From assembly GCA_027488935.1 (NCBI GenBank), contig JAIYAP010000017.1, positions 1 to 51,579 of the forward strand: 51,579 bases of DNA, written 5' to 3'. Under the pieces are notes generated by a model. It searched no databases and was not told the DNA's origin. It was given only the letters and a program-made list of their open reading frames with translations. The DNA is from Saprospiraceae bacterium (GTDB taxonomy: Bacteria > Bacteroidota > Bacteroidia > Chitinophagales > Saprospiraceae). Positions 1-51,579 of the stretch are shown here, piece after piece. Position numbers and translations under genes: made by a program. Position 1 is the stretch's first letter, and each line of letters starts with the position of its first letter.

Positions 1-129
1 CGAAGATTTGTTGTTGTCAAGTTTTTCTAAACCCAGTTGTGGTGCAACTTGCAGGGTGTTGTGGTTGGTTGCAAATTGAGCACTCAGAACGAAAGGAAGG
101 AAGCAGAGAACAAAAACAAATGATTTCAT
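1..129 (-). CDS. Secreted protein, 5' end only (runs off window)
   Basis: An open frame starts at the ATG whose complement is at 127-129 and runs off the left edge without a stop, giving 43 residues. The N-terminus begins MKSFVFVLCFLPFVLSAQ: a Lys, a hydrophobic core, then S-A-Q, a typical Bacteroidota Sec signal peptide with cleavage before Gln. The visible mature part (FATNHNTLQVAPQLGLEK) is too short to name a family. It could be a T9SS substrate or any periplasmic protein. Confidence 0.6.
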   Translation of the reverse strand, partial: MKSFVFVLCFLPFVLSAQFATNHNTLQVAPQLGLEKLDNNKSS

Positions 130-453
130 GACTTACAGATTGATGATGTTGGAAGATTTTGTTTGCCGTTTGGCTGTTTGATGATACAAAGATGGCGCGC
201 ATGGCAGGCATCTACGGAGGGCTTTCGTTTTTTGGTAAGCTTGGGGCTGGAATTGGTAAGGATGGGCGGTTTTTGGTTTTTGGGGGCTTGCGCGGGGTCG
301 ATAGCGGGCAGAGCCCGATCGAAAGACGCACGAGGTTGGAACCTCGCGCGAGCGGAGGGAATAAAAGAAATTTTATTCTAAAAAAACTTGTCTATATTTC
401 GTGCAATCTAAAACTTGTAAGCCTTTTTGAGTCTTGAAATAGATTAAACTTGT
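130..453. other. Intergenic region with GC-rich hairpins
   Basis: This 324-bp gap between the divergent secreted-protein gene and the AraC gene has no convincing gene. A markedly GC-rich block at about 283-361 sits in otherwise AT-rich sequence. It contains the hairpins GGGC-AGA-GCCC (306-316) and CGAGGT-TGGA-ACCTCG (331-346). The block could be a dispersed palindromic repeat or a structured leader. The A/T-rich 370-453 part is presumably the promoter and leader of the AraC gene. Confidence 0.4.
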
Positions 454-1710
454 ATGCAATCTTTAAAAGCCACCGATCCACCATTTTTACAAATAACTAC
501 TGCTAAAAACCAGCATTTTGATTTTCGGCTGGATCGCTATGTCTCCACCTTAATTAATACGTCTTTCCCAGCCCATGCTATCCGGCGTTATGATTTTTAT
601 GCCGTATTATGGTTGAAGGGTGGAAGCGGGCGTTTTATGGTTGATTTTCAAGTCTATGATTTCACGGGCGAAAAAATGATTTTTTTGTCTCCAGGTCAAT
701 TTTTCAATGTTCAATCGGGCAAATTTGACTTGATCCGCTATTCTTTTCGACGCGATTTTTTTTGTGTCCTGGAAAACAACCCGGATCTTTTATGCAACGG
801 CGTGTTGTTCAACCATGTTTATGCCGTTGCCTCCATTGAAATTTCTGAAGCATTAAGCGCCACTTTTTTGCAAATTAATACACAGTTTGCACATGCCTTT
901 ACTTTAAATGAATATGAACAAAAGGAGCAGGTTTACACAATTTTAAAAAAACTACTCAGTACTGCAGTTTCAGCCTGGTATGCCCAATCGCCTTTTCACC
1001 CAGATATGACTGAAGTGGAAACGAATCAATTATTTGCCTTAAAACAAACCATAGACCGGCATTTAACAGCTGTCCCAACTTTTTCAACGTTTGCCTCGGA
1101 ATTAGGTCTTCCAGACCAGCAACTGCGCCTGTTCATTCGCAAACGGATTGGTATGCCCGTCGGAAAATTGGTTGCATTACGGCAGGTTTTGGAAGCACAA
1201 AGGGCCTTAAGTTTTACTGATATACCCATTAAAGAAATTTCCAATAATTTAGGATTTGAATCACCTACCTATTTTACCCGATTTTTTAAAAACCATACCG
1301 GAATGCCTCCAGAAGAATTCCGGCATCAATATGGAGGCGAGGTGCCTGACACGCTCATGTTGGCGCTGGAAGCGCTGATTGAGCAACATTTCCGCAGCGA
1401 ACGCAAAGCTTCATTTTACGCAAAAAAGTTACACGTAAGCACCCGTACACTGACCGATATATTAAAAAGAAAAATGAACACCACAGCAATGCGGTTGATA
1501 CATCAGCGACTTCTATTGGAAGCCAAGCATGCGCTCTCTCAACTAGAACAATCCATTAAAACCATTGCATTTGACCTGCATTTCGAGGAACCTGGCCATT
1601 TTAGCCGTTTTTTCAAAAAAGCAACCGGTTGCACGCCCGAGCAATTTAGGGCAAAACTGGCAGGCTCGGCACAACAACCCATCTCGCAGCACTGGATGCT
1701 TGGCAATTAA
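454..1710 (+). CDS. AraC-family regulator with two HTH domains
   Basis: This is a predicted cytoplasmic DNA-binding transcription regulator of 418 aa. Residues 1-130 resemble the cupin-like N-terminal sensor of AraC proteins. Residues about 195-293 form a full AraC HTH domain, with the signature around IKEISNNLGFESPTYFTRFF and then GMPPEEFR. Residues about 298-402 form a second, diverged AraC domain (IKTIAFDLHFEEPGHFSRFF, GCTPEQFR). Typical AraC proteins have one such domain and about 280-300 aa, so this looks like an internal duplication. It lies upstream of and codirectional with the SnoaL-like and YHS genes, which are plausible targets. The ligand is unknown. Confidence 0.88.
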   Translation: MQSLKATDPPFLQITTAKNQHFDFRLDRYVSTLINTSFPAHAIRRYDFYAVLWLKGGSGRFMVDFQVYDFTGEKMIFLSPGQFFNVQSGKFDLIRYSFRRDFFCVLENNPDLLCNGVLFNHVYAVASIEISEALSATFLQINTQFAHAFTLNEYEQKEQVYTILKKLLSTAVSAWYAQSPFHPDMTEVETNQLFALKQTIDRHLTAVPTFSTFASELGLPDQQLRLFIRKRIGMPVGKLVALRQVLEAQRALSFTDIPIKEISNNLGFESPTYFTRFFKNHTGMPPEEFRHQYGGEVPDTLMLALEALIEQHFRSERKASFYAKKLHVSTRTLTDILKRKMNTTAMRLIHQRLLLEAKHALSQLEQSIKTIAFDLHFEEPGHFSRFFKKATGCTPEQFRAKLAGSAQQPISQHWMLGN

Positions 1711-1832
1711 ATACGCTCTTATAAAATAGTATAACCCAAACGTTTTTTTGTGCATTTCCTCGGATCTGGCAAGGCCCCACCTTTGCAGCATCAAATCAAT
1801 CAAATTACATCACACAAAAAAACAACAACACA

Positions 1833-2192
1833 ATGTCAACTTTATTGCAAAATGTTCAAGCCCTGGACCAAATGGTCGTAGATGGTAAAATTCTCGACGC
1901 CGTAGAAAAGTACTTCGCAGAAAACGTTATTACAACGGAAGGAAATGGCGAACCAAGTAAAGGGAAAGCTGCTAAAATTGCCGGGTTAAAAGCCTTTTTT
2001 GCTGAAATCGCAACGGTAAACAGCATCAAATTACACGCTCAGGGGGTAGACGAAACCGGCATGGTCACTTTTTCAGAATTTACATTCGACCTTCAAAAAG
2101 CAGATGGATCACGCATTCTTTGGAATGAAATCCTGCGCCGTAAATGGGCTGCAGGTCAAGTTACAGACGAGCGTTATTACACAGCAGCCTAA
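1833..2192 (+). CDS. SnoaL-like / NTF2-fold protein
   Basis: A 119-aa protein without a signal peptide. Its pattern is that of small NTF2/SnoaL-like proteins: an N-terminal helix (LLQNVQALDQMVVDGKILDA), the segment EKYFAENVITTEG, and closing strands (WNEILRRKWAAGQVTDERYY). Such proteins form a cone-shaped alpha+beta fold and may be enzymes or ligand carriers; no catalytic set can be assigned here. It lies 122 bp after the AraC gene and 53 bp before the YHS gene, and probably shares a transcript with the latter. The substrate is unknown. Confidence 0.75.
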   Translation: MSTLLQNVQALDQMVVDGKILDAVEKYFAENVITTEGNGEPSKGKAAKIAGLKAFFAEIATVNSIKLHAQGVDETGMVTFSEFTFDLQKADGSRILWNEILRRKWAAGQVTDERYYTAA

Positions 2193-2245
2193 AAGGTTTT
2201 TTCGAACAATTTTCAATTCAAATCATTCAAATTCAATCATTTAAA

Positions 2246-2701
2246 ATGAACCATAAATTTTTATTGCTAAGCATCGCGCTGCTCATTACTACTTTTAAGT
2301 TGCAAGCGCAGTCTACCGATTTCAATACCGATGCCACTAAAATTGCCTTATTAGGTTACAGTCCGGTTTCATACCTGGATATCAATTTGGCGCAACGTGG
2401 ATCCAAGGAATTTAAAAGCACCTACGACGGAGTGCATTACTACTTTACAAGTATAGATCAAAAAACAAAATTTGACGCTACTCCAGCAAAATATGTACCC
2501 CAATATGGTGGATACTGTGCTACTGGGATTGCGGTTGGTGCAAAATTCCGTACCGATCCAAATAAATTTCTGGTACGCAATGGAAAACTTTATGTCTTTC
2601 TATATGATCTGGAAGTGGATGCCGAACAATTGTGGCTCGCTGATGAAAAGGGAATGTCTGCAAAAGCAGAAGAAAATTGGAAAACAATGTCGAAGAAGTA
2701 A
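2246..2701 (+). CDS. Secreted YHS-domain protein
   Basis: A 151-aa protein. The ATG at 2246 was preferred over a longer frame because it begins a clear signal peptide (MNHKFLLLSIALLITTFKLQAQ). The mature part carries a YHS-like domain: ALLGYSPVSYLD, then VHYYFTSIDQKTKFDATPAKYVPQYGGYCA with the conserved Tyr/Gly/Cys. YHS domains are thought to bind metal or occur with copper and multiheme proteins; the role here is unknown. The same arrangement, a small NTF2-like gene followed by a secreted YHS gene under an adjacent AraC regulator, suggests a co-regulated unit. A strong terminator follows. Confidence 0.8.
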   Translation: MNHKFLLLSIALLITTFKLQAQSTDFNTDATKIALLGYSPVSYLDINLAQRGSKEFKSTYDGVHYYFTSIDQKTKFDATPAKYVPQYGGYCATGIAVGAKFRTDPNKFLVRNGKLYVFLYDLEVDAEQLWLADEKGMSAKAEENWKTMSKK

Positions 2702-2715
2702 TAAAATTGGCAAGA

Positions 2716-2750
2716 AAAGCGGCATCTACTTCGGTAGTTGCCGCTTTTTT
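2716..2750 (+). terminator. Rho-independent terminator after YHS gene
   Basis: Arms 2716-2729 and 2734-2747 pair over 14 positions with one T/T mismatch around a TTCG tetraloop (2730-2733), followed by a T run to 2750. It ends the SnoaL/YHS transcript. Confidence 0.85.
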
Positions 2751-2850
2751 ATTTTATCCCAAATCCGCCAAGGTTGCGCCGCAATCCGAAATTTTTACCA
2801 CCATTACTGTTGAATTTACCTATGTTTGGGCAACTCTTTTAAGACTCAGA

Positions 2851-3690
2851 ATGCTTATGCAAAAGACTATTCTTGTAGCACTCTTGTTTGGCTGTGCTTG
2901 CGCGCACGTACGTGCACAAGAAGTCACCAAATCACCCTTATTATACAAGCAATTACATATTAAATCGGCAGAAGGTTACCTGTACGAAGCACGCGAGGAT
3001 ACCCTACCCTTCCTGCTTACGGTTGAAAACTTCAATGTGGCCGGAAATCGAACCCAAATCGATATTTATGATACCTCGGGAATAAGAAGCACCTATGCCT
3101 ATATTTTTGACCAGGATACGATCTACACAGAACGGCGTACTTTTTTCCGCAATAAACTCAGTTCGGTGACGAAGGTGTACCGCGATGAAAAGGGCAATAT
3201 TGTAAAATATGAAGATTTTGATGAAAAAGGCAAAAAAACCGGCAACACCCAAACCATGCGATATAATAAAAAACGGGAAGTCATAGAAGATAAAATATTT
3301 ATATATAACAGATTGGTTTCCCATAAAAAAATCAAATACCATCCAGATGGCAAAGTCAAAAAAACACGTATCCTGTATCCGAAAAACGGACAAAAACCCG
3401 GGGATTTAGTCCCGCCTTTCATCCGTCTGAATACGCAAACGGATTCAGAAAACAAGAAACAGGAAACAATCGAAAATTATAAAGGATACCCGGGTAAGAT
3501 GATCCGTACCAGCATCATTTTTTACGCAAAAAACTATTACTTAGGTGTAAAAGGCTTTCTAGATCTTAAAATGTATGACAGAGTGGTCACGGAAAGGTAC
3601 TACCAACCCAATGGACTGCTGGATTTTGAAGAACAATTCCTAAATGGTAAGTTTATCGGAAAAAAAGTGTACAAGTACTTGTATTACTGA
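2851..3690 (+). CDS. Secreted protein with MORN/YwqK-like repeats
   Basis: A 279-aa protein. The open frame extends upstream into the YHS gene, but the ATG at 2851 (or 2857) starts a signal peptide, MLMQKTILVALLFGCACA, ending A-Q-E. The mature part has repeated strand-like motifs such as VYRDEKGNIVKYEDFDEKGK, YHPDGKVKKTRILYPKNG and YYQPNGLLDFEEQFLNGK. These resemble MORN or YwqK-type repeats (Y-x-x-D/N-G-x-x) that form extended beta surfaces. No enzymatic motif is visible. It is probably a periplasmic or surface protein of unknown function. It lies upstream of a lipoprotein and a barrel gene in the same direction. Confidence 0.65.
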   Translation: MLMQKTILVALLFGCACAHVRAQEVTKSPLLYKQLHIKSAEGYLYEAREDTLPFLLTVENFNVAGNRTQIDIYDTSGIRSTYAYIFDQDTIYTERRTFFRNKLSSVTKVYRDEKGNIVKYEDFDEKGKKTGNTQTMRYNKKREVIEDKIFIYNRLVSHKKIKYHPDGKVKKTRILYPKNGQKPGDLVPPFIRLNTQTDSENKKQETIENYKGYPGKMIRTSIIFYAKNYYLGVKGFLDLKMYDRVVTERYYQPNGLLDFEEQFLNGKFIGKKVYKYLYY

Positions 3691-3728
3691 TACTTACCTT
3701 TTTCAACACCATACAAACCCAATCACAC

Positions 3729-4583
3729 ATGACAAAACATCCACACTACCTGGCTTTTACCTTGCTTTGTCTGCTCCTGCTTGGGAGTTGCGAAAAAAGT
3801 GAAACCATTCGTCAATCCAACGGTGCCGAATTTTGCCCTTTGGCATTCCGTGCCTACCCGCAAACGGGCCCTTTAGATGGCTGTGGTTTGATATTTACTC
3901 CTTTATACTACCCCGTTTTTAAAACGGAAAACGATGGTGTGGTCATGAAGGCGTTGCTCAAAAAACAGAATACGCCTTTTGTAGCAGCCGACCCAAACCC
4001 GAATACCATTGCAACCAGCTACCTGGGGTTCCACCGAACGGAGCCCAAATGTGAATTTGAACTTACATTTAAAAAAATCACCATGGCTGAAGCGACCCGG
4101 GTTTCACTGTATATTGGTAAAACAACCACCAATGCCAGTTTTTCCTACTTTTATATGGGCGATGTTTTGAACAAAATCCCTCCTGGTCCATCGCCAAAAC
4201 ACGCCTGGCAAATTTTTATCCAGCGCGAACTTGCGGGTACCTATACCTTAGGCTATGTTGCCAATGGCACTCCATTCATTGCACAATCGGGCATTCCGGA
4301 TTTTGACTTGGCTTTTTTCTCCATTTCAAATTTAAATGGAGAAAGTACTTTCAAGGTAGATCTGAAAGGCCCTGGTGGCACGGTAGGAAGCATTTTAACC
4401 AAAAGCATTGCCATCCCGGAAAATTATTTTGGCGCCTTTGGTTTTGATATTTTGGAGGCACAACAAACCGATTGTACCGACCGGCTTGTAGAAATCAAAC
4501 TTCAAAAATACCTGTACGTGGGAGGTTTCAGCCAGACCAGGTATGAGGATAATTTTGAGTGCAATACAATTTGGTTCCAATAA
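3729..4583 (+). CDS. Uncharacterised lipoprotein
   Basis: A 284-aa protein with a signal peptide and lipobox (LLCLLLLGSC, Cys at about residue 21), so it is lipid-anchored in the envelope. The mature domain has five further Cys residues, some possibly disulfide-bonded (EFCPL, GCGLIF, PKCEFEL, TDCTD, FECNT). I do not recognise a family. The start is 38 nt after the MORN-like gene and the stop is 14 nt before the beta-barrel gene, so the three genes look like an envelope operon. Confidence 0.65.
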   Translation: MTKHPHYLAFTLLCLLLLGSCEKSETIRQSNGAEFCPLAFRAYPQTGPLDGCGLIFTPLYYPVFKTENDGVVMKALLKKQNTPFVAADPNPNTIATSYLGFHRTEPKCEFELTFKKITMAEATRVSLYIGKTTTNASFSYFYMGDVLNKIPPGPSPKHAWQIFIQRELAGTYTLGYVANGTPFIAQSGIPDFDLAFFSISNLNGESTFKVDLKGPGGTVGSILTKSIAIPENYFGAFGFDILEAQQTDCTDRLVEIKLQKYLYVGGFSQTRYEDNFECNTIWFQ

Positions 4584-4597
4584 AAAAAAACCACACC

Positions 4598-5350
4598 ATG
4601 TATAAAATATTTATATTCAGCACTATAACGCTTTTCATTGTTTTGCCATTTTCACTTTTGGCCCTTGAAACCGCACCCGGAGATACCCTTCAGCAGTCGC
4701 AATTGGGGAATCGAAAAATACGCTGGTCAAAAATTTTCCAGCAAAAGGTACAATTCAATCTTGGATTCGACCTGGAGCCAACGCACAAAACCCGAATTGA
4801 ATCTGTAGGAATCAAACCAATTGTGAACCTTGGCCTCTCGTATCAATTTAAGGTAGGAAGCCGTTGGGCCATTCGGCCAGAAATCTGGTACCAGCAATTC
4901 AGCACACCCAGTATCACGGTTATTACTGATAATAAATACGAAACAGATGGCGTGCGTATACAATCCGTTGATACTACAACGCTTCTGCGCATGGCGGGCT
5001 ATAACCTCGGCATTACGGTAATACGGCATTTACCTGCCAACTTTTCCATTTTAGGGGGTGTCCAATGCGGCTGGTACAAAAAAGGCATCACTGAGTTTGG
5101 GGGATACACGTCCGATTTAACGGGAGGTACATCAAGATACTATTCAGTGTCCATCAGCCCATACAAGGCAATACCCAATTGGGTAGAAACGATACAACCT
5201 GGGCTTAAAGTCGGTTTGGAAAAAAAGATCGGTAAGTTTCTTGTGCTCGGGGCATGCATGTACCAATCACTTCGAGATTTAACTAATTTTCCGGAAGGCG
5301 GTAAAAACTATTCCAGCAACTTTTTGGGCTACCTGGGCATACGTTTGTAA
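4598..5350 (+). CDS. Outer-membrane beta-barrel protein
   Basis: A 250-aa protein. The ATG at 4598 was chosen over 4559 because it begins a signal peptide (MYKIFIFSTITLFIVLPFSL). The mature part alternates hydrophobic and polar residues in strand-length segments with Gly turns (VNLGLSYQFKVGSRWAIRPE, GYNLGITVIRHL, LKVGLEKKIGKFLVLGACMY) and ends in a short strand (FLGYLGIRL), as in OmpA-like or PorT-like barrels. The ligand and partner are unknown. It follows the lipoprotein gene by 14 nt and may form an envelope complex with it. Confidence 0.65.
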   Translation: MYKIFIFSTITLFIVLPFSLLALETAPGDTLQQSQLGNRKIRWSKIFQQKVQFNLGFDLEPTHKTRIESVGIKPIVNLGLSYQFKVGSRWAIRPEIWYQQFSTPSITVITDNKYETDGVRIQSVDTTTLLRMAGYNLGITVIRHLPANFSILGGVQCGWYKKGITEFGGYTSDLTGGTSRYYSVSISPYKAIPNWVETIQPGLKVGLEKKIGKFLVLGACMYQSLRDLTNFPEGGKNYSSNFLGYLGIRL

Positions 5351-5362
5351 TGCCAAGCGCTG

Positions 5363-5416
5363 AACCTGCGTTATCCCGAACTTTGATTTTCACCAAAATT
5401 CGGGATGACGCAGGTT
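5363..5416. terminator. Bidirectional terminator between convergent genes
   Basis: 18-nt arms 5363-5380 and 5399-5416 (AACCTGCG..TCCCGAA / TTCGGGA..CGCAGGTT) pair almost perfectly around an 18-nt loop between a plus-strand and a minus-strand gene. The second arm reaches the stop codon of the T9SS gene (5415-5417). Confidence 0.7.
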
Positions 5417-8400
5417 ATTTAACCACGACTAACTTACGCGCCAATTGCGTTGTACCAACCTGAATTTTCAACTGGTACACGCCTGCCGGTAAATCTTTGG
5501 TATTCAGCGGGATGTTTTGGTCGCTTACGTTCCCAACGGTCCATTGTTGTATCATTTTACCGCTTGCATCAGCCAGGGCAAGTTGCACATCGGCAGGTAG
5601 GGGCAACGCGATGGTCAAGGTCGCTTTATCTTTGGCTGGGTTCGGGAATATTTCTGCAAAAAAAGCGCTGCCTGGATCGGTGGTAGCCACAACTTCGCTC
5701 AATTCGAAGTTAAACAAGGCCGTACAACCATTCGCATCGGTTACTTGTAAGGTGTAATTGCCTGCTGGCGCATTCACCAAATCTTCATCACTGATATACG
5801 GAACGCCATTTCTACGCCAGAACACGCCATAAACGCCCGTGCCACCGTCCAGGTCCAACTGAATGGAGCCATTGCTTTCGCCGATGGTGGGTTGGGTAAT
5901 TTCGGTGGCAATGGCCACAATAGGGGTTGGACTAAGCAGGGTATCTGCCAAATAGGAGACGCAGCCCAGCGCATCTGAGATGGTTGCGGTATAAACACCC
6001 GCAGGAATATTCAACAAACTGGCTGTCGTAGCACCATTCGACCATGTATAAGTATATGGTGGGGTACCGCCCGCAACATTGGCTTGTATGCCCCCATTGT
6101 TTGTGCCATAACAAAGTAAATCAGACGTAGTGGCGCTGGCTGCCAAGGTACAACCACTAGTCGCACAATTATCTACCACACCCACCAACGATTGAACACA
6201 ACCCAGCGCATCAGTCACCACTACAATATAAACCTCACCGCTGTTGAGAATTTGGCCATTTTGCACCCCTTCCAGGGAAAAAGGTGCCATACCGCCATCA
6301 ATTTGTACTTTCATGGCTGCTGTAGTCAAGCTGTTGCATTGCTCTTCTACCACCAAATTCATTTTCTCAAACTCAGGCTGGGTAGCACCATCCAGTATTT
6401 TCAGGCAAATATCGCCCGTTTGAACACCGGAAGGACCGTCCAGGGAGGCTATCTGTATATAATAGGTGTCACCTGCATTCAAGTTGCCAACCAACGTAAA
6501 ACCATCGCAACGCAAGGGATTCTTTTGGCAAAAAACGGGTTGAAGTGTGTCGCAATTTCCCTGCCAAACAGCTAATACATGTTCAAATTCGGCCCCGGTA
6601 TTGATGCGCACAGCCCCGGCGCTGGTGGCAATAAATTTGAACCAAACATCGCGTGCAACAGTAGGCACACAGGCAGGAATATACCCGGAAAACTGGGCAT
6701 ACTGGTTACTGGCCGTGACACATTGTCCACCTATAGGCGCTGAAAGCGCATTCAAACAATTGTCATTAACGGGCGGTGTTTGGGTTGTTTTTACGATTTG
6801 AGGACATAAATCACCTTCTACGGTTGCAAAATTACCCGCGATTTGGATCAAATAGGTTTGTCCGGGAATCAATGAAGGCAAATCCAGTTTGCTGCCATGG
6901 TGGTTACCGGCAATTTCCGTCAAATTGGCACAGCCACCGTGATAAACGGTGATGATATCCGAAAAAGTCGCGTTGCTTAATATGCTATATGTCTGATTGG
7001 GTGCCGGAGAAAGCGCAGGGGCAACAAACTGGTACCACACATCTGCCCGCGCCAAGGAATTTAAGGAAGGAATCACCCCGGAGGTTTGTGCATGTCGGTT
7101 ACTTCCTGTGATACAAGCGCCGTCAATTGCTAATTTAACCGCCTGATCGCACGCATCGTTTGCAGGTAAAACAGGAAGCGTGCCTGTCTGCTGAATTTTT
7201 ACACATAAATTGCCTTTCGGTATACCAAAACTGCCATCCCGTCCCGCCACGCGAATCCAGTAACGCGTACCGGTTTGCGCCTGGAAATAGCTGGTTTCGC
7301 TGGTAAATCCGTGCTCATCCTTGTTGTTGCAGGTAATTTCTACCGGATTTGTGCAATCGCCCGTGTATACATTGACAACTTCATTAAAATCGGCCTGGCT
7401 GGTAAATTGCGCAGTACCCGTGAAATCTGCCTCCCATTGATACCACAATCCGGCTAACAAGCGATCGACGCAAGCAGGGCTTGGACCGTCCAGGATCGCC
7501 GTCAAGTTATTGGCTGCGATGCAATCCGCACCACTTTGTAATTCCTTGGCGTTGCTGCACAAATCATTTGCTGCACCCAAACCAACTATTTTCACATTAT
7601 CCACGCCTGCCCACCAGGCATAATCATTGCCATCTTCATATTGAAAAACGATCCGCATCTTTTTAGCGCGGAATTGGGAAATTTCGAACAACAAATGCAC
7701 CGGATTATTGAACAGGGGTCCACCCACATCGGCATTTTGAGATTGCGCCACCTGATATTCTGTACCGTCCTCGCTTTGGACAAAAACGGTCACGATTTCA
7801 GAATAATACCGCAAAATAAAGTCCATATCCAAAAAATACCGGCCAAAAAGGGTGCCGTCTACCCAGGGCGAATACAAGCGTGCCGTTGAATAGGGCGCTG
7901 CATCACCCAAAATATCATCATCAAAAAAGGCAAAACAAGTGCCATCCATCGAACTGCCATTGGCGGCTTTTGTATTGGTGTTGATACCAAACTGCCAATC
8001 CGCATCACCCGAAACGATTTCGGTTGACCAATCCGCTGGTTTTGCACAACTGTTAAAGGCCTCGGCCACCAGGTTCGTACCACCACCACTTGCCACAACT
8101 TTTACATTATCAATACCTGCCCACCAGCCGAAACTGCCACCGTCGTCATATCGGAAAATAAGGCGTGCTTTATTCGACTTTACGATAAAAGACAAATCGT
8201 ATTTTAAAGTCACCACATCGCTGATGGTATCGCCCGTGGAGCCGCCTTCTGCAAACCGTTTTAACAACACCTCTGTTGTGTCATCGAGCAAAAACACGGA
8301 AAAAGATTCATTGGCCGGGCCATAATCGCGATAATGCACATCGACAGAAAACGTAACCGTTTGATAAGGCAATGCATCAAATACCGGAGAAAGTACATCG

Positions 8401-8675
8401 AGGGTAAAAGCAGGGGTATTGTCTCCGTTGGCATCATCGTCGATAAACAGAAAACACGAACCGTTCATGCTTTGTCCGATATCGTCGTTATTTAGAACAG
8501 CATCCCCAATATACCACACGGCGTTCTGGTTTCCCTGAATATTTACCTCCCACCCAATGGGCAAACCACAGTCGTTGAAGTCCTGCTCCAACAAGGTAAG
8601 CTGAGCATGCAGCATGGAAAAGCAACAAAAGGAAAAGATGACAGTCAAAACTTGAGTCCCAAAACGCATAATCAT
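5415..8675 (-). CDS. Large T9SS-secreted surface protein with SprB repeat
   Basis: A 1086-aa protein with a signal peptide (MIMRFGTQVLTVIFSFCCFS..LHAQ). Residues about 26-195 and 203-367 are two related jelly-roll/MAM-like domains, each ending in WWAG[IV]DNVK[IV]V. Residues about 370-765 hold three similar ~130-aa modules (ANDLC/ANDAC/VNDNC at the start, a central W[YF]x[FW], a late GDLC/GDIC). Residues about 770-990 include a SprB-type repeat (GIQANVAGGTPPYTYTWSNG). The last ~80 residues are a type-A T9SS sorting domain (IFPNPAKDKATLTI, LPAGVYQLKI, RKLVVVK). It should be exported by T9SS and anchored to or released from the cell surface, probably as an adhesin. It is single in its strand and ends in the shared terminator. 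Confidence 0.88.
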   Translation of the reverse strand: MIMRFGTQVLTVIFSFCCFSMLHAQLTLLEQDFNDCGLPIGWEVNIQGNQNAVWYIGDAVLNNDDIGQSMNGSCFLFIDDDANGDNTPAFTLDVLSPVFDALPYQTVTFSVDVHYRDYGPANESFSVFLLDDTTEVLLKRFAEGGSTGDTISDVVTLKYDLSFIVKSNKARLIFRYDDGGSFGWWAGIDNVKVVASGGGTNLVAEAFNSCAKPADWSTEIVSGDADWQFGINTNTKAANGSSMDGTCFAFFDDDILGDAAPYSTARLYSPWVDGTLFGRYFLDMDFILRYYSEIVTVFVQSEDGTEYQVAQSQNADVGGPLFNNPVHLLFEISQFRAKKMRIVFQYEDGNDYAWWAGVDNVKIVGLGAANDLCSNAKELQSGADCIAANNLTAILDGPSPACVDRLLAGLWYQWEADFTGTAQFTSQADFNEVVNVYTGDCTNPVEITCNNKDEHGFTSETSYFQAQTGTRYWIRVAGRDGSFGIPKGNLCVKIQQTGTLPVLPANDACDQAVKLAIDGACITGSNRHAQTSGVIPSLNSLARADVWYQFVAPALSPAPNQTYSILSNATFSDIITVYHGGCANLTEIAGNHHGSKLDLPSLIPGQTYLIQIAGNFATVEGDLCPQIVKTTQTPPVNDNCLNALSAPIGGQCVTASNQYAQFSGYIPACVPTVARDVWFKFIATSAGAVRINTGAEFEHVLAVWQGNCDTLQPVFCQKNPLRCDGFTLVGNLNAGDTYYIQIASLDGPSGVQTGDICLKILDGATQPEFEKMNLVVEEQCNSLTTAAMKVQIDGGMAPFSLEGVQNGQILNSGEVYIVVVTDALGCVQSLVGVVDNCATSGCTLAASATTSDLLCYGTNNGGIQANVAGGTPPYTYTWSNGATTASLLNIPAGVYTATISDALGCVSYLADTLLSPTPIVAIATEITQPTIGESNGSIQLDLDGGTGVYGVFWRRNGVPYISDEDLVNAPAGNYTLQVTDANGCTALFNFELSEVVATTDPGSAFFAEIFPNPAKDKATLTIALPLPADVQLALADASGKMIQQWTVGNVSDQNIPLNTKDLPAGVYQLKIQVGTTQLARKLVVVK

Positions 8676-8707
8676 ACTTTTTTAAGGTAAAGGAAATTTG
8701 GCAGAAA

Positions 8708-8738
8708 GATAAAGCGTCCTATTTAAATTGTTCCAATA
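8708..8738 (-). promoter_or_regulatory. Possible promoter of the T9SS adhesin gene
   Basis: Read on the minus strand, a TATCTTTC box (8708-8715; one mismatch to TAnnTTTG) is preceded about 20-22 nt upstream by TTGG. It lies about 33 nt before the start codon. The motif match is partial. Confidence 0.35.
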
Positions 8739-8892
8739 GCCAATGATTAATTTCCAGTTATGACTTTTTGCTTTCAAAACAACATTTTATTGTTCAGAAA
8801 TTAAAAATGTTTCTTAACCTTGCCTTGGAATCCTGCGCCTTGGTGCATGGGTTTGTTATGCAATACCTTAACAGATAAGAAAACGTTGGTTT

Positions 8893-10389
8893 ATGCCTGA
8901 AATTGGTTCGCTTGCGCCTATCGCTCCATCGCCTTTGGGCACAACTTTGAGCGGTTCGCTGGATGCTTACGTGCCCTCTGTTTCCAAGCCCTGGAATGCA
9001 CGGCGGGTTGCTCATTTGTACCGTCGACTGGGTTTTGGGGCTACTCATGCACAAATTCAGCAAGGCTTGCAAATGTCGCCCGCTGAATTGGTAGACAGTT
9101 TATTGGATCCCGCGGCCGATTTGGGCGCACCGGATCCACCGTTCTGGGCGGGCTACACGTCGGCAGATTATGAAGCAGATCCTGATTCCGTATTTACCCA
9201 CCGCGATTTGTTGCGCCGCCAATGGTTTAATAATATGCTGCAAGAAGGCGTACAGGCCAAAATGGCGCTTTTTTGGCACAACCATTTTGTTACGTCCATC
9301 AATGTGGTGGGTTGTAACGCCTATTTATGGGATTACTTTTCCTTGATTCATACGCATGCATTTGGCAATTTCCGGGTATTTGCGCGTGAAATGGGCAAGA
9401 ACTCAGCCATGTTGGTCTATCTGAATGGCAATCAAAACGTGGCAGGCAATCCCAATGAAAACTACGCCCGCGAGTTGATGGAGTTGTTTACCATGGGCGA
9501 AAGCAATGGCTATACCCAGGCCGATATTGTGGAGTTGGCGCGCGCGCTCACGGGCTGGCAGGCTGAGATGTACGCCTGTACCCCACCCTATTACGATCCG
9601 GCGATGCACGATAATACGCCTAAAACCATTTTTGGGCAAACCAATAATTACACGTTTACCACCGCCCACAACCTGATTTTTACGGCACGGGCCGAACAGG
9701 TGTCTAATTTTATTACGGGCAAAATATATAAAAATTTCGTCTATCAAACCATCGACCCGGCCATTGTGCAAGGCCTGGCCACGCAATTCAAAAACAGCAA
9801 TTGGGAGTTGTTGCCCGTGCTTAAAACCCTATTCAAAAGCGAGCATTTTTTTGATGACCGCGTCATGAACGCAGGCATCAAAAACCCATTAGAATCAATG
9901 GTTCCCTTGTTGAAAATGGCAGGTGCACAACAGTTGACCGCGATTCCAGATTCGTGGTGGAATGCCATTGGCTATTGGTCGTATCAATTGGGGCAAGAAG
10001 TTCTGAATCCACCCAATGTAGCAGGTTGGCCGGGTTACCATAAGTGGATCAATGAAAGCACCCTGACTGCCCGTTGGAGTTTTAGCAGCAATGTTGCTTA
10101 CTTCCTTACACAGGATGAAACTTTACGGGAAAATTTGCGCACCACGGCACAAAGCCTGACAAATGACAGCAATGATCCGGCCCTGATTGTGAGCGCTTTG
10201 GTCGATTATTTCACGGGTCAAAACCTCGATCCGGTGCATTTGCAGGCAGCCATCATCAATTTTAAAGCAGGTGTACCTGAAAATTACTACATCGACGGCA
10301 GCTGGAACCTGTATTGGAACGAGGCGCCTTATCAAATTGTGAACCTCCTGTACTACCTGGTGCGGCTCCCAGAATTTCAGTTAACCTAA
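8893..10389 (+). CDS. DUF1800 family protein
   Basis: A 498-aa protein matching the DUF1800 pattern: an N-terminal HLYRRLGFGAT, a central KMALFWHNHFVT with conserved WHNHF, then NENYARELMELFTMG and ELARALTGW, and late NPPNVAGWPGYHKWI. The biochemical function is not known. DUF1800 genes are commonly paired with DUF1501 genes, as here (next gene 50 bp downstream). No signal peptide is visible from the ATG at 8893, unlike the Tat-type leader of its partner. The product may be exported with DUF1501 or act in the cytoplasm. Confidence 0.9.
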   Translation: MPEIGSLAPIAPSPLGTTLSGSLDAYVPSVSKPWNARRVAHLYRRLGFGATHAQIQQGLQMSPAELVDSLLDPAADLGAPDPPFWAGYTSADYEADPDSVFTHRDLLRRQWFNNMLQEGVQAKMALFWHNHFVTSINVVGCNAYLWDYFSLIHTHAFGNFRVFAREMGKNSAMLVYLNGNQNVAGNPNENYARELMELFTMGESNGYTQADIVELARALTGWQAEMYACTPPYYDPAMHDNTPKTIFGQTNNYTFTTAHNLIFTARAEQVSNFITGKIYKNFVYQTIDPAIVQGLATQFKNSNWELLPVLKTLFKSEHFFDDRVMNAGIKNPLESMVPLLKMAGAQQLTAIPDSWWNAIGYWSYQLGQEVLNPPNVAGWPGYHKWINESTLTARWSFSSNVAYFLTQDETLRENLRTTAQSLTNDSNDPALIVSALVDYFTGQNLDPVHLQAAIINFKAGVPENYYIDGSWNLYWNEAPYQIVNLLYYLVRLPEFQLT

Positions 10390-10439
10390 TTTCATCGTCT
10401 ACTTCCAGTGCCTCGGTGCTGCAATTTATATCTTCAACA

Positions 10440-12059
10440 ATGGCTCAAAAAAAACAACGTTTTGGATCCGCTTTATCCCATGGAGAAGCGCATCATGCCG
10501 AACATAAACGCTGGTCGCGGCGCGATTTCCTTTCTGCAACCGGATTGATGGGTGCCGGAAGCCTCGTTTTGGGAAACCTTCCATTGCGCGCTTTTCAACC
10601 CAGCCCTTTGCTGGCCGCCCTTGCGGGTGGCGGCGATCAGGACCGCATTATTGTTTTGATCAGGTTGGATGGTGGCAACGACGGCCTCAATACGATCATT
10701 GAACGGGGAAATGCCAATTATTACAACCTCCGTCCGACCATCAGCGTTGCTGACAATAACCTTTGGGCGCTGAGCAATGAATATGGTATGCCCTTGGCAA
10801 CCAGCAGTTTGCAGCCGCTTTGGGATAATGGCATGATGAAGGTGATTCACAATGTGGGTTATCCTGAACCCAATTACAGCCATTTTCGCTCCTATGATAT
10901 TGTAGCCTCGGGCAGTGATGCCGATGTGGTGCAAAATACCGGTTGGATTGGCCGTTTTCTCGACAATGAATACGCGGTGTTCCTGGAAGCGCCGCCAACG
11001 GTGCCGCCCGCTTTACAAATCGGGGTGCAATCGAACCTTGTTTTTAAGGCCGATCAAGCCAATATGGCCCTGGCCGTGAGCAGTCCACAAGAATTTTATC
11101 AAATCGCCCAAACAGGGCAGTTGTACGATACTTCCAATCTGGGCAACACCCCACGTGAACTGGAACTTGCCTTTTTGCGCCAAACCGCCAACTCGGCTTT
11201 TCGATACGCCACGACCATTAAAGATGCTTATACCCGCGGAAAAAACCAGATTGACTACCCTACCGACAATTATTTGGCCGAACAGTTGGCCATTGTAGCC
11301 CGGCTGATCAAAGGAAACCTCGGAACCCGGGTGTTTATGGTTGAAATTGGCGGATTTGATACCCATGCCAACCAATTAGACGCGCATCCAATCTTATTAA
11401 ACAGGCTGGCAACGGGCATTAAGGCTTTTTTCGACGACCTTGCATTTGGCAACAGCGGCCTGGAGCAAAAAGTATTGGGTATGACGTTTTCCGAATTTGG
11501 GCGCACCATTTACGAAAACGCTTCTGTCGGCACCGACCACGGCTCCGGAACGCCCATGATGCTGTTTGGCGGCGGTATTGGCAATGGATTTACCGGTACC
11601 TACCAGGATTTAAGCAACCCGGATCCTTACACGGATCCATCGTTTAGTGTCGATTTCCGCTCTGTTTATGCTACTTTATTGCAAGATTGGATGGGAAATG
11701 ACCCGAATTTGGTCAATTTCGTGTTAGGACAACCACATCCTACCATTAATGGGCTGGTTCCTACAGCTACACCAGTGTTGGGCGATAACGACAAAGCCGT
11801 GTTGCTCGGACATAATCCAAGTATCACCGAGCAGGGCGTTACGGAAATAAAATATGCGATGTTGGCCGATGGGCCGCTGCGTTTGCAAATATTGGACAGC
11901 GCTGGTCATAGTTTGCGCACCCTGGTAAATGAATACAAAGGCCGCGGTAGTTATACCTTTAAATTGCGGCCGAGCGACTGGTACTTGAGCCCTGGCGCGT
12001 ATCTATACCGGCTTTCTTCGGGCGGGAAAGTGTACGAGCGTATGATCCAATTAAATTAG
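10440..12059 (+). CDS. DUF1501 protein with Tat signal
   Basis: A 539-aa protein. The ATG at 10440 was chosen because it places a Tat-type motif (WSRRDFLSATG, Arg27-Arg28) near the N-terminus. DUF1501 proteins belong to the alkaline-phosphatase/sulfatase superfamily fold; visible parts are IRLDGGNDGLNTII, NYSHFRSYDI, VEIGGFDTHANQ, SEFGRTIYENASVGTDHGSG and LFGGGIGNGF. The last ~70 residues add a FlgD/T9SS-like module (LRLQILDSAGH, YLSPGAYLYRLSSGGKVYER). It sits 50 bp after its DUF1800 partner, and the two probably form one operon ending in the long inverted repeat. The substrate is unknown. Confidence 0.9.
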   Translation: MAQKKQRFGSALSHGEAHHAEHKRWSRRDFLSATGLMGAGSLVLGNLPLRAFQPSPLLAALAGGGDQDRIIVLIRLDGGNDGLNTIIERGNANYYNLRPTISVADNNLWALSNEYGMPLATSSLQPLWDNGMMKVIHNVGYPEPNYSHFRSYDIVASGSDADVVQNTGWIGRFLDNEYAVFLEAPPTVPPALQIGVQSNLVFKADQANMALAVSSPQEFYQIAQTGQLYDTSNLGNTPRELELAFLRQTANSAFRYATTIKDAYTRGKNQIDYPTDNYLAEQLAIVARLIKGNLGTRVFMVEIGGFDTHANQLDAHPILLNRLATGIKAFFDDLAFGNSGLEQKVLGMTFSEFGRTIYENASVGTDHGSGTPMMLFGGGIGNGFTGTYQDLSNPDPYTDPSFSVDFRSVYATLLQDWMGNDPNLVNFVLGQPHPTINGLVPTATPVLGDNDKAVLLGHNPSITEQGVTEIKYAMLADGPLRLQILDSAGHSLRTLVNEYKGRGSYTFKLRPSDWYLSPGAYLYRLSSGGKVYERMIQLN

Positions 12060-12064
12060 AGGAG

Positions 12065-12156
12065 GGGGTTCCACGGAGAAGCTTGGAGGTACGAGTTACA
12101 CGGAGTTTTTAAAATCTCTGTGTATCTCGTACCTCCGAGCTTCTCCGTGGAACCCC
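12065..12156. repeat. Long inverted repeat / terminator, 41-nt arms
   Basis: Arms 12065-12105 and 12116-12156 pair over 41 nt with three mismatches around a 10-nt A/T loop. A short T tract (12157-12160) follows. It lies between the convergent DUF1501 and mscL genes and can terminate both. The arm carries two CACGGAG copies (12072-12078 and 12099-12105). The arms are much longer than in ordinary terminators. Confidence 0.85.
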
Positions 12157-12161
12157 TTTTC

Positions 12162-12524
12162 TTAAACCTCCTTTTCCTCTCTTTTCAATAAATCCCGGAT
12201 TTCAGCCAACAAGGCCTCAGAAGGTGAAGGTGCAGGTGCGCCCGCATTTTGGCCAGCCAAACGCAACAACAGAAAAAGCGACAATCCGACCAGCAGGAAG
12301 TCAACGACCGCCTGTAAAAATGCGCCGTAACCGATAGAAACACCCGCAATTTGGAAGGAAAGCGTGGAAAAATTGACGCCGCCTAAGATACCACCCACCA
12401 AAGGCATGATCATAGAGTCGACAAGCGCGGTAACGATTTTACCAAAAGCAGCGCCGATAATTACACCGACGGCAAGATCGAGGACATTGCCCCGCATCAA
12501 AAAAGATTTCAATTGTGCAAACAT
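12162..12524 (-). CDS. mscL: Large-conductance mechanosensitive channel MscL
   Basis: A 120-aa inner-membrane channel that opens under membrane tension and releases solutes during hypo-osmotic shock. The start at 12524 was chosen because MFAQLKSFLMRGNVLDLAVG matches the MscL N-terminus; a longer frame upstream is not conserved. Visible are TM1 (LAVGVIIGAAFGKIVTALV), TM2 (FLQAVVDFLLVGLSLFLLLR) and the C-terminal helix EALLAEIRDLLK. MscL is usually 120-150 aa. It is a single gene, ending 6 nt from the long inverted repeat. Confidence 0.95.
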   Translation of the reverse strand: MFAQLKSFLMRGNVLDLAVGVIIGAAFGKIVTALVDSMIMPLVGGILGGVNFSTLSFQIAGVSIGYGAFLQAVVDFLLVGLSLFLLLRLAGQNAGAPAPSPSEALLAEIRDLLKREEKEV

Positions 12525-12884
12525 AAGGGTAGTTGAATGAACCAAAAAATGGTCGGATTTTGTAGACGGCCTGAATAAATAAAAAAGATGATTAAAAAGG
12601 CCAATAACACAACCTTTCCAAAATAAAGCGGGTGCAACATTATGCATTATTTATTATTTGAGTGTAATTTTTGACTTTAAATATAAAAAAAATATGATTT
12701 GGCACGTAGTAGATCCTATGTATTAGGTATGATTTTTGCGTTAAACCACTTCGAAAGCGGTGTTAATCATTTGCAAACCTATGAATTCCTGCAACGGTCC
12801 CGTTTGAAATCATGTAATTTTGTGCAATGTTCCACTGAGAACATATGTTCTTCGAAATTTTTCAACTACCTTTTTACATCTGAC
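12525..12884. other. Divergent intergenic region mscL / DUF1573
   Basis: This 360-bp AT-rich stretch has no convincing gene. A frame continues upstream of the DUF1573 start but lacks conserved content. It holds one exact TAnnTTTG box for the rightward gene (12815-12822). The mscL promoter must lie near 12530-12680, but no clear box is visible there. Confidence 0.5.
12815..12822 (+). promoter_or_regulatory. -7 box (TAATTTTG) of the DUF1573 gene
   Basis: An exact match to the Bacteroidota -7 consensus TAnnTTTG, about 62 nt before the ATG at 12885. No good -33 TTTG is seen at the usual distance, so it is only a candidate. Confidence 0.45.
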
Positions 12885-13445
12885 ATGGAAAGAAGTAAAC
12901 AAGTCCAGATCGGTCTTTTAGGCCTGCTGGCAATCCTCCTGATCGCCAATCTTTTTGGTGGTGGTTTCAAAAACTGGTTTGGCGCTTCTGCTGGTGACAA
13001 AATGCGCGAATCTGCGGCCTCTTCTGTTATCGGAAGCAATTCTACCACCAGTGGAAATATTCCTGGTACCAATGTGACTTCTACACAAGTTCCAACAGGC
13101 CCAACTACAACCATTCAATACGAGCAAGAAAAATTCAATTTTGGTACTTGCGACGAAGGCGAAGTGGTAAAGCACATGTTTAAATTCAAAAACACCGGTT
13201 CTGAACCTTTGATCATCAGCAATGCAAAAGGATCTTGCGGTTGCACCGTGCCAACTTGGCCAAAAGAACCGGTACCACCCGGCGCAAGCGCTGAAATCAA
13301 AGTTGAATTTAATTCAAAAGGAAAACCTGGCCCACAAAGCAAACGGGTAACCGTTACGGCGAATACCATCCCGACAGAAACTTTCCTCGAGATCTCCGGT
13401 GAAGTACACGGAAAAGAACAACCTGCTGCAAAAGGCGGTAAATAA
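12885..13445 (+). CDS. DUF1573 periplasmic protein
   Basis: A 186-aa protein. The ATG at 12885 was chosen because it starts an N-terminal membrane anchor (MERSKQVQIGLLGLLAILLIA). A Ser/Thr-rich linker (about 45-82) is followed by a DUF1573 Ig-like domain of the ASPM-SPD-2-Hydin type: FNFGTCDEGEVVKHMFKFKN, NAKGSCGCTVPTWPKEPVPP, VEFNSKGKPG. DUF1573 proteins are common in Bacteroidota; their function is not established. A strong terminator follows, so it is probably monocistronic. Confidence 0.88.
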   Translation: MERSKQVQIGLLGLLAILLIANLFGGGFKNWFGASAGDKMRESAASSVIGSNSTTSGNIPGTNVTSTQVPTGPTTTIQYEQEKFNFGTCDEGEVVKHMFKFKNTGSEPLIISNAKGSCGCTVPTWPKEPVPPGASAEIKVEFNSKGKPGPQSKRVTVTANTIPTETFLEISGEVHGKEQPAAKGGK

Positions 13446-13461
13446 ACGTCAATCATATTGC

Positions 13462-13502
13462 AAAAGCGCCGTACGGACAAATATCCGTGCGGCGCTTTTT
13501 TT
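13462..13502 (+). terminator. Rho-independent terminator after DUF1573 gene
   Basis: Arms 13462-13477 and 13484-13499 form a GC-rich stem (AAAAGCGCCGTACGGA / TCCGTGCGGCGCTTTT, one T/G wobble) around a 6-nt loop, with a T run to 13502. Confidence 0.88.
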
Positions 13503-13531
13503 GTATATCCTTGATAATCAGGACATAAAAT

Positions 13532-13586
13532 AAAAAAAGGCCTGACTACCATACAGCAGCCAGACCCAAATAAACCCCAAAAAACC
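13532..13586 (-). ncRNA. Candidate ~55-nt small RNA
   Basis: On the minus strand a complete promoter (-33 TTG at 13619-13621, 20-nt spacer, -7 TATCTTTG at 13591-13598) is followed by a predicted start near 13586. Then comes an 11-bp hairpin (13556-13566 with 13539-13549, including G-T wobbles, 6-nt loop) and a run of seven T. No ORF fits between promoter and terminator. The transcript would have a ~20-nt unpaired U/G-rich 5' end before the terminator stem. It could instead be a fortuitous promoter feeding the terminator of a transcript not seen here. Confidence 0.45.
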
Positions 13587-13590
13587 GAGG

Positions 13591-13621
13591 CAAAGATAAG
13601 GGGTGTTTTCATCCTGTGCAA
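13591..13621 (-). promoter_or_regulatory. Bacteroidota-type promoter for the candidate small RNA
   Basis: TTG (13619-13621) and exact TATCTTTG (13591-13598) are separated by 20 nt on the minus strand, matching the Bacteroidota -33/-7 arrangement. No protein gene lies downstream on that strand. Confidence 0.6.
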
Positions 13622-13714
13622 GTGTTTGGTGAAAAAATAATGAAAAAAATTTACTGGGGTAATGTTGCGAACTAGGAATGGCCTGTTTTCGCCTGCGTTT
13701 ATTTACTTTGCAGC

Positions 13715-14590
13715 ATGAGTGCTAAAATATCTATACGATTTTTTGACGACCGCGAAGTGCGTGCCGTTTGGGATGAACAAAACGCCAAATGGTGGTTTTC
13801 GGTGTTGGATATCGTAGCCGTACTTACTAACCAGGATGACTATACCAAAACCCGCAATTATTGGAAATACCTAAAAGCCAAACTGAAGAAAGAGGGTAAT
13901 CAGTTGGTTAGTGCCACTACCCAACTGAAATTAACGGCGGCAGACGGCAAAAAATACAATACCGATATGCTCGACTACAACGGTATTATTGCCTTGGGCA
14001 AAACCTTTCCCGGAACCAAAGCAAACCGGTTTATTGAATGGTTTACCTATAGTGATGAAAGCATAGACGGCAAAAGCAAAACAAAAGCGTATGCCTTGTT
14101 CGATAGCAGTTTTGCCAATAACTTGGAGGTCGGCACCACCAATGGGTTGCAACAAATACACGCCTATTTATTCGGTGGCCTATATGATTTTGCTGGACAA
14201 ATCAGGCAAAAAAACATTTCAAAAGGCGGTTTTCAATTTGCAGTATCCCACTTTTTGGGCGAAACCTTAAAGCAAATAGAAGCCATGCCCGAAACCACCT
14301 TCGACGAAATTGTAGACAAATATGTAGAAATGAATATTGCCCACCCTTTTATGGAAGGCAATGGCCGTAGCGCCCGAATATGGCTGGATTTTATCTTAAA
14401 AAAACGCCTCAAAAAATGTGTGGACTGGAGTAAAATAGGCAAAAATGATTATATGAACGCGATGATCCTTAGTCCGACAAAAAGTAGTGTGCTTAAAACA
14501 TTGTTGGAAAACGCTTTGACCGACAAAATCAATGACCGTGAAATGTTTATAAAAGGAATTGACTATTCCTATTATTACGAAGAAGCATAA
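13715..14590 (+). CDS. Bro-N / Fic fusion protein (class III-like Fic)
   Basis: A 291-aa protein. Residues about 5-110 match a Bro-N-like domain ([35 protein letters not shown]), a DNA-binding module known from phage antirepressors. Residues about 125-291 are a Fic domain: [22 protein letters not shown], and the catalytic motif [12 protein letters not shown] (His210). Fic enzymes usually transfer AMP from ATP to a target protein Ser/Thr/Tyr. The end, SYYYEEA (285-291), fits the C-terminal inhibitory helix of class III Fic proteins ([ST]xxxE[GN]), with Glu289 in place but Glu rather than Gly/Asn after it. No separate antitoxin gene is adjacent. The target is unknown. Confidence 0.85.
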
Positions 14591-14623
14591 ACGCACGGCA
14601 TGGCGTGAAACGGTGGTAAAAAG

Positions 14624-14695
14624 TGGTCCCGACGGGAATCGAACCCATATCTAGAGTTTAGGAAACCCTTATTCTATCCGTTGAACTACGGGACC
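14624..14695 (-). tRNA. tRNA-Arg (anticodon CCU)
   Basis: The minus strand folds as a cloverleaf. The acceptor GGTCCCG pairs with CGGGACC. The anticodon stem AGGGT/ACTCT encloses the loop TTCCTAA with anticodon CCT. The T arm is GGGTTCGATTCCC. The discriminator is A and CCA is not encoded. It reads AGG codons. Its 3' end faces the Bro-N/Fic gene 33 bp away. Confidence 0.93.
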
Positions 14696-14733
14696 AAGGC
14701 GGAAAGCAGCGCAAAAATAAGGTTTTTTTACAA

Positions 14734-15237
14734 TCAATGCCCGCGTTTACCCAATTCAATTACTTGGAGGTCTTGAATTTTGCTTTCTTCGATCTTAAAA
14801 CGCACCAACGTTTTTACCTGATGCCAACCTTCATTGCCGCAAGCACCCGGATTGATGTGCAAAAAATCGAGGGCACGGTCGGGCATTACTTTGAGAATAT
14901 GCGAATGACCGCTGATAAATAAGCCGCCTTGTGGTGGATCTTCTTTTAGTATTTTTTTTACCCTTGGATTGTACCGCCCCGGATAACCGCCAATGTGCGT
15001 CATAAATACGGGCAGCCCGGCGCATTCAAAACGAAGGTCCAATGGCATCTCGGCCTGAATTTTATGGTTGTCGATGTTGCCATACACCCCGCGCAGGGGC
15101 TTGAATGCCCGCAACCGATCGATGATGTCCATGGTGCCAAAATCGCCCGCATGCCATATTTCATCGCAATCTTTGAAATATTCAAACACGCGCTCGTCCA
15201 AAAAGGAATGGGTATCTGACAATAATCCTATGTACAT
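14734..15237 (-). CDS. YfcE/MJ0936-type metallophosphoesterase
   Basis: A 167-aa cytoplasmic phosphodiesterase-like protein of the calcineurin superfamily. Metal-binding motifs are all present: SDTH (Asp8, His10), HAGDFG (Asp32), GNIDN (Asn54), THIGG (His81) and GHSH (111-113). Length and motif order match the YfcE/MJ0936 family, which hydrolyses phosphodiesters with Mn2+ or similar; the natural substrate is unknown. It lies 28 nt upstream of the stop codon of the LuxE-like gene and may be cotranscribed with it. Confidence 0.88.
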   Translation of the reverse strand: MYIGLLSDTHSFLDERVFEYFKDCDEIWHAGDFGTMDIIDRLRAFKPLRGVYGNIDNHKIQAEMPLDLRFECAGLPVFMTHIGGYPGRYNPRVKKILKEDPPQGGLFISGHSHILKVMPDRALDFLHINPGACGNEGWHQVKTLVRFKIEESKIQDLQVIELGKRGH

Positions 15238-15264
15238 GTTTGTAATTAATTGAAGGTCAAAGTT

Positions 15265-16257
15265 TTATTCAACCATTAAGTTACAGCCCCGGCGCTCTGC
15301 TGCGTCCAAGCGGCCAATCACTTCAAAACTGCCATCTTCGTACACCCGGCCAAGGTCGTCGGTAGCAATAAAACTGACGGAATCTATATTTGCCAGATCG
15401 ATAATGTTCAATACGCCTGGTCGGCCATAAGGAACCCACGCAAATGGATCGTTGATTTCAGCGGTGTGTACCTGCATGGTGGGTGCCGGGTAAAAACGTT
15501 CGCCTTGGGATAAATACGCCTGCGACAACAATTCGGTCATGCCGTATTCTGAATGTATTTGCGCGAGTTGAAAAGCGTTTTTCAGGGTTTCATGCAATTC
15601 AGCGCGGGTGATTTCTCGTCGACGCCCCTTCATGCCTCCGGTTTCCATTACGGTAATACCATGTAAATCCATGGGATACGCCGCAGCAAAATCCAGCAGG
15701 GCAAAACTAACCCCCAACAACAAAGTAGGTATTTTTTGTGCCTGGCAAAACCGGATACGTGCTGCTAACGACTCAAAATCGTGTAAAAAGAAGCCACTTT
15801 GCGGGTATTTCGAGCGTTTGATCCAATCATCGGCCATGGCCACTAAAGAGGAACCACTGCGTTCGAGGTAGGATGGCAACAGCGCCAAAACGCACCAATC
15901 GGCAGGATCTCCATAAAACGGAGAAAATCCGCGCCGGGTATTTTCAAGGTAAAAATCCAGCGAACGGACCAAGTGCCGCGATGAAACTTGCCCGGTCGTT
16001 GCACTGCTGCTAAATTCCGTTTCCGGCAACCACCCTCCACTTTGCAGGGTATGCGATTTAAAAAAAGAGATGGGCAAAAACGGGATATCAGCAATGCGCT
16101 GAATTTTATCCACCCTACACTTGAGCAGCGCCAAAAAATGCGCATACAAAGGATTGTGCGCAGCCTGATAGGCAAAAACGGCCAGACAAGTTTCTTCAAA
16201 CATTGCTGGGGTAAGCTGGCGAATCCGTTGTAATAAATGGCCGTGATCTTGCGTCAA
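15265..16257 (-). CDS. LuxE-like acyl-protein synthetase
   Basis: A 330-aa adenylate-forming enzyme of the LuxE/PaaK-like group. Visible features are IPFLPISFFKSHTLQSG near the N-terminus, the Ser/Thr loop EFSSSATTGQVSSRH, the motif HSEYGMTELLSQAY, and the C-terminal ATDDLGRVYEDGSFEVIGR. LuxE-type enzymes activate a fatty acyl group as acyl-AMP and load it onto a protein; the physiological acceptor in Bacteroidota is unclear. No in-frame ATG precedes the conserved part, so a TTG at 16257 is the likely start. It is adjacent to the YfcE-like gene. Confidence 0.78.
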   Translation of the reverse strand: MTQDHGHLLQRIRQLTPAMFEETCLAVFAYQAAHNPLYAHFLALLKCRVDKIQRIADIPFLPISFFKSHTLQSGGWLPETEFSSSATTGQVSSRHLVRSLDFYLENTRRGFSPFYGDPADWCVLALLPSYLERSGSSLVAMADDWIKRSKYPQSGFFLHDFESLAARIRFCQAQKIPTLLLGVSFALLDFAAAYPMDLHGITVMETGGMKGRRREITRAELHETLKNAFQLAQIHSEYGMTELLSQAYLSQGERFYPAPTMQVHTAEINDPFAWVPYGRPGVLNIIDLANIDSVSFIATDDLGRVYEDGSFEVIGRLDAAERRGCNLMVE

Positions 16258-16398
16258 GGGTATTGTTTTAAAAGTGATTTTAATGCAACAAACACGGATT
16301 CGGGCAAAAAGATGGCCATTTTAAAATAATTAAAGTTCGAACCTTGTGTTGCAAGCATAAAAACCTGCAAATTTGGAGCAAAGAAAACATACCATCCA

Positions 16399-16932
16399 AT
16401 GATGCCATCCAATTCGCTCTTCAAAATATGCAGTATAGCCGTGCTGGCGATGTTAGTCGTTGTATTGATCGTGCCCGAATCCTGTGTAAAGCCGCCCGAT
16501 TATCCCAATACCCCGGTGATCACGTTTAAAAGCATTTCTAAAAATCAAATGCGTCAAGGCACGCAGGGCGAAGACAGCCTCACCGTTGTTTTTTCGTACA
16601 CCGACGGCGATGGCGATTTGGGCTATCCCGGCAATGACCCACAGCCCAGTATTTTCATTCAGGATGCACGCGATTCTTTCCCGAAATATTCCTACAAAAT
16701 CCCTTACGTGGAGCCACAGGGCACCGGAAATGGCATTTCAGGCGATATTTCCATTGTTTTGCCGACTACTTGCTGCATTTACGTCAATCCACAAGGGGTT
16801 AAACTCGCCTGTAAAAACGTACCTGCATTTTTCACCCAGGATGAGTTCTTTTACCGAATTTCAATTAAAGACCGTGCAGGCCATGTGAGCAACACCATTG
16901 CAACGGATAAAATCAAACTTCTTTGTTTTTAA
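16399..16932 (+). CDS. Lipoprotein of unknown function
   Basis: A 177-aa protein with an N-terminal hydrophobic segment and lipobox (VVVLIVPESC, Cys at about 29), then an extended KPPDYPNTP linker. The mature domain contains FSYTDGDGDLGYPGNDPQPS, an acidic, possibly Ca2+-binding strand-loop, and DRAGHVSNTIATDKI near the end. It resembles an Ig/beta-sandwich lipoprotein family of Bacteroidota without assigned function. It is convergent with the FemAB-like gene (10 bp apart). Confidence 0.7.
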   Translation: MMPSNSLFKICSIAVLAMLVVVLIVPESCVKPPDYPNTPVITFKSISKNQMRQGTQGEDSLTVVFSYTDGDGDLGYPGNDPQPSIFIQDARDSFPKYSYKIPYVEPQGTGNGISGDISIVLPTTCCIYVNPQGVKLACKNVPAFFTQDEFFYRISIKDRAGHVSNTIATDKIKLLCF

Positions 16933-16941
16933 GGTCGGCTT

Positions 16942-18258
16942 TTATTTGAACGGATGGCGTTGTTGCCAAACTTCTTCTGGTTTCAAATAATCCATGGCCG
17001 TGTTGGTGAACCGGTTCAGGATCGAATTTTTATGTTTTACAAAACAATTTAATTGCTGGGGCACGGCACCGACCGAACTTTTAATTTCAAGGGCCGTACG
17101 GGCGAAAACAATTTCATGGGAACCCGACTCGATACCGGCCTGCACCATTTTGTACAGCATATTGAGGTATACCTGGTAATCGTGGTTGAAGATTTTATCG
17201 TACCCAATAAAATGCGCTTCCATGGTACCGTGGTTCTGAATGGTGGTATAAAACGCAATCATCTTTTCTTCCAAATACAGGCCATAAATATTAAAATAAG
17301 CACCAAAATCGCGTTTTAATGCCAATAAATAGGCTGGATTGAGGTCCACCATATTAAAACCTGCATTATTTGCCACCGATTTATACAGCGCATGAATTTG
17401 CGGCAGCGCTGCCTCTACCTCCGAAACACGCAACGCGCGGCATTGAATGCCCTCTAATTTTTTAAATGCTCGTTTTGCCCGTGTTCGGTACTTGGTCGAC
17501 ATGGCGTTGAGGTAGGTATCAAAATCCGCGAAAGCAAGCGGCATGACCATGTTGGGTTGAATCTGAAAAGGCAAATAATCTTTCCCGCGCAGATAATCGG
17601 TCGCATGGGTGTGTTCTGGCAACAAATCCTTGAACAGCACCACGGGGATTTTCACCCGCTTTTCTACCAATTGTTTTACCGATGCCTGTACAGCTCCTTC
17701 TAAAAGCGCCAAAGCATCGGTTAGGTCGATGCGGGTAGCATCAAAATAATAACTGTTTTCCCCCGTCAGCAATAGATTACCGCAAATCAACACATCCGCC
17801 GATACAAATCCGACCATATTGCGCCGAAACCAACGCGCGACCCGGTTTAACAAACACGCCCCCTCCTTTTGGGTGTCAAATTCCTGCAAACTATCGGCGG
17901 CATTAAAGTGTTTAATCTGACAAATGGCCACGCCAATGGGTTGTGCATCTGCATAAAACACCAGATACCCAAAGCGCATCCCGCTAGGCGGATTTTGCTC
18001 CAAAATAGATAAATACGGGCGTTGCAAGAATATATTATGTGCTGGCGCCGCTAAATCCCAGTCATTTCCTGCCGATTCAATCGATTTAAATAGGCTGTAA
18101 TGGTATTGAGCAGGTTTTTTATGGTTGGTGTTGGAAGACACAAGCGGGGCTGTAAGGTTCAAAATGACATTTTCGGTTTTGCAAATCAATAGATGCGTGC
18201 GTGTCATCAAGGCTTGTAGACTAAGACACGAAAACGGTAAGCCATCATTTATAGACAT
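16942..18258 (-). CDS. GNAT/FemAB-like acyltransferase
   Basis: A 438-aa protein. The ATG at 18258 was chosen over an upstream TTG (18276). It resembles the FemAB-like/GNAT group: LQRPYLSILEQNPPSGMRFG at the N-terminal half, then STKYRTRAKRAFKKLEGI, IYGLYLEEKMIAFYTTIQ, HFIGYDKIFNHDYQVYLNML and ARTALEIKSSVGAVP. The family transfers acyl or aminoacyl groups, sometimes in cell-wall or lipid biosynthesis; no substrate is predicted here. It follows ppa by 27 nt in what looks like one minus-strand operon starting at the S46 peptidase. No signal peptide is evident. Confidence 0.7.
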   Translation of the reverse strand: MSINDGLPFSCLSLQALMTRTHLLICKTENVILNLTAPLVSSNTNHKKPAQYHYSLFKSIESAGNDWDLAAPAHNIFLQRPYLSILEQNPPSGMRFGYLVFYADAQPIGVAICQIKHFNAADSLQEFDTQKEGACLLNRVARWFRRNMVGFVSADVLICGNLLLTGENSYYFDATRIDLTDALALLEGAVQASVKQLVEKRVKIPVVLFKDLLPEHTHATDYLRGKDYLPFQIQPNMVMPLAFADFDTYLNAMSTKYRTRAKRAFKKLEGIQCRALRVSEVEAALPQIHALYKSVANNAGFNMVDLNPAYLLALKRDFGAYFNIYGLYLEEKMIAFYTTIQNHGTMEAHFIGYDKIFNHDYQVYLNMLYKMVQAGIESGSHEIVFARTALEIKSSVGAVPQQLNCFVKHKNSILNRFTNTAMDYLKPEEVWQQRHPFK

Positions 18259-18285
18259 CGCGATGAACGGTATCAAAGGTTTAAA

Positions 18286-18819
18286 TTAAAAACGCCATTT
18301 AGCGACTTCCTGTTGTGCTTCGGCGGCATCCCCCCACCCCATCAAGAGCATTGTTCCCAAACCATCATAGTACAGAAAAAAAGTTTCCAAAATATGCCGA
18401 ATTGCACTGTAATGCAATTGAAAACTGTCCCAATCGGTTGCATCAATGATTCGAAGGGTCGGATCGACGGGTACTGCCAACACTTTGTGGTCCAGTTCGC
18501 CGGTGTCTTTTAATTTCAATAGGCCGATGGGCAACACTTCGATCAAGGTTCCTGTAGGCATCGACTCTGCAAGGAGTAATACGTCCAAAGGGTCTCCATC
18601 GCCTGCGCGGTCTTTATCCATGCGGGTTGATGGCACAAATCCATAATTTACGGGATAAGGCAAAAAACGCACCATGCGTGGGATACCGTCACGTTGGTCC
18701 TGTTCAAACTGAAGCAACTGTTTGTTATATTCGTACTTATGGTTGGTGCCGGCCGGAATTTCAATGACTGCCTGTAAGTTTCCGTTTGCCGAAAACGTTG
18801 GGAGTTCGAGGTGATTCAT
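18286..18819 (-). CDS. ppa: Inorganic pyrophosphatase (family I)
   Basis: A 177-aa soluble enzyme hydrolysing PPi to two Pi with Mg2+, pulling biosynthetic reactions forward. The signature DGDPLDVLL (Asp74, Asp76, Asp79) is present, as are the conserved KYEYNK and YPVNYGFVPST segments. Length matches the bacterial family I (about 175-180 aa). It lies 33 nt after the trans-sulfuration gene and upstream of the acyltransferase gene. Confidence 0.95.
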   Translation of the reverse strand: MNHLELPTFSANGNLQAVIEIPAGTNHKYEYNKQLLQFEQDQRDGIPRMVRFLPYPVNYGFVPSTRMDKDRAGDGDPLDVLLLAESMPTGTLIEVLPIGLLKLKDTGELDHKVLAVPVDPTLRIIDATDWDSFQLHYSAIRHILETFFLYYDGLGTMLLMGWGDAAEAQQEVAKWRF

Positions 18820-18852
18820 GGTGTAAAATGCTTAGGTTCTTCAATAATTGGA

Positions 18853-20022
18853 TTAAAGTCCTTCAAGGGCCTGTTCAATATCTTCCCACAACCAATCAGG
18901 ATCTTCCAGCCCAATATAAAATCGAACAAATGTCCATGGAATTGGCGGGTTTTCGCGGCCTGGAATGTTGTAAAATCCAATGGTTGGCATCATCAAAGAT
19001 TCATGTCCGCCCCAGGATACGGCCATCAAAAAACGTTGAATACGGTGCACAAAAGCTTCCATTTGCTCGAACGAATCCGATTTGAAGATCACCGAGAATA
19101 AACCACCGCAGCCCCGCATTTGTTTTCGGGCAAGGGCTAATTGTGGAAAACTTTCATGGAATGGATACCATATTTTGGCAACTTTGGGGTGTTTTTCTAA
19201 TTTAGCAATGATCGCCTGCGCGCTTTCGTCGCTGCGCTGCACCCGCAAGGGCAAGGTACGCAAGCCACGTATAACCAAAGCAGCATCATGCGGGCCCAAA
19301 ACACCGCCCAGGGTCATCAATTCAGATTCGAATAATTTGCGCACCATTTCTTTGCTGGAGCACAACACTCCGACGACTACATCACTGTGCCCATTGAGGT
19401 ATTTTGTGCCAGAATGCACCACAATATCAATCCCAAATGCCGCCGGATTTTGAAAAATCGGGGATGCATACGAGTTGTCAATGATAGTAACAATGCCATG
19501 TGCACGCGCAAGATCCGCACAAGCCGCTAAGTCTTGACATTCAAAAGTTAAGGTATTCGGACTTTCTAGATACAAAACCTTGGTATTTTCCTGGATCGCC
19601 GCTTTGATGTTTTCAATATCGGTGCCATCCACAAAGGTGTGGGAAACCCCAAAACGCGTCAGCAGTTTCTTCAACAGGGCAGTTGTCCAGGAATAGGGTG
19701 CACGCTGACACACTACATGGTCGCCGGCAGCAACATTGCCAATCACCGCAGCAGCAATGGCACCAGCGCCACTGGAAAAAACCAGGGCATCCTCGGTGCC
19801 TTCCAATGCGGCCAATTTTTTGCGCAAAATTTCGACCGTCGGGTTATTGCCCCGGGTGTACACATGGTGTTGCAACTCGTCGCTGAACGCCCTGCGGAAG
19901 TAAGCCAAATCCGGAAAAACGAAGTTGCTCGACTGCATGACCGGCGGCGATACAGCATTAAAATATTCGGAGCGCTCCTCCCCAAGGTGGGTTAAGATGT
20001 CGCTGAGATCCAATTTTTGCAT
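18853..20022 (-). CDS. Trans-sulfuration PLP enzyme
   Basis: A 389-aa PLP enzyme of the Cys/Met metabolism family (cystathionine gamma-synthase, cystathionine lyase or methionine gamma-lyase). The ATG at 20022 was used rather than TTG 20025. Visible are YTRGNNPTVEILRKKLAALE, VFSSGAGAIAAAV, LESPNTLTFECQDL, IIDNSYASPIFQNP and the PLP lysine in HSGTKYLNGHSD (Lys207). Motifs do not separate synthase from lyase, so no symbol is given. It lies 12 nt after the S46 peptidase stop, in the same operon. Confidence 0.9.
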   Translation of the reverse strand: MQKLDLSDILTHLGEERSEYFNAVSPPVMQSSNFVFPDLAYFRRAFSDELQHHVYTRGNNPTVEILRKKLAALEGTEDALVFSSGAGAIAAAVIGNVAAGDHVVCQRAPYSWTTALLKKLLTRFGVSHTFVDGTDIENIKAAIQENTKVLYLESPNTLTFECQDLAACADLARAHGIVTIIDNSYASPIFQNPAAFGIDIVVHSGTKYLNGHSDVVVGVLCSSKEMVRKLFESELMTLGGVLGPHDAALVIRGLRTLPLRVQRSDESAQAIIAKLEKHPKVAKIWYPFHESFPQLALARKQMRGCGGLFSVIFKSDSFEQMEAFVHRIQRFLMAVSWGGHESLMMPTIGFYNIPGRENPPIPWTFVRFYIGLEDPDWLWEDIEQALEGL

Positions 20023-20034
20023 CAAACAAAGGGG

Positions 20035-22218
20035 TTACTTTTTCTTTTTATGTTTCTTTTGGCCTTGTACCAGTTTCATTTCTTTCAATAAATATCCAGC
20101 ACCGGCGTATTTATCAACAATAAACAGCACATACCGAATATCCACCATGATGTTGCGGCAAATAGCAGGATCATAATTAAGATCGCTCATGGTGCCTTCC
20201 CAAACCCGGTCGAAATTTAAACCCACCAAATTGCCCCGTGCATCAATGGCCGGACTGCCGGAGTTGCCGCCCGTAGTGTGGTTGGCGCCCAAAAAGGCTA
20301 CGGGCAATTTACCTTCCGAAGTGGCATACACTCCATAATCTTTTGCTTTCCACAGATCAATCAGGCGTTTTGGCACATCAAATTCATAATCACCGGGAAT
20401 GTATTTTTCCATCACCCCATCCAGGTCTGACTGAAACTCATAATGTACCGCATTTCGAGGTTCGTATCCGCGAACAGGGCCGTAGGTAAGGCGCAAGGTA
20501 CTATTGGCGTCCGGGAAAAAGCGTTTGTCTTTAAAAACCACCATTTGCGCAGCCATATACTGACGTTGCAGCAGGCTTATGCTGGGCGTCAAGGTTTGCA
20601 ATTTGGGCTGTACATTGTCGATATAGGCACTATTTAAGCCTTTATAAAACAAGTAAGCGGGATCGTTTTTCAGGGTAAGTGCAAGGTTCTCTGGCTTATC
20701 GGCCAATAACGCTTTCATTTTGGCCTGATTGGGGAAAACGCTGTTTTTGAAAATATAGGCCGCAAATCCAGAAAAATCATCGGGTTTGGCCCTTCCAGCG
20801 ACCATTTGTTTTACATAGGTGCCACCCCAATCTGGATTGGCATTTTGAGCGTACAATTCAAGCAGGCCGGCAAAAACAGCCTCGTCTACTTCCGGGCGAT
20901 AGTTTTTGTAAAATTCTTCGAGGCGACTGGCATTTTCCTGGATTTTGGTATTGAATCCGACCGCACCGTTTTTATCGTATGATTCAATCCAACTGTTTAA
21001 ACTTGCCACCAAGCCAAGTATTTCGTTGTTGCGCACACAGGCCTCCAGGTAATAATCGCGGGCCAGGGCATAGGGTTCCATTTCACGCAAAAGTTGATTA
21101 ATGCGCGGTAAAAGGTTGGCATATTTGAATTTCCAATCGGTGTTTGCGTTGATCCGCTGGGTAAATTCGGCTTCATATGCTTCCTTTTTTTCAACGGCCT
21201 TGTAGGTTTTAAGTCCCAGCATTTCACCCTGCCATTTTTTCCAGGCATTGGCGATGGAGGCGTATTTTGCCACATAGGCAATTTTTACAGCGGGATCTTT
21301 GCGCATGTACGAATCGAGTATCTTCAAAGCCCGGTCGCGCACGCTCACACGCGCAGGGTCGAGCACGGCACCGGTTTGACGCACGGCTTCAGCGCTCAGG
21401 TATTCGTCGGTTCGGCCTGGAAAGCCATAAACCATGGTAAAATCGCCTTCTTCGATGCCATCCAGGGAAACCGGTAAAAAATGCCCTGGTTTATAGGGCA
21501 CATTGTTGGTATTATACGGTGCCGGGTGGTTGTCTTTATCGGCATAAATCCGAAACATGGAAAAATCACCCGTATGTCGTGGCCACACCCAGTTGTCGGT
21601 ATCTGCGCCAAATTTACCGATGCTGCTGGGTGGTGTACCCACCAAACGAAGGTCATTATAGGTTATGGTAACAAACAAAAAGTACTGATTTCCATTATAA
21701 AATGGGCGCACCAGGGTTTCTTCCCACTTTTCTTTTTTGGTGTTGGCGCGTATCTGTACAATGTTTTTATCGATTTGCGCCTGCCGGTCTTTTTCACCCA
21801 TGCCTTCTGTAACATCCTGCAAGGCAAGTAAGGTGACATCTTCCATGCGGCGCACAAACATGGCAGTTACGCCGGGTGCGGGCAATTCCTCCGCCTTGGA
21901 TTGCGCCCAAAAGCCATCTTCCACATAATTATGTTGCAGGGAGGACAGTTTTTGGATTGCATCAAAGCCACAATGGTGGTTGGTGAGGAGCAAACCTTCC
22001 GGGGAAATCATTTCGCCGGTGCATCCGCCATCAAACTGACAGATGGCGTCTTTCAAGCTGGGTTGGTTGGCGTGGTAAATGGCGTCGGCGTCGAGTTTAC
22101 AGCCGAGGGCTTTCATCTCTTTTTCGTTCAACTTTTCGAGCTGCGAGGGCAGCCACATACCACCTTGTGCGCATACAAGCGCTGGCAACAGGAAGAAAAA
22201 ACAGAGGAGTCTTTGCAT
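20035..22218 (-). CDS. S46 dipeptidyl-peptidase, DPP11-like
   Basis: A 727-aa periplasmic serine exopeptidase that removes dipeptides from peptide N-termini. It has a signal peptide (MQRLLCFFFLLPALVCAQ). Catalytic residues are His in TNHHCGF (81/82), Asp in PRHTGDFSMFRIYAD and Ser653 in TGGNSGSPAI. Arg671 in GLNFDRVWEG lies 18 residues after the Ser, the position that in Porphyromonas DPP11 is Arg and gives Asp/Glu specificity (Gly in DPP7). This suggests DPP11-type acidic preference. A Lys-rich tail (KKHKKKK) ends the protein. It is the first gene of a minus-strand operon with the PLP enzyme, ppa and an acyltransferase. Confidence 0.92.
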   Translation of the reverse strand: MQRLLCFFFLLPALVCAQGGMWLPSQLEKLNEKEMKALGCKLDADAIYHANQPSLKDAICQFDGGCTGEMISPEGLLLTNHHCGFDAIQKLSSLQHNYVEDGFWAQSKAEELPAPGVTAMFVRRMEDVTLLALQDVTEGMGEKDRQAQIDKNIVQIRANTKKEKWEETLVRPFYNGNQYFLFVTITYNDLRLVGTPPSSIGKFGADTDNWVWPRHTGDFSMFRIYADKDNHPAPYNTNNVPYKPGHFLPVSLDGIEEGDFTMVYGFPGRTDEYLSAEAVRQTGAVLDPARVSVRDRALKILDSYMRKDPAVKIAYVAKYASIANAWKKWQGEMLGLKTYKAVEKKEAYEAEFTQRINANTDWKFKYANLLPRINQLLREMEPYALARDYYLEACVRNNEILGLVASLNSWIESYDKNGAVGFNTKIQENASRLEEFYKNYRPEVDEAVFAGLLELYAQNANPDWGGTYVKQMVAGRAKPDDFSGFAAYIFKNSVFPNQAKMKALLADKPENLALTLKNDPAYLFYKGLNSAYIDNVQPKLQTLTPSISLLQRQYMAAQMVVFKDKRFFPDANSTLRLTYGPVRGYEPRNAVHYEFQSDLDGVMEKYIPGDYEFDVPKRLIDLWKAKDYGVYATSEGKLPVAFLGANHTTGGNSGSPAIDARGNLVGLNFDRVWEGTMSDLNYDPAICRNIMVDIRYVLFIVDKYAGAGYLLKEMKLVQGQKKHKKKK

Positions 22219-22264
22219 GATGATCTTTTTTGTCGGGGCGAAAGTATGACAAAAAAGAAAGCGC

Positions 22265-22612
22265 TCAAATTACGCCCACGACATTAAACGTAATTCCGTC
22301 TAAACGATGGTCTTCGTTTTCAGCATCTGTTAGTACCGCAAGGGCTGCATTGCGTCGTTCGGGCTTTTCTTTGGAAAGAAAAAGGTCAAAATGATGAATC
22401 AACAACACCACCTGCGCGCTTCCGGTGACCTCAAGGGAGCACAGGCAATCGGCCAAGGCATCCAGGTTTTTACCGAAATAATCGGGAAAAAACAATTGTT
22501 TGGCAATGCGCGGATAAAAAGCACGCAAAGTTTGTGCCTTGGAACCGTCAATTTCGGCAATAAAGGTGCCAGGAGGGAAGGAAGGGGACTCAGGTTGATG
22601 ATGAATTTCCAT
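22265..22612 (-). CDS. Barstar-like RNase inhibitor
   Basis: A 115-aa cytoplasmic protein. The segment FPDYFGKNLDALADCL (Asp51, Asp55) matches the barstar helix whose acidic residues plug the barnase active site; the rest fits the barstar alpha/beta fold. It is downstream of, and 35 nt from, a barnase-like gene on the same strand, so it is predicted to bind and inhibit that enzyme before export. The N-terminal tail (about 15 residues) is longer than in Bacillus barstar. Confidence 0.88.
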   Translation of the reverse strand: MEIHHQPESPSFPPGTFIAEIDGSKAQTLRAFYPRIAKQLFFPDYFGKNLDALADCLCSLEVTGSAQVVLLIHHFDLFLSKEKPERRNAALAVLTDAENEDHRLDGITFNVVGVI

Positions 22613-22647
22613 AATATTTATTTAAAAACAGGGGCCCACGAACCATT

Positions 22648-23097
22648 TTATTTCAGTTTTGTAAAATGGTTGTAATGATCGCGGGTGTACCAGGCGCTCT
22701 GGTCGGAACCCGTAACTAAACGTTCGGGGCCCCTGTTTTGACCGCTTATTTTGGGATGAACATCCCATTCGCGGTAACGTATTGTTTGCTGCTGTACATC
22801 TTTTAAAGGAAGCCTTCTTTCCCGGTTTTGAAATTCCCGGCCTCCTACAAAATCTTGTGGCGCGTTATCGTGTTGTTCAATGTATTCCAGCGTTTCCCAA
22901 ACATATTCGGGTGCCAGGGAATAATTATTGTCGGTTCTAACAGGCTTTGTAATAACCGGACCTGTATTGTCAGGTTGCGTTGGTTGGAATTGGCAGGCAG
23001 GTAAAAAAATAGAAAGAGCAAGTAAATGAACCCCGATCGCAGAAAACAGGATCGAAATAACCTTCCATTTACCCATCTTTAAATTTTCAAAACCCAT
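22648..23097 (-). CDS. Barnase-like ribonuclease, lipid-anchored
   Basis: A 149-aa microbial RNase of the barnase/N1-T1 family. ATG 23097 was preferred to TTG 23103; ATG 23076 is another option. The N-terminus is a hydrophobic leader with lipobox LPAC (Cys35), so the enzyme is predicted to be exported and anchored. The RNase domain (about 61-149) includes YVWETLEYIEQH, VGGREFQNRERRLP, YREWDV (Glu110), NRGPERLVTGSD (Arg122, Arg126) and YTRDHYNHFTKLK (His141), matching barnase Glu73, Arg83, Arg87 and His102. It cleaves RNA by a 2',3'-cyclic intermediate. The inhibitor gene follows directly. Confidence 0.9.
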   Translation of the reverse strand: MGFENLKMGKWKVISILFSAIGVHLLALSIFLPACQFQPTQPDNTGPVITKPVRTDNNYSLAPEYVWETLEYIEQHDNAPQDFVGGREFQNRERRLPLKDVQQQTIRYREWDVHPKISGQNRGPERLVTGSDQSAWYTRDHYNHFTKLK

Positions 23098-23111
23098 ATC
23101 CAATCTCCATT

Positions 23112-23147
23112 TTCAACTAACAACTAACAACTGTCAACTAACAACTG
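23112..23147. repeat. Short AACAACT direct repeats
   Basis: Between the RNase start and the TlpA stop, the sequence contains four copies of a 7-bp (T)AACAACT-like motif, with a GT interruption. No function is visible; it lies upstream of the RNase start codon. Confidence 0.5.
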
Positions 23148-23149
23148 AA

Positions 23150-24259
23150 TTAGAGCGCTTTCAACAATTCCGCCTCCAAATTCTGGCGCGGGTTAATCGC
23201 AATGATGGTACCGTCTTTCCCGATCAAAAAAGTTTTCGGAATGGCACTTACGCCATAAACGCCAGCAGGTTCGCTGCCCCAATATTTCAGGTCGCTCACA
23301 TGGTTTTCCCAGACCAAACCATCTTGTTTGATGGCGCTGATCCATTTTACCTTACCATCGGCTTTCTTTTTTTCCATTTCGGTGGCAGACATGTTCATGC
23401 GTGGATCAGCACCGTCGAGGGAAACACTGAACACTTCAAAACCTTTGTCTTTGAACTTGTTGTACACTTCCACCACATGTGGATTTTCACGACGGCAAGG
23501 GCCGCACCAACTCGCCCAGAAGTCGAGCAATACTACCTTGCCTTTCAAAGCAGATAAAGTACGTACTTTTCCGTCCGGACCAGGCAAGGCGATTTCTGGT
23601 GCCACCTGGCCTACTTTTATAAGTTCAGCGCCTTGTTGTTGGCCTACCTGTGCTTCTATTTGCGCGATCATCCCTTTAAAATCCGTGGCGTATTTAGAGC
23701 CAGGCATTTTTTCATCCAACAAGGTAGATTTTGCTTTAAAATCGGCTATAAACGCCATAGGGTTGGTGCCCAGCAATTGGGTAGTCAAAAAAGCCTGCAT
23801 CAGCGGGGTGCATCCTTTTTCAATTTTTGCTTTGGCTTCTTCTGGTGATTTTACCTGGTTTTGGATCAGGTCGCGGATAATGCCCGCATAACATTCAAAC
23901 GTTGGCGAACCCGTTACTTTGATATCCAAACGATCCATGGTGTTGAGATCACCCTGCACTTCCACGACGGTTTCTTTGCCATCGAGGATAAAATACATGC
24001 GCTTGGCGCCGACACTCAAGCGGTATAAACCTTCTTCAAAAGGTTTTTCGAGTTTAATTTCAAATTTGCCTGCGCCATCACAACTTGCACGGCCAACGGC
24101 TACATTGCTGCGGTCGAAATTCGATTGCTCGAGGATTACTTGCAAATTGGCTGCATTTTGGATCGAGCCTTTCAAGGCATGCCCCACTTGTCCCTGGCAA
24201 GCAGAGAGGATGGAAAGTATCGGCAGCAACAAGAAAAGTAAGGATTTTATCTTTTTCAT
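23150..24259 (-). CDS. TlpA-like thioredoxin lipoprotein
   Basis: A 369-aa envelope protein. The ATG at 24259 starts a lipoprotein signal (MKKIKSLLFLLLPILSILSAC, Cys21). Residues about 22-130 resemble DUF4369, then a helical linker, then a thioredoxin fold of the TlpA/ResA type from about 215 with the redox pair WASWCGPC (Cys252, Cys255) and cis-Pro region VSAIPKTFLIGKDG. It should reduce or isomerise disulfides in the periplasm. It starts 11 nt after the purL stop and is probably read from the purL promoter, so purL, tlpA-like and the RNase pair may form one transcript. Confidence 0.88.
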   Translation of the reverse strand: MKKIKSLLFLLLPILSILSACQGQVGHALKGSIQNAANLQVILEQSNFDRSNVAVGRASCDGAGKFEIKLEKPFEEGLYRLSVGAKRMYFILDGKETVVEVQGDLNTMDRLDIKVTGSPTFECYAGIIRDLIQNQVKSPEEAKAKIEKGCTPLMQAFLTTQLLGTNPMAFIADFKAKSTLLDEKMPGSKYATDFKGMIAQIEAQVGQQQGAELIKVGQVAPEIALPGPDGKVRTLSALKGKVVLLDFWASWCGPCRRENPHVVEVYNKFKDKGFEVFSVSLDGADPRMNMSATEMEKKKADGKVKWISAIKQDGLVWENHVSDLKYWGSEPAGVYGVSAIPKTFLIGKDGTIIAINPRQNLEAELLKAL

Positions 24260-24270
24260 GGTGTATGAAT

Positions 24271-26493
24271 TTATTGCATGATTTCGTTCAAAACAGTGTT
24301 GTAGGTATGCTTCCAACTTTCAACATTGCCCCAATTTTCGCCGTCAATGAGCACTTCTGCTCCTGCAACCGTGCCAATTTGGGAAAATGGTGTGTTGGCT
24401 GCTTGTAAAAAACGTTCGAAAGCGGCTTGTTGTTCAGATTGTACTGAAACAATGATTCGGCTTTGCGCTTCGCCAAACAAATAAGCGTCTTTGCGGATGG
24501 CCGCATCGGTTTGCAGGGTAAAGCCCAAGCCGCGTGGCATGCCGCTTTCCAGCAGGGCTACCAATACACCGCCTTCCGATACGTCGTGCGCTGATTGTAC
24601 CAAGCCTGCTGCAATTACTTTTTGAGCGGTTTGTTGCAAGGCATACTCTTCTTCCAAATCGAAATGCGGACAATTGCTCCATTCCACTTCCTGCACCAAA
24701 CGCAGGTACTCGCTGCATCCCAAATCGTCGCGTTGTACACCCAAGAGGTAAATCAAATCGCCCGCTTGTTTGAAATCGAGCGTCATCATTTGGTTGTAAT
24801 CATCCAGGATGCCCAACATACCAATGGTTGGGGTCGGGAAAACCGGAATATCCTTACCGTCGTGCTTATATTGGTTGTAAAAACTCACATTACCGCCGGT
24901 CACCGGTGTTTCAAATTTGCGACAGGCATCGCCCATGCCACGAATGGCTTCGGCAAACTGAAAATATACTTCCGGGTTGTACGGATTGCCAAAGTTGAGG
25001 CAATTGGTGATGGCAACCGGCATTCCACCTGAACAAGTGATGTTTCGCGCTGCCTCTGCTACCGCAATCATGGCACCTTTGTAGGGGTCGGCGTGGACAT
25101 AGGCAGAATTGCAATCGGTGGTGAGGGTGATTGCTTTTTCTGTGCCTTTAATATATACGACGGCCGCATCGGAAGGCTTGTTGGTGGTCATGGTACCCGT
25201 GCGCACCATGGAGTCGTATTGCTGGGTGATCCAGTTTTTGGAGGCGATGTTGGGCGACGACCACAGTTTTTTGGCCGCTGCCAGGTAATCGGCGGGCTGT
25301 TTTATGGTATTTAGGTCAAATTTTTCAATTTCATTCAGGTATTCCGGGCGTTTTTGCTCGCGCACGTACACGGGTGCGCCCCCGCCCAACACGAGGTCAT
25401 GGGCAGGCACATCGGCTACTTTTTCGCCGTGGTAGAAAAACTCCAGTCGTCCGGTATCGGTGGTAACGCCAATTTCGGCACAGGGCAGGTCCCATTTTTC
25501 AAAAACAGCCAACAATTCTTGTTCCCGGCCTGGTTTGCACACGATGAGCATGCGTTCCTGGCTTTCGGACAGCAGGATTTCCCAGTCTTTCATATTAGAC
25601 TGGCGGGTGGGGGTTTTGCTAAGGTCGATGCGCATGCCGCAACCTGCTTTGGCACTCATTTCGGAGGTAGAACAGGTAATCCCTGCTGCGCCCATATCTT
25701 GCATGCCCACCAAAGCGCCGGTTTGAATGGCTTCCAAACTGGCTTCGAGCAATAATTTTTCCTGAAACGGGTCTCCCACTTGTACGGCGGGCAAATCTTC
25801 GTGCGAATCGGCCGACAAATCAGCCGAAGCGAAGGTAGCGCCGTGAATGCCGTCTTTGCCAGTAGCAGAACCTACTATAAATACGGGATTTCCTGGTCCT
25901 CCCGCAGTAGCACTAACCGTTTCGCCCGCTTTTACGATGCCCGCAGACATGGCATTTACCAAAATATCGTGGTTGTAACAAGGGTAAAAATACACCTCGC
26001 CGCCCACGGTAGGTACGCCAAAACAGTTGCCATAATCGCCGATGCCTTTCACAACGCCCGTAATGAGGCGTTTCATCCGGGCATCCTTGGGGATACCAAA
26101 ACGCAGGCTGTTGAGGGCTGCGATTGGGCGGGCGCCCATGGTAAAGATATCGCGGTGAATGCCACCAACGCCGGTTGCCGCGCCTTGATAAGGTTCGATG
26201 GCCGATGGGTGGTTGTGGCTTTCGATTTTAAAAACACAGCCTAAGCCGCCACCAATATCCACCAGACCCGCATTTTCTTCACCGGCTTCTACGAGCAGGC
26301 GCTTGCCTTTGCGGGGCAGGGTTTTGAGTTGGAGGATGGAGTTTTTGTAAGAACAGTGTTCACTCCACATTACTGAAAAGATGCTCAGTTCGGTGAAGTT
26401 GGGTTGACGGCCAAGAATTTGGATAATACGCTCGAATTCTTCCGGGGTGAGGCCGAGACTTTTTGCAGTATCGACGGTGGGTATCGCTTCCAA
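24271..26493 (-). CDS. purL: Phosphoribosylformylglycinamidine synthase PurL
   Basis: The glutaminase-independent large subunit of FGAM synthase (step 4 of purine synthesis), about 740 aa with the TTG start at 26493. This length matches the Bacillus-type small PurL. Motifs: [53 protein letters not shown], and the second-half [11 protein letters not shown] and [15 protein letters not shown]. The PurS and PurQ partners are not in the window. The longest frame reaches ATG 26562, but that ATG immediately follows the upstream gene's terminator T run and precedes a TATCTTTG box (26533-26540), so a later start is likely. Confidence 0.93.
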
Positions 26494-26532
26494 GAAATGA
26501 AGTATAATAGGTGATGATTGCAATTTTCGGGG

Positions 26533-26540
26533 CAAAGATA
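26533..26540 (-). promoter_or_regulatory. purL: -7 box (TATCTTTG) of purL
   Basis: An exact TAnnTTTG box on the minus strand, placed 40 nt before the TTG start proposed for purL and after the terminator of the upstream gene. It lies inside the longest purL frame and therefore argues against the ATG at 26562. The -33 region is T-rich but has no clear TTTG. Confidence 0.45.
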
Positions 26541-26562
26541 GGACAAGCCCCGGTACTTCCAT

Positions 26563-26599
26563 AAAAAAACCGCCTGCTTGTTTGCACAGGCAGGCGGTT
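26563..26599 (-). terminator. Terminator of the beta-barrel gene
   Basis: On the minus strand, arms 26590-26599 and 26568-26577 (AACCGCCTGC / GCAGGCGGTT) form a perfect 10-bp stem with a 12-nt loop, followed by a T run (26563-26567) that ends at the ATG proposed for the longest purL frame. Confidence 0.85.
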
Positions 26600-26631
26600 G
26601 GTATCTTATGCTTCCAAAAGGTCGCTTAAAA

Positions 26632-27222
26632 TTACTTGATTTTAAAGTCAATACCAACGTTCAGTAAAGAATAGCCGTAGCCAACTTCTCCAAAAAAGCG
26701 CAATTTTTCAGAGGCTTTATAGCGAATACCGCCAAATAAAGCGCGTGTAAAAAAGCCTCCATCTGCGTTGTAGGTGTAACCACCGGTAACATTTCCAGAT
26801 GATTCATAGCTATAGTTAGAGATGGTAAAGCCCAACATCAAACCAGCATACGTATCAAAACGATCATCGTCCAGGATATCAAAGTGGAAGGCACCACGCG
26901 CACCTACCGTTGCATAGGAATAACGCCACCAATATTTGCCACCTTGAAAATCGTCGTACTTTTTGGTGCGTGCGGTAGAAAAGCCCACGAATGGTCCAAC
27001 ACCAATAGAACCAACGCCATCCAAATCAGCAATACCAATTTCGTAAGATGCCGTAACCGGAGGCACGATTCCGAAATAGGAAGAACTGTAATACCAGTTA
27101 ACAAATCCCACTCCTAAATGCAAGTGTTGGTCACCGCTTTTAAAGGTTTGGGCAGAAGCAGAAAAAAACATGCCGACAAAAGCCAGCATCAGGGAGAAAG
27201 AACGTAATTTAGTTTGCATCAT
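26632..27222 (-). CDS. Outer-membrane beta-barrel protein
   Basis: A 196-aa protein starting at 27222 (or 27219), where a signal peptide begins (MMQTKLRSFSLMLAFVGMFFSASAQ). The remainder is strand-rich with Gly/aromatic alternation: YEIGIADLDGVGSIGVGPFV, ATVGARGAFHFDILDDDRFD, TYAGLMLGFTISNY, TRALFGGIRYKASEKLRFFG, and a last strand ending VGIDFKIK. It resembles small OM barrels of Bacteroidota. Function unknown. A TAGTTTTG promoter and its own terminator make it monocistronic. Confidence 0.7.
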   Translation of the reverse strand: MMQTKLRSFSLMLAFVGMFFSASAQTFKSGDQHLHLGVGFVNWYYSSSYFGIVPPVTASYEIGIADLDGVGSIGVGPFVGFSTARTKKYDDFQGGKYWWRYSYATVGARGAFHFDILDDDRFDTYAGLMLGFTISNYSYESSGNVTGGYTYNADGGFFTRALFGGIRYKASEKLRFFGEVGYGYSLLNVGIDFKIK

Positions 27223-27271
27223 ATGATCAGTTAGTGAAAGAATCGGGTGGTTTAGCGGCAGGTTTTGGATT

Positions 27272-27313
27272 AAAAAACAGTCCGATTTAAGCAAAAATGC
27301 ATAAATCGGACCG
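27272..27313 (-). terminator. Terminator or leader hairpin between two minus-strand genes
   Basis: On the minus strand, GTCCGATTTA (27311-27302) pairs with TAAATCGGAC (27289-27280), with extra pairing inside, followed by a run of six T (27272-27277). It probably terminates the phosphatase-like gene ending at 27370. It also falls in the 5' leader of the next barrel gene if the TAGTTTTG box just upstream is used. Confidence 0.7.
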
Positions 27314-27321
27314 CAAAACTA
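27314..27321 (-). promoter_or_regulatory. -7 box (TAGTTTTG) of the beta-barrel gene
   Basis: An exact TAnnTTTG on the minus strand, about 92 nt upstream of the barrel gene start at 27222. It directly abuts the hairpin at 27280-27311, so a transcript from it would start inside that hairpin. The -33 element is not clear. Confidence 0.4.
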
Positions 27322-27369
27322 AAACAAAATCAGTAAAAACACTTTACGAAATGTTAAAATCAGCACACT

Positions 27370-30102
27370 TTAGTGCTGTATCACCATTTTTAAAGTGTAT
27401 AATTTTCGTGAATATACTTTCACCACGTAGGTACCTGTTGGCAATTGCTGGTTGAGCAAGTTGAATTGCATCGACTCCGCATTGGCCGTAGAGCGATAGA
27501 TCAAACGACCATCCTGGGTAAGTACTTCAATTTTATCAATCGGATAAGGCGATTCTACGATGGTGTGGTCGCCGGAAGGATTGGGGTACAGTTTCACCCC
27601 TTTATTATCAATCAAGGTACCGGTACCAATGGTACTGTCGGCAATGCTAAAGTAACTGCGGTTGGAGATTTCGTTGTACGAGTCGTTGGTAAACAACACG
27701 ATATAATAGTTGCCGGGGGTTTGTGGCACGAGGGTATCGGTGAGCGTTTGGGTACCGGCAGGACGACCACCAATATAAGTATAGGCGTCCAAGGGGTCGA
27801 TGTTCGGGTTTTTCCAGGCTTGGTAGATGCCCAGCCAGTCTTTCGGAATGCCCGGGCCGTCGGTCCAGGTAGCCACAATGTATTCGCCAAGGTTGTATAT
27901 ACTCTTGTCAATCAGCAAGTTCGCGATGGTGTCACCCACCGAAAAGAAAATGCGATCGCCCGGTTCGCTGTACTGATCGTTCAAAAAGTAGTTGGCAAAA
28001 TAATACCCTTTGGGCAAATTGCTGAAAGTACGAGTAGCCGCTGCACCGCCCGCATATTGAAAAGCGGTGGAAAGATCGGTACCTGGCACATTGCCCACTT
28101 TGTACACCCCTACCCAATCGAGGTTGATGCCCGGTGCATTGGTGTAGGAAATTGCTACCGGTTCGCCCACGGCATAGGCTGTTTTGTCGCTTGAAAGGAC
28201 TGGAATTGCACCATAATAAAATGGAACACGGGGTGCGATTTCGGTATACCCATCGAGTTCGAAAAACGCGGCAAAATATTCGCCACTTTGGGTAAGGTTA
28301 AAACTTAAAACACCCGAAGTACCCGTCACATAACTCCAAGTCGTAGAACCCACCGGTCCCGGCACATCGCCTTTTTTGTACAGACCCACCCAGTCGGTTG
28401 CGTTGCCTGGGCCATTGGCATAGGTTGCCTTGATGCTTTCGCCCGTTGCATAAGCCGTTTTGTCGAGGCTGAGGGCAGGTGCATTTTGCACACTATTTAC
28501 TACAATAAACGAATCGGTGGCCGACCATGCGGACCATTCCAGGTTTTGGTCGCGGTGGCGTGCACGTACGTAATGCTTGCCGTTGGCCAATTCGCCCGCG
28601 TTGAGGGTATATTGCAGGATATTTACCCCCAAATTGATATCTTTGGTCGTGTCGGGCGCGCCTGCCGAACCAAACAAGTTTTCATAGTCGCGTAATTTAT
28701 CCTTCACTAAAATGGAAAAATTAGACACGTTTGCGATTTGAAATTGCGTGGAGTTTAATTTTTCATTCGCGGGTGATGCAAAAGCCGAAGTACTGATCGT
28801 CACAGGCAAACTCACCGAATCCGGCAAATTATTGCTGATGGAAGGCTTTGCCGGTCCAGCCTGGCCTTTTTGGCGGTGAAACGTATCAATCAAGATATTT
28901 TGATCCCAACCATAAATACTGCCAACCGAATAGGTATGAATATCAGCACGTTGTGTATTAAGATCAATATCCAAAATCTGGTAAGCCCATTTTGAAATGG
29001 TCTTTTGCACATCGTCAAAATCCGTTTCGTTGCTCATACCCCAATATTGATCCCAGGCCGTACCACCAGAGATAATATGGTAGTTGGGGGTTTCTTTCAA
29101 TTGGCCGCGCGCGTACAGGTGGTGGTGTGCGCCCACGTGCAGTAAAAACTTTGGACTGGCGCTCAACATCGGTACGGCCGTATTGCGAATCCACGTAGAA
29201 ATATCGCCTACATATTGTTCGGCCTGGTACGGGCGGTGGCCCAGCGAAACGATCCATTGCACCGTTGGGTTATTGTTGGCATGGTTGATCACCTGTTGCA
29301 GCCAAAGCGCCTGTGCGGCACCGGTAGTGCCCGTTGTGTGTTCGGTGGTAAGATTAACAACCAACACATTACCGGCTTGATAAGCATAGTATTTTTCAGA
29401 ATTTGAAGGCAAATTGGCATATTTCAAACTGTCGTAGAAAAAGTGATTTTCGTACGCGCTCAATTGCAGGGTGCCGTAGGTTTCGTGGTTGCCGATAATG
29501 GTGCTGATAGGCAATACAGAAGACAAATAGCGGCACTTTGAAAAATGCACATTTTCGTAGTGGTCGAGCGTGCCAACATCAACCTGGTCGCCCACCATCA
29601 GGATACCAGAGATATTTTCGTTGATGCTGGGACCGTACAACTCCTCGCATTTGCGTTTTGCGCACACCACCAGTGAATCATACCGGGGCTGTTCTTTGAT
29701 CTGGTTATCGCCCATGATCAAAAAACGAATATGTCCGTCTGCAGTAGCCGCTTGTCCGGGCAAAGGCAGGGTTTTGAAGGAAAACACCGCCGAACTCAGG
29801 TTGCCTGTGCGAATTTTATAATGGTATTTTGTGTTCGGTTGCAGGTTGGTGAGCCGAACACTGTGGTAGTAATAATTATTGGGGTAGCCGTTGTCGCTGT
29901 ACACCTTGGTATTACCGACAGCCTGTTGGTTGAGGTTGCCGGAAGTCAGCCCAAAATCGACAATCGTTTCCAGGTTGGAGGAAGTTTTCCAGGTAATCCA
30001 AATTGAATTGGGCGTAACCGACTGGAGGTATGGGTTGAGCGTTTGGGCCGTGCAAAGGGTTGAAAGTCCGGCCAAAATCAGGGTAAAAAGTATATTTTTC
30101 AT
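27370..30102 (-). CDS. T9SS purple-acid-phosphatase-like metallophosphoesterase
   Basis: A 910-aa secreted protein with signal peptide MKNILFTLILAGLSTLCTAQ. Residues about 20-115 are a fibronectin-III-like purple acid phosphatase N domain (NSIWITWKTSS, NLQPNTKYHYKIRT). Residues about 120-400 are the metallophosphoesterase domain with FLIMGDNQ, GILMVGDQVD, TIIGNHETYG, SLGHRPYQ and GAHHHLYARG, all metal-ligand motifs in order. About 540-830 hold three ~93-aa Ig-like repeats (SLDKTAYATGE, SSDKTAYAVGE, LIDKSIYNLGE, each with DW[VL]G[LVI]Y). The last ~75 residues are a T9SS sorting domain (GVKLYPNPSGDHTIV, LPTGTYVVKV, KLYTLKMVIQH). It may release phosphate from extracellular esters; the substrate is unknown. 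Confidence 0.88.
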   Translation of the reverse strand: MKNILFTLILAGLSTLCTAQTLNPYLQSVTPNSIWITWKTSSNLETIVDFGLTSGNLNQQAVGNTKVYSDNGYPNNYYYHSVRLTNLQPNTKYHYKIRTGNLSSAVFSFKTLPLPGQAATADGHIRFLIMGDNQIKEQPRYDSLVVCAKRKCEELYGPSINENISGILMVGDQVDVGTLDHYENVHFSKCRYLSSVLPISTIIGNHETYGTLQLSAYENHFFYDSLKYANLPSNSEKYYAYQAGNVLVVNLTTEHTTGTTGAAQALWLQQVINHANNNPTVQWIVSLGHRPYQAEQYVGDISTWIRNTAVPMLSASPKFLLHVGAHHHLYARGQLKETPNYHIISGGTAWDQYWGMSNETDFDDVQKTISKWAYQILDIDLNTQRADIHTYSVGSIYGWDQNILIDTFHRQKGQAGPAKPSISNNLPDSVSLPVTISTSAFASPANEKLNSTQFQIANVSNFSILVKDKLRDYENLFGSAGAPDTTKDINLGVNILQYTLNAGELANGKHYVRARHRDQNLEWSAWSATDSFIVVNSVQNAPALSLDKTAYATGESIKATYANGPGNATDWVGLYKKGDVPGPVGSTTWSYVTGTSGVLSFNLTQSGEYFAAFFELDGYTEIAPRVPFYYGAIPVLSSDKTAYAVGEPVAISYTNAPGINLDWVGVYKVGNVPGTDLSTAFQYAGGAAATRTFSNLPKGYYFANYFLNDQYSEPGDRIFFSVGDTIANLLIDKSIYNLGEYIVATWTDGPGIPKDWLGIYQAWKNPNIDPLDAYTYIGGRPAGTQTLTDTLVPQTPGNYYIVLFTNDSYNEISNRSYFSIADSTIGTGTLIDNKGVKLYPNPSGDHTIVESPYPIDKIEVLTQDGRLIYRSTANAESMQFNLLNQQLPTGTYVVKVYSRKLYTLKMVIQH

Positions 30103-30189
30103 AAAAGATTGTTTGTTGGTGCTAAGGTAAGTTTGGCGTTTTAAGTGAATATTAAAAGATCACCTCCAAACCTTAGGAAACCAATAAAA

Positions 30190-31506
30190 CTAATCTTTCT
30201 CCACTTCCCCATACAAATCAAACTCCTCCGCCCCGGTAATGCGCACTTGTGCAAAATCGCCCAAACGCACATAATTGCCTTTTACGGGCACCAAAACCTC
30301 GTTGTCTACATCGGGCGAATCGGCTTCGGTGCGGCCCACATAGTATTTGCCTTCCTGGCGGTCGAAAATGGTTTTGAATACCTTTCCTACTTTGGCCTCG
30401 TTGTGTGCCAGGGAAATGCCTTGTTGCAATTCCATCAGGCGCATGGCGCGTTCGGCTTTTACTTCGGCAGGTACGTCATCCACCAGATCGTGGGCGCGGG
30501 TATCTTCCTCATGGGAATATTGGAACACCCCTACCCGATCGAATTGCTGAGTTTCTACAAAATTCAGGAGCGATTCAAAATCGGCTTCTGTTTCGCCGGG
30601 ATGTCCTACCAGGAAGGTGGTTCTAAGCGAAATGCCAGGCACTTTTTCGCGGATTTTTCTGAGTAAATCTTCCGTTTCTGCGCGGGTAATTTGGCGGCGC
30701 ATCAGATCGAGCACCGGATCGGCCGCGTGTTGCAGCGGAATATCAAGGTAATTGCAAATTTCGGGGCGTTCGGCCATCACATCGAGGATGTCTAGCGGAA
30801 ATTTGGAAGGATAAGCATAGTGCAACCGGATCCAATCGATGCCTTCTACGTCAGCCAGGGCGTGCAACAACTGCGGCAATTCGCGTTTTTTATACAAATC
30901 CAGGCCATAATAGGTCAATTCCTGGGCAATGAGCAGCAATTCTTTGGTGCCGCGCCGCGCCAGGTTTTTGGCTTCCTGTACTAATTCGTCTATAGGGCGG
31001 CTGATATGTTGTCCGCGCATGAGCGGGATCGCGCAAAAGGCGCAGGTACGGTTACAGCCTTCCGAAATTTTCAGGTAAGCGTAGTGCGGCAGGGTCGTAA
31101 TCTGGCGTTCGCCGAGCAATTCGTACTTATAATCGGCTTCCAGTCGTGCGAGCAAAGCCGGCATTTCCAGGGTACCAAAATAGGCATCTACTTCCGGAAT
31201 CTCCTTTTCCAGGTCGTCTTTATAACGTTGAGACAGGCAACCTGTGACGTATAATTTTTCAATCACGCCTGCTTTTTTCAGTTCGGCGTGTTCCAAAATA
31301 GAATCCACACTTTCCTGTTTGGCTAGGTCGATGAACCCGCACGTATTGATAATCACGATGTTAGCGTCTGAATCTTCGCGTTCGTGGGTTACCTCAAAAT
31401 CGTTACCGCGCAACTGGGTGATCAGGTTTTCACTGTCCACCATGTTCTTGGAACAACCGAGGGTGATGATATTGACTTTATCCTTTCTGAATGTTTTGGT
31501 TTTCAT
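30190..31506 (-). CDS. rimO: Ribosomal protein S12 methylthiotransferase RimO
   Basis: A 438-aa radical SAM enzyme that adds a methylthio group to an aspartate of ribosomal protein S12. The ATG at 31506 was chosen because the N-terminal methylthiotransferase domain begins there (VNIITLGCSKNMVDSENL, Cys18; then Cys56 and Cys90 bind the second cluster). The radical SAM motif is CNRTCAFC (Cys151, 155, 158). The C-terminal TRAM-like region contains EGKYYVGRTEADSPDVDNEV. Length and the KNMVDSE pattern match RimO rather than MiaB. It is divergent from the DinB-like gene. Confidence 0.94.
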   Translation of the reverse strand: MKTKTFRKDKVNIITLGCSKNMVDSENLITQLRGNDFEVTHEREDSDANIVIINTCGFIDLAKQESVDSILEHAELKKAGVIEKLYVTGCLSQRYKDDLEKEIPEVDAYFGTLEMPALLARLEADYKYELLGERQITTLPHYAYLKISEGCNRTCAFCAIPLMRGQHISRPIDELVQEAKNLARRGTKELLLIAQELTYYGLDLYKKRELPQLLHALADVEGIDWIRLHYAYPSKFPLDILDVMAERPEICNYLDIPLQHAADPVLDLMRRQITRAETEDLLRKIREKVPGISLRTTFLVGHPGETEADFESLLNFVETQQFDRVGVFQYSHEEDTRAHDLVDDVPAEVKAERAMRLMELQQGISLAHNEAKVGKVFKTIFDRQEGKYYVGRTEADSPDVDNEVLVPVKGNYVRLGDFAQVRITGAEEFDLYGEVEKD

Positions 31507-31575
31507 ACCTTCTTTACCGAGCAATGAAATTTCCCGCAAAGGTCGTTTTATTCCAGATAAATTTACAAATATGAC

Positions 31576-31583
31576 TAATTTTG
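31576..31583 (+). promoter_or_regulatory. -7 box (TAATTTTG) of the DinB-like gene
   Basis: An exact TAnnTTTG on the plus strand, 31 nt before the ATG at 31614, in the 107-bp region shared with divergent rimO. The -33 position has no strong TTTG. Confidence 0.45.
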
Positions 31584-31613
31584 CGCTCCGATTTGGGAAG
31601 ATTAAACATTCAA

Positions 31614-32168
31614 ATGACACAAGAGATCCTGCTTACCCACCTTGAAACCGAGCTTCGCGCTGTGCTGGAAGTCGTCAGAACAAAGTTTGCAACCTTGCCT
31701 GCGGATACTTTAAAACGTCGAAATAGTCCGGAATCCTGGAATACCCTGGAGTGTTTTGCCCATTTGAATGCATACAGCGATTATTATTTGTCGCACATTG
31801 AGCGATGCATCCACAAAGCAAAGGCCCGGCGCTGGGGTCCTGCACCTGAATTTAAATCTACCTGGTTTGGTCGGTATTCTGTCAATTTTGTGGATCCCAA
31901 AAATCCCAAATTGCGCAAACGCAAAACATCCAAGCGCTTCAATTTTCTGAACCAACCTGTGGCAGACGATGAGGTGAAGCGTTTCATCATCAATACCGAG
32001 CGTTTGTTGCGGTATTTGCAAATGGCCCATTCGGTCGATTTGAACAAACCCTCGGTGCCGTTTGCGCAGTTTAAATTATTGAAATTGAATTTGGGGGATT
32101 TGCTGAATTTTTTGGTGTTGCATACGGAGCGGCATGTTGGGCAGGCGCTTAACACAAAGGGTGTTTAA
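31614..32168 (+). CDS. DinB-like four-helix protein
   Basis: A 184-aa protein. ATG 31614 was chosen rather than the upstream in-frame start at 31581. It resembles the DinB/YfiT four-helix bundle: ESWNTLECFAHLNAYSDYYL with the metal-ligand His, and a later helix with LLNFLVLHTERHVGQALN (His residues typical of DinB_2). Such proteins are often metal-dependent thiol transferases or of unknown role. It is divergent from rimO; a 21-bp tandem repeat starts 13 nt after its stop codon. Confidence 0.78.
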   Translation: MTQEILLTHLETELRAVLEVVRTKFATLPADTLKRRNSPESWNTLECFAHLNAYSDYYLSHIERCIHKAKARRWGPAPEFKSTWFGRYSVNFVDPKNPKLRKRKTSKRFNFLNQPVADDEVKRFIINTERLLRYLQMAHSVDLNKPSVPFAQFKLLKLNLGDLLNFLVLHTERHVGQALNTKGV

Positions 32169-32180
32169 CACAAAATGGGT

Positions 32181-32402
32181 CATCGATTAGCCACTATATA
32201 GCGTCGAATAGCCGCTACTTAACATCGATTAGCCACTATATAGCGTCGAATAGCCGCTATATAGCTTCGAGTAGCCGCTACTTAACATCGAGTAGCCGCT
32301 AAATAGCTTTGAATAGCCGCTACTTAACATCGAGTAGCCGCTATATAGCTTCGAATAGCCACTACTTAACATCGATTAGCCGCTAAATAGCTTCGAATAA
32401 TG
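32181..32402. repeat. 21-bp tandem repeat, about 10.5 units
   Basis: Ten complete 21-bp units (32181-32390) plus a partial one share TCGA..TAGCC[GA]CTA and alternate between two versions, giving a 42-bp higher-order period. The alternate ends are [TA]ATAG and CTTAA. No protein frame spans the array; stop codons occur in each plus-strand frame. It begins 13 nt after the DinB-like stop. The rest of the 298-bp gap (32403-32466) holds nothing recognisable. Confidence 0.95.
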
Positions 32403-32466
32403 ATTTTATAGCAGTTTTTTGAGCATACTATTATGGATATTTTAATACATGGGGAGGGCAAAACCC

Positions 32467-33138
32467 CTAATGAGCAGGCTTTACGATGGTATAAATAAAC
32501 GATAAGGAGATGCCTATTGACCGATTTTTGACTGAAACTCGATATTCCGACGCTGCTGGATTGATATTTCTAATGCCGTGCAAATAATAACCGCTCAATT
32601 CAAAATATTTATACCGCAACCCCAATTCCGCAATCATGCCATAATCTAATCTTGTGAAATCTCTGTTGGCAGAAGACCCAAATGTTAAACTTTTAAAATT
32701 ATTATACAGCGGAAGATCTGCGTATGCCGCATTGTTTGTAGTTGCCTCAAAAGTACCCATCCAGGCGATGCTGCCATACCCGCCGGCACCGACAAAAAAG
32801 TATTGACTGCTGTAGGCCAGCATCACAGGCGCTTGAAAGTAATAAACCTTTATTTTAGTTGTATACGATGAAAACGGTAGATCCTGTTTGGTACCCGAAA
32901 GCAGGAAATCTCCTCCAGTACGAAGGCAGAATCCAGCATTGATTGGAATTTCGAGCAGCATCCCTACGCGGTAACCCAGCAAAGGTTGCGTTGTACTGTT
33001 CACATCCAAAGCATCCGATCCCCTAAATTGCAAAGTACTGAAATGCAAACCATTGTGTGCACCCACACGAAGACCGCTTTGCGCAGTCAAAAGGGTGCTG
33101 GTACACAAAAAAAGAAGCAGGTATAATTGTTTATTCAT
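32467..33138 (-). CDS. PorT-like outer-membrane beta-barrel protein
   Basis: A 223-aa protein with signal peptide MNKQLYLLLFLCTSTLLTAQ. The pattern of the PorT-like/outer membrane beta-barrel group follows: LRVGAHNGLHFSTLQF at the N-terminus, GYRVGMLLEIPINAGFCLRT, KIKVYYFQAPVMLAYSS, FFVGAGGYGSIAW, AELGLRYKYFELSGYYLHG, and a final strand SIGISLSFIYTI. It has the same layout as the next upstream gene (33239-33907) and is probably its paralogue. Function unknown. Confidence 0.78.
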   Translation of the reverse strand: MNKQLYLLLFLCTSTLLTAQSGLRVGAHNGLHFSTLQFRGSDALDVNSTTQPLLGYRVGMLLEIPINAGFCLRTGGDFLLSGTKQDLPFSSYTTKIKVYYFQAPVMLAYSSQYFFVGAGGYGSIAWMGTFEATTNNAAYADLPLYNNFKSLTFGSSANRDFTRLDYGMIAELGLRYKYFELSGYYLHGIRNINPAASEYRVSVKNRSIGISLSFIYTIVKPAH

Positions 33139-33166
33139 GATTTGGTTTTTGAAACATTATTTACTA

Positions 33167-33174
33167 CAAAGATA
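33167..33174 (-). promoter_or_regulatory. -7 box (TATCTTTG) of the PorT-like gene at 32467
   Basis: An exact TAnnTTTG on the minus strand, 28 nt before the ATG at 33138. A TTTTTG lies 13 nt further upstream, closer than the usual 19-21 nt. Confidence 0.4.
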
Positions 33175-33238
33175 CCGTTTTTTACCACAAAAAGGTGGTG
33201 GACGCGTTCCCTTTGGGTTAATAAGCTTCAACAAAACC

Positions 33239-33907
33239 TTACAATCCAAACATCAGACCCACCGTAACCCCAAGTACAGCGTGGCGTGCTTTATAATCCT
33301 CAATTTTATCTTCCGGCAATACATCTTTTATACCTGCGGCATACGACAAACCGATGCGCAATATAGATATTTTGATACCTGCCTCTGCTACGAATCCAAA
33401 ATCAGACGCAGCATAATCATCATTCAATGTACTGCCAAATTCCAAGTCTCCTTCTTCGCCTAAATCAACGGGTAATGGATTTGAAGGCGTGTTTTTATAC
33501 GACGTTTTGTATTGGCCCGCTACACCCAGGCCAAAATAAGGTCCAGCGCCAAAATAAAAAAGACGGCCATTATAGGCCAAAACTACCGGCACTTGCAGGT
33601 ACACCGGACGAGAAGTACCCGTGTAGGTTATCCCTATTTCCGTTTCTTCCAATTTGAAACCTTTACTGACCGCATCAATACCCGTGCGGATTGCAAAAGG
33701 ACCCAAAATTGGGATTTCAGCGGCCAAGCCTACATGGAATCCATTGTCGGATTGTTTGATGCTGTTGAAATATTCGGCACCGGGACCTGTTAAAGTGACA
33801 TTGTTCAAGTTCAAACCACCGCGAATACCTACTCGGAATTCATTTTGGGCAGTGAGTAAGCCAGCGGAAAGCAGTAAAAACGTGAAAAGAAGGAGTGATT
33901 TTTTCAT
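33239..33907 (-). CDS. PorT-like outer-membrane beta-barrel protein
   Basis: A 222-aa protein with a signal peptide (MKKSLLLFTFLLLSAGLLTAQ) and PorT-like barrel strands: FRVGIRGGLNLNNVTLTGPG, GFHVGLAAEIPILGPFAIRT, PVYLQVPVVLAYNGRLFYFG, FGFVAEAGIKISILRIGLSY and the terminal VLGVTVGLMFGL. It is likely a paralogue of 32467-33138, sharing the order RVG..G, VG[LM]..EIPI, QVPV.LAY. These may be generic OM barrels rather than the T9SS component PorT itself. Function unknown. Confidence 0.8.
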   Translation of the reverse strand: MKKSLLLFTFLLLSAGLLTAQNEFRVGIRGGLNLNNVTLTGPGAEYFNSIKQSDNGFHVGLAAEIPILGPFAIRTGIDAVSKGFKLEETEIGITYTGTSRPVYLQVPVVLAYNGRLFYFGAGPYFGLGVAGQYKTSYKNTPSNPLPVDLGEEGDLEFGSTLNDDYAASDFGFVAEAGIKISILRIGLSYAAGIKDVLPEDKIEDYKARHAVLGVTVGLMFGL

Positions 33908-33947
33908 GTTAATAGGTTTTTATGATAAGGACAATAATTGTTTGATC

Positions 33948-34979
33948 CTACTTCGAAGATCGCACATTATACCGCAAAAGCGTAGCATATTCATTCCCTT
34001 TTTTACTTTCTTTTAGCATAATATTCAGTTCGCCTTGCACGGTTGGGGTATATTCCAATCGAAATAGATCGCCCGTTTTTTTAAAAAACGTCCATTTATT
34101 TCGGGCATCATTGATCGCCACTTCTTCTATTTCCGCACTTTTGAACTCGAATACCACAGGCGTTTTTAGGGGGAGGTTTTCAAATTTAGGTGCAGAAACT
34201 ACCGTTACAGAGCGTTTTTTATTAAAAATCCTGGGAAAAAGCAGGGTCGTATCCTTGCGAATTGCTTCGTAAGCCGATTTCCCATCGAAGCCCAGTGCAA
34301 AATAATCACTGTTTACGGCGGGCATCCATTCGAATGTACCTTTGGCAATTGGGTTTTCCAGCAACTGGTATTCCGCTTGTTCGGGGAGGTGCGAAAAAAT
34401 AGCGGCGTAAGGATCTGCATCAAACCAGAAGGGGTCAAATGCTTTTTCAGATACCAAGTCCCCATTTTCGCGGCTTCCATACCCTTGTCCCCAGGTGGCA
34501 TCAAAAATATGCCAGACACCTTGTATTTTAATCAGGTTCCATGCGTGGTTGGTATCGCGAAACTGCTTCCCTTTGCGATAACTGTACCCTTTAGAAAAGC
34601 CCGACACTTTAATAATATCGAGGTTCAAGGCTTGTCCGAGTGCCAGATACAAGTTGCTAAAGCCTTCACATACTCCTTTTTTGCGTTTCAGGACCTCTTC
34701 TGCGGTGTTTTCGCCGAGATCGTTGTCGTTGTACCCGTCATCGTCGTACTGGATATTATCGCACAGCCAGATATAGATAACGCGCGCCTTTTCCCAGTCG
34801 GTAGCGGCGCCTTTGCCTAAGTATTCCGCCAGTTTTTCGATGCTCCGTTCGGCTGAGCGCGGACAGGCGCGTGCGTAAGCGTCTATTTTGGTAAAATCAA
34901 GGGGTTTGCTTGTTTCCTGGGCTGAAAGTGCAGCAATTGAAAAAAGGCAAAACAAAAGGGGCAAAAACAGGTTTCGCAT
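33948..34979 (-). CDS. Secreted transglutaminase-like protein
   Basis: A 343-aa protein. The ATG at 34979 begins a signal peptide (MRNLFLPLLFCLFSIAALSAQ). A transglutaminase-like domain (about 65-190) carries the Cys-His-Asp triad in KKGVCEGFSNLY, TNHAWNLIKI and WHIFDATWGQGY. Bacterial secreted members may be proteases or cross-linking enzymes; here the substrate is unknown. The C-terminal half (KFENLPLKTPVVFEFKSAEI and following) looks like a beta domain. It lies 40 nt upstream of a PorT-like gene on the same strand. Confidence 0.82.
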   Translation of the reverse strand: MRNLFLPLLFCLFSIAALSAQETSKPLDFTKIDAYARACPRSAERSIEKLAEYLGKGAATDWEKARVIYIWLCDNIQYDDDGYNDNDLGENTAEEVLKRKKGVCEGFSNLYLALGQALNLDIIKVSGFSKGYSYRKGKQFRDTNHAWNLIKIQGVWHIFDATWGQGYGSRENGDLVSEKAFDPFWFDADPYAAIFSHLPEQAEYQLLENPIAKGTFEWMPAVNSDYFALGFDGKSAYEAIRKDTTLLFPRIFNKKRSVTVVSAPKFENLPLKTPVVFEFKSAEIEEVAINDARNKWTFFKKTGDLFRLEYTPTVQGELNIMLKESKKGNEYATLLRYNVRSSK

Positions 34980-35132
34980 AAAAATTTTAATATTACTTAT
35001 AGATTTAAAGTTCACACAAGTATACTAAACGCCGCCTGAAAGGCTGCATTCATTGTCATGCTGAGCGCTGATTGTCAATGATTTAGGCCGAAGGCCATAC
35101 ACAAAACAATACAGCGCGAAGTAAAGTAAAAC

Positions 35133-35855
35133 CTAACAATCACCATCGGGCGTACATACTTGTCCTTCCACGGTTTCCAGCACGGGTTTTGCATTTTCGA
35201 GTTGCCAGCTGGCAAATGATTTTTGCAAGGTTTCTAAAAACACCGGGGTAGGTTGTGCGCCGGAAACAGCGTATTGGCGGTTGAATACAAAAAACGGCAC
35301 ACCCGTTACGCCAATATATTGGGCTTCCTGCAAATCTTGCTGCACCAGTTGGGCAAAATGGTCATTTTCGAGCGCGTCTGCAATCTCATTTTCGGCCAAA
35401 CCAATGGATTTTCCCAATTCCACCAACACCTCCGTCGACCCAAAATCCTGACCTTCTGTAAAGTAGGCTTTGAACAAACACTCCTCCATGGCATCACCCA
35501 GGCCTTTGGTTTTTGCCAATTGAATTACCCGGTGTACTTTAAAGGAATTGGCCACCACGGCATGGTCGAAGTTGTAGTTCAAACCGGCATTTTTGGCCAT
35601 CGCTACCACGTTGTCGTGCATTTGCCGGGATTGCGCCACGCTGATGCCTTTTCGGTCGGCCAGGTATTCGTATAAATCCGGTTTCTGTTCAAAATGCTCC
35701 GGAATGGAAGGATCGAGTTGAAAACTCTTCCACACGATTTCAACTTGTTGATTTTCTGCAAATTGTGCAAGTGCTTGTTCGTAATGGCGTTTGCCGATAT
35801 AGCAAAATGGGCACATTACATCGCTCCAGACTTCCACTTTCATTTTTTGCTGCAT
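35133..35855 (-). CDS. DsbA-family oxidoreductase, FrnE-like
   Basis: A 240-aa thioredoxin-fold protein without a signal peptide, so probably cytoplasmic. The motif MCPFCYIGKRHYEQAL (Cys15, Cys18) and the cis-Pro region YIGVTGVPFFVFNRQYAVSG fit the FrnE branch of the DsbA family. The end, VCTPDGDC, adds two Cys. FrnE-type proteins act in cytoplasmic thiol redox and stress; the function here is not established. It is divergent from the papain-like gene. Confidence 0.85.
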   Translation of the reverse strand: MQQKMKVEVWSDVMCPFCYIGKRHYEQALAQFAENQQVEIVWKSFQLDPSIPEHFEQKPDLYEYLADRKGISVAQSRQMHDNVVAMAKNAGLNYNFDHAVVANSFKVHRVIQLAKTKGLGDAMEECLFKAYFTEGQDFGSTEVLVELGKSIGLAENEIADALENDHFAQLVQQDLQEAQYIGVTGVPFFVFNRQYAVSGAQPTPVFLETLQKSFASWQLENAKPVLETVEGQVCTPDGDC

Positions 35856-36086
35856 TGGGTTGATTTTTTATGCAAAAGAAACGTATTTGTGGGTGTTTTG
35901 GTTTTGGCCTGCGCTTTTTATTTAAATAAATCCTAATTTTCCAACCTGCCTGGTGGCCCATTAGGAAAACCCTAATTTAAATTTTCCACGAGACAGGTTC
36001 TATTTTTTCAAAAATATTAAGACCTTCAGGCCCGTTAGCCCGCTGCTTTTTTTCAACATTTGCTTAAACAATTTCATTTTTTAAAC

Positions 36087-37265
36087 ATGGCCAATAATTT
36101 TAGTTTGGTGGTGAGTTATGGAAAAAAACGCGTCATTGGTGGTTACCAGGCACGCAAAACCAAATCGAAAGCGGCTTCCTTCAACGCCGATCGATACGCG
36201 GATGAAGAATTGCCGGAAAAAATAGACCTGCGCCCATACATGACGCGCGTGGAAGACCAAGGGCAAATAGGCAGTTGTGTAGCCAATGCAACCGCCGGCG
36301 CCTATGAGTATTTATACAAAATAGCTACGGGCGAAGATGTGGATGTGAGTCGTTTGTTTGTGTACTACAATGGCCGCGTGTTGAATGGAACTGACCAGGA
36401 AGATGCTGGGATGCTGTGCGAGGATGCGATTCAGGTGGTGCTCGATCATGGGGTGTGCACAGAGCAAACCTGGCGATATGCGCCTAAAAATGTATTTAAG
36501 GAACCTTCCAATGATGCCTACGATGAAGCCACCGCCTTTAAGGTGGATTCCTATTTGCAGGTACCTTGGTCGCTAGCCATGTGGAAACACGCATTGGCTC
36601 ATGGATACCCGATCATTTTTGGGGTAAACATTTATACCTCCTTCCAAACGGAAGGCGAAAAAAAAGGCATGATTCCTTTACCGGACAAAGAAAACGAAAA
36701 ATTGGAGGGTGGCCATGCCATGCTTTGTGTGGGCTATTCGGATGAATATGAGGTATTTATCGTGCGCAATTCATGGGGAACGCATTGGGGCGACAAAGGC
36801 TATTGCTATATTCCTTATGCGTACATGGAAGACGCAGACCTGAACGATATACCCGACGATGCTTATATTATTCGGCAAATCGAAGACCTGGATTTTGGTG
36901 CCGACCAATGGGTAGAGCATGCAAAAGTGTCTGTGTTTTCGAAAGATTGGCATGATAAAGACGAAATTATAGACGAGGATTACCCGCTCGATTTAGAAGA
37001 ATCCTACTATTGGGACGAATTTTATAGCGATTCATCGGCTGAGGAAGAAGGAGATGAGGAGGAAGAATACGAAGATGAAGAAGGCGAGGAAGGTGAAGAA
37101 GAGGAATATGAGGAAGGAGAAGAAGAGGAATACGAAGAAGAGGAATACGAAGACGAGGAAGGAGAAAGCGAGGAAGAAGAAAGCGAGGAAGAAGAATACG
37201 ATGAGGAGGAAGGTGAAGAGGGCGACGAAACATCCGAGGATTCGGACGATGGGGATCGGCGGTAG
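36087..37265 (+). CDS. Papain-like (C1) protease with Glu-rich tail
   Basis: A 392-aa protein; ATG 36087 was preferred over the upstream TTG start. Catalytic residues of a C1 protease are present: Gln58 and Cys64 in DQGQIGSCVANA, His211 in GGHAMLCVGY, and Asn229 in VRNSWGTHWGDKGY. No signal peptide or long prosegment is visible, unlike most papains. From about 319 to 385 the sequence is a low-complexity acidic tail of Glu with Tyr, Asp and Gly (E/EY repeats), ending DGDRR. The tail may bind cations or a basic partner, or control the enzyme. A terminator follows. Confidence 0.85.
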   Translation: MANNFSLVVSYGKKRVIGGYQARKTKSKAASFNADRYADEELPEKIDLRPYMTRVEDQGQIGSCVANATAGAYEYLYKIATGEDVDVSRLFVYYNGRVLNGTDQEDAGMLCEDAIQVVLDHGVCTEQTWRYAPKNVFKEPSNDAYDEATAFKVDSYLQVPWSLAMWKHALAHGYPIIFGVNIYTSFQTEGEKKGMIPLPDKENEKLEGGHAMLCVGYSDEYEVFIVRNSWGTHWGDKGYCYIPYAYMEDADLNDIPDDAYIIRQIEDLDFGADQWVEHAKVSVFSKDWHDKDEIIDEDYPLDLEESYYWDEFYSDSSAEEEGDEEEEYEDEEGEEGEEEEYEEGEEEEYEEEEYEDEEGESEEEESEEEEYDEEEGEEGDETSEDSDDGDRR

Positions 37266-37292
37266 ATAGCAGATGACTTTGATATTTTTCAG

Positions 37293-37320
37293 ACCACGGA
37301 CTTACCACCCGTGGTTTTTT
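37293..37320 (+). terminator. Terminator after the papain-like gene
   Basis: ACCACGG (37293-37299) pairs with CCGTGGT (37309-37315) around a 9-nt loop, followed by a T run to 37320. Confidence 0.78.
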
Positions 37321-37446
37321 ATTTTGGTGCTGTTTCTATGCAGGACCTAGAACCAGGTGTGTGATCTATATAACTTATTTCCTTTATTGTGTAAGTTTTG
37401 GTATGGTTGTAAGCCCCAATTTTGTAGCGATTTAACGAATGTCTAG

Positions 37447-38016
37447 ATGGAAAAGAACCCAACAGAAGAAGACATCAGGAGTTTCGAATTTCTTGCCGTC
37501 AATTCAAAAGAAATCATTGAAAAACAAGTAGATTCTTATCGACAGCAACACTCATATGCGGGAACCATCATTGGTTTTACGGTTTTATTTATTCCATTTT
37601 TCTTAAATAGTTTATCCAGCGCCAATCAGGTTATTCAATTTATTTCCATTTTGCCCATTGCCCTGTTTATCGGTGCCATTCTAATGATGTTGAGCATTTT
37701 CAGGGGTAAACCGCTTGACCAGGCTTTGACGGTAACGAAGTACAAAGACCTGCTTACAAAATCGTATAAAGAAATATTGCTCTATGAAATTGAAACCAAC
37801 AAGCGGTCTTACGTTATCAATGATGTTGTAACCCGGCAAGGAAACAAACGGTATATGCAGGGTATTGGATTAACGACCATCGCTATTTTAATCTCTATTA
37901 TACTTTTATTGGTTAGTTCTTTTTTGTCCATTGAAAAACTGCCTACCAAAGTTCAAGTGGTTAATCCGGCGAAAAAGGTGATTGTGCCGGTTGTTCGGGA
38001 TAGTGTTTTGAGATAA
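37447..38016 (+). CDS. Membrane protein of unknown function
   Basis: A 189-aa protein. An N-terminal charged helix (about 1-38) is followed by two close TM segments (about 39-60 and 65-85), a charged helical stretch (LDQALTVTKYKDLLTKSYKEILLYEIETNKR), and a third TM (IGLTTIAILISIILLLVSSF). I do not recognise a family; the layout, helix-2TM-helix-TM, is like some small membrane effectors, but no diagnostic motif is visible. It is one of several unassigned small proteins in the AT-rich 37-42 kb stretch. Confidence 0.6.
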   Translation: MEKNPTEEDIRSFEFLAVNSKEIIEKQVDSYRQQHSYAGTIIGFTVLFIPFFLNSLSSANQVIQFISILPIALFIGAILMMLSIFRGKPLDQALTVTKYKDLLTKSYKEILLYEIETNKRSYVINDVVTRQGNKRYMQGIGLTTIAILISIILLLVSSFLSIEKLPTKVQVVNPAKKVIVPVVRDSVLR

Positions 38017-38132
38017 TTATTGCAGATTGAGAAATTATAAACCCTTGCTTTTTAAACCTTAGGTGCTTATTGTGGAATAGGTTAACTTTAAATTAAATTA
38101 TTTTAAAGACAACTTCTAAAATTTTCAGATGC

Positions 38133-38140
38133 TATCTTTG
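38133..38140 (+). promoter_or_regulatory. -7 box (TATCTTTG) of the gene at 38209
   Basis: An exact TAnnTTTG on the plus strand, 69 nt before the ATG at 38209. A clear -33 TTTG is not seen. Confidence 0.45.
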
Positions 38141-38208
38141 CAAGTATATTAGGGCGCAAGAACTTCTCATGCCCAAACTTGTTTTATTCAACATTTAATT
38201 TTAAATCA

Positions 38209-38703
38209 ATGAATTACGTCGAGTTAAGAATGATGGTGCGCGATGCTCAACCCTTGAAGATTTCGGGTGCACGATCCTCCTTTTTTGCGATCAGTATGTT
38301 TGTTTTTTCACTGTGTTACACCACATTGATGTTTGTAATTTTGTGGAAAAGCATTTTGGCACATAAGGTTTTAGCAATCATCATTGTAGCGGTGTTATTT
38401 ATCCTTAATATGGTTAGTCTGGCTCGGATTATTTTTCTATCCGACGCAGTATTAACCGGTAGAAATCTCGAATTGAAAACGCTTTTCGGAACGACTTACA
38501 ACTTGGACATCAGCCAGATTGAAAAAACTACTTTGTTTAGACTTCGGAACAGCATTCACACAATTGTGCAGTTTCGGGACCATAATTACAATCAAGAGAC
38601 CGCACTTATTTTGAATTTTAGATTTCGATACGGAGATAGTGATTACCCCGCAGGAGAGGTAATTGATTTGTCGAAGGAATTGTACTTATTGCCAAAAAAG
38701 TAA
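38209..38703 (+). CDS. Two-TM membrane protein with PH-like C-terminus
   Basis: A 164-aa protein starting at ATG 38209 (MNYVELRMMV). Two TM segments lie at about 27-47 and 55-78 (FAISMFVFSLCYTTLMFVIL, LAIIIVAVLFILNMVSLARI). The C-terminal ~80 residues (LKTLFGTTYNLDISQIEKTT, IHTIVQFRDHNYNQETALIL) read like a small bacterial PH-type beta domain. Function unknown. Confidence 0.6.
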   Translation: MNYVELRMMVRDAQPLKISGARSSFFAISMFVFSLCYTTLMFVILWKSILAHKVLAIIIVAVLFILNMVSLARIIFLSDAVLTGRNLELKTLFGTTYNLDISQIEKTTLFRLRNSIHTIVQFRDHNYNQETALILNFRFRYGDSDYPAGEVIDLSKELYLLPKK

Positions 38704-38756
38704 AAGTATTCACATGATTTTTTTGTGGATGATTCATCAATGCCAGTTGCTAAAAC

Positions 38757-39359
38757 TTACCACATACACCGCATCCCTGGTTCACCATTTAACCACCGAA
38801 GTTGTTCATCGGCACATTTTCGCTTGATCTCTGATTCGTCATTTTTATAGGCTTGTAGTATTTCGATGCTCTCCGGTGTGTTGATATCTGCTAGCGCCCA
38901 CATACATTTACGGATAAAACTTGCATACGTTAAATCTTCTAAAATAAGATATTTATAGTTCGTATTTATTGCGATATTTATAAAGGGCACTGATGTTTCA
39001 GATTTTAAGGACGATAGAACTTCAAGTAAATGTTCATGGTTATGATGCCATTTTTCAATTAAAAATTTATTATAATATCTAACATAACGATCCTGATGTT
39101 TGAACCAGGCTGGAATAAAAACTAATGCCTCAAGCGTATGATGCTTTTCAAAAACAAAATCTTCATCTATCCAACCATTCATATCTTTGAAAATTTCAGA
39201 TAATGCTTCTGGATTACTTGTTGATTTCTCATTTGCTAGATTTTCAAACGCATAATAAAATAATAACTCTAAAGATTCTTCTATGATTTTTTGCTTTGCG
39301 CTTTCCAATGAGGTCTTTCCTAGCAGATTATCGGTATAGATTTCGTAAATGTTGGTCAT
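38757..39359 (-). CDS. HEAT-like helical protein
   Basis: A 200-aa, mostly helical, soluble protein. The C-terminal part (ASFIRKCMWALADINTPESI, EILQAYKNDESEIKRKCADE) has HEAT-repeat character. Similar single-gene helical proteins often turn out to be immunity proteins to polymorphic toxins, but no toxin partner is adjacent, so this is only a possibility. It is convergent with 38209-38703. Confidence 0.6.
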   Translation of the reverse strand: MTNIYEIYTDNLLGKTSLESAKQKIIEESLELLFYYAFENLANEKSTSNPEALSEIFKDMNGWIDEDFVFEKHHTLEALVFIPAWFKHQDRYVRYYNKFLIEKWHHNHEHLLEVLSSLKSETSVPFINIAINTNYKYLILEDLTYASFIRKCMWALADINTPESIEILQAYKNDESEIKRKCADEQLRWLNGEPGMRCMW

Positions 39360-39518
39360 TAAGATCGTTTAAAAGGTTTACCCCAAAGGTACACAAATGT
39401 GATTTTGTTTCATAAACGAATTTAAACCAGTACTTGACCAAAGCAAGTGCTTTCATTTTTTTAAAATTCCTGCAACAAGTAATACGCCGAAACTGCACAT
39501 TTCCTCATCTAACCAACC

Positions 39519-40097
39519 ATGAAACAGTATTACCTGCCCGGCTCCATTAGTCTTATCTTTTTACCGATGCTTTGCCTGCTGTATTTACAACATTGTGGCG
39601 AATTTGAAGCGAAAAGCATGATCAAAATCTACACCGCCCCAAATGAGGCATTTAAAAACAAGGGACGCAGGGTGCAGTTTTGGGAATTGCCTAATCTTAA
39701 AGACGAATAGTATGTCATTTCAGGTACTCCTACACAGGCAAATGCATCTTTGGAAAAGGCGCATTCCGTTTTACATCAAATCGTTGAAACCCGCGATACG
39801 ATACACGGGCTTGTTTTCAAATTTGATGCGCATTCCACGTATGGCATGTTTGTAGAAGCGCTCAATATATGTTTGAAAGAAAAAGCAATCTATTGGATTA
39901 CCCCGGAAAGGAATGTTTGGGCGTATTATTTACCACCGGTTGATCGATCTAATAGCTTTGTTCCAATCTATTTTTGCGGTACAGGGAGGTTAGAAATTCA
40001 ACCTAAAGTGCCCAAAATGGTTGATTGGCATCTGTTTTTATGGGAATACGTGCCGGTTTGGATTTTATTTGGGGTTTTGTGCGTTTTGGGTGTTTGA
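39519..40097 (+). pseudogene. Membrane protein gene broken by an in-frame TAG
   Basis: Two open segments, 39519-39710 and 39711-40097, are in the same frame and separated only by a TAG stop (39708-39710). The first has an N-terminal TM (LIFLPMLCLLYLQHC). The second continues as a soluble domain (EKAHSVLHQIVETRDTIHGL, FKFDAHSTYGMFVEALNICL) and ends in a C-terminal TM (VPVWILFGVLCVLG). Together they give a 191-residue protein of normal look, resembling an uncharacterised Bacteroidota family. The TAG is either a real nonsense mutation, a sequencing error, or, less likely, read through. I do not know the function. Confidence 0.65.
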
Positions 40098-40168
40098 TTT
40101 AGGAGGACCTAGTATTAAGATTTGGCAGAATAAGAACAAATGTTTAAAGGCGGGCACCAATTTTTCTG

Positions 40169-40176
40169 TACCTTTG
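40169..40176 (+). promoter_or_regulatory. -7 box (TACCTTTG) of the response-regulator cluster
   Basis: An exact TAnnTTTG ending 7 nt before the GTG at 40184, so transcription should start at or next to the start codon, giving a leaderless message. The -33 element is weak. Confidence 0.45.
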
Positions 40177-40183
40177 AAAAAAA

Positions 40184-40609
40184 GTGATTAAGAGCACACT
40201 TAACATCCTTCTTGCCGAAGACAATCATGACTATCGTTTTCTTTTTGAGCAGGCATTGAACGAAATACCGATTACTACGCACCTCACCACGGTTGAGAAT
40301 GGGGAACAATTAATGAAGTATCTTATCGAGCATGCGTTGCATCTGCCCGATATTCTTTTTCTGGATTTGAGTATGCATCGCAAAAGTGGGTTTGAATGCC
40401 TGGAAGAAATAAAAGAACATGAAGTGCTTAAAATGCTTCCGGTGATTGTAATAACAATTTCTTTACCGAAGAATCTTATTTACGAACAAAATATGATGGA
40501 GGTGCTTAGTAGGATGGGAATTCAAGATTATATTCGGAAGCCAGATGATTTTGATCTGCTTAAAAAGGCAATTTATAATGCGCTTAACAAAGCGTTTGAG
40601 GAAAAATAA
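40184..40609 (+). CDS. Single-domain response regulator (REC)
   Basis: A 141-aa receiver domain with no output domain. The GTG start at 40184 is used because no earlier ATG exists and MIKSTLNILLAEDN gives the expected first strand. The phosphoacceptor is Asp61 (ILFLDLSMHRKSGFE), with acidic E12/D13 and Lys in YIRKPDD. The usual MP after the Asp strand is MH here. It should accept phosphate from a kinase, most simply the one at 41144, and pass the signal by protein contact. It is followed 7 nt later by a second receiver. Confidence 0.88.
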   Translation: MIKSTLNILLAEDNHDYRFLFEQALNEIPITTHLTTVENGEQLMKYLIEHALHLPDILFLDLSMHRKSGFECLEEIKEHEVLKMLPVIVITISLPKNLIYEQNMMEVLSRMGIQDYIRKPDDFDLLKKAIYNALNKAFEEK

Positions 40610-40616
40610 ACTATAA

Positions 40617-41084
40617 ATGATGAACAAAAAACACCTTAATATCCTGCTTGCAGATGATGATACGGATGATTGTATTTTCTTTAAAGAAGCTTTGGATGAA
40701 TTGCTGATGACAACAAACCTTACTACCGTACACGATGGCGAGCAACTTATGATTTATCTTGGCGGCACACCACCGGATCTTGTTGATGTTTTGTTTCTGG
40801 ATATTAATATGCCACGCAAGAATGGTTTCGAATGTTTATCTGAAATCAAACAAAACGAAAATCTAAAAGAACTTCCGGTAATTATTTTCTCAACCTCTTA
40901 TGAGCAAGAGGTGGTGAACTCATTGTATAAAAGCGGGGCGCGTTATTTTATCCGCAAGCCATCGGAGTTCGTACAATTTAAGAAAATCATTTATCAAACT
41001 TTATTAATCATTGTTCAAGAGGAAGTTTCGCAACCTACGAGAGCAAATTTTGTGCTTACTGTGGATAATAGTTTGATGGATTAA
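40617..41084 (+). CDS. Single-domain response regulator (REC)
   Basis: A 155-aa receiver domain of the Rcp1-like kind seen next to Bacteroidota and cyanobacterial kinases. The acidic pocket is ADDDTDD, the phosphoacceptor Asp62 (LFLDINMPRKNGFE), Thr/Ser in IIFSTSY, and Lys in YFIRKPSEF. It has no output domain. It is similar in order and sequence (TTNLTTVHDGEQLM) to the preceding receiver, so the two look like a tandem duplication. It lies 59 nt before the kinase gene. Confidence 0.92.
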   Translation: MMNKKHLNILLADDDTDDCIFFKEALDELLMTTNLTTVHDGEQLMIYLGGTPPDLVDVLFLDINMPRKNGFECLSEIKQNENLKELPVIIFSTSYEQEVVNSLYKSGARYFIRKPSEFVQFKKIIYQTLLIIVQEEVSQPTRANFVLTVDNSLMD

Positions 41085-41143
41085 CGAATAAGTTTTATGA
41101 CAAAATAAATTTATAAAAACAGGAGGTGGCTAAAATAAAAGAA

Positions 41144-42637
41144 ATGGAAAATAATGAATTAACACTTGCCCGCAAAGAAATTGCCACTCAAAAAGAAGCG
41201 AATGAAAAACTTTCTGCTGAATTAATTTTGGTTCGGAAGGTGCTTGCCTTTCAGGATGAAGAGAAAGGGAAGCGGGCCGCTGAATTGGGTATTGCCAACA
41301 TCGAACTTGCTTATCAGGATGAAGAAAAAGAGAAAAGGGCTGTCGAGTTGGACATTGCCGACAAAGAACTTGCATATCAGGATGAAGAGAAAGGAAAACG
41401 GGCAGAAGAATTAGGCATTGCCAACATAGAACTTGCTTTTCAGAATAAAGAGAAAGAAAAACGAGCAGAAGAGTTGGGCGTTGCCAATAAAAAATTGGTA
41501 TTTGAAAATGAAGAAAAAGAAAAACGAGCCGCGGAATTGGGTGTTGCCAATAAAAAATTAGTCTTTGAAAATGAAGAAAAAGAAAAACGGGCAGCCGAGT
41601 TGGGTGTTGCTAATAAAAAATTAGTCTTTGAAAATGAAGAAAAAGAAAAACGAGCCGCGGAATTGGGCGTTGCCAATAAAAAATTAGTCTTTGAAAATGA
41701 AGAAAAAGGAAAACGGGCTGCAGAGTTAGTCATTGCAAATAAGGAACTTGCCTTTCAGAATGAAGAGAAAGAAAAACGGGCAGCCGAGTTAATCATTGCG
41801 AACAAAGAGCTTGCGTTTCAAAATGAAGAGAAAGAAAAGCGAGCAGCCGAGTTAGTCATTGCGAACAAAGAACTTGCCTTCCAAAATGAAGAGAAAGAAA
41901 AACGGGCAGATGAGCTGAGTATCGCTAATAAAGAGCTACTGGCATTCACTTATATTTCCAGTCACGATTTGCAAGAACCGCTACGAAAGATACAAACATT
42001 CGTTAGTATCATTTCTTCAAAAGAGGATAAAAATCTTACGGAGAATGGGAAATATAATTTCCAAAGAATCCAATTGGCTGCAGGAAGAATGCAATTGCTC
42101 ATTGACGATTTGCTTGCGTTCTCTCGCATCGCCACCACTGAATTGAAATTTGAAAATACGGACTTGGGAATCATCATTGAAGAAGTAAAAGCGGAATTAA
42201 AAGATACCATTTCAGAGAAACATGCAACCATCGAAGCAAACGAACTATGTAAAGCTAATATCATTCCATTTCAGTTTCGTCAGTTGTTGTATAACCTTAT
42301 TAGTAATGCCCTCAAGTTTTCTAATCCAGAAAAGAAATCGCACATAATAATAACAAGTAAAATTGAAAAAGGAAGTATATTGGATAATGCAAAGCTATCG
42401 CCTGGAAAAAGTTATTGCCATATTACAATCAAAGATAATGGTATTGGCTTCGAACCCCATTTCAGCGAACGTATATTTGGCGTGTTCCAGAAACTACACA
42501 GCAAAGAAACTTATGCAGGAACAGGCATCGGGCTTGCGATCGTAAAAAAAATAGTAGAGAATCATAATGGCATTATCACCGCAACAAGCGAATTAATGAA
42601 GGGATCTACGTTTGACATTTATATTCCAACTAAATAA
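41144..42637 (+). CDS. Histidine kinase with 21-residue coiled-coil repeats
   Basis: A 497-aa protein from ATG 41144; GTG 41126 would add six residues. Residues 32-262 are eleven 21-residue repeats such as KKLVFENEEKEKRAAELGVAN, charged and with heptad-like L/A spacing, predicting a long coiled coil. Then comes a DHp domain with SSHDLQEPLRKIQT (His274) and a HATPase: NLISNALKFSNP, DNGIGFEP, GTGIGLAIVKKIVENH. No TM or PAS domain is seen, so it is likely cytoplasmic. It should autophosphorylate and signal to the two receivers just upstream. The input is unknown and may come through the coiled coil. Confidence 0.92.
   Translation: MENNELTLARKEIATQKEANEKLSAELILVRKVLAFQDEEKGKRAAELGIANIELAYQDEEKEKRAVELDIADKELAYQDEEKGKRAEELGIANIELAFQNKEKEKRAEELGVANKKLVFENEEKEKRAAELGVANKKLVFENEEKEKRAAELGVANKKLVFENEEKEKRAAELGVANKKLVFENEEKGKRAAELVIANKELAFQNEEKEKRAAELIIANKELAFQNEEKEKRAAELVIANKELAFQNEEKEKRADELSIANKELLAFTYISSHDLQEPLRKIQTFVSIISSKEDKNLTENGKYNFQRIQLAAGRMQLLIDDLLAFSRIATTELKFENTDLGIIIEEVKAELKDTISEKHATIEANELCKANIIPFQFRQLLYNLISNALKFSNPEKKSHIIITSKIEKGSILDNAKLSPGKSYCHITIKDNGIGFEPHFSERIFGVFQKLHSKETYAGTGIGLAIVKKIVENHNGIITATSELMKGSTFDIYIPTK
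41237..41929 (+). repeat. 63-bp in-frame tandem repeat in the kinase gene
   Basis: Eleven direct repeats of 63 bp, each coding 21 residues (three heptads). Units 5-7 are nearly identical, pointing to recent expansion; the first and last units are more diverged. Copy number changes would keep the frame. Confidence 0.93.
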
Positions 42638-42716
42638 AAAAAAGAACCCACTTTAGGATTTAGAAAGGCTTTGTTGTACAAATCCTAAAAAAATATGCGA
42701 CCGGCTACCCGTGGTA

Positions 42717-42883
42717 ATTAGACTTGTTGCGGTGGGAAGTTGAAAACGACGTAAAAACGCCCATTTTCCGTCCTCTGCGTTTTTTTTCTTGTCCTTAGCG
42801 CTGCTACGCACAAGAAAAAAAGCCTTGAAGGCCAAAAAATGGACTGTTTTTGTCGTTTTACTCCCCACCGCAACAAGTCTAAT
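42717..42883. mobile_element. MITE-like 167-bp palindromic element
   Basis: The ends are perfect 20-bp inverted repeats (ATTAGACTTGTTGCGGTGGG at 42717-42736 and its complement at 42864-42883). Inner pairing continues partly (AAACGAC; T7CTTGT at about 42782-42793 with ACAAGA7 at about 42809-42820), so the whole element can fold on itself. It has no ORF of its own. Terminal repeats without transposase fit a MITE or similar non-autonomous element; a target duplication is not clear. Confidence 0.6.
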
Positions 42884-42942
42884 AAAAAGACGCCCATACC
42901 GGGCTTAGAGCGTTTTTCAAAAATAAGGATGTAACTAAATTA

Positions 42943-42996
42943 CCATAGGTTTTGTACAAATTGATGAAGTTTTATCAATCTGTACAAAACCTATGG
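42943..42996. repeat. 54-bp perfect dyad
   Basis: CCATAGGTTTTGTACA (42943-42958) and its exact complement (42981-42996) enclose ATTGAT / ATCAAT (42960-42965 and 42974-42979). It lies 22 nt after the stop codon of the T9SS gene on the minus strand. It may be a transcription stop, an operator-like site or another small mobile element. Confidence 0.8.
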
Positions 42997-43017
42997 CAGC
43001 ACATTTAAAGTTAGCGT

Positions 43018-44613
43018 TTATTCAATAATAATTTTAGAGGAAACGGTATTTCCGGCTTTTGTACGCCCCGTTAAGATATAAAGCCCTTTGGGTAAGGATG
43101 GAATAGAAAATTGGCGGTCAGAAGATGATTGTAACCACTGATGTACCAAACGACCATCAAGTCCAATTAAACGGATCGGGGTGTTTTCGTCCAGCGTAAT
43201 ATCTTTTGAAATAGTAAAGTGATCATGGGCAGGATTTGGATAAACCTTAAACTGTTCGGCATTGCCTTTGGGAACTGAGCTTGAAACAAGCGGATCCAGG
43301 TAGTAGTATAATTCCGTATTTGTTCCGTTGAAACCGGCAAAAAAGATGATTTTATCGCCTAATACAACCAGATCACGTGGATCACTACTATAATTTAGAT
43401 CGAAGTCGAATGCTAAAGCGGCAGTGGTACCGTCTGTTTTCCATAATTCATTCTGGAAATTGGTGTTTCCGACAAGAAACAAATTGTTGCCATACGTAGC
43501 AAAAGGCACCGTGTTTGAATTAACTTTATTGGAATTGAAGGTAGTGATTCTTTGAGTTCCTAGATTGGTACCGTCCGAAATCCATAATTGCTCTTTACTA
43601 GATTGCTCTGAGGTAAAGATTAATTTAGACTGAAACGTATCCATTCGTACGATTTCATCATATATATTATTTGGATAAATATTTTTAACTAGTTTTGTTC
43701 CAGAAGATGTGCCATCTGTTGACCAAAGTTCAGCGTTTTCAGACTTAAAATAAAATTTCCCATTCAAATAAGCATAACTAGGAATATTATTTGCTAAATA
43801 ATAACTGACGCTATCTTTTACAATATGTGTACCATCGGTAGTACCATCTGTAATCCAAATTTCAGGTTTAGTACTTTTCCTAACATCGAAAAAAGCACCA
43901 ATTGGGGTACTTATAATTTTGTTTATTAAGATATTGGAGTTATCAGGGTCTAAACTTTTAATGGGAAACGTTCCTGCGCTTTGGCCGTTACTACGCCAAA
44001 GGTTAACACCTTGATTTGGTACATCTCCTAAAAAGTATAAAATCCCGTTATGTTCACTCAATATTTCCGGACTATAAACATACTTACCTTGGTTGTCAAT
44101 CACCGGAATTGTGCCCGTTATCGTTCCATCTGTTTTCCAGAGACAATTACCCGTGAGTGAAGAATATGCCTTAAAAAAGACATTATCACCAACCGTGACC
44201 ATTTCTTGGCCGAATCCAGTTATACCAAGCGATTTTAGCAGAATGGTTCCATCCACTGTTCCATCTGAAATGTACACATTATAAACGCTGTTATACTGTG
44301 CACCTATGATCACTTTTGTACCCAAATCGGAAAAGTTCGCGCTATATAGTGCTTTGTTACCTGGTGCAATATCTTTTAGCAAATAAGTGCCAGCAGTAGT
44401 ACCATCGGTGCGCCAAACTTCCACACCTTTTGATCCGTCATCGGCCAGGAAATACAAAATACCGTTGTTGACTAAGTAAGTATTGGAATATTGCGGGAAA
44501 CTGCCAAGCGTGTTGGTGGGATTGATTTCCTTGAGCAATTGAATTTTTTGACCTTGAAGATCAGAAGAAAAAAATAAAACTGCGACGCAAAAAAATGTAA
44601 TGATCAATTTCAT
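43018..44613 (-). CDS. T9SS protein with ELWxTDGTxxGT repeats
   Basis: A 531-aa secreted protein; ATG 44613 begins a signal peptide (MKLIITFFCVAVLFFSSDLQGQ). The body is made of repeated blade-like modules with VWRTDGTTAGTYLLKDI, LWKTDGTITGTIPV, LWRSNGQSAGTFPI, IWITDGTTDGTHIV, LWSTDGTSSGTKLV and LWISDGTNLGTQRI, typical of a large beta-propeller-like Bacteroidota surface family. The end is a T9SS sorting domain (FKVYPNPAHDHFTI, LPKGLYILTG, SSKIIIE). It should be exposed at the cell surface; the ligand is unknown. A good promoter lies 116 nt upstream. Confidence 0.88.
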   Translation of the reverse strand: MKLIITFFCVAVLFFSSDLQGQKIQLLKEINPTNTLGSFPQYSNTYLVNNGILYFLADDGSKGVEVWRTDGTTAGTYLLKDIAPGNKALYSANFSDLGTKVIIGAQYNSVYNVYISDGTVDGTILLKSLGITGFGQEMVTVGDNVFFKAYSSLTGNCLWKTDGTITGTIPVIDNQGKYVYSPEILSEHNGILYFLGDVPNQGVNLWRSNGQSAGTFPIKSLDPDNSNILINKIISTPIGAFFDVRKSTKPEIWITDGTTDGTHIVKDSVSYYLANNIPSYAYLNGKFYFKSENAELWSTDGTSSGTKLVKNIYPNNIYDEIVRMDTFQSKLIFTSEQSSKEQLWISDGTNLGTQRITTFNSNKVNSNTVPFATYGNNLFLVGNTNFQNELWKTDGTTAALAFDFDLNYSSDPRDLVVLGDKIIFFAGFNGTNTELYYYLDPLVSSSVPKGNAEQFKVYPNPAHDHFTISKDITLDENTPIRLIGLDGRLVHQWLQSSSDRQFSIPSLPKGLYILTGRTKAGNTVSSKIIIE

Positions 44614-44728
44614 ATAGATACGTTTAAGAGTTACGAATGAATAGTACTCATAATGACAATTATATTCCCAATACAATCTAATAGGTATTTTACAACAAGC
44701 GTTTTGAGCATTTATTGTCACTATACCA

Positions 44729-44763
44729 CAAAACTACAAACATTTCAATTTAAATCTCAAAAA
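44729..44763 (-). promoter_or_regulatory. Promoter of the T9SS TDGT-repeat gene
   Basis: On the minus strand, TTTTTG (44763-44758), a 21-nt spacer and exact TAGTTTTG (44736-44729) match the Bacteroidota -33/-7 consensus. The start codon is at 44613, so the leader would be about 108 nt. Confidence 0.6.
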
Positions 44764-44866
44764 CACTAATATTAAATTTATGTAAAGCCCTTTTGTGTGT
44801 TCAAAATTGGGGCATATGTACAACTCCACACAAATATTTCCTACTTTTCCGCCAAATTCCTAACCC

Positions 44867-46060
44867 ATGCAATTGCAACCTACTTCGATACCCTCCGTTC
44901 CACATGAAGACCCAACCGGGTTGGACGGACAACAAAATCGCCTCGCGTTTTTAGAAACCCAAACTGGCACCACCCTACCCTATCTTACCAATATCCACGC
45001 TGGCACGGATTTGTCGCCGCTCAAAGGCAACATCGAAAACTACATCGGTATGAGTCAGGTGCCTACCGGGGTGATCGGTCCGTTGTGGGTGCGCGGACAA
45101 CATGCTGACGGACAGTTCTTTGTGCCCATGGCCACTTCGGAAGGGGCACTGGTCGCCAGTTACGGTCGGGGCGCCAAAGCCGTTACCCTTGCGGGCGGTG
45201 CGCGCGCGATTGTGATGGAGGAAAAAGTGCAGCGCTGTCCTTTGTTTCGCTTCGAAAATCTGGATCAGGTGATTCAATTTTGGGCATTTGTGCAGGAAAA
45301 CATGCCCCAAATGCGGGAATTAGTCGGAAAAATGAGCCGATTCGCCAAACTCATCAATATTGTGCCCAATGTGGAAGGCAACCAGATTATCCTCAGTTTT
45401 GAATACACCACAGGCGATGCTGCCGGACAAAATATGGTGACGATTTGTACCCAGGGGCTTTGCGAATGGCTGATCGAAAACATCCCGATGCAGCCGGTTT
45501 TCTGGTACATTGAGTCCAATTTTTCGGGCGATAAAAAAGCGGTGGGTGATTCGTTTACCCGTACGCGCGGGAAACGGGTGGTGGCCGAAGTGGTCATTCC
45601 CCGTGAAATTGTGGCCAAAGTGCTCAAAACCACCCCGGAAGCCCTCGAACGCTACTACGAAAATGCCACGTTGGCGGCCATGCAGGCGGGCGCATTGGGC
45701 ATTACCGGCCATTATGCCAACGGTTTGGCGGCGATTTTTATCGCTTGCGGACAAGATGTGGCTTGTGTGGCGGAAGCGACGGTGGGCGTGAACCGATTTG
45801 AGGTAACCCCGACCAAGGTGGGTGGCGATTTGTATTTGTCCGTTACCCTGCCCAATTTGATCGTGGGTACCGTGGGCGGCGGCACGCATTTGCCTACCCA
45901 GGCCGAGTGTCTGCGCCTGATGGGTTGCAGCGGACCTGGAACGGCCAATAAATTTGCAGAAATTACCGCAGTGGCCATCCTTTCCGGCGAATTGAGCATC
46001 ATCGCGGCCCTCGCGGAAGGCCAATTTACACAGGCACATAAAACCCTCGGACGCAAATGA
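44867..46060 (+). CDS. HMG-CoA reductase homologue
   Basis: A 397-aa class I-like hydroxymethylglutaryl-CoA reductase, the NADPH enzyme making mevalonate. Matching motifs: ENYIGMSQVPTGVIGPL, MATSEGALVASYGRGAK (Glu92), GDKKA (Lys223/224), TTGDAAGQNMV (Asp184), GTVGGGTHLPTQAECL and the C-terminal His391 (TQAHKTLGRK). All four catalytic residues are present, but DAMGMN has become DAAGQN and the region after it is unusual, so it may be a divergent branch. It is the first gene of a five-gene operon, and its stop overlaps the next start (ATGA). Confidence 0.85.
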   Translation: MQLQPTSIPSVPHEDPTGLDGQQNRLAFLETQTGTTLPYLTNIHAGTDLSPLKGNIENYIGMSQVPTGVIGPLWVRGQHADGQFFVPMATSEGALVASYGRGAKAVTLAGGARAIVMEEKVQRCPLFRFENLDQVIQFWAFVQENMPQMRELVGKMSRFAKLINIVPNVEGNQIILSFEYTTGDAAGQNMVTICTQGLCEWLIENIPMQPVFWYIESNFSGDKKAVGDSFTRTRGKRVVAEVVIPREIVAKVLKTTPEALERYYENATLAAMQAGALGITGHYANGLAAIFIACGQDVACVAEATVGVNRFEVTPTKVGGDLYLSVTLPNLIVGTVGGGTHLPTQAECLRLMGCSGPGTANKFAEITAVAILSGELSIIAALAEGQFTQAHKTLGRK

Positions 46061-46983
46061 AAACGGCTTTTTTGATGCGCTTTTGGCAATACCAGGCCGA
46101 GCGTTTTCCTTTTTTGGTACACGGTATTTTGATTGCGGTGTTCAGTTTTTCGGCCATTGCTTATTCCCGGATCTGCCGCGGACAAACAAATTTTATCGAT
46201 TGGCCGACCTACGGTGCAGCGGTTTTCTGTACCGTGACCCTCTTTCTATTGGTGCGTATTTTTGACGAGCATAAAGATGCCGAGGACGATGCGCAATTTC
46301 GGCCGGAATTGCCGGTGCCGCGGGGGCTGATTTCCCTGAAAGAATTACGGGTGGTGGGATTTGTGGTGTTTGCCGCCCAATTGCTGCTTGTGGGGCTGTT
46401 TTTTACCAAAATGCTGTTTCCCCTGGCGTTGGTGCTGGGCTATTTGTGCCTCATGGGCGTGGAATTTTTCATCCCCGACTGGCTGCGCAAACATCAGTTC
46501 TGGTACGTGACAAGCCACATGCTTATTATTCCGTTGGTGGATATTTTTGCCAGCGGATTTGACTGGTATTTGGGTGCTTATATCCCGCCCGAGGGCCTGA
46601 TTTTCTTTTTTGTAGTGTCTTATTTTAATGGAATAGTGCTTGAAATTGGAAGGAAAATTCGGTCTGAGGAAAAGGAAGCGCCTGGTGTTTTGACTTATAC
46701 CAGCATGCTAGGTATTCCCTTGGCGATTGCTTTGTGGCTGGCGGTGTTGTTGATTACCTTGCTGGCAGCCCTCAAAGCGGCTGATTTTGCCCATTTAGGC
46801 ATGGAAACCAGCATTTTTCTGGGGATTATGTTTGGAATTTGTGTGCTGCCTGCTTTGTTGTTTTTAAATAAACGCACTTCGAAAAATGCAAAAATGATCG
46901 AATATGCCTCTGCGGTGTGGACCCTGGTGATGTATGGGTCACTGGGCGGTGTGCCGATGTTGCGCTCTTTGTTATTTGGATAA
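46057..46983 (+). CDS. UbiA-superfamily prenyltransferase
   Basis: A 308-aa inner-membrane protein with about eight TM segments. The first Asp-rich motif is RIFDEHKDAEDDAQF (Asp70, Asp74, Asp78), followed by RPELPVPRGLIS, as in UbiA enzymes that bind prenyl diphosphate through Mg2+. The second motif region, EIGRKIRSEEKEAPGVLTYT, lacks the usual DxxxD, a feature of a poorly described UbiA branch. It should attach a prenyl chain to a small acceptor, such as a glycerol, aromatic or lipid head group. Start overlaps the HMGR stop by 4 nt. Confidence 0.85.
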   Translation: MKTAFLMRFWQYQAERFPFLVHGILIAVFSFSAIAYSRICRGQTNFIDWPTYGAAVFCTVTLFLLVRIFDEHKDAEDDAQFRPELPVPRGLISLKELRVVGFVVFAAQLLLVGLFFTKMLFPLALVLGYLCLMGVEFFIPDWLRKHQFWYVTSHMLIIPLVDIFASGFDWYLGAYIPPEGLIFFFVVSYFNGIVLEIGRKIRSEEKEAPGVLTYTSMLGIPLAIALWLAVLLITLLAALKAADFAHLGMETSIFLGIMFGICVLPALLFLNKRTSKNAKMIEYASAVWTLVMYGSLGGVPMLRSLLFG

Positions 46984-46992
46984 CCCTTTTAT

Positions 46993-49581
46993 ATGATCCT
47001 AACCAATCAAACCCTATTAAGTGCGCCGCCCGAGCAATTGGGGGGTAAGGCTGCGAATTTATGTCGACTGCAAAAAATGGGCTTTCGGGTGCCGCATTTT
47101 ATGGTTTTGCCCCAGGATACCCTGCAAAATTGGCTGGATCCTGCGCAAGATGTGGAGGCGCAAATCCGGGATTTTGTATTTCCCGGTGGCCTGACTTCCG
47201 AAATTTGCGGGAATTTCAAGTCTGATACGGCCTATTTTGCCGTGCGTTCCTCCGCGCAAAGCGAAGACAGCAGCGCGCATTCATTTGCCGGACAGTTTGA
47301 AACGAAATTATATGTGACGCCCGAGCAATTGCCGGAAGCCATTCGAGCCGTGTGGTTGTCGGCTTTTAGCGGACGGGTACACAGTTACGCTGACGAACGC
47401 GCGGTGCAACGACCTGTGGGCATCAGTGTGATTATCCAGGAAATGGTTGCGGCCGAAAAAGCAGGGGTTGCTTTTGGCATCCACCCTACCGAAGGCGATC
47501 GCTCGGCCAAGGTGATTTCTACGGTTTGGGGTCTGGGGGAAGGCCTGGTTTCGGGCGAACTGGATGCCGATACTTTTGTGGTACGTCAAGGCGGCTTCGA
47601 CCAAACATTAGCCAACAAGCCCTTTGGTTTGTATTACGATGCTGCGCAAAAAAAGGTTACAAAAACGGCCATTCCGGCTGAAAAACAAGACATTTCAACC
47701 TTAAACAGTATTGAAATTGCCCAAATCAATGCAGCCTTAGAGCAATTGCGCCAACAATTGGGACAGCCACAAGACATTGAGTTTGCCTTTGCCGATGGTC
47801 TGTTTTACTTGTTGCAAACACGGCCGATTACTCAATTGGATCGACTTACCGACCCTGCGGGAAGGCGTATGGTATGGGACAATTCCAATATTATCGAGTC
47901 GTATCCGGGCGTGACCACACCCCTCACGTTTTCCTTTATCATTCGCATGTACGAGGCCGTATATGTGCAATTGGCAGCATTATTGGGCGTTTCGGCACAA
48001 AAGGTAGCGGATCACCGGGCTACATTTGCCAATATGCTGGGTTTGTTGCGCGGTCGGGTGTATTACAACCTCGAATCGTGGTATGTTACTTTGTCGCTGG
48101 TGCCGGGTTATGCGGTGAATGCCCGTTTTATGGAAACGATGATGGGCGTAAAAGAGCGGTTTGATTTGCCACAGGAGCAAATTAGTCGCACGCGGGCCTG
48201 GTTGCGGCTCCTTCAATCGGTGTTAAAAATGATCGGCAGTTTGCTGCGCTTGTCGTCGGAGCGGACCAAATTCAAACACACGCTGGACGGCATTATCGCT
48301 GATTACAATGCCTGTGATTTTGATCAAATGTCGCCCCATCAATTGATGGAGCGCTACCTGTATTTTGAAGATTTTTTGGTAAAACGTTGGAAAGCGCCCT
48401 TGGTGAACGACTTTTTTGCCATGATTTATTTCGGTTTGCTTAAAAAGCAATGTGAAAAAATCAGTTCCGAAAGTGGCAATTTGCACAATGATTTGTTGGC
48501 GGGCAGTCGAGATATTGTGTCTACTGAGCCGGTTCGACGCATTTTGGACATTACGGCCACCGTGCTCGACCATACAGGAGCTGCAGATTTTTTTAAAAAT
48601 CATACCGCCCAGGAGGTCTATGAAAACTTATGGCAATGGCCTGATATTCAACAGAAAGTACAGGATTATCTTGCTACTTTTGGTGAGCGTACGGTAGGCG
48701 AATTGAAATTAGAAACGATCACCTACACCCAGGATCCGCTCAGTTTTATTGAAATTGTGCAAAGTTATGTAGCGCAGGGCATCCGCAAACGCTTGAGCAA
48801 CGAGGAGGAGCACATTCGCGCACAGGCGGAGGCGACCGCGCGGGCCGCTATGCGTGGGAAGCCGATCAAAGGGGCGTTATTTTGGTTTTTAGTACGCAAA
48901 ACCCGCATTTTGGTATCGGCCCGTGAAAATTTACGATACGAACGCACCCGCGGATTCGGGATGGTGCGGCGTATGTTTTTGGCCATCGGCAAACAATTTT
49001 ATGCCGAACATTTGATCGAACAGCCCCGCGACATATTCTACTTGACCCGCGATGAGATTTTTGACTTTATTAAAGGCACCTCAGTCAGTTTGCAAATCAA
49101 ACCACTCATCGCCTTGCGTCAGGCGGAGTATGCTCAATATGCGACGGAAGGTCCACTGGCAGAACGCATTATCACCCATGGCGTCGTGTACCATGCCAAT
49201 GATTTTAAATATACGGCAAGTGCACCTACCAGTGCTTCTGATGGTTCCGGCGTTTTAAAAGGCCTGGGCTGTTCTGCCGGAATTGTACGCGGCAGGGTGC
49301 GGGTGGTCCATCAGGCGCATGAAACCCGCTCGTTGGACGGGGATATTTTGGTGACCTCCTCGACCGATCCGGGCTGGGTAACCCTGTTCCCATCGGCTTC
49401 GGCCATTTTAGTAGAACGCGGCAGTTTGTTGAGTCACTCGGCAATTGTGTCGCGCGAATTGGGTATTCCATGTGTGGTGGGCATCAGCGGCTTGTTGCAA
49501 ACCCTGCAAACAGGAGATGTGGTAGAAATGGATGGCACGCGCGGCACCGTAACCGTTATTACACAAAACGCTCAACCATAA
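46993..49581 (+). CDS. PEP-synthase-like phosphotransferase (RPH architecture)
   Basis: An 862-aa protein. The N-terminal PPDK/PEP-synthase ATP-binding domain (about 1-280) has GGKAANLCRLQKMGF, VRSSAQSEDSSAHSFAGQFE and FADGLFYLLQTRPIT. A long central domain follows (VWDNSNIIESYPGVTTPLTF onward). The last ~100 residues are the mobile phosphohistidine domain (GCSAGIVRGRVRVV, LLSHSAIVSRELGIPCVVG, His815). The C-terminal PEP/pyruvate barrel is missing, as in rifampicin phosphotransferase of similar length (about 860-870 aa). It should split ATP and transfer a phosphate via the His to an acceptor other than pyruvate. Within an isoprenoid/lipid operon the acceptor may be a polyprenyl alcohol or lipid; this is inference. 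Confidence 0.85.
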   Translation: MILTNQTLLSAPPEQLGGKAANLCRLQKMGFRVPHFMVLPQDTLQNWLDPAQDVEAQIRDFVFPGGLTSEICGNFKSDTAYFAVRSSAQSEDSSAHSFAGQFETKLYVTPEQLPEAIRAVWLSAFSGRVHSYADERAVQRPVGISVIIQEMVAAEKAGVAFGIHPTEGDRSAKVISTVWGLGEGLVSGELDADTFVVRQGGFDQTLANKPFGLYYDAAQKKVTKTAIPAEKQDISTLNSIEIAQINAALEQLRQQLGQPQDIEFAFADGLFYLLQTRPITQLDRLTDPAGRRMVWDNSNIIESYPGVTTPLTFSFIIRMYEAVYVQLAALLGVSAQKVADHRATFANMLGLLRGRVYYNLESWYVTLSLVPGYAVNARFMETMMGVKERFDLPQEQISRTRAWLRLLQSVLKMIGSLLRLSSERTKFKHTLDGIIADYNACDFDQMSPHQLMERYLYFEDFLVKRWKAPLVNDFFAMIYFGLLKKQCEKISSESGNLHNDLLAGSRDIVSTEPVRRILDITATVLDHTGAADFFKNHTAQEVYENLWQWPDIQQKVQDYLATFGERTVGELKLETITYTQDPLSFIEIVQSYVAQGIRKRLSNEEEHIRAQAEATARAAMRGKPIKGALFWFLVRKTRILVSARENLRYERTRGFGMVRRMFLAIGKQFYAEHLIEQPRDIFYLTRDEIFDFIKGTSVSLQIKPLIALRQAEYAQYATEGPLAERIITHGVVYHANDFKYTASAPTSASDGSGVLKGLGCSAGIVRGRVRVVHQAHETRSLDGDILVTSSTDPGWVTLFPSASAILVERGSLLSHSAIVSRELGIPCVVGISGLLQTLQTGDVVEMDGTRGTVTVITQNAQP

Positions 49582-49589
49582 TTCATTAC

Positions 49590-50681
49590 GTGAAAAAACA
49601 ACTCGAAACCGTACGCCACGACTACGTCCGTTACGCCAATGTGTGGGAGGATGCGCAATTGCTGGTGCAAGGCCTGCAGGCCAAACCCGGCGCCAAACAC
49701 CTGAGTATCGCTAGCGGCGGCGACAATGCCCTGATGCTGTTGGCAGCCGATCCTGAAATGGTGGTGGCAGCCGATCTGAACAAGGCGCAATTGTTTTTGT
49801 GCGAATTGAAGCGGGCCGCCATCCGACACCTGGAATGCACTGAATATCAGGAATTTATAGGGCTACTGCCTTCCGAGTCGCGCCTGCACGTGTACACGCG
49901 TATCCGGGCAGACCTGCGCGGGGAAACCAAAGCATTTTGGGACGATCAGCAACAATTGATCGAAGATGGTTTGGTGCATGCGGGCAAGTTTGAACGGTAT
50001 TTTCGGATGTTTGCGCACCGTATTTTGCCCTTGATCCATTCGCAGCGCTCGGTAAAAGCCTTGGTAGCACCCAAAAGTGCGGAAGAGCAGGCGCTTTTTT
50101 ACGATCAGCATTGGAATACCTGGCGTTGGCGCTTTTTGTTCAATGTATTTTTTTCCAAAACCGTGATGGGCTGGTTGGGGCGCGATCCGGCTTTTTTGAA
50201 ACAGGTTGAAGTGCATGTAGGGGAGTTTATTTTTCAAAAAGCAGCGCTGCATTTGAAATCGGTGGATGCCCAGGATAATTTCATTTTGCGGTATAATTTG
50301 ACCGGAAGTTTTGGGAATTTGGTGCCCGATTATGCCATGCCGGAAAATTACAACCGCATTCGAGCCAATATTGGACGCTTGTTTTTTTACGAGGGTCTGG
50401 CGGAAACAGCGATCCATAAATACGGAAAATTCGACGGATTTAACTTGTCTGATATTTTTGAATACATGGATGTGCCCACATTTCGGCAGGTGGGGGCGGT
50501 GCTGGCGGAAGGCGCGAATCCGGGTGCGCGGGTGTGTTACTGGAATTTGATGGTACACCGCAATTTGGCCGAAGATTTGCCCGATCTTTTCCTGGATCTG
50601 CCTGATTTATCGGCACGTTTAACCGCCGAAGACCGTGGTTTCTTTTATCACCGATTCATTGTCAATCAAATACCTGTTTAA
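49590..50681 (+). CDS. DUF3419 / BtaA-like aminocarboxypropyl transferase
   Basis: A 363-aa protein with GTG start at 49590, 8 nt after the previous stop. It matches DUF3419, the BtaA family: VRYANVWEDAQLLVQGL, HLSIASGGDNALMLLA (SAM-binding), AADLNKAQLFLCELK, and in the C-terminal half NRIRANIGRLFFYEGLAE and VCYWNLMVHRN. BtaA transfers the 3-amino-3-carboxypropyl group of SAM to the hydroxyl of diacylglycerol, the first step to betaine lipids. No BtaB N-methyltransferase is next to it. Here it may act on a prenylated glycerol or similar. Confidence 0.87.
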   Translation: MKKQLETVRHDYVRYANVWEDAQLLVQGLQAKPGAKHLSIASGGDNALMLLAADPEMVVAADLNKAQLFLCELKRAAIRHLECTEYQEFIGLLPSESRLHVYTRIRADLRGETKAFWDDQQQLIEDGLVHAGKFERYFRMFAHRILPLIHSQRSVKALVAPKSAEEQALFYDQHWNTWRWRFLFNVFFSKTVMGWLGRDPAFLKQVEVHVGEFIFQKAALHLKSVDAQDNFILRYNLTGSFGNLVPDYAMPENYNRIRANIGRLFFYEGLAETAIHKYGKFDGFNLSDIFEYMDVPTFRQVGAVLAEGANPGARVCYWNLMVHRNLAEDLPDLFLDLPDLSARLTAEDRGFFYHRFIVNQIPV

Positions 50682-51335
50682 ATGTCTGTCCAAACCCAAC
50701 ATCTGCTTTTGCTGAGCATCGCCTATTTGGTGTTGTTTGGTATTTGTGAATATTTGTACCATGTTCGACATTGGCAAACCGAAAATACGCGCAAAGTAGC
50801 GCATGCGGGTTCGGGTTTGTTGGCCCTGAGTTTTCCGTTCATTTTTCAGGATTACCGGTATGTGGTGCTTATTTGCGCCTTGTTTTTGGTCATTTTGATC
50901 ATTACCAAATACACGGGCTTGTTGCGGTCCATTCACGCGGTGGCGCGGGTGACGTACGGCAGTTCAATGTTTCCGATCGTGGTGTCTATTTGTTTTTGGT
51001 TTTACAGCCGGGATCAGGATTTGATCAAATTTTATTTGCCCATTTTGGTAATGGCCTTGGCCGATCCTGCGGCTTGTTTGTTTGGCCGGCAATTTCCGCT
51101 AGCGAAGCTGTATAAGAAGAAAACCCTGGGTGGGTCGCTGGCCTTTTTTGCAACCGCTTTGTTTTTGGGATTGCTGTGTTTTAGCATCTTCCAAACAGGC
51201 GCCAGTCTTGATAAGTGGTTGTATAAGTGTGTGTTACTGGCCTTGTGTACTACCCTGGCCGAGGCATTTTCCCAAAAAGGCAGCGATAATCTGACGATTC
51301 CTTTGAGTGCGTTGGGGGTGCTGGCTTGGGTTTAG
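50682..51335 (+). CDS. Phytol/dolichol-kinase-like membrane protein
   Basis: A 217-aa inner-membrane protein with about six TM segments. It resembles the VTE5/SEC59 and CDP-diglyceride synthase-like superfamily: TRKVAHAGSGLLAL near the N-terminus, MALADPAACLFGRQFP, KKKTLGGSLAFF and LAEAFSQKGSDNLTIPLSAL, the last being the D-N-L-x-x-P motif of phytol kinases. Such enzymes phosphorylate long-chain isoprenoid alcohols using CTP, or form CDP-lipids. Its ATG directly follows the BtaA-like stop. It closes the five-gene operon; a tandem repeat begins 22 nt later. Confidence 0.82.
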   Translation: MSVQTQHLLLLSIAYLVLFGICEYLYHVRHWQTENTRKVAHAGSGLLALSFPFIFQDYRYVVLICALFLVILIITKYTGLLRSIHAVARVTYGSSMFPIVVSICFWFYSRDQDLIKFYLPILVMALADPAACLFGRQFPLAKLYKKKTLGGSLAFFATALFLGLLCFSIFQTGASLDKWLYKCVLLALCTTLAEAFSQKGSDNLTIPLSALGVLAWV

Positions 51336-51356
51336 GGGCCTTTAGTATCGGGAAAG

Positions 51357-51579
51357 TGACACCTCGGGAGATGACACCTCGGGAGATGACACCTCGGGAG
51401 ATGACACCTCGGGAGATGACACCTCGGGGAGATGACACCTCGGGAGATGATACCTCGGGAGATGATACCTCGGGAAGGTGACACCTCGGGGAGATGACAC
51501 CTCGGGGAGATGACACCTCGGGGAGGTGACACCTCGGGGAGATGACACCTCGGGGAGATGACACCTCGGGGAGATGACA
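51357..51579. repeat. 15/16-bp tandem repeat (runs off window end)
   Basis: At least 14 units of TGACACCTCGGG(G)AGA, in 15- and 16-bp versions, run from 51357 to the last base and continue beyond. The units are near-palindromic (CACCTC-GGG-GAGGTG in some copies). The mixed lengths mean no steady reading frame, so it is not coding. It starts 22 nt after the operon's last stop codon. Confidence 0.95.

Follow-up and report, generated by a model that had tools for sequence, protein, structure and literature searches.

An operon of Bacteroidota with an HMG-CoA reductase-like protein as a candidate pathway for an undescribed amino-lipid

Among the described systems closest to the operon reported here, class I HMG-CoA reductase (HMGR) has the same fold as the HMGR-like protein of the operon, in which the catalytic Glu559, Lys691, Asp767 and His866 are found, but the latter has Glu in place of Ser684, a non-basic residue in place of Lys735 and Gln in place of Met657, is set apart in the tree, and occurs in genomes having Dxr and no strong decarboxylase match. 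In the synthesis of betaine lipids by BtaA and BtaB, BtaA uses SAM to form diacylglycerol-O-homoserine, according to a section of PMC10685587. The DUF3419 family is common to BtaA and the operon, whereas the operon has no methyltransferase, and its DUF3419 members are 16–23% identical to the other, BtaA-type DUF3419 copy of the genome. In bacterial ceramide synthesis (SPT, CerS and CerR), a GNAT gene next to SPT is a paralogue of the GNAT gene of the operon; its putative tie to CerS comes from gene position and from PMC11324152. No SPT is present among the operon genes, and the amine would derive from SAM, not from serine. The archaeal ether-lipid pathway is similar in the profile match of the UbiA-like protein and in the CarS-type and CDP-alcohol neighbours found in some relatives; the operon differs from it in lacking GGGP synthase and in adding the HMGR-like, RPH-like, DUF3419, GNAT and ligase genes. 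Rifampin phosphotransferase has the fold of the RPH-like protein and its architecture of ATP-grasp, acceptor region and swivel histidine, but the identity in the fold alignment is 21%, and the corresponding family model, whose cut-off is 999, gives a score of 269.8 bits.

A search of open-access literature found no pathway matching this set of families, in agreement with the original prediction that their combination is undescribed. We propose that the operon is dedicated to making an undescribed amino-lipid. In this pathway, a thioester reductase derived from HMGR would give an alcohol that is then phosphorylated, and a homoserine-type amine would be N-acylated; we give this reading, with its inferred product, about an even chance of being correct.

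Layout and conservation of the gene set

The window, by which we mean the whole stretch of 51,579 nt analysed, carries five of the genes at its 3' end, and two more ORFs lie on another contig, C57, of the same genome.

44867–46060, + strand: HMGR-like gene (397 aa)
46057–46983, + strand: UbiA-like gene (308 aa), overlapping the HMGR-like gene by 4 nt
46993–49581, + strand: PEP-synthase/RPH-like gene (862 aa), 9 nt after the UbiA-like gene
49590–50681, + strand: DUF3419/BtaA-like gene with a GTG start, 8 nt after the RPH-like gene
50682–51335, + strand: CTP_transf_1/phytol-kinase-like gene (217 aa), directly after the DUF3419 gene (gap 0)
51348–51579, no strand: 16-bp tandem repeat found by TRF, in which the contig is broken
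C57:71–1102: GNAT-like ORF, opening contig C57 behind a similar repeat
C57:1106–2635: AMP-ligase ORF, following the GNAT-like ORF at the start of C57

Recomputed coordinates reproduced the five genes, their head-to-tail arrangement and the gaps of -4, 9, 8 and 0 nt that had been reported. For the DUF3419 gene, the ORF finder places an ATG upstream at 49470, inside the RPH-like gene, and the start at 49590 is backed by the start of the relative in locus L013. The window contig terminates at 51579 within the 16-bp repeat detected by TRF, just 3' of the fifth gene, and we infer that this break falls within the operon. The repeat alone does not prove a join to C57, because it is dispersed in the genome (68 pattern matches on 13 contigs), and the join therefore rests on gene order in relatives. 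The order kinase-GNAT-ligase is present on a single contig in G004, a genome of the same genus; this contig begins within the RPH-like gene, and a search of G004 for an HMGR-like match found none. The five genes originally described are thus real, but the operon is longer, since gene order in relatives and the start of C57 indicate that the GNAT and AMP-ligase genes also belong to it.

When the best 80 of 156 candidate loci were compared, several of which come from a common genus, all seven genes lay within 8.6–11.3 kb in 37, and 36 of these 37 complete loci had one order on one strand. A complete but permuted set, GNAT-LIG-HMGR-UbiA-PPS-DUF3419-PhyK, is found in G302. Six of the seven genes are present in L070 and L090 (recorded as Omnitrophota), in L085 (Tritonobacter, partly on the opposite strand) and in L075 ("bacterium SKW172"). 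Direct neighbours include the UbiA-like and RPH-like genes (38 loci), DUF3419 and the phytol-kinase-like gene 3' of it (36), the kinase and GNAT genes (36), and the GNAT and ligase genes (28). Some relatives carry extra genes for a CDP-alcohol phosphatidyltransferase and a CdsA/CarS-like enzyme. In L028 and L049, a search of the operon's surroundings did not find the ligase; some gene absences rest on fragmented metagenome-assembled genomes.

In a profile search of 296 Bacteroidota genomes, the UbiA-type profile matched nine at E<=1e-20. All eight strong matches, the window's genome included, adjoin an HMGR-like gene and represent four genera (g1, g25, g68 and g124), and the ninth (G235, 124 bits) has no adjoining HMGR-like gene. 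These results support the view that the lipid-type enzyme genes form a genuine unit, conserved together in many Bacteroidota and a few distant bacteria.

The HMGR-like protein and the mevalonate question

The HMGR-like protein matches PF00368 (HMG-CoA_red) with 371.5 bits, has 6hr7 as its best PDB match, and reaches 327.4 bits with TIGR00533, under the cut-off of 441.8. In the window it retains the catalytic Glu92, Lys223, Asp297 and His391, and has Glu216 (codon 45512–45514) at the position of human Ser684, Asn266 at that of Lys735 and Gln188 at that of Met657. We compared 80 HMGR-like sequences, consisting of 79 loci and the window (L023 was left out, having no HMGR ORF called). Lys691 and Asp767 are present in 80/80, Glu559 in 79/80 and His866 in all 79 sequences covering it; Glu occupies position 684 in 80/80, position 735 is non-basic with Lys in 0/80, and Gln replaces Met657 in 79/80. 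The second HMGR copies of carrier genomes were misaligned at the cis loop and so unsuitable for residue comparison (the 10 scanned were of TIGR00532 type), and we therefore chose class I HMGRs as controls. Five of these, from Streptomyces, lie inside mevalonate clusters and came from 10 examined plasmid records among 39 matched; the records from Photobacterium, Alteromonas, Sinorhizobium and Vibrio and one unannotated Streptomyces record were not used. Both Ser684 and Lys735 are retained in 8/8 controls, and the tree separates these eight from the other 92 sequences with a support of 0.991; four sequences on the HMGR-like side have no Glu684.

According to a section of PMC9500038, the terminal carboxylate of the HMG part of statins receives a polar contact from Ser684 and a salt bridge from Lys735. 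In the operon proteins the charge at this substrate site is changed. Since the residues holding the usual substrate are lost, the HMGR-like protein most likely has another job, and judging from its sequence it would be an NADPH-type thioester reductase with a substrate other than HMG-CoA.

The isoprenoid routes of the carriers bear on the same point. We surveyed 33 hand-picked carriers, judging the mevalonate route by HMGR and the decarboxylase model TIGR01240 only, and 18 of them have Dxr of the MEP route (one match being partial and below cut-off) and no strong TIGR01240 match (29 bits or less). In 17 of these 18 the HMGR-like gene is the single HMGR gene. Each of the 15 carriers whose decarboxylase match is strong also has a second HMGR, and in the 10 scanned TIGR00532 was the sole NCBIfam match at E<=1e-20, over cut-off in eight. 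In the window's genome, an HMGR of TIGR00532 type is encoded in addition to the HMGR-like protein, the decarboxylase model gives a match of 160.7 bits (cut-off 171.35), and a search for Dxr gave no match. In the original interpretation, the HMGR-like enzyme makes mevalonate for prenyl diphosphates, from which the remaining enzymes would complete an isoprenoid lipid; the Pfam match, the catalytic residues and the adjacency of the HMGR-like gene to all eight strong UbiA-type matches favour it, but the loss of Ser684 and Lys735 in 80/80, the Dxr carriers without a strong decarboxylase match and the second HMGR in 15/15 of the others make it highly improbable. The "mevalonate supply" originally assigned to this gene is accordingly not supported. 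A set of "HMG-CoA reductases" in MEP-pathway bacteria probably are not HMG-CoA reductases, which bears on pathway annotation.

The HMGR-like gene also occurs apart from the other genes. Among 44 hand-picked genomes enriched for such loci, 16 of 27 HMGR-like carriers have no DUF3419 match, and a 17th, G021, has a DUF3419 copy of the BtaA type only; in Flavobacterium the HMGR-like gene has none of the other operon genes nearby and yet the same Glu684. Because of these occurrences the enzyme is not tied to a single product, and the idea that it acts solely on the DUF3419 product is weakened by the same 16 carriers. In L070, L090 and L132 the AMP-ligase gene abuts or overlaps the HMGR-like ORF, as judged by mechanical ORF starts. 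In G021 a single protein combines the HMGR-like part with an APH kinase domain, and its gene lies next to that of a CDP-alcohol phosphatidyltransferase; a gene of the latter type adjoins the HMGR-like gene in 14 loci. We count the ligase arrangement and the fusion in favour of the amino-lipid pathway. Together with the altered charge at the substrate site, the fusion and the adjacency would also fit a reading in which the HMGR-like enzyme makes a small alcohol for a head group (e.g. an amino alcohol), which is phosphorylated and then taken up by the CDP-alcohol phosphatidyltransferase, the other genes building the carrier lipid. We regard this as rather unlikely: PhyK- and CdsA-family enzymes are known to act on lipids, and the CDP-alcohol gene is absent from 25 of the 37 complete loci.

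The other enzymes and a possible product

The UbiA-like protein has the motifs DExKDxxxD (residues 70–78) and ExxRKxxxxxxE (196–207), invariant in 16/16 sequences; sequences outside 0.75–1.4 times the median length were excluded from the family alignments. It has no Pfam match, and its NCBIfam matches of UbiA type are under cut-off (PRK05951, E 3.7e-17). The family profile has digeranylgeranylglyceryl phosphate (DGGGP) synthase 6m31 as its best PDB match (E 1.5e-8). The protein is a candidate membrane protein of the UbiA superfamily, to which the original prediction of a UbiA prenyltransferase would correspond. The match to DGGGP synthase raises the question of an archaeal-like mixed ether lipid, in which the UbiA-like enzyme would form a prenyl ether like DGGGP synthase, CarS/CdsA-like and CDP-alcohol enzymes would finish the product, and the backbone alcohol would come from the HMGR-like enzyme and the kinase. 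A CarS-like neighbour in L030 is in line with this, and the CDP-alcohol enzyme of L016 matches archaetidyl models under their cut-offs, but its best NCBIfam matches, also under cut-off, are cardiolipin-synthase and PgsA models, and DUF3419, GNAT and ligase are left unexplained; this reading is distinctly unlikely.

For the RPH-like protein, the sole Pfam matches are PPDK_N (188 bits) and PEP-utilizers (83 bits), with no Pfam match to the PEP/pyruvate barrel. An ATP-grasp domain (69–284) is followed by an acceptor region and a swivel domain with an invariant His815 (codon 49435–49437). The AF2 model (pLDDT 85.4, pTM 0.67) has rifampin phosphotransferase 5hv1 as its best fold match (E 3.6e-41, TM 0.49), and the score noted above is to NF041857, the rifamycin phosphotransferase model. 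Fold and domain architecture agree with a predicted RPH-type phosphotransferase, as first proposed. The prodigiosin ligases PigC/RedH are also relatives of the RPH type, and their NCBIfam models gave 295–298 bits, far under the cut-offs of 1300–1350. This likeness and the patchy distribution of the HMGR-like profile, which matches 26/296 Bacteroidota genomes, could suit a prenylated, acylated secondary metabolite instead of a membrane lipid; we consider this very unlikely, as several operon enzymes are of lipid-head-group type and no polyketide, peptide-synthetase or export gene was recognised by eye among the clusters common to the loci.

The DUF3419 protein matches PF11899 with 204.4 bits (cut-off 28.2), in accordance with the predicted aminocarboxypropyl-transferase family. 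It is 18% identical to the BtaA-type copy of its own genome, and that other copy adjoins a methyltransferase gene, such pairs being found in three genomes; neither the operon genes of the window nor those of C57 include a BtaB-type methyltransferase. The operon protein thus belongs to a predicted 3-amino-3-carboxypropyl transferase subfamily distinct from the BtaA-type copy; a structure search gave nothing useful. A homoserine-type head group, also proposed originally, would fit the family. The phytol-kinase-like assignment was upheld marginally by PF01148 (CTP_transf_1; 25.3 bits, cut-off 24), and we regard the product as a predicted phytol/dolichol-kinase-like membrane protein. A longer kinase occurs in Omnitrophota and others (433–481 aa), and its C-terminal half matched no convincing family.

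The operon GNAT is a paralogue of a GNAT encoded beside SPT and an epimerase (profile E 1.6e-34), this SPT scoring 671.5 bits with NF047600 (cut-off 640). In L013 the GNAT model (pLDDT 88.7) matches tandem GNATs. The GNAT profile was searched in 30 hand-picked genomes; of those carrying L070, L075, L090 and L085, G081, G083 and G084 had no match and G082 had a paralogue-level match only. The AMP-ligase on C57 matches PF00501 with 143 bits, and that of L013 resembles OleC and fatty-acid ligases, with NCBIfam cut-offs unmet among the best 25 matches. The presence of GNAT and ligase, which lay beyond the DNA on which the original prediction was based, suggests an acylated amine.

For the dedicated amino-lipid pathway that we prefer, the following steps may be considered, although their order is guesswork. 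The ligase would activate a carboxylic acid as an adenylate or thioester, and the HMGR-like enzyme would carry out a four-electron reduction of an acyl-thioester other than HMG-CoA, giving a primary alcohol. The CTP-type kinase would phosphorylate this alcohol, followed in some genomes, as gene association suggests, by CdsA/CarS-like and CDP-alcohol enzymes. DUF3419 would move the 3-amino-3-carboxypropyl (homoserine) group of SAM onto a hydroxyl of a presumed acceptor, and GNAT may N-acylate the amine, replacing the N-methylation of betaine lipids, much as its SPT-side paralogue is expected to N-acylate in ceramide synthesis. In the weakest step, the UbiA-like and RPH-like pair might transfer and/or phosphorylate a prenyl-type chain. 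Should a new backbone or head group result, Bacteroidota would gain an extra membrane-lipid class.

A pseudo-ceramide, which we think unlikely, would arise if DUF3419 puts a SAM-derived amino acid on a lipid alcohol and the carboxylate of this amino acid is activated by the ligase and then reduced to an alcohol by the HMGR-like enzyme, whose invariant Glu684 would bind an ammonium at the place of the carboxylate bound by HMGR; the resulting 2-amino-1,4-butanediol ("homoserinol") backbone would be N-acylated by the ceramide-synthase-like GNAT and phosphorylated by the kinase. If true, this would be a new membrane-lipid class with a backbone other than glycerol or a sphingoid base. Named strains of Dyadobacter, Sphingobacterium and Parapedobacter also carry the operon, and in them the product of such a compact pathway can be searched for by comparison of lipidomes.

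Substrate site of the HMGR-like enzyme

Of the new findings, the strongest is the altered substrate site of the HMGR-like enzyme encoded by the operon, together with its occurrence in MEP-pathway genomes. Contigs were scanned with the HMGR-like protein and the best 80 of 156 relatives were retained; in an alignment of 80 sequences, from 79 of these loci and the window (human HMG-CoA reductase numbering), position 684 is Glu in all 80, Lys735 occurs in none, and position 657, which is Met in the human enzyme, is Gln in 79. Lys691 and Asp767 are retained in 80/80, Glu559 in 79/80 and His866 in all 79 sequences covering that position. Both Ser684 and Lys735 are retained in eight control HMGRs (human 1dq8; 8ecg, the Arabidopsis enzyme; 6hr7, that of an archaeon; and five Streptomyces HMGRs whose neighbours carry the annotations mevalonate kinase, diphosphomevalonate decarboxylase and HMG-CoA synthase), and FastTree analysis of 100 sequences separates these controls from the other 92 with support of 0.991. 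According to passages of PMC9500038, Lys735 salt-bridges the terminal carboxylate of the HMG part of a statin and Ser684 makes a polar contact; a passage of PMC3875450 assigns Met657 to the DAMGMN motif, which binds NAD(P). These residues set the operon's HMGR-like protein apart from a normal HMG-CoA reductase.

Outside the 80, Glu684 was also found in eight relatives (genomes G021, G049, G057, G108, G120, G253 and G302, and locus L137, an unannotated Streptomyces plasmid copy), and an Alteromonas copy has Ala at 684 and a Sinorhizobium copy no alignment there. The Photobacterium and Vibrio plasmid proteins (loci L133, L138), likewise outside the 80, show Asp684 and Met735. A divergent HMGR-like gene lies in a Sinorhizobium plasmid cluster containing acyl-CoA carboxylase genes (L135).

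Mevalonate and MEP pathway context

The original prediction had the operon's HMGR supplying mevalonate, which the pathway genes of 33 hand-picked genomes carrying the HMGR-like gene do not support. A strong mevalonate-decarboxylase match (157-185 bits, three above the curated cut-off) was found in 15 of these, all 15 of which have a second HMGR; among ten of these second copies scanned, TIGR00532, the degradative, class II type, is the sole NCBIfam match at E<=1e-20, and eight pass its cut-off. In the other 18 no strong decarboxylase match was found, and all 18 have a Dxr match, one being under the cut-off. Seventeen of these have a single HMGR gene, and the remaining one (G077) has two, in the L055 locus and in a full operon. 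Dxr accompanies a strong decarboxylase match in G068 and G070. The window's genome has a TIGR00532-type second HMGR and a mevalonate-decarboxylase match, and a search of it for Dxr gave no match. This pattern of second HMGRs, decarboxylase and Dxr makes it less likely that the operon gene supplies mevalonate. A passage of PMC13001223 flags the lone HmgR genes of Streptomyces that use the MEP pathway as needing study.

Extent and conservation of the operon

ORF positions place the five genes head to tail, all in + orientation, and verify the gaps of -4, 9, 8 and 0 nt. Family searches bore out their labels in outline, with caveats for two: the UbiA-like protein gave no match in the Pfam scan and was placed through sub-cut-off NCBIfam matches and a profile match to DGGGP synthase, and the phytol-kinase-like protein scores barely above its Pfam cut-off.

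Features next to the five genes
43018-44721, - strand: upstream ORF, divergent from the operon
Window 51348-51579, and contigs C4, C9, C24, C43, C49, C52, C55, C57, C60, C68, C73, C74 and C75 of its genome (G000): dispersed 16-bp repeat

Because the upstream ORF is divergent, the operon apparently starts with the HMGR-like gene. Downstream it extends beyond the window, a GNAT-like gene and an AMP-ligase following the kinase in many relatives. The window's contig terminates within the 16-bp tandem repeat, and both genes open contig C57 behind a repeat of the same kind; because this repeat is dispersed across 13 contigs, we infer the join from gene order. In G004, of the same genus, kinase, GNAT and ligase are together on one contig, which begins within the RPH-like gene; searching this assembly for the HMGR-like protein gave no match. 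The repeat family has 68 pattern matches, several at contig starts or ends. Separately, window ORF 41126-42637 is histidine-kinase-like by eye, its N-terminal half having many near-identical repeats.

The operon is a real, conserved unit. Gene order is conserved outside this genome: among the 80 loci, which are not independent since one genus contributes several, the full seven-gene set is present in 37, spanning 8.6-11.3 kb, in one order and on one strand in all except L041, which has an inverted block. Where the downstream sequence reaches 9 kb or more (63 loci), the set is complete in 36 and incomplete in 27; 13 of the 27 are Flavobacterium loci, and in 12 of those the HMGR-like gene stands alone. 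G302 has all seven genes in permuted order, and L070 and L090 (recorded as Omnitrophota), L085 (Tritonobacter) and L075 have six, without the GNAT. Of 296 Bacteroidota genomes with a completeness of 90% or more, 26 match the HMGR-like profile and nine the UbiA profile; all eight strong UbiA matches adjoin the HMGR-like gene, unlike the ninth (G235, 124 bits). A first relatives search matched 11 of 60 genomes, the weakest (G054, E 1.5e-5) being doubtful. From these profile counts and adjacencies, the operon is patchy in distribution but its genes stay together.

Accompanying enzymes and products

The product is likely of lipid type. We found no paper on this gene set in the open-access PMC literature, subscription papers and preprints lying outside the search, and the operon is apparently undescribed; neighbourhoods presented in a part of the lipocone paper (PMC12419801) differ from the operon's.

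Operon DUF3419 proteins share 16-23% identity with the genome's other DUF3419 copy. The methyltransferase neighbour expected of btaA-btaB pairs is matched by non-operon DUF3419 copies, which adjoin a methyltransferase gene in three genomes. In the window's genome this DUF3419 and methyltransferase pair, likely btaA-btaB, is separate from the operon genes (L126:5503-7440, on C57). The RPH-like model matches rifampin phosphotransferase over its length, versus only 351 columns for PEP synthase, its domain packing being uncertain (pTM 0.67, TM-score 0.49). The GNAT model, of the relative in L013, has a confident fold matching tandem GNATs, and the operon-GNAT profile matches a GNAT on contig C83 of the window's genome, between an epimerase and a serine palmitoyltransferase scoring above the NF047600 cut-off. 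These three genes (L120:7494-10920) are likely that genome's sphingolipid operon; SPT, CerR and the N-acyltransferase CerS are described in a passage of PMC11324152.

Since DUF3419 gave no match at all in 16 of 27 HMGR-like carriers, from a hand-picked set enriched for such loci, and in several loci (L051, L058, L063) kinase, CDP-alcohol and CdsA-like genes are the sole partners of the HMGR-like gene, the reductase probably takes part in more than one pathway and may act on different substrates in them. A CDP-alcohol phosphatidyltransferase gene is present in 12 of the 37 complete loci, in 11 of them together with a CdsA-like gene. G021 encodes a fusion of an HMGR-like domain with an APH-type kinase (L104:10130-12445), adjoining a CDP-alcohol phosphatidyltransferase in a locus also holding UbiA-like and RPH-like genes, and the ligase lies immediately upstream of the HMGR-like gene in L070, L090 and L132; the fusion and the adjacency suggest acid activation, reduction to the alcohol and phosphorylation, in that order.

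The kinase-like proteins of L066, L070, L075, L085 and L090 are 433-481 aa long, with an extra membrane-protein-like half to which no known family was assigned. In L066 and L070, a CoA-enzyme-activase-type protein of 1427-1441 aa adjoins the operon genes, and a domain scan of the L066 copy found BcrAD_BadFG and DUF2229 domains.
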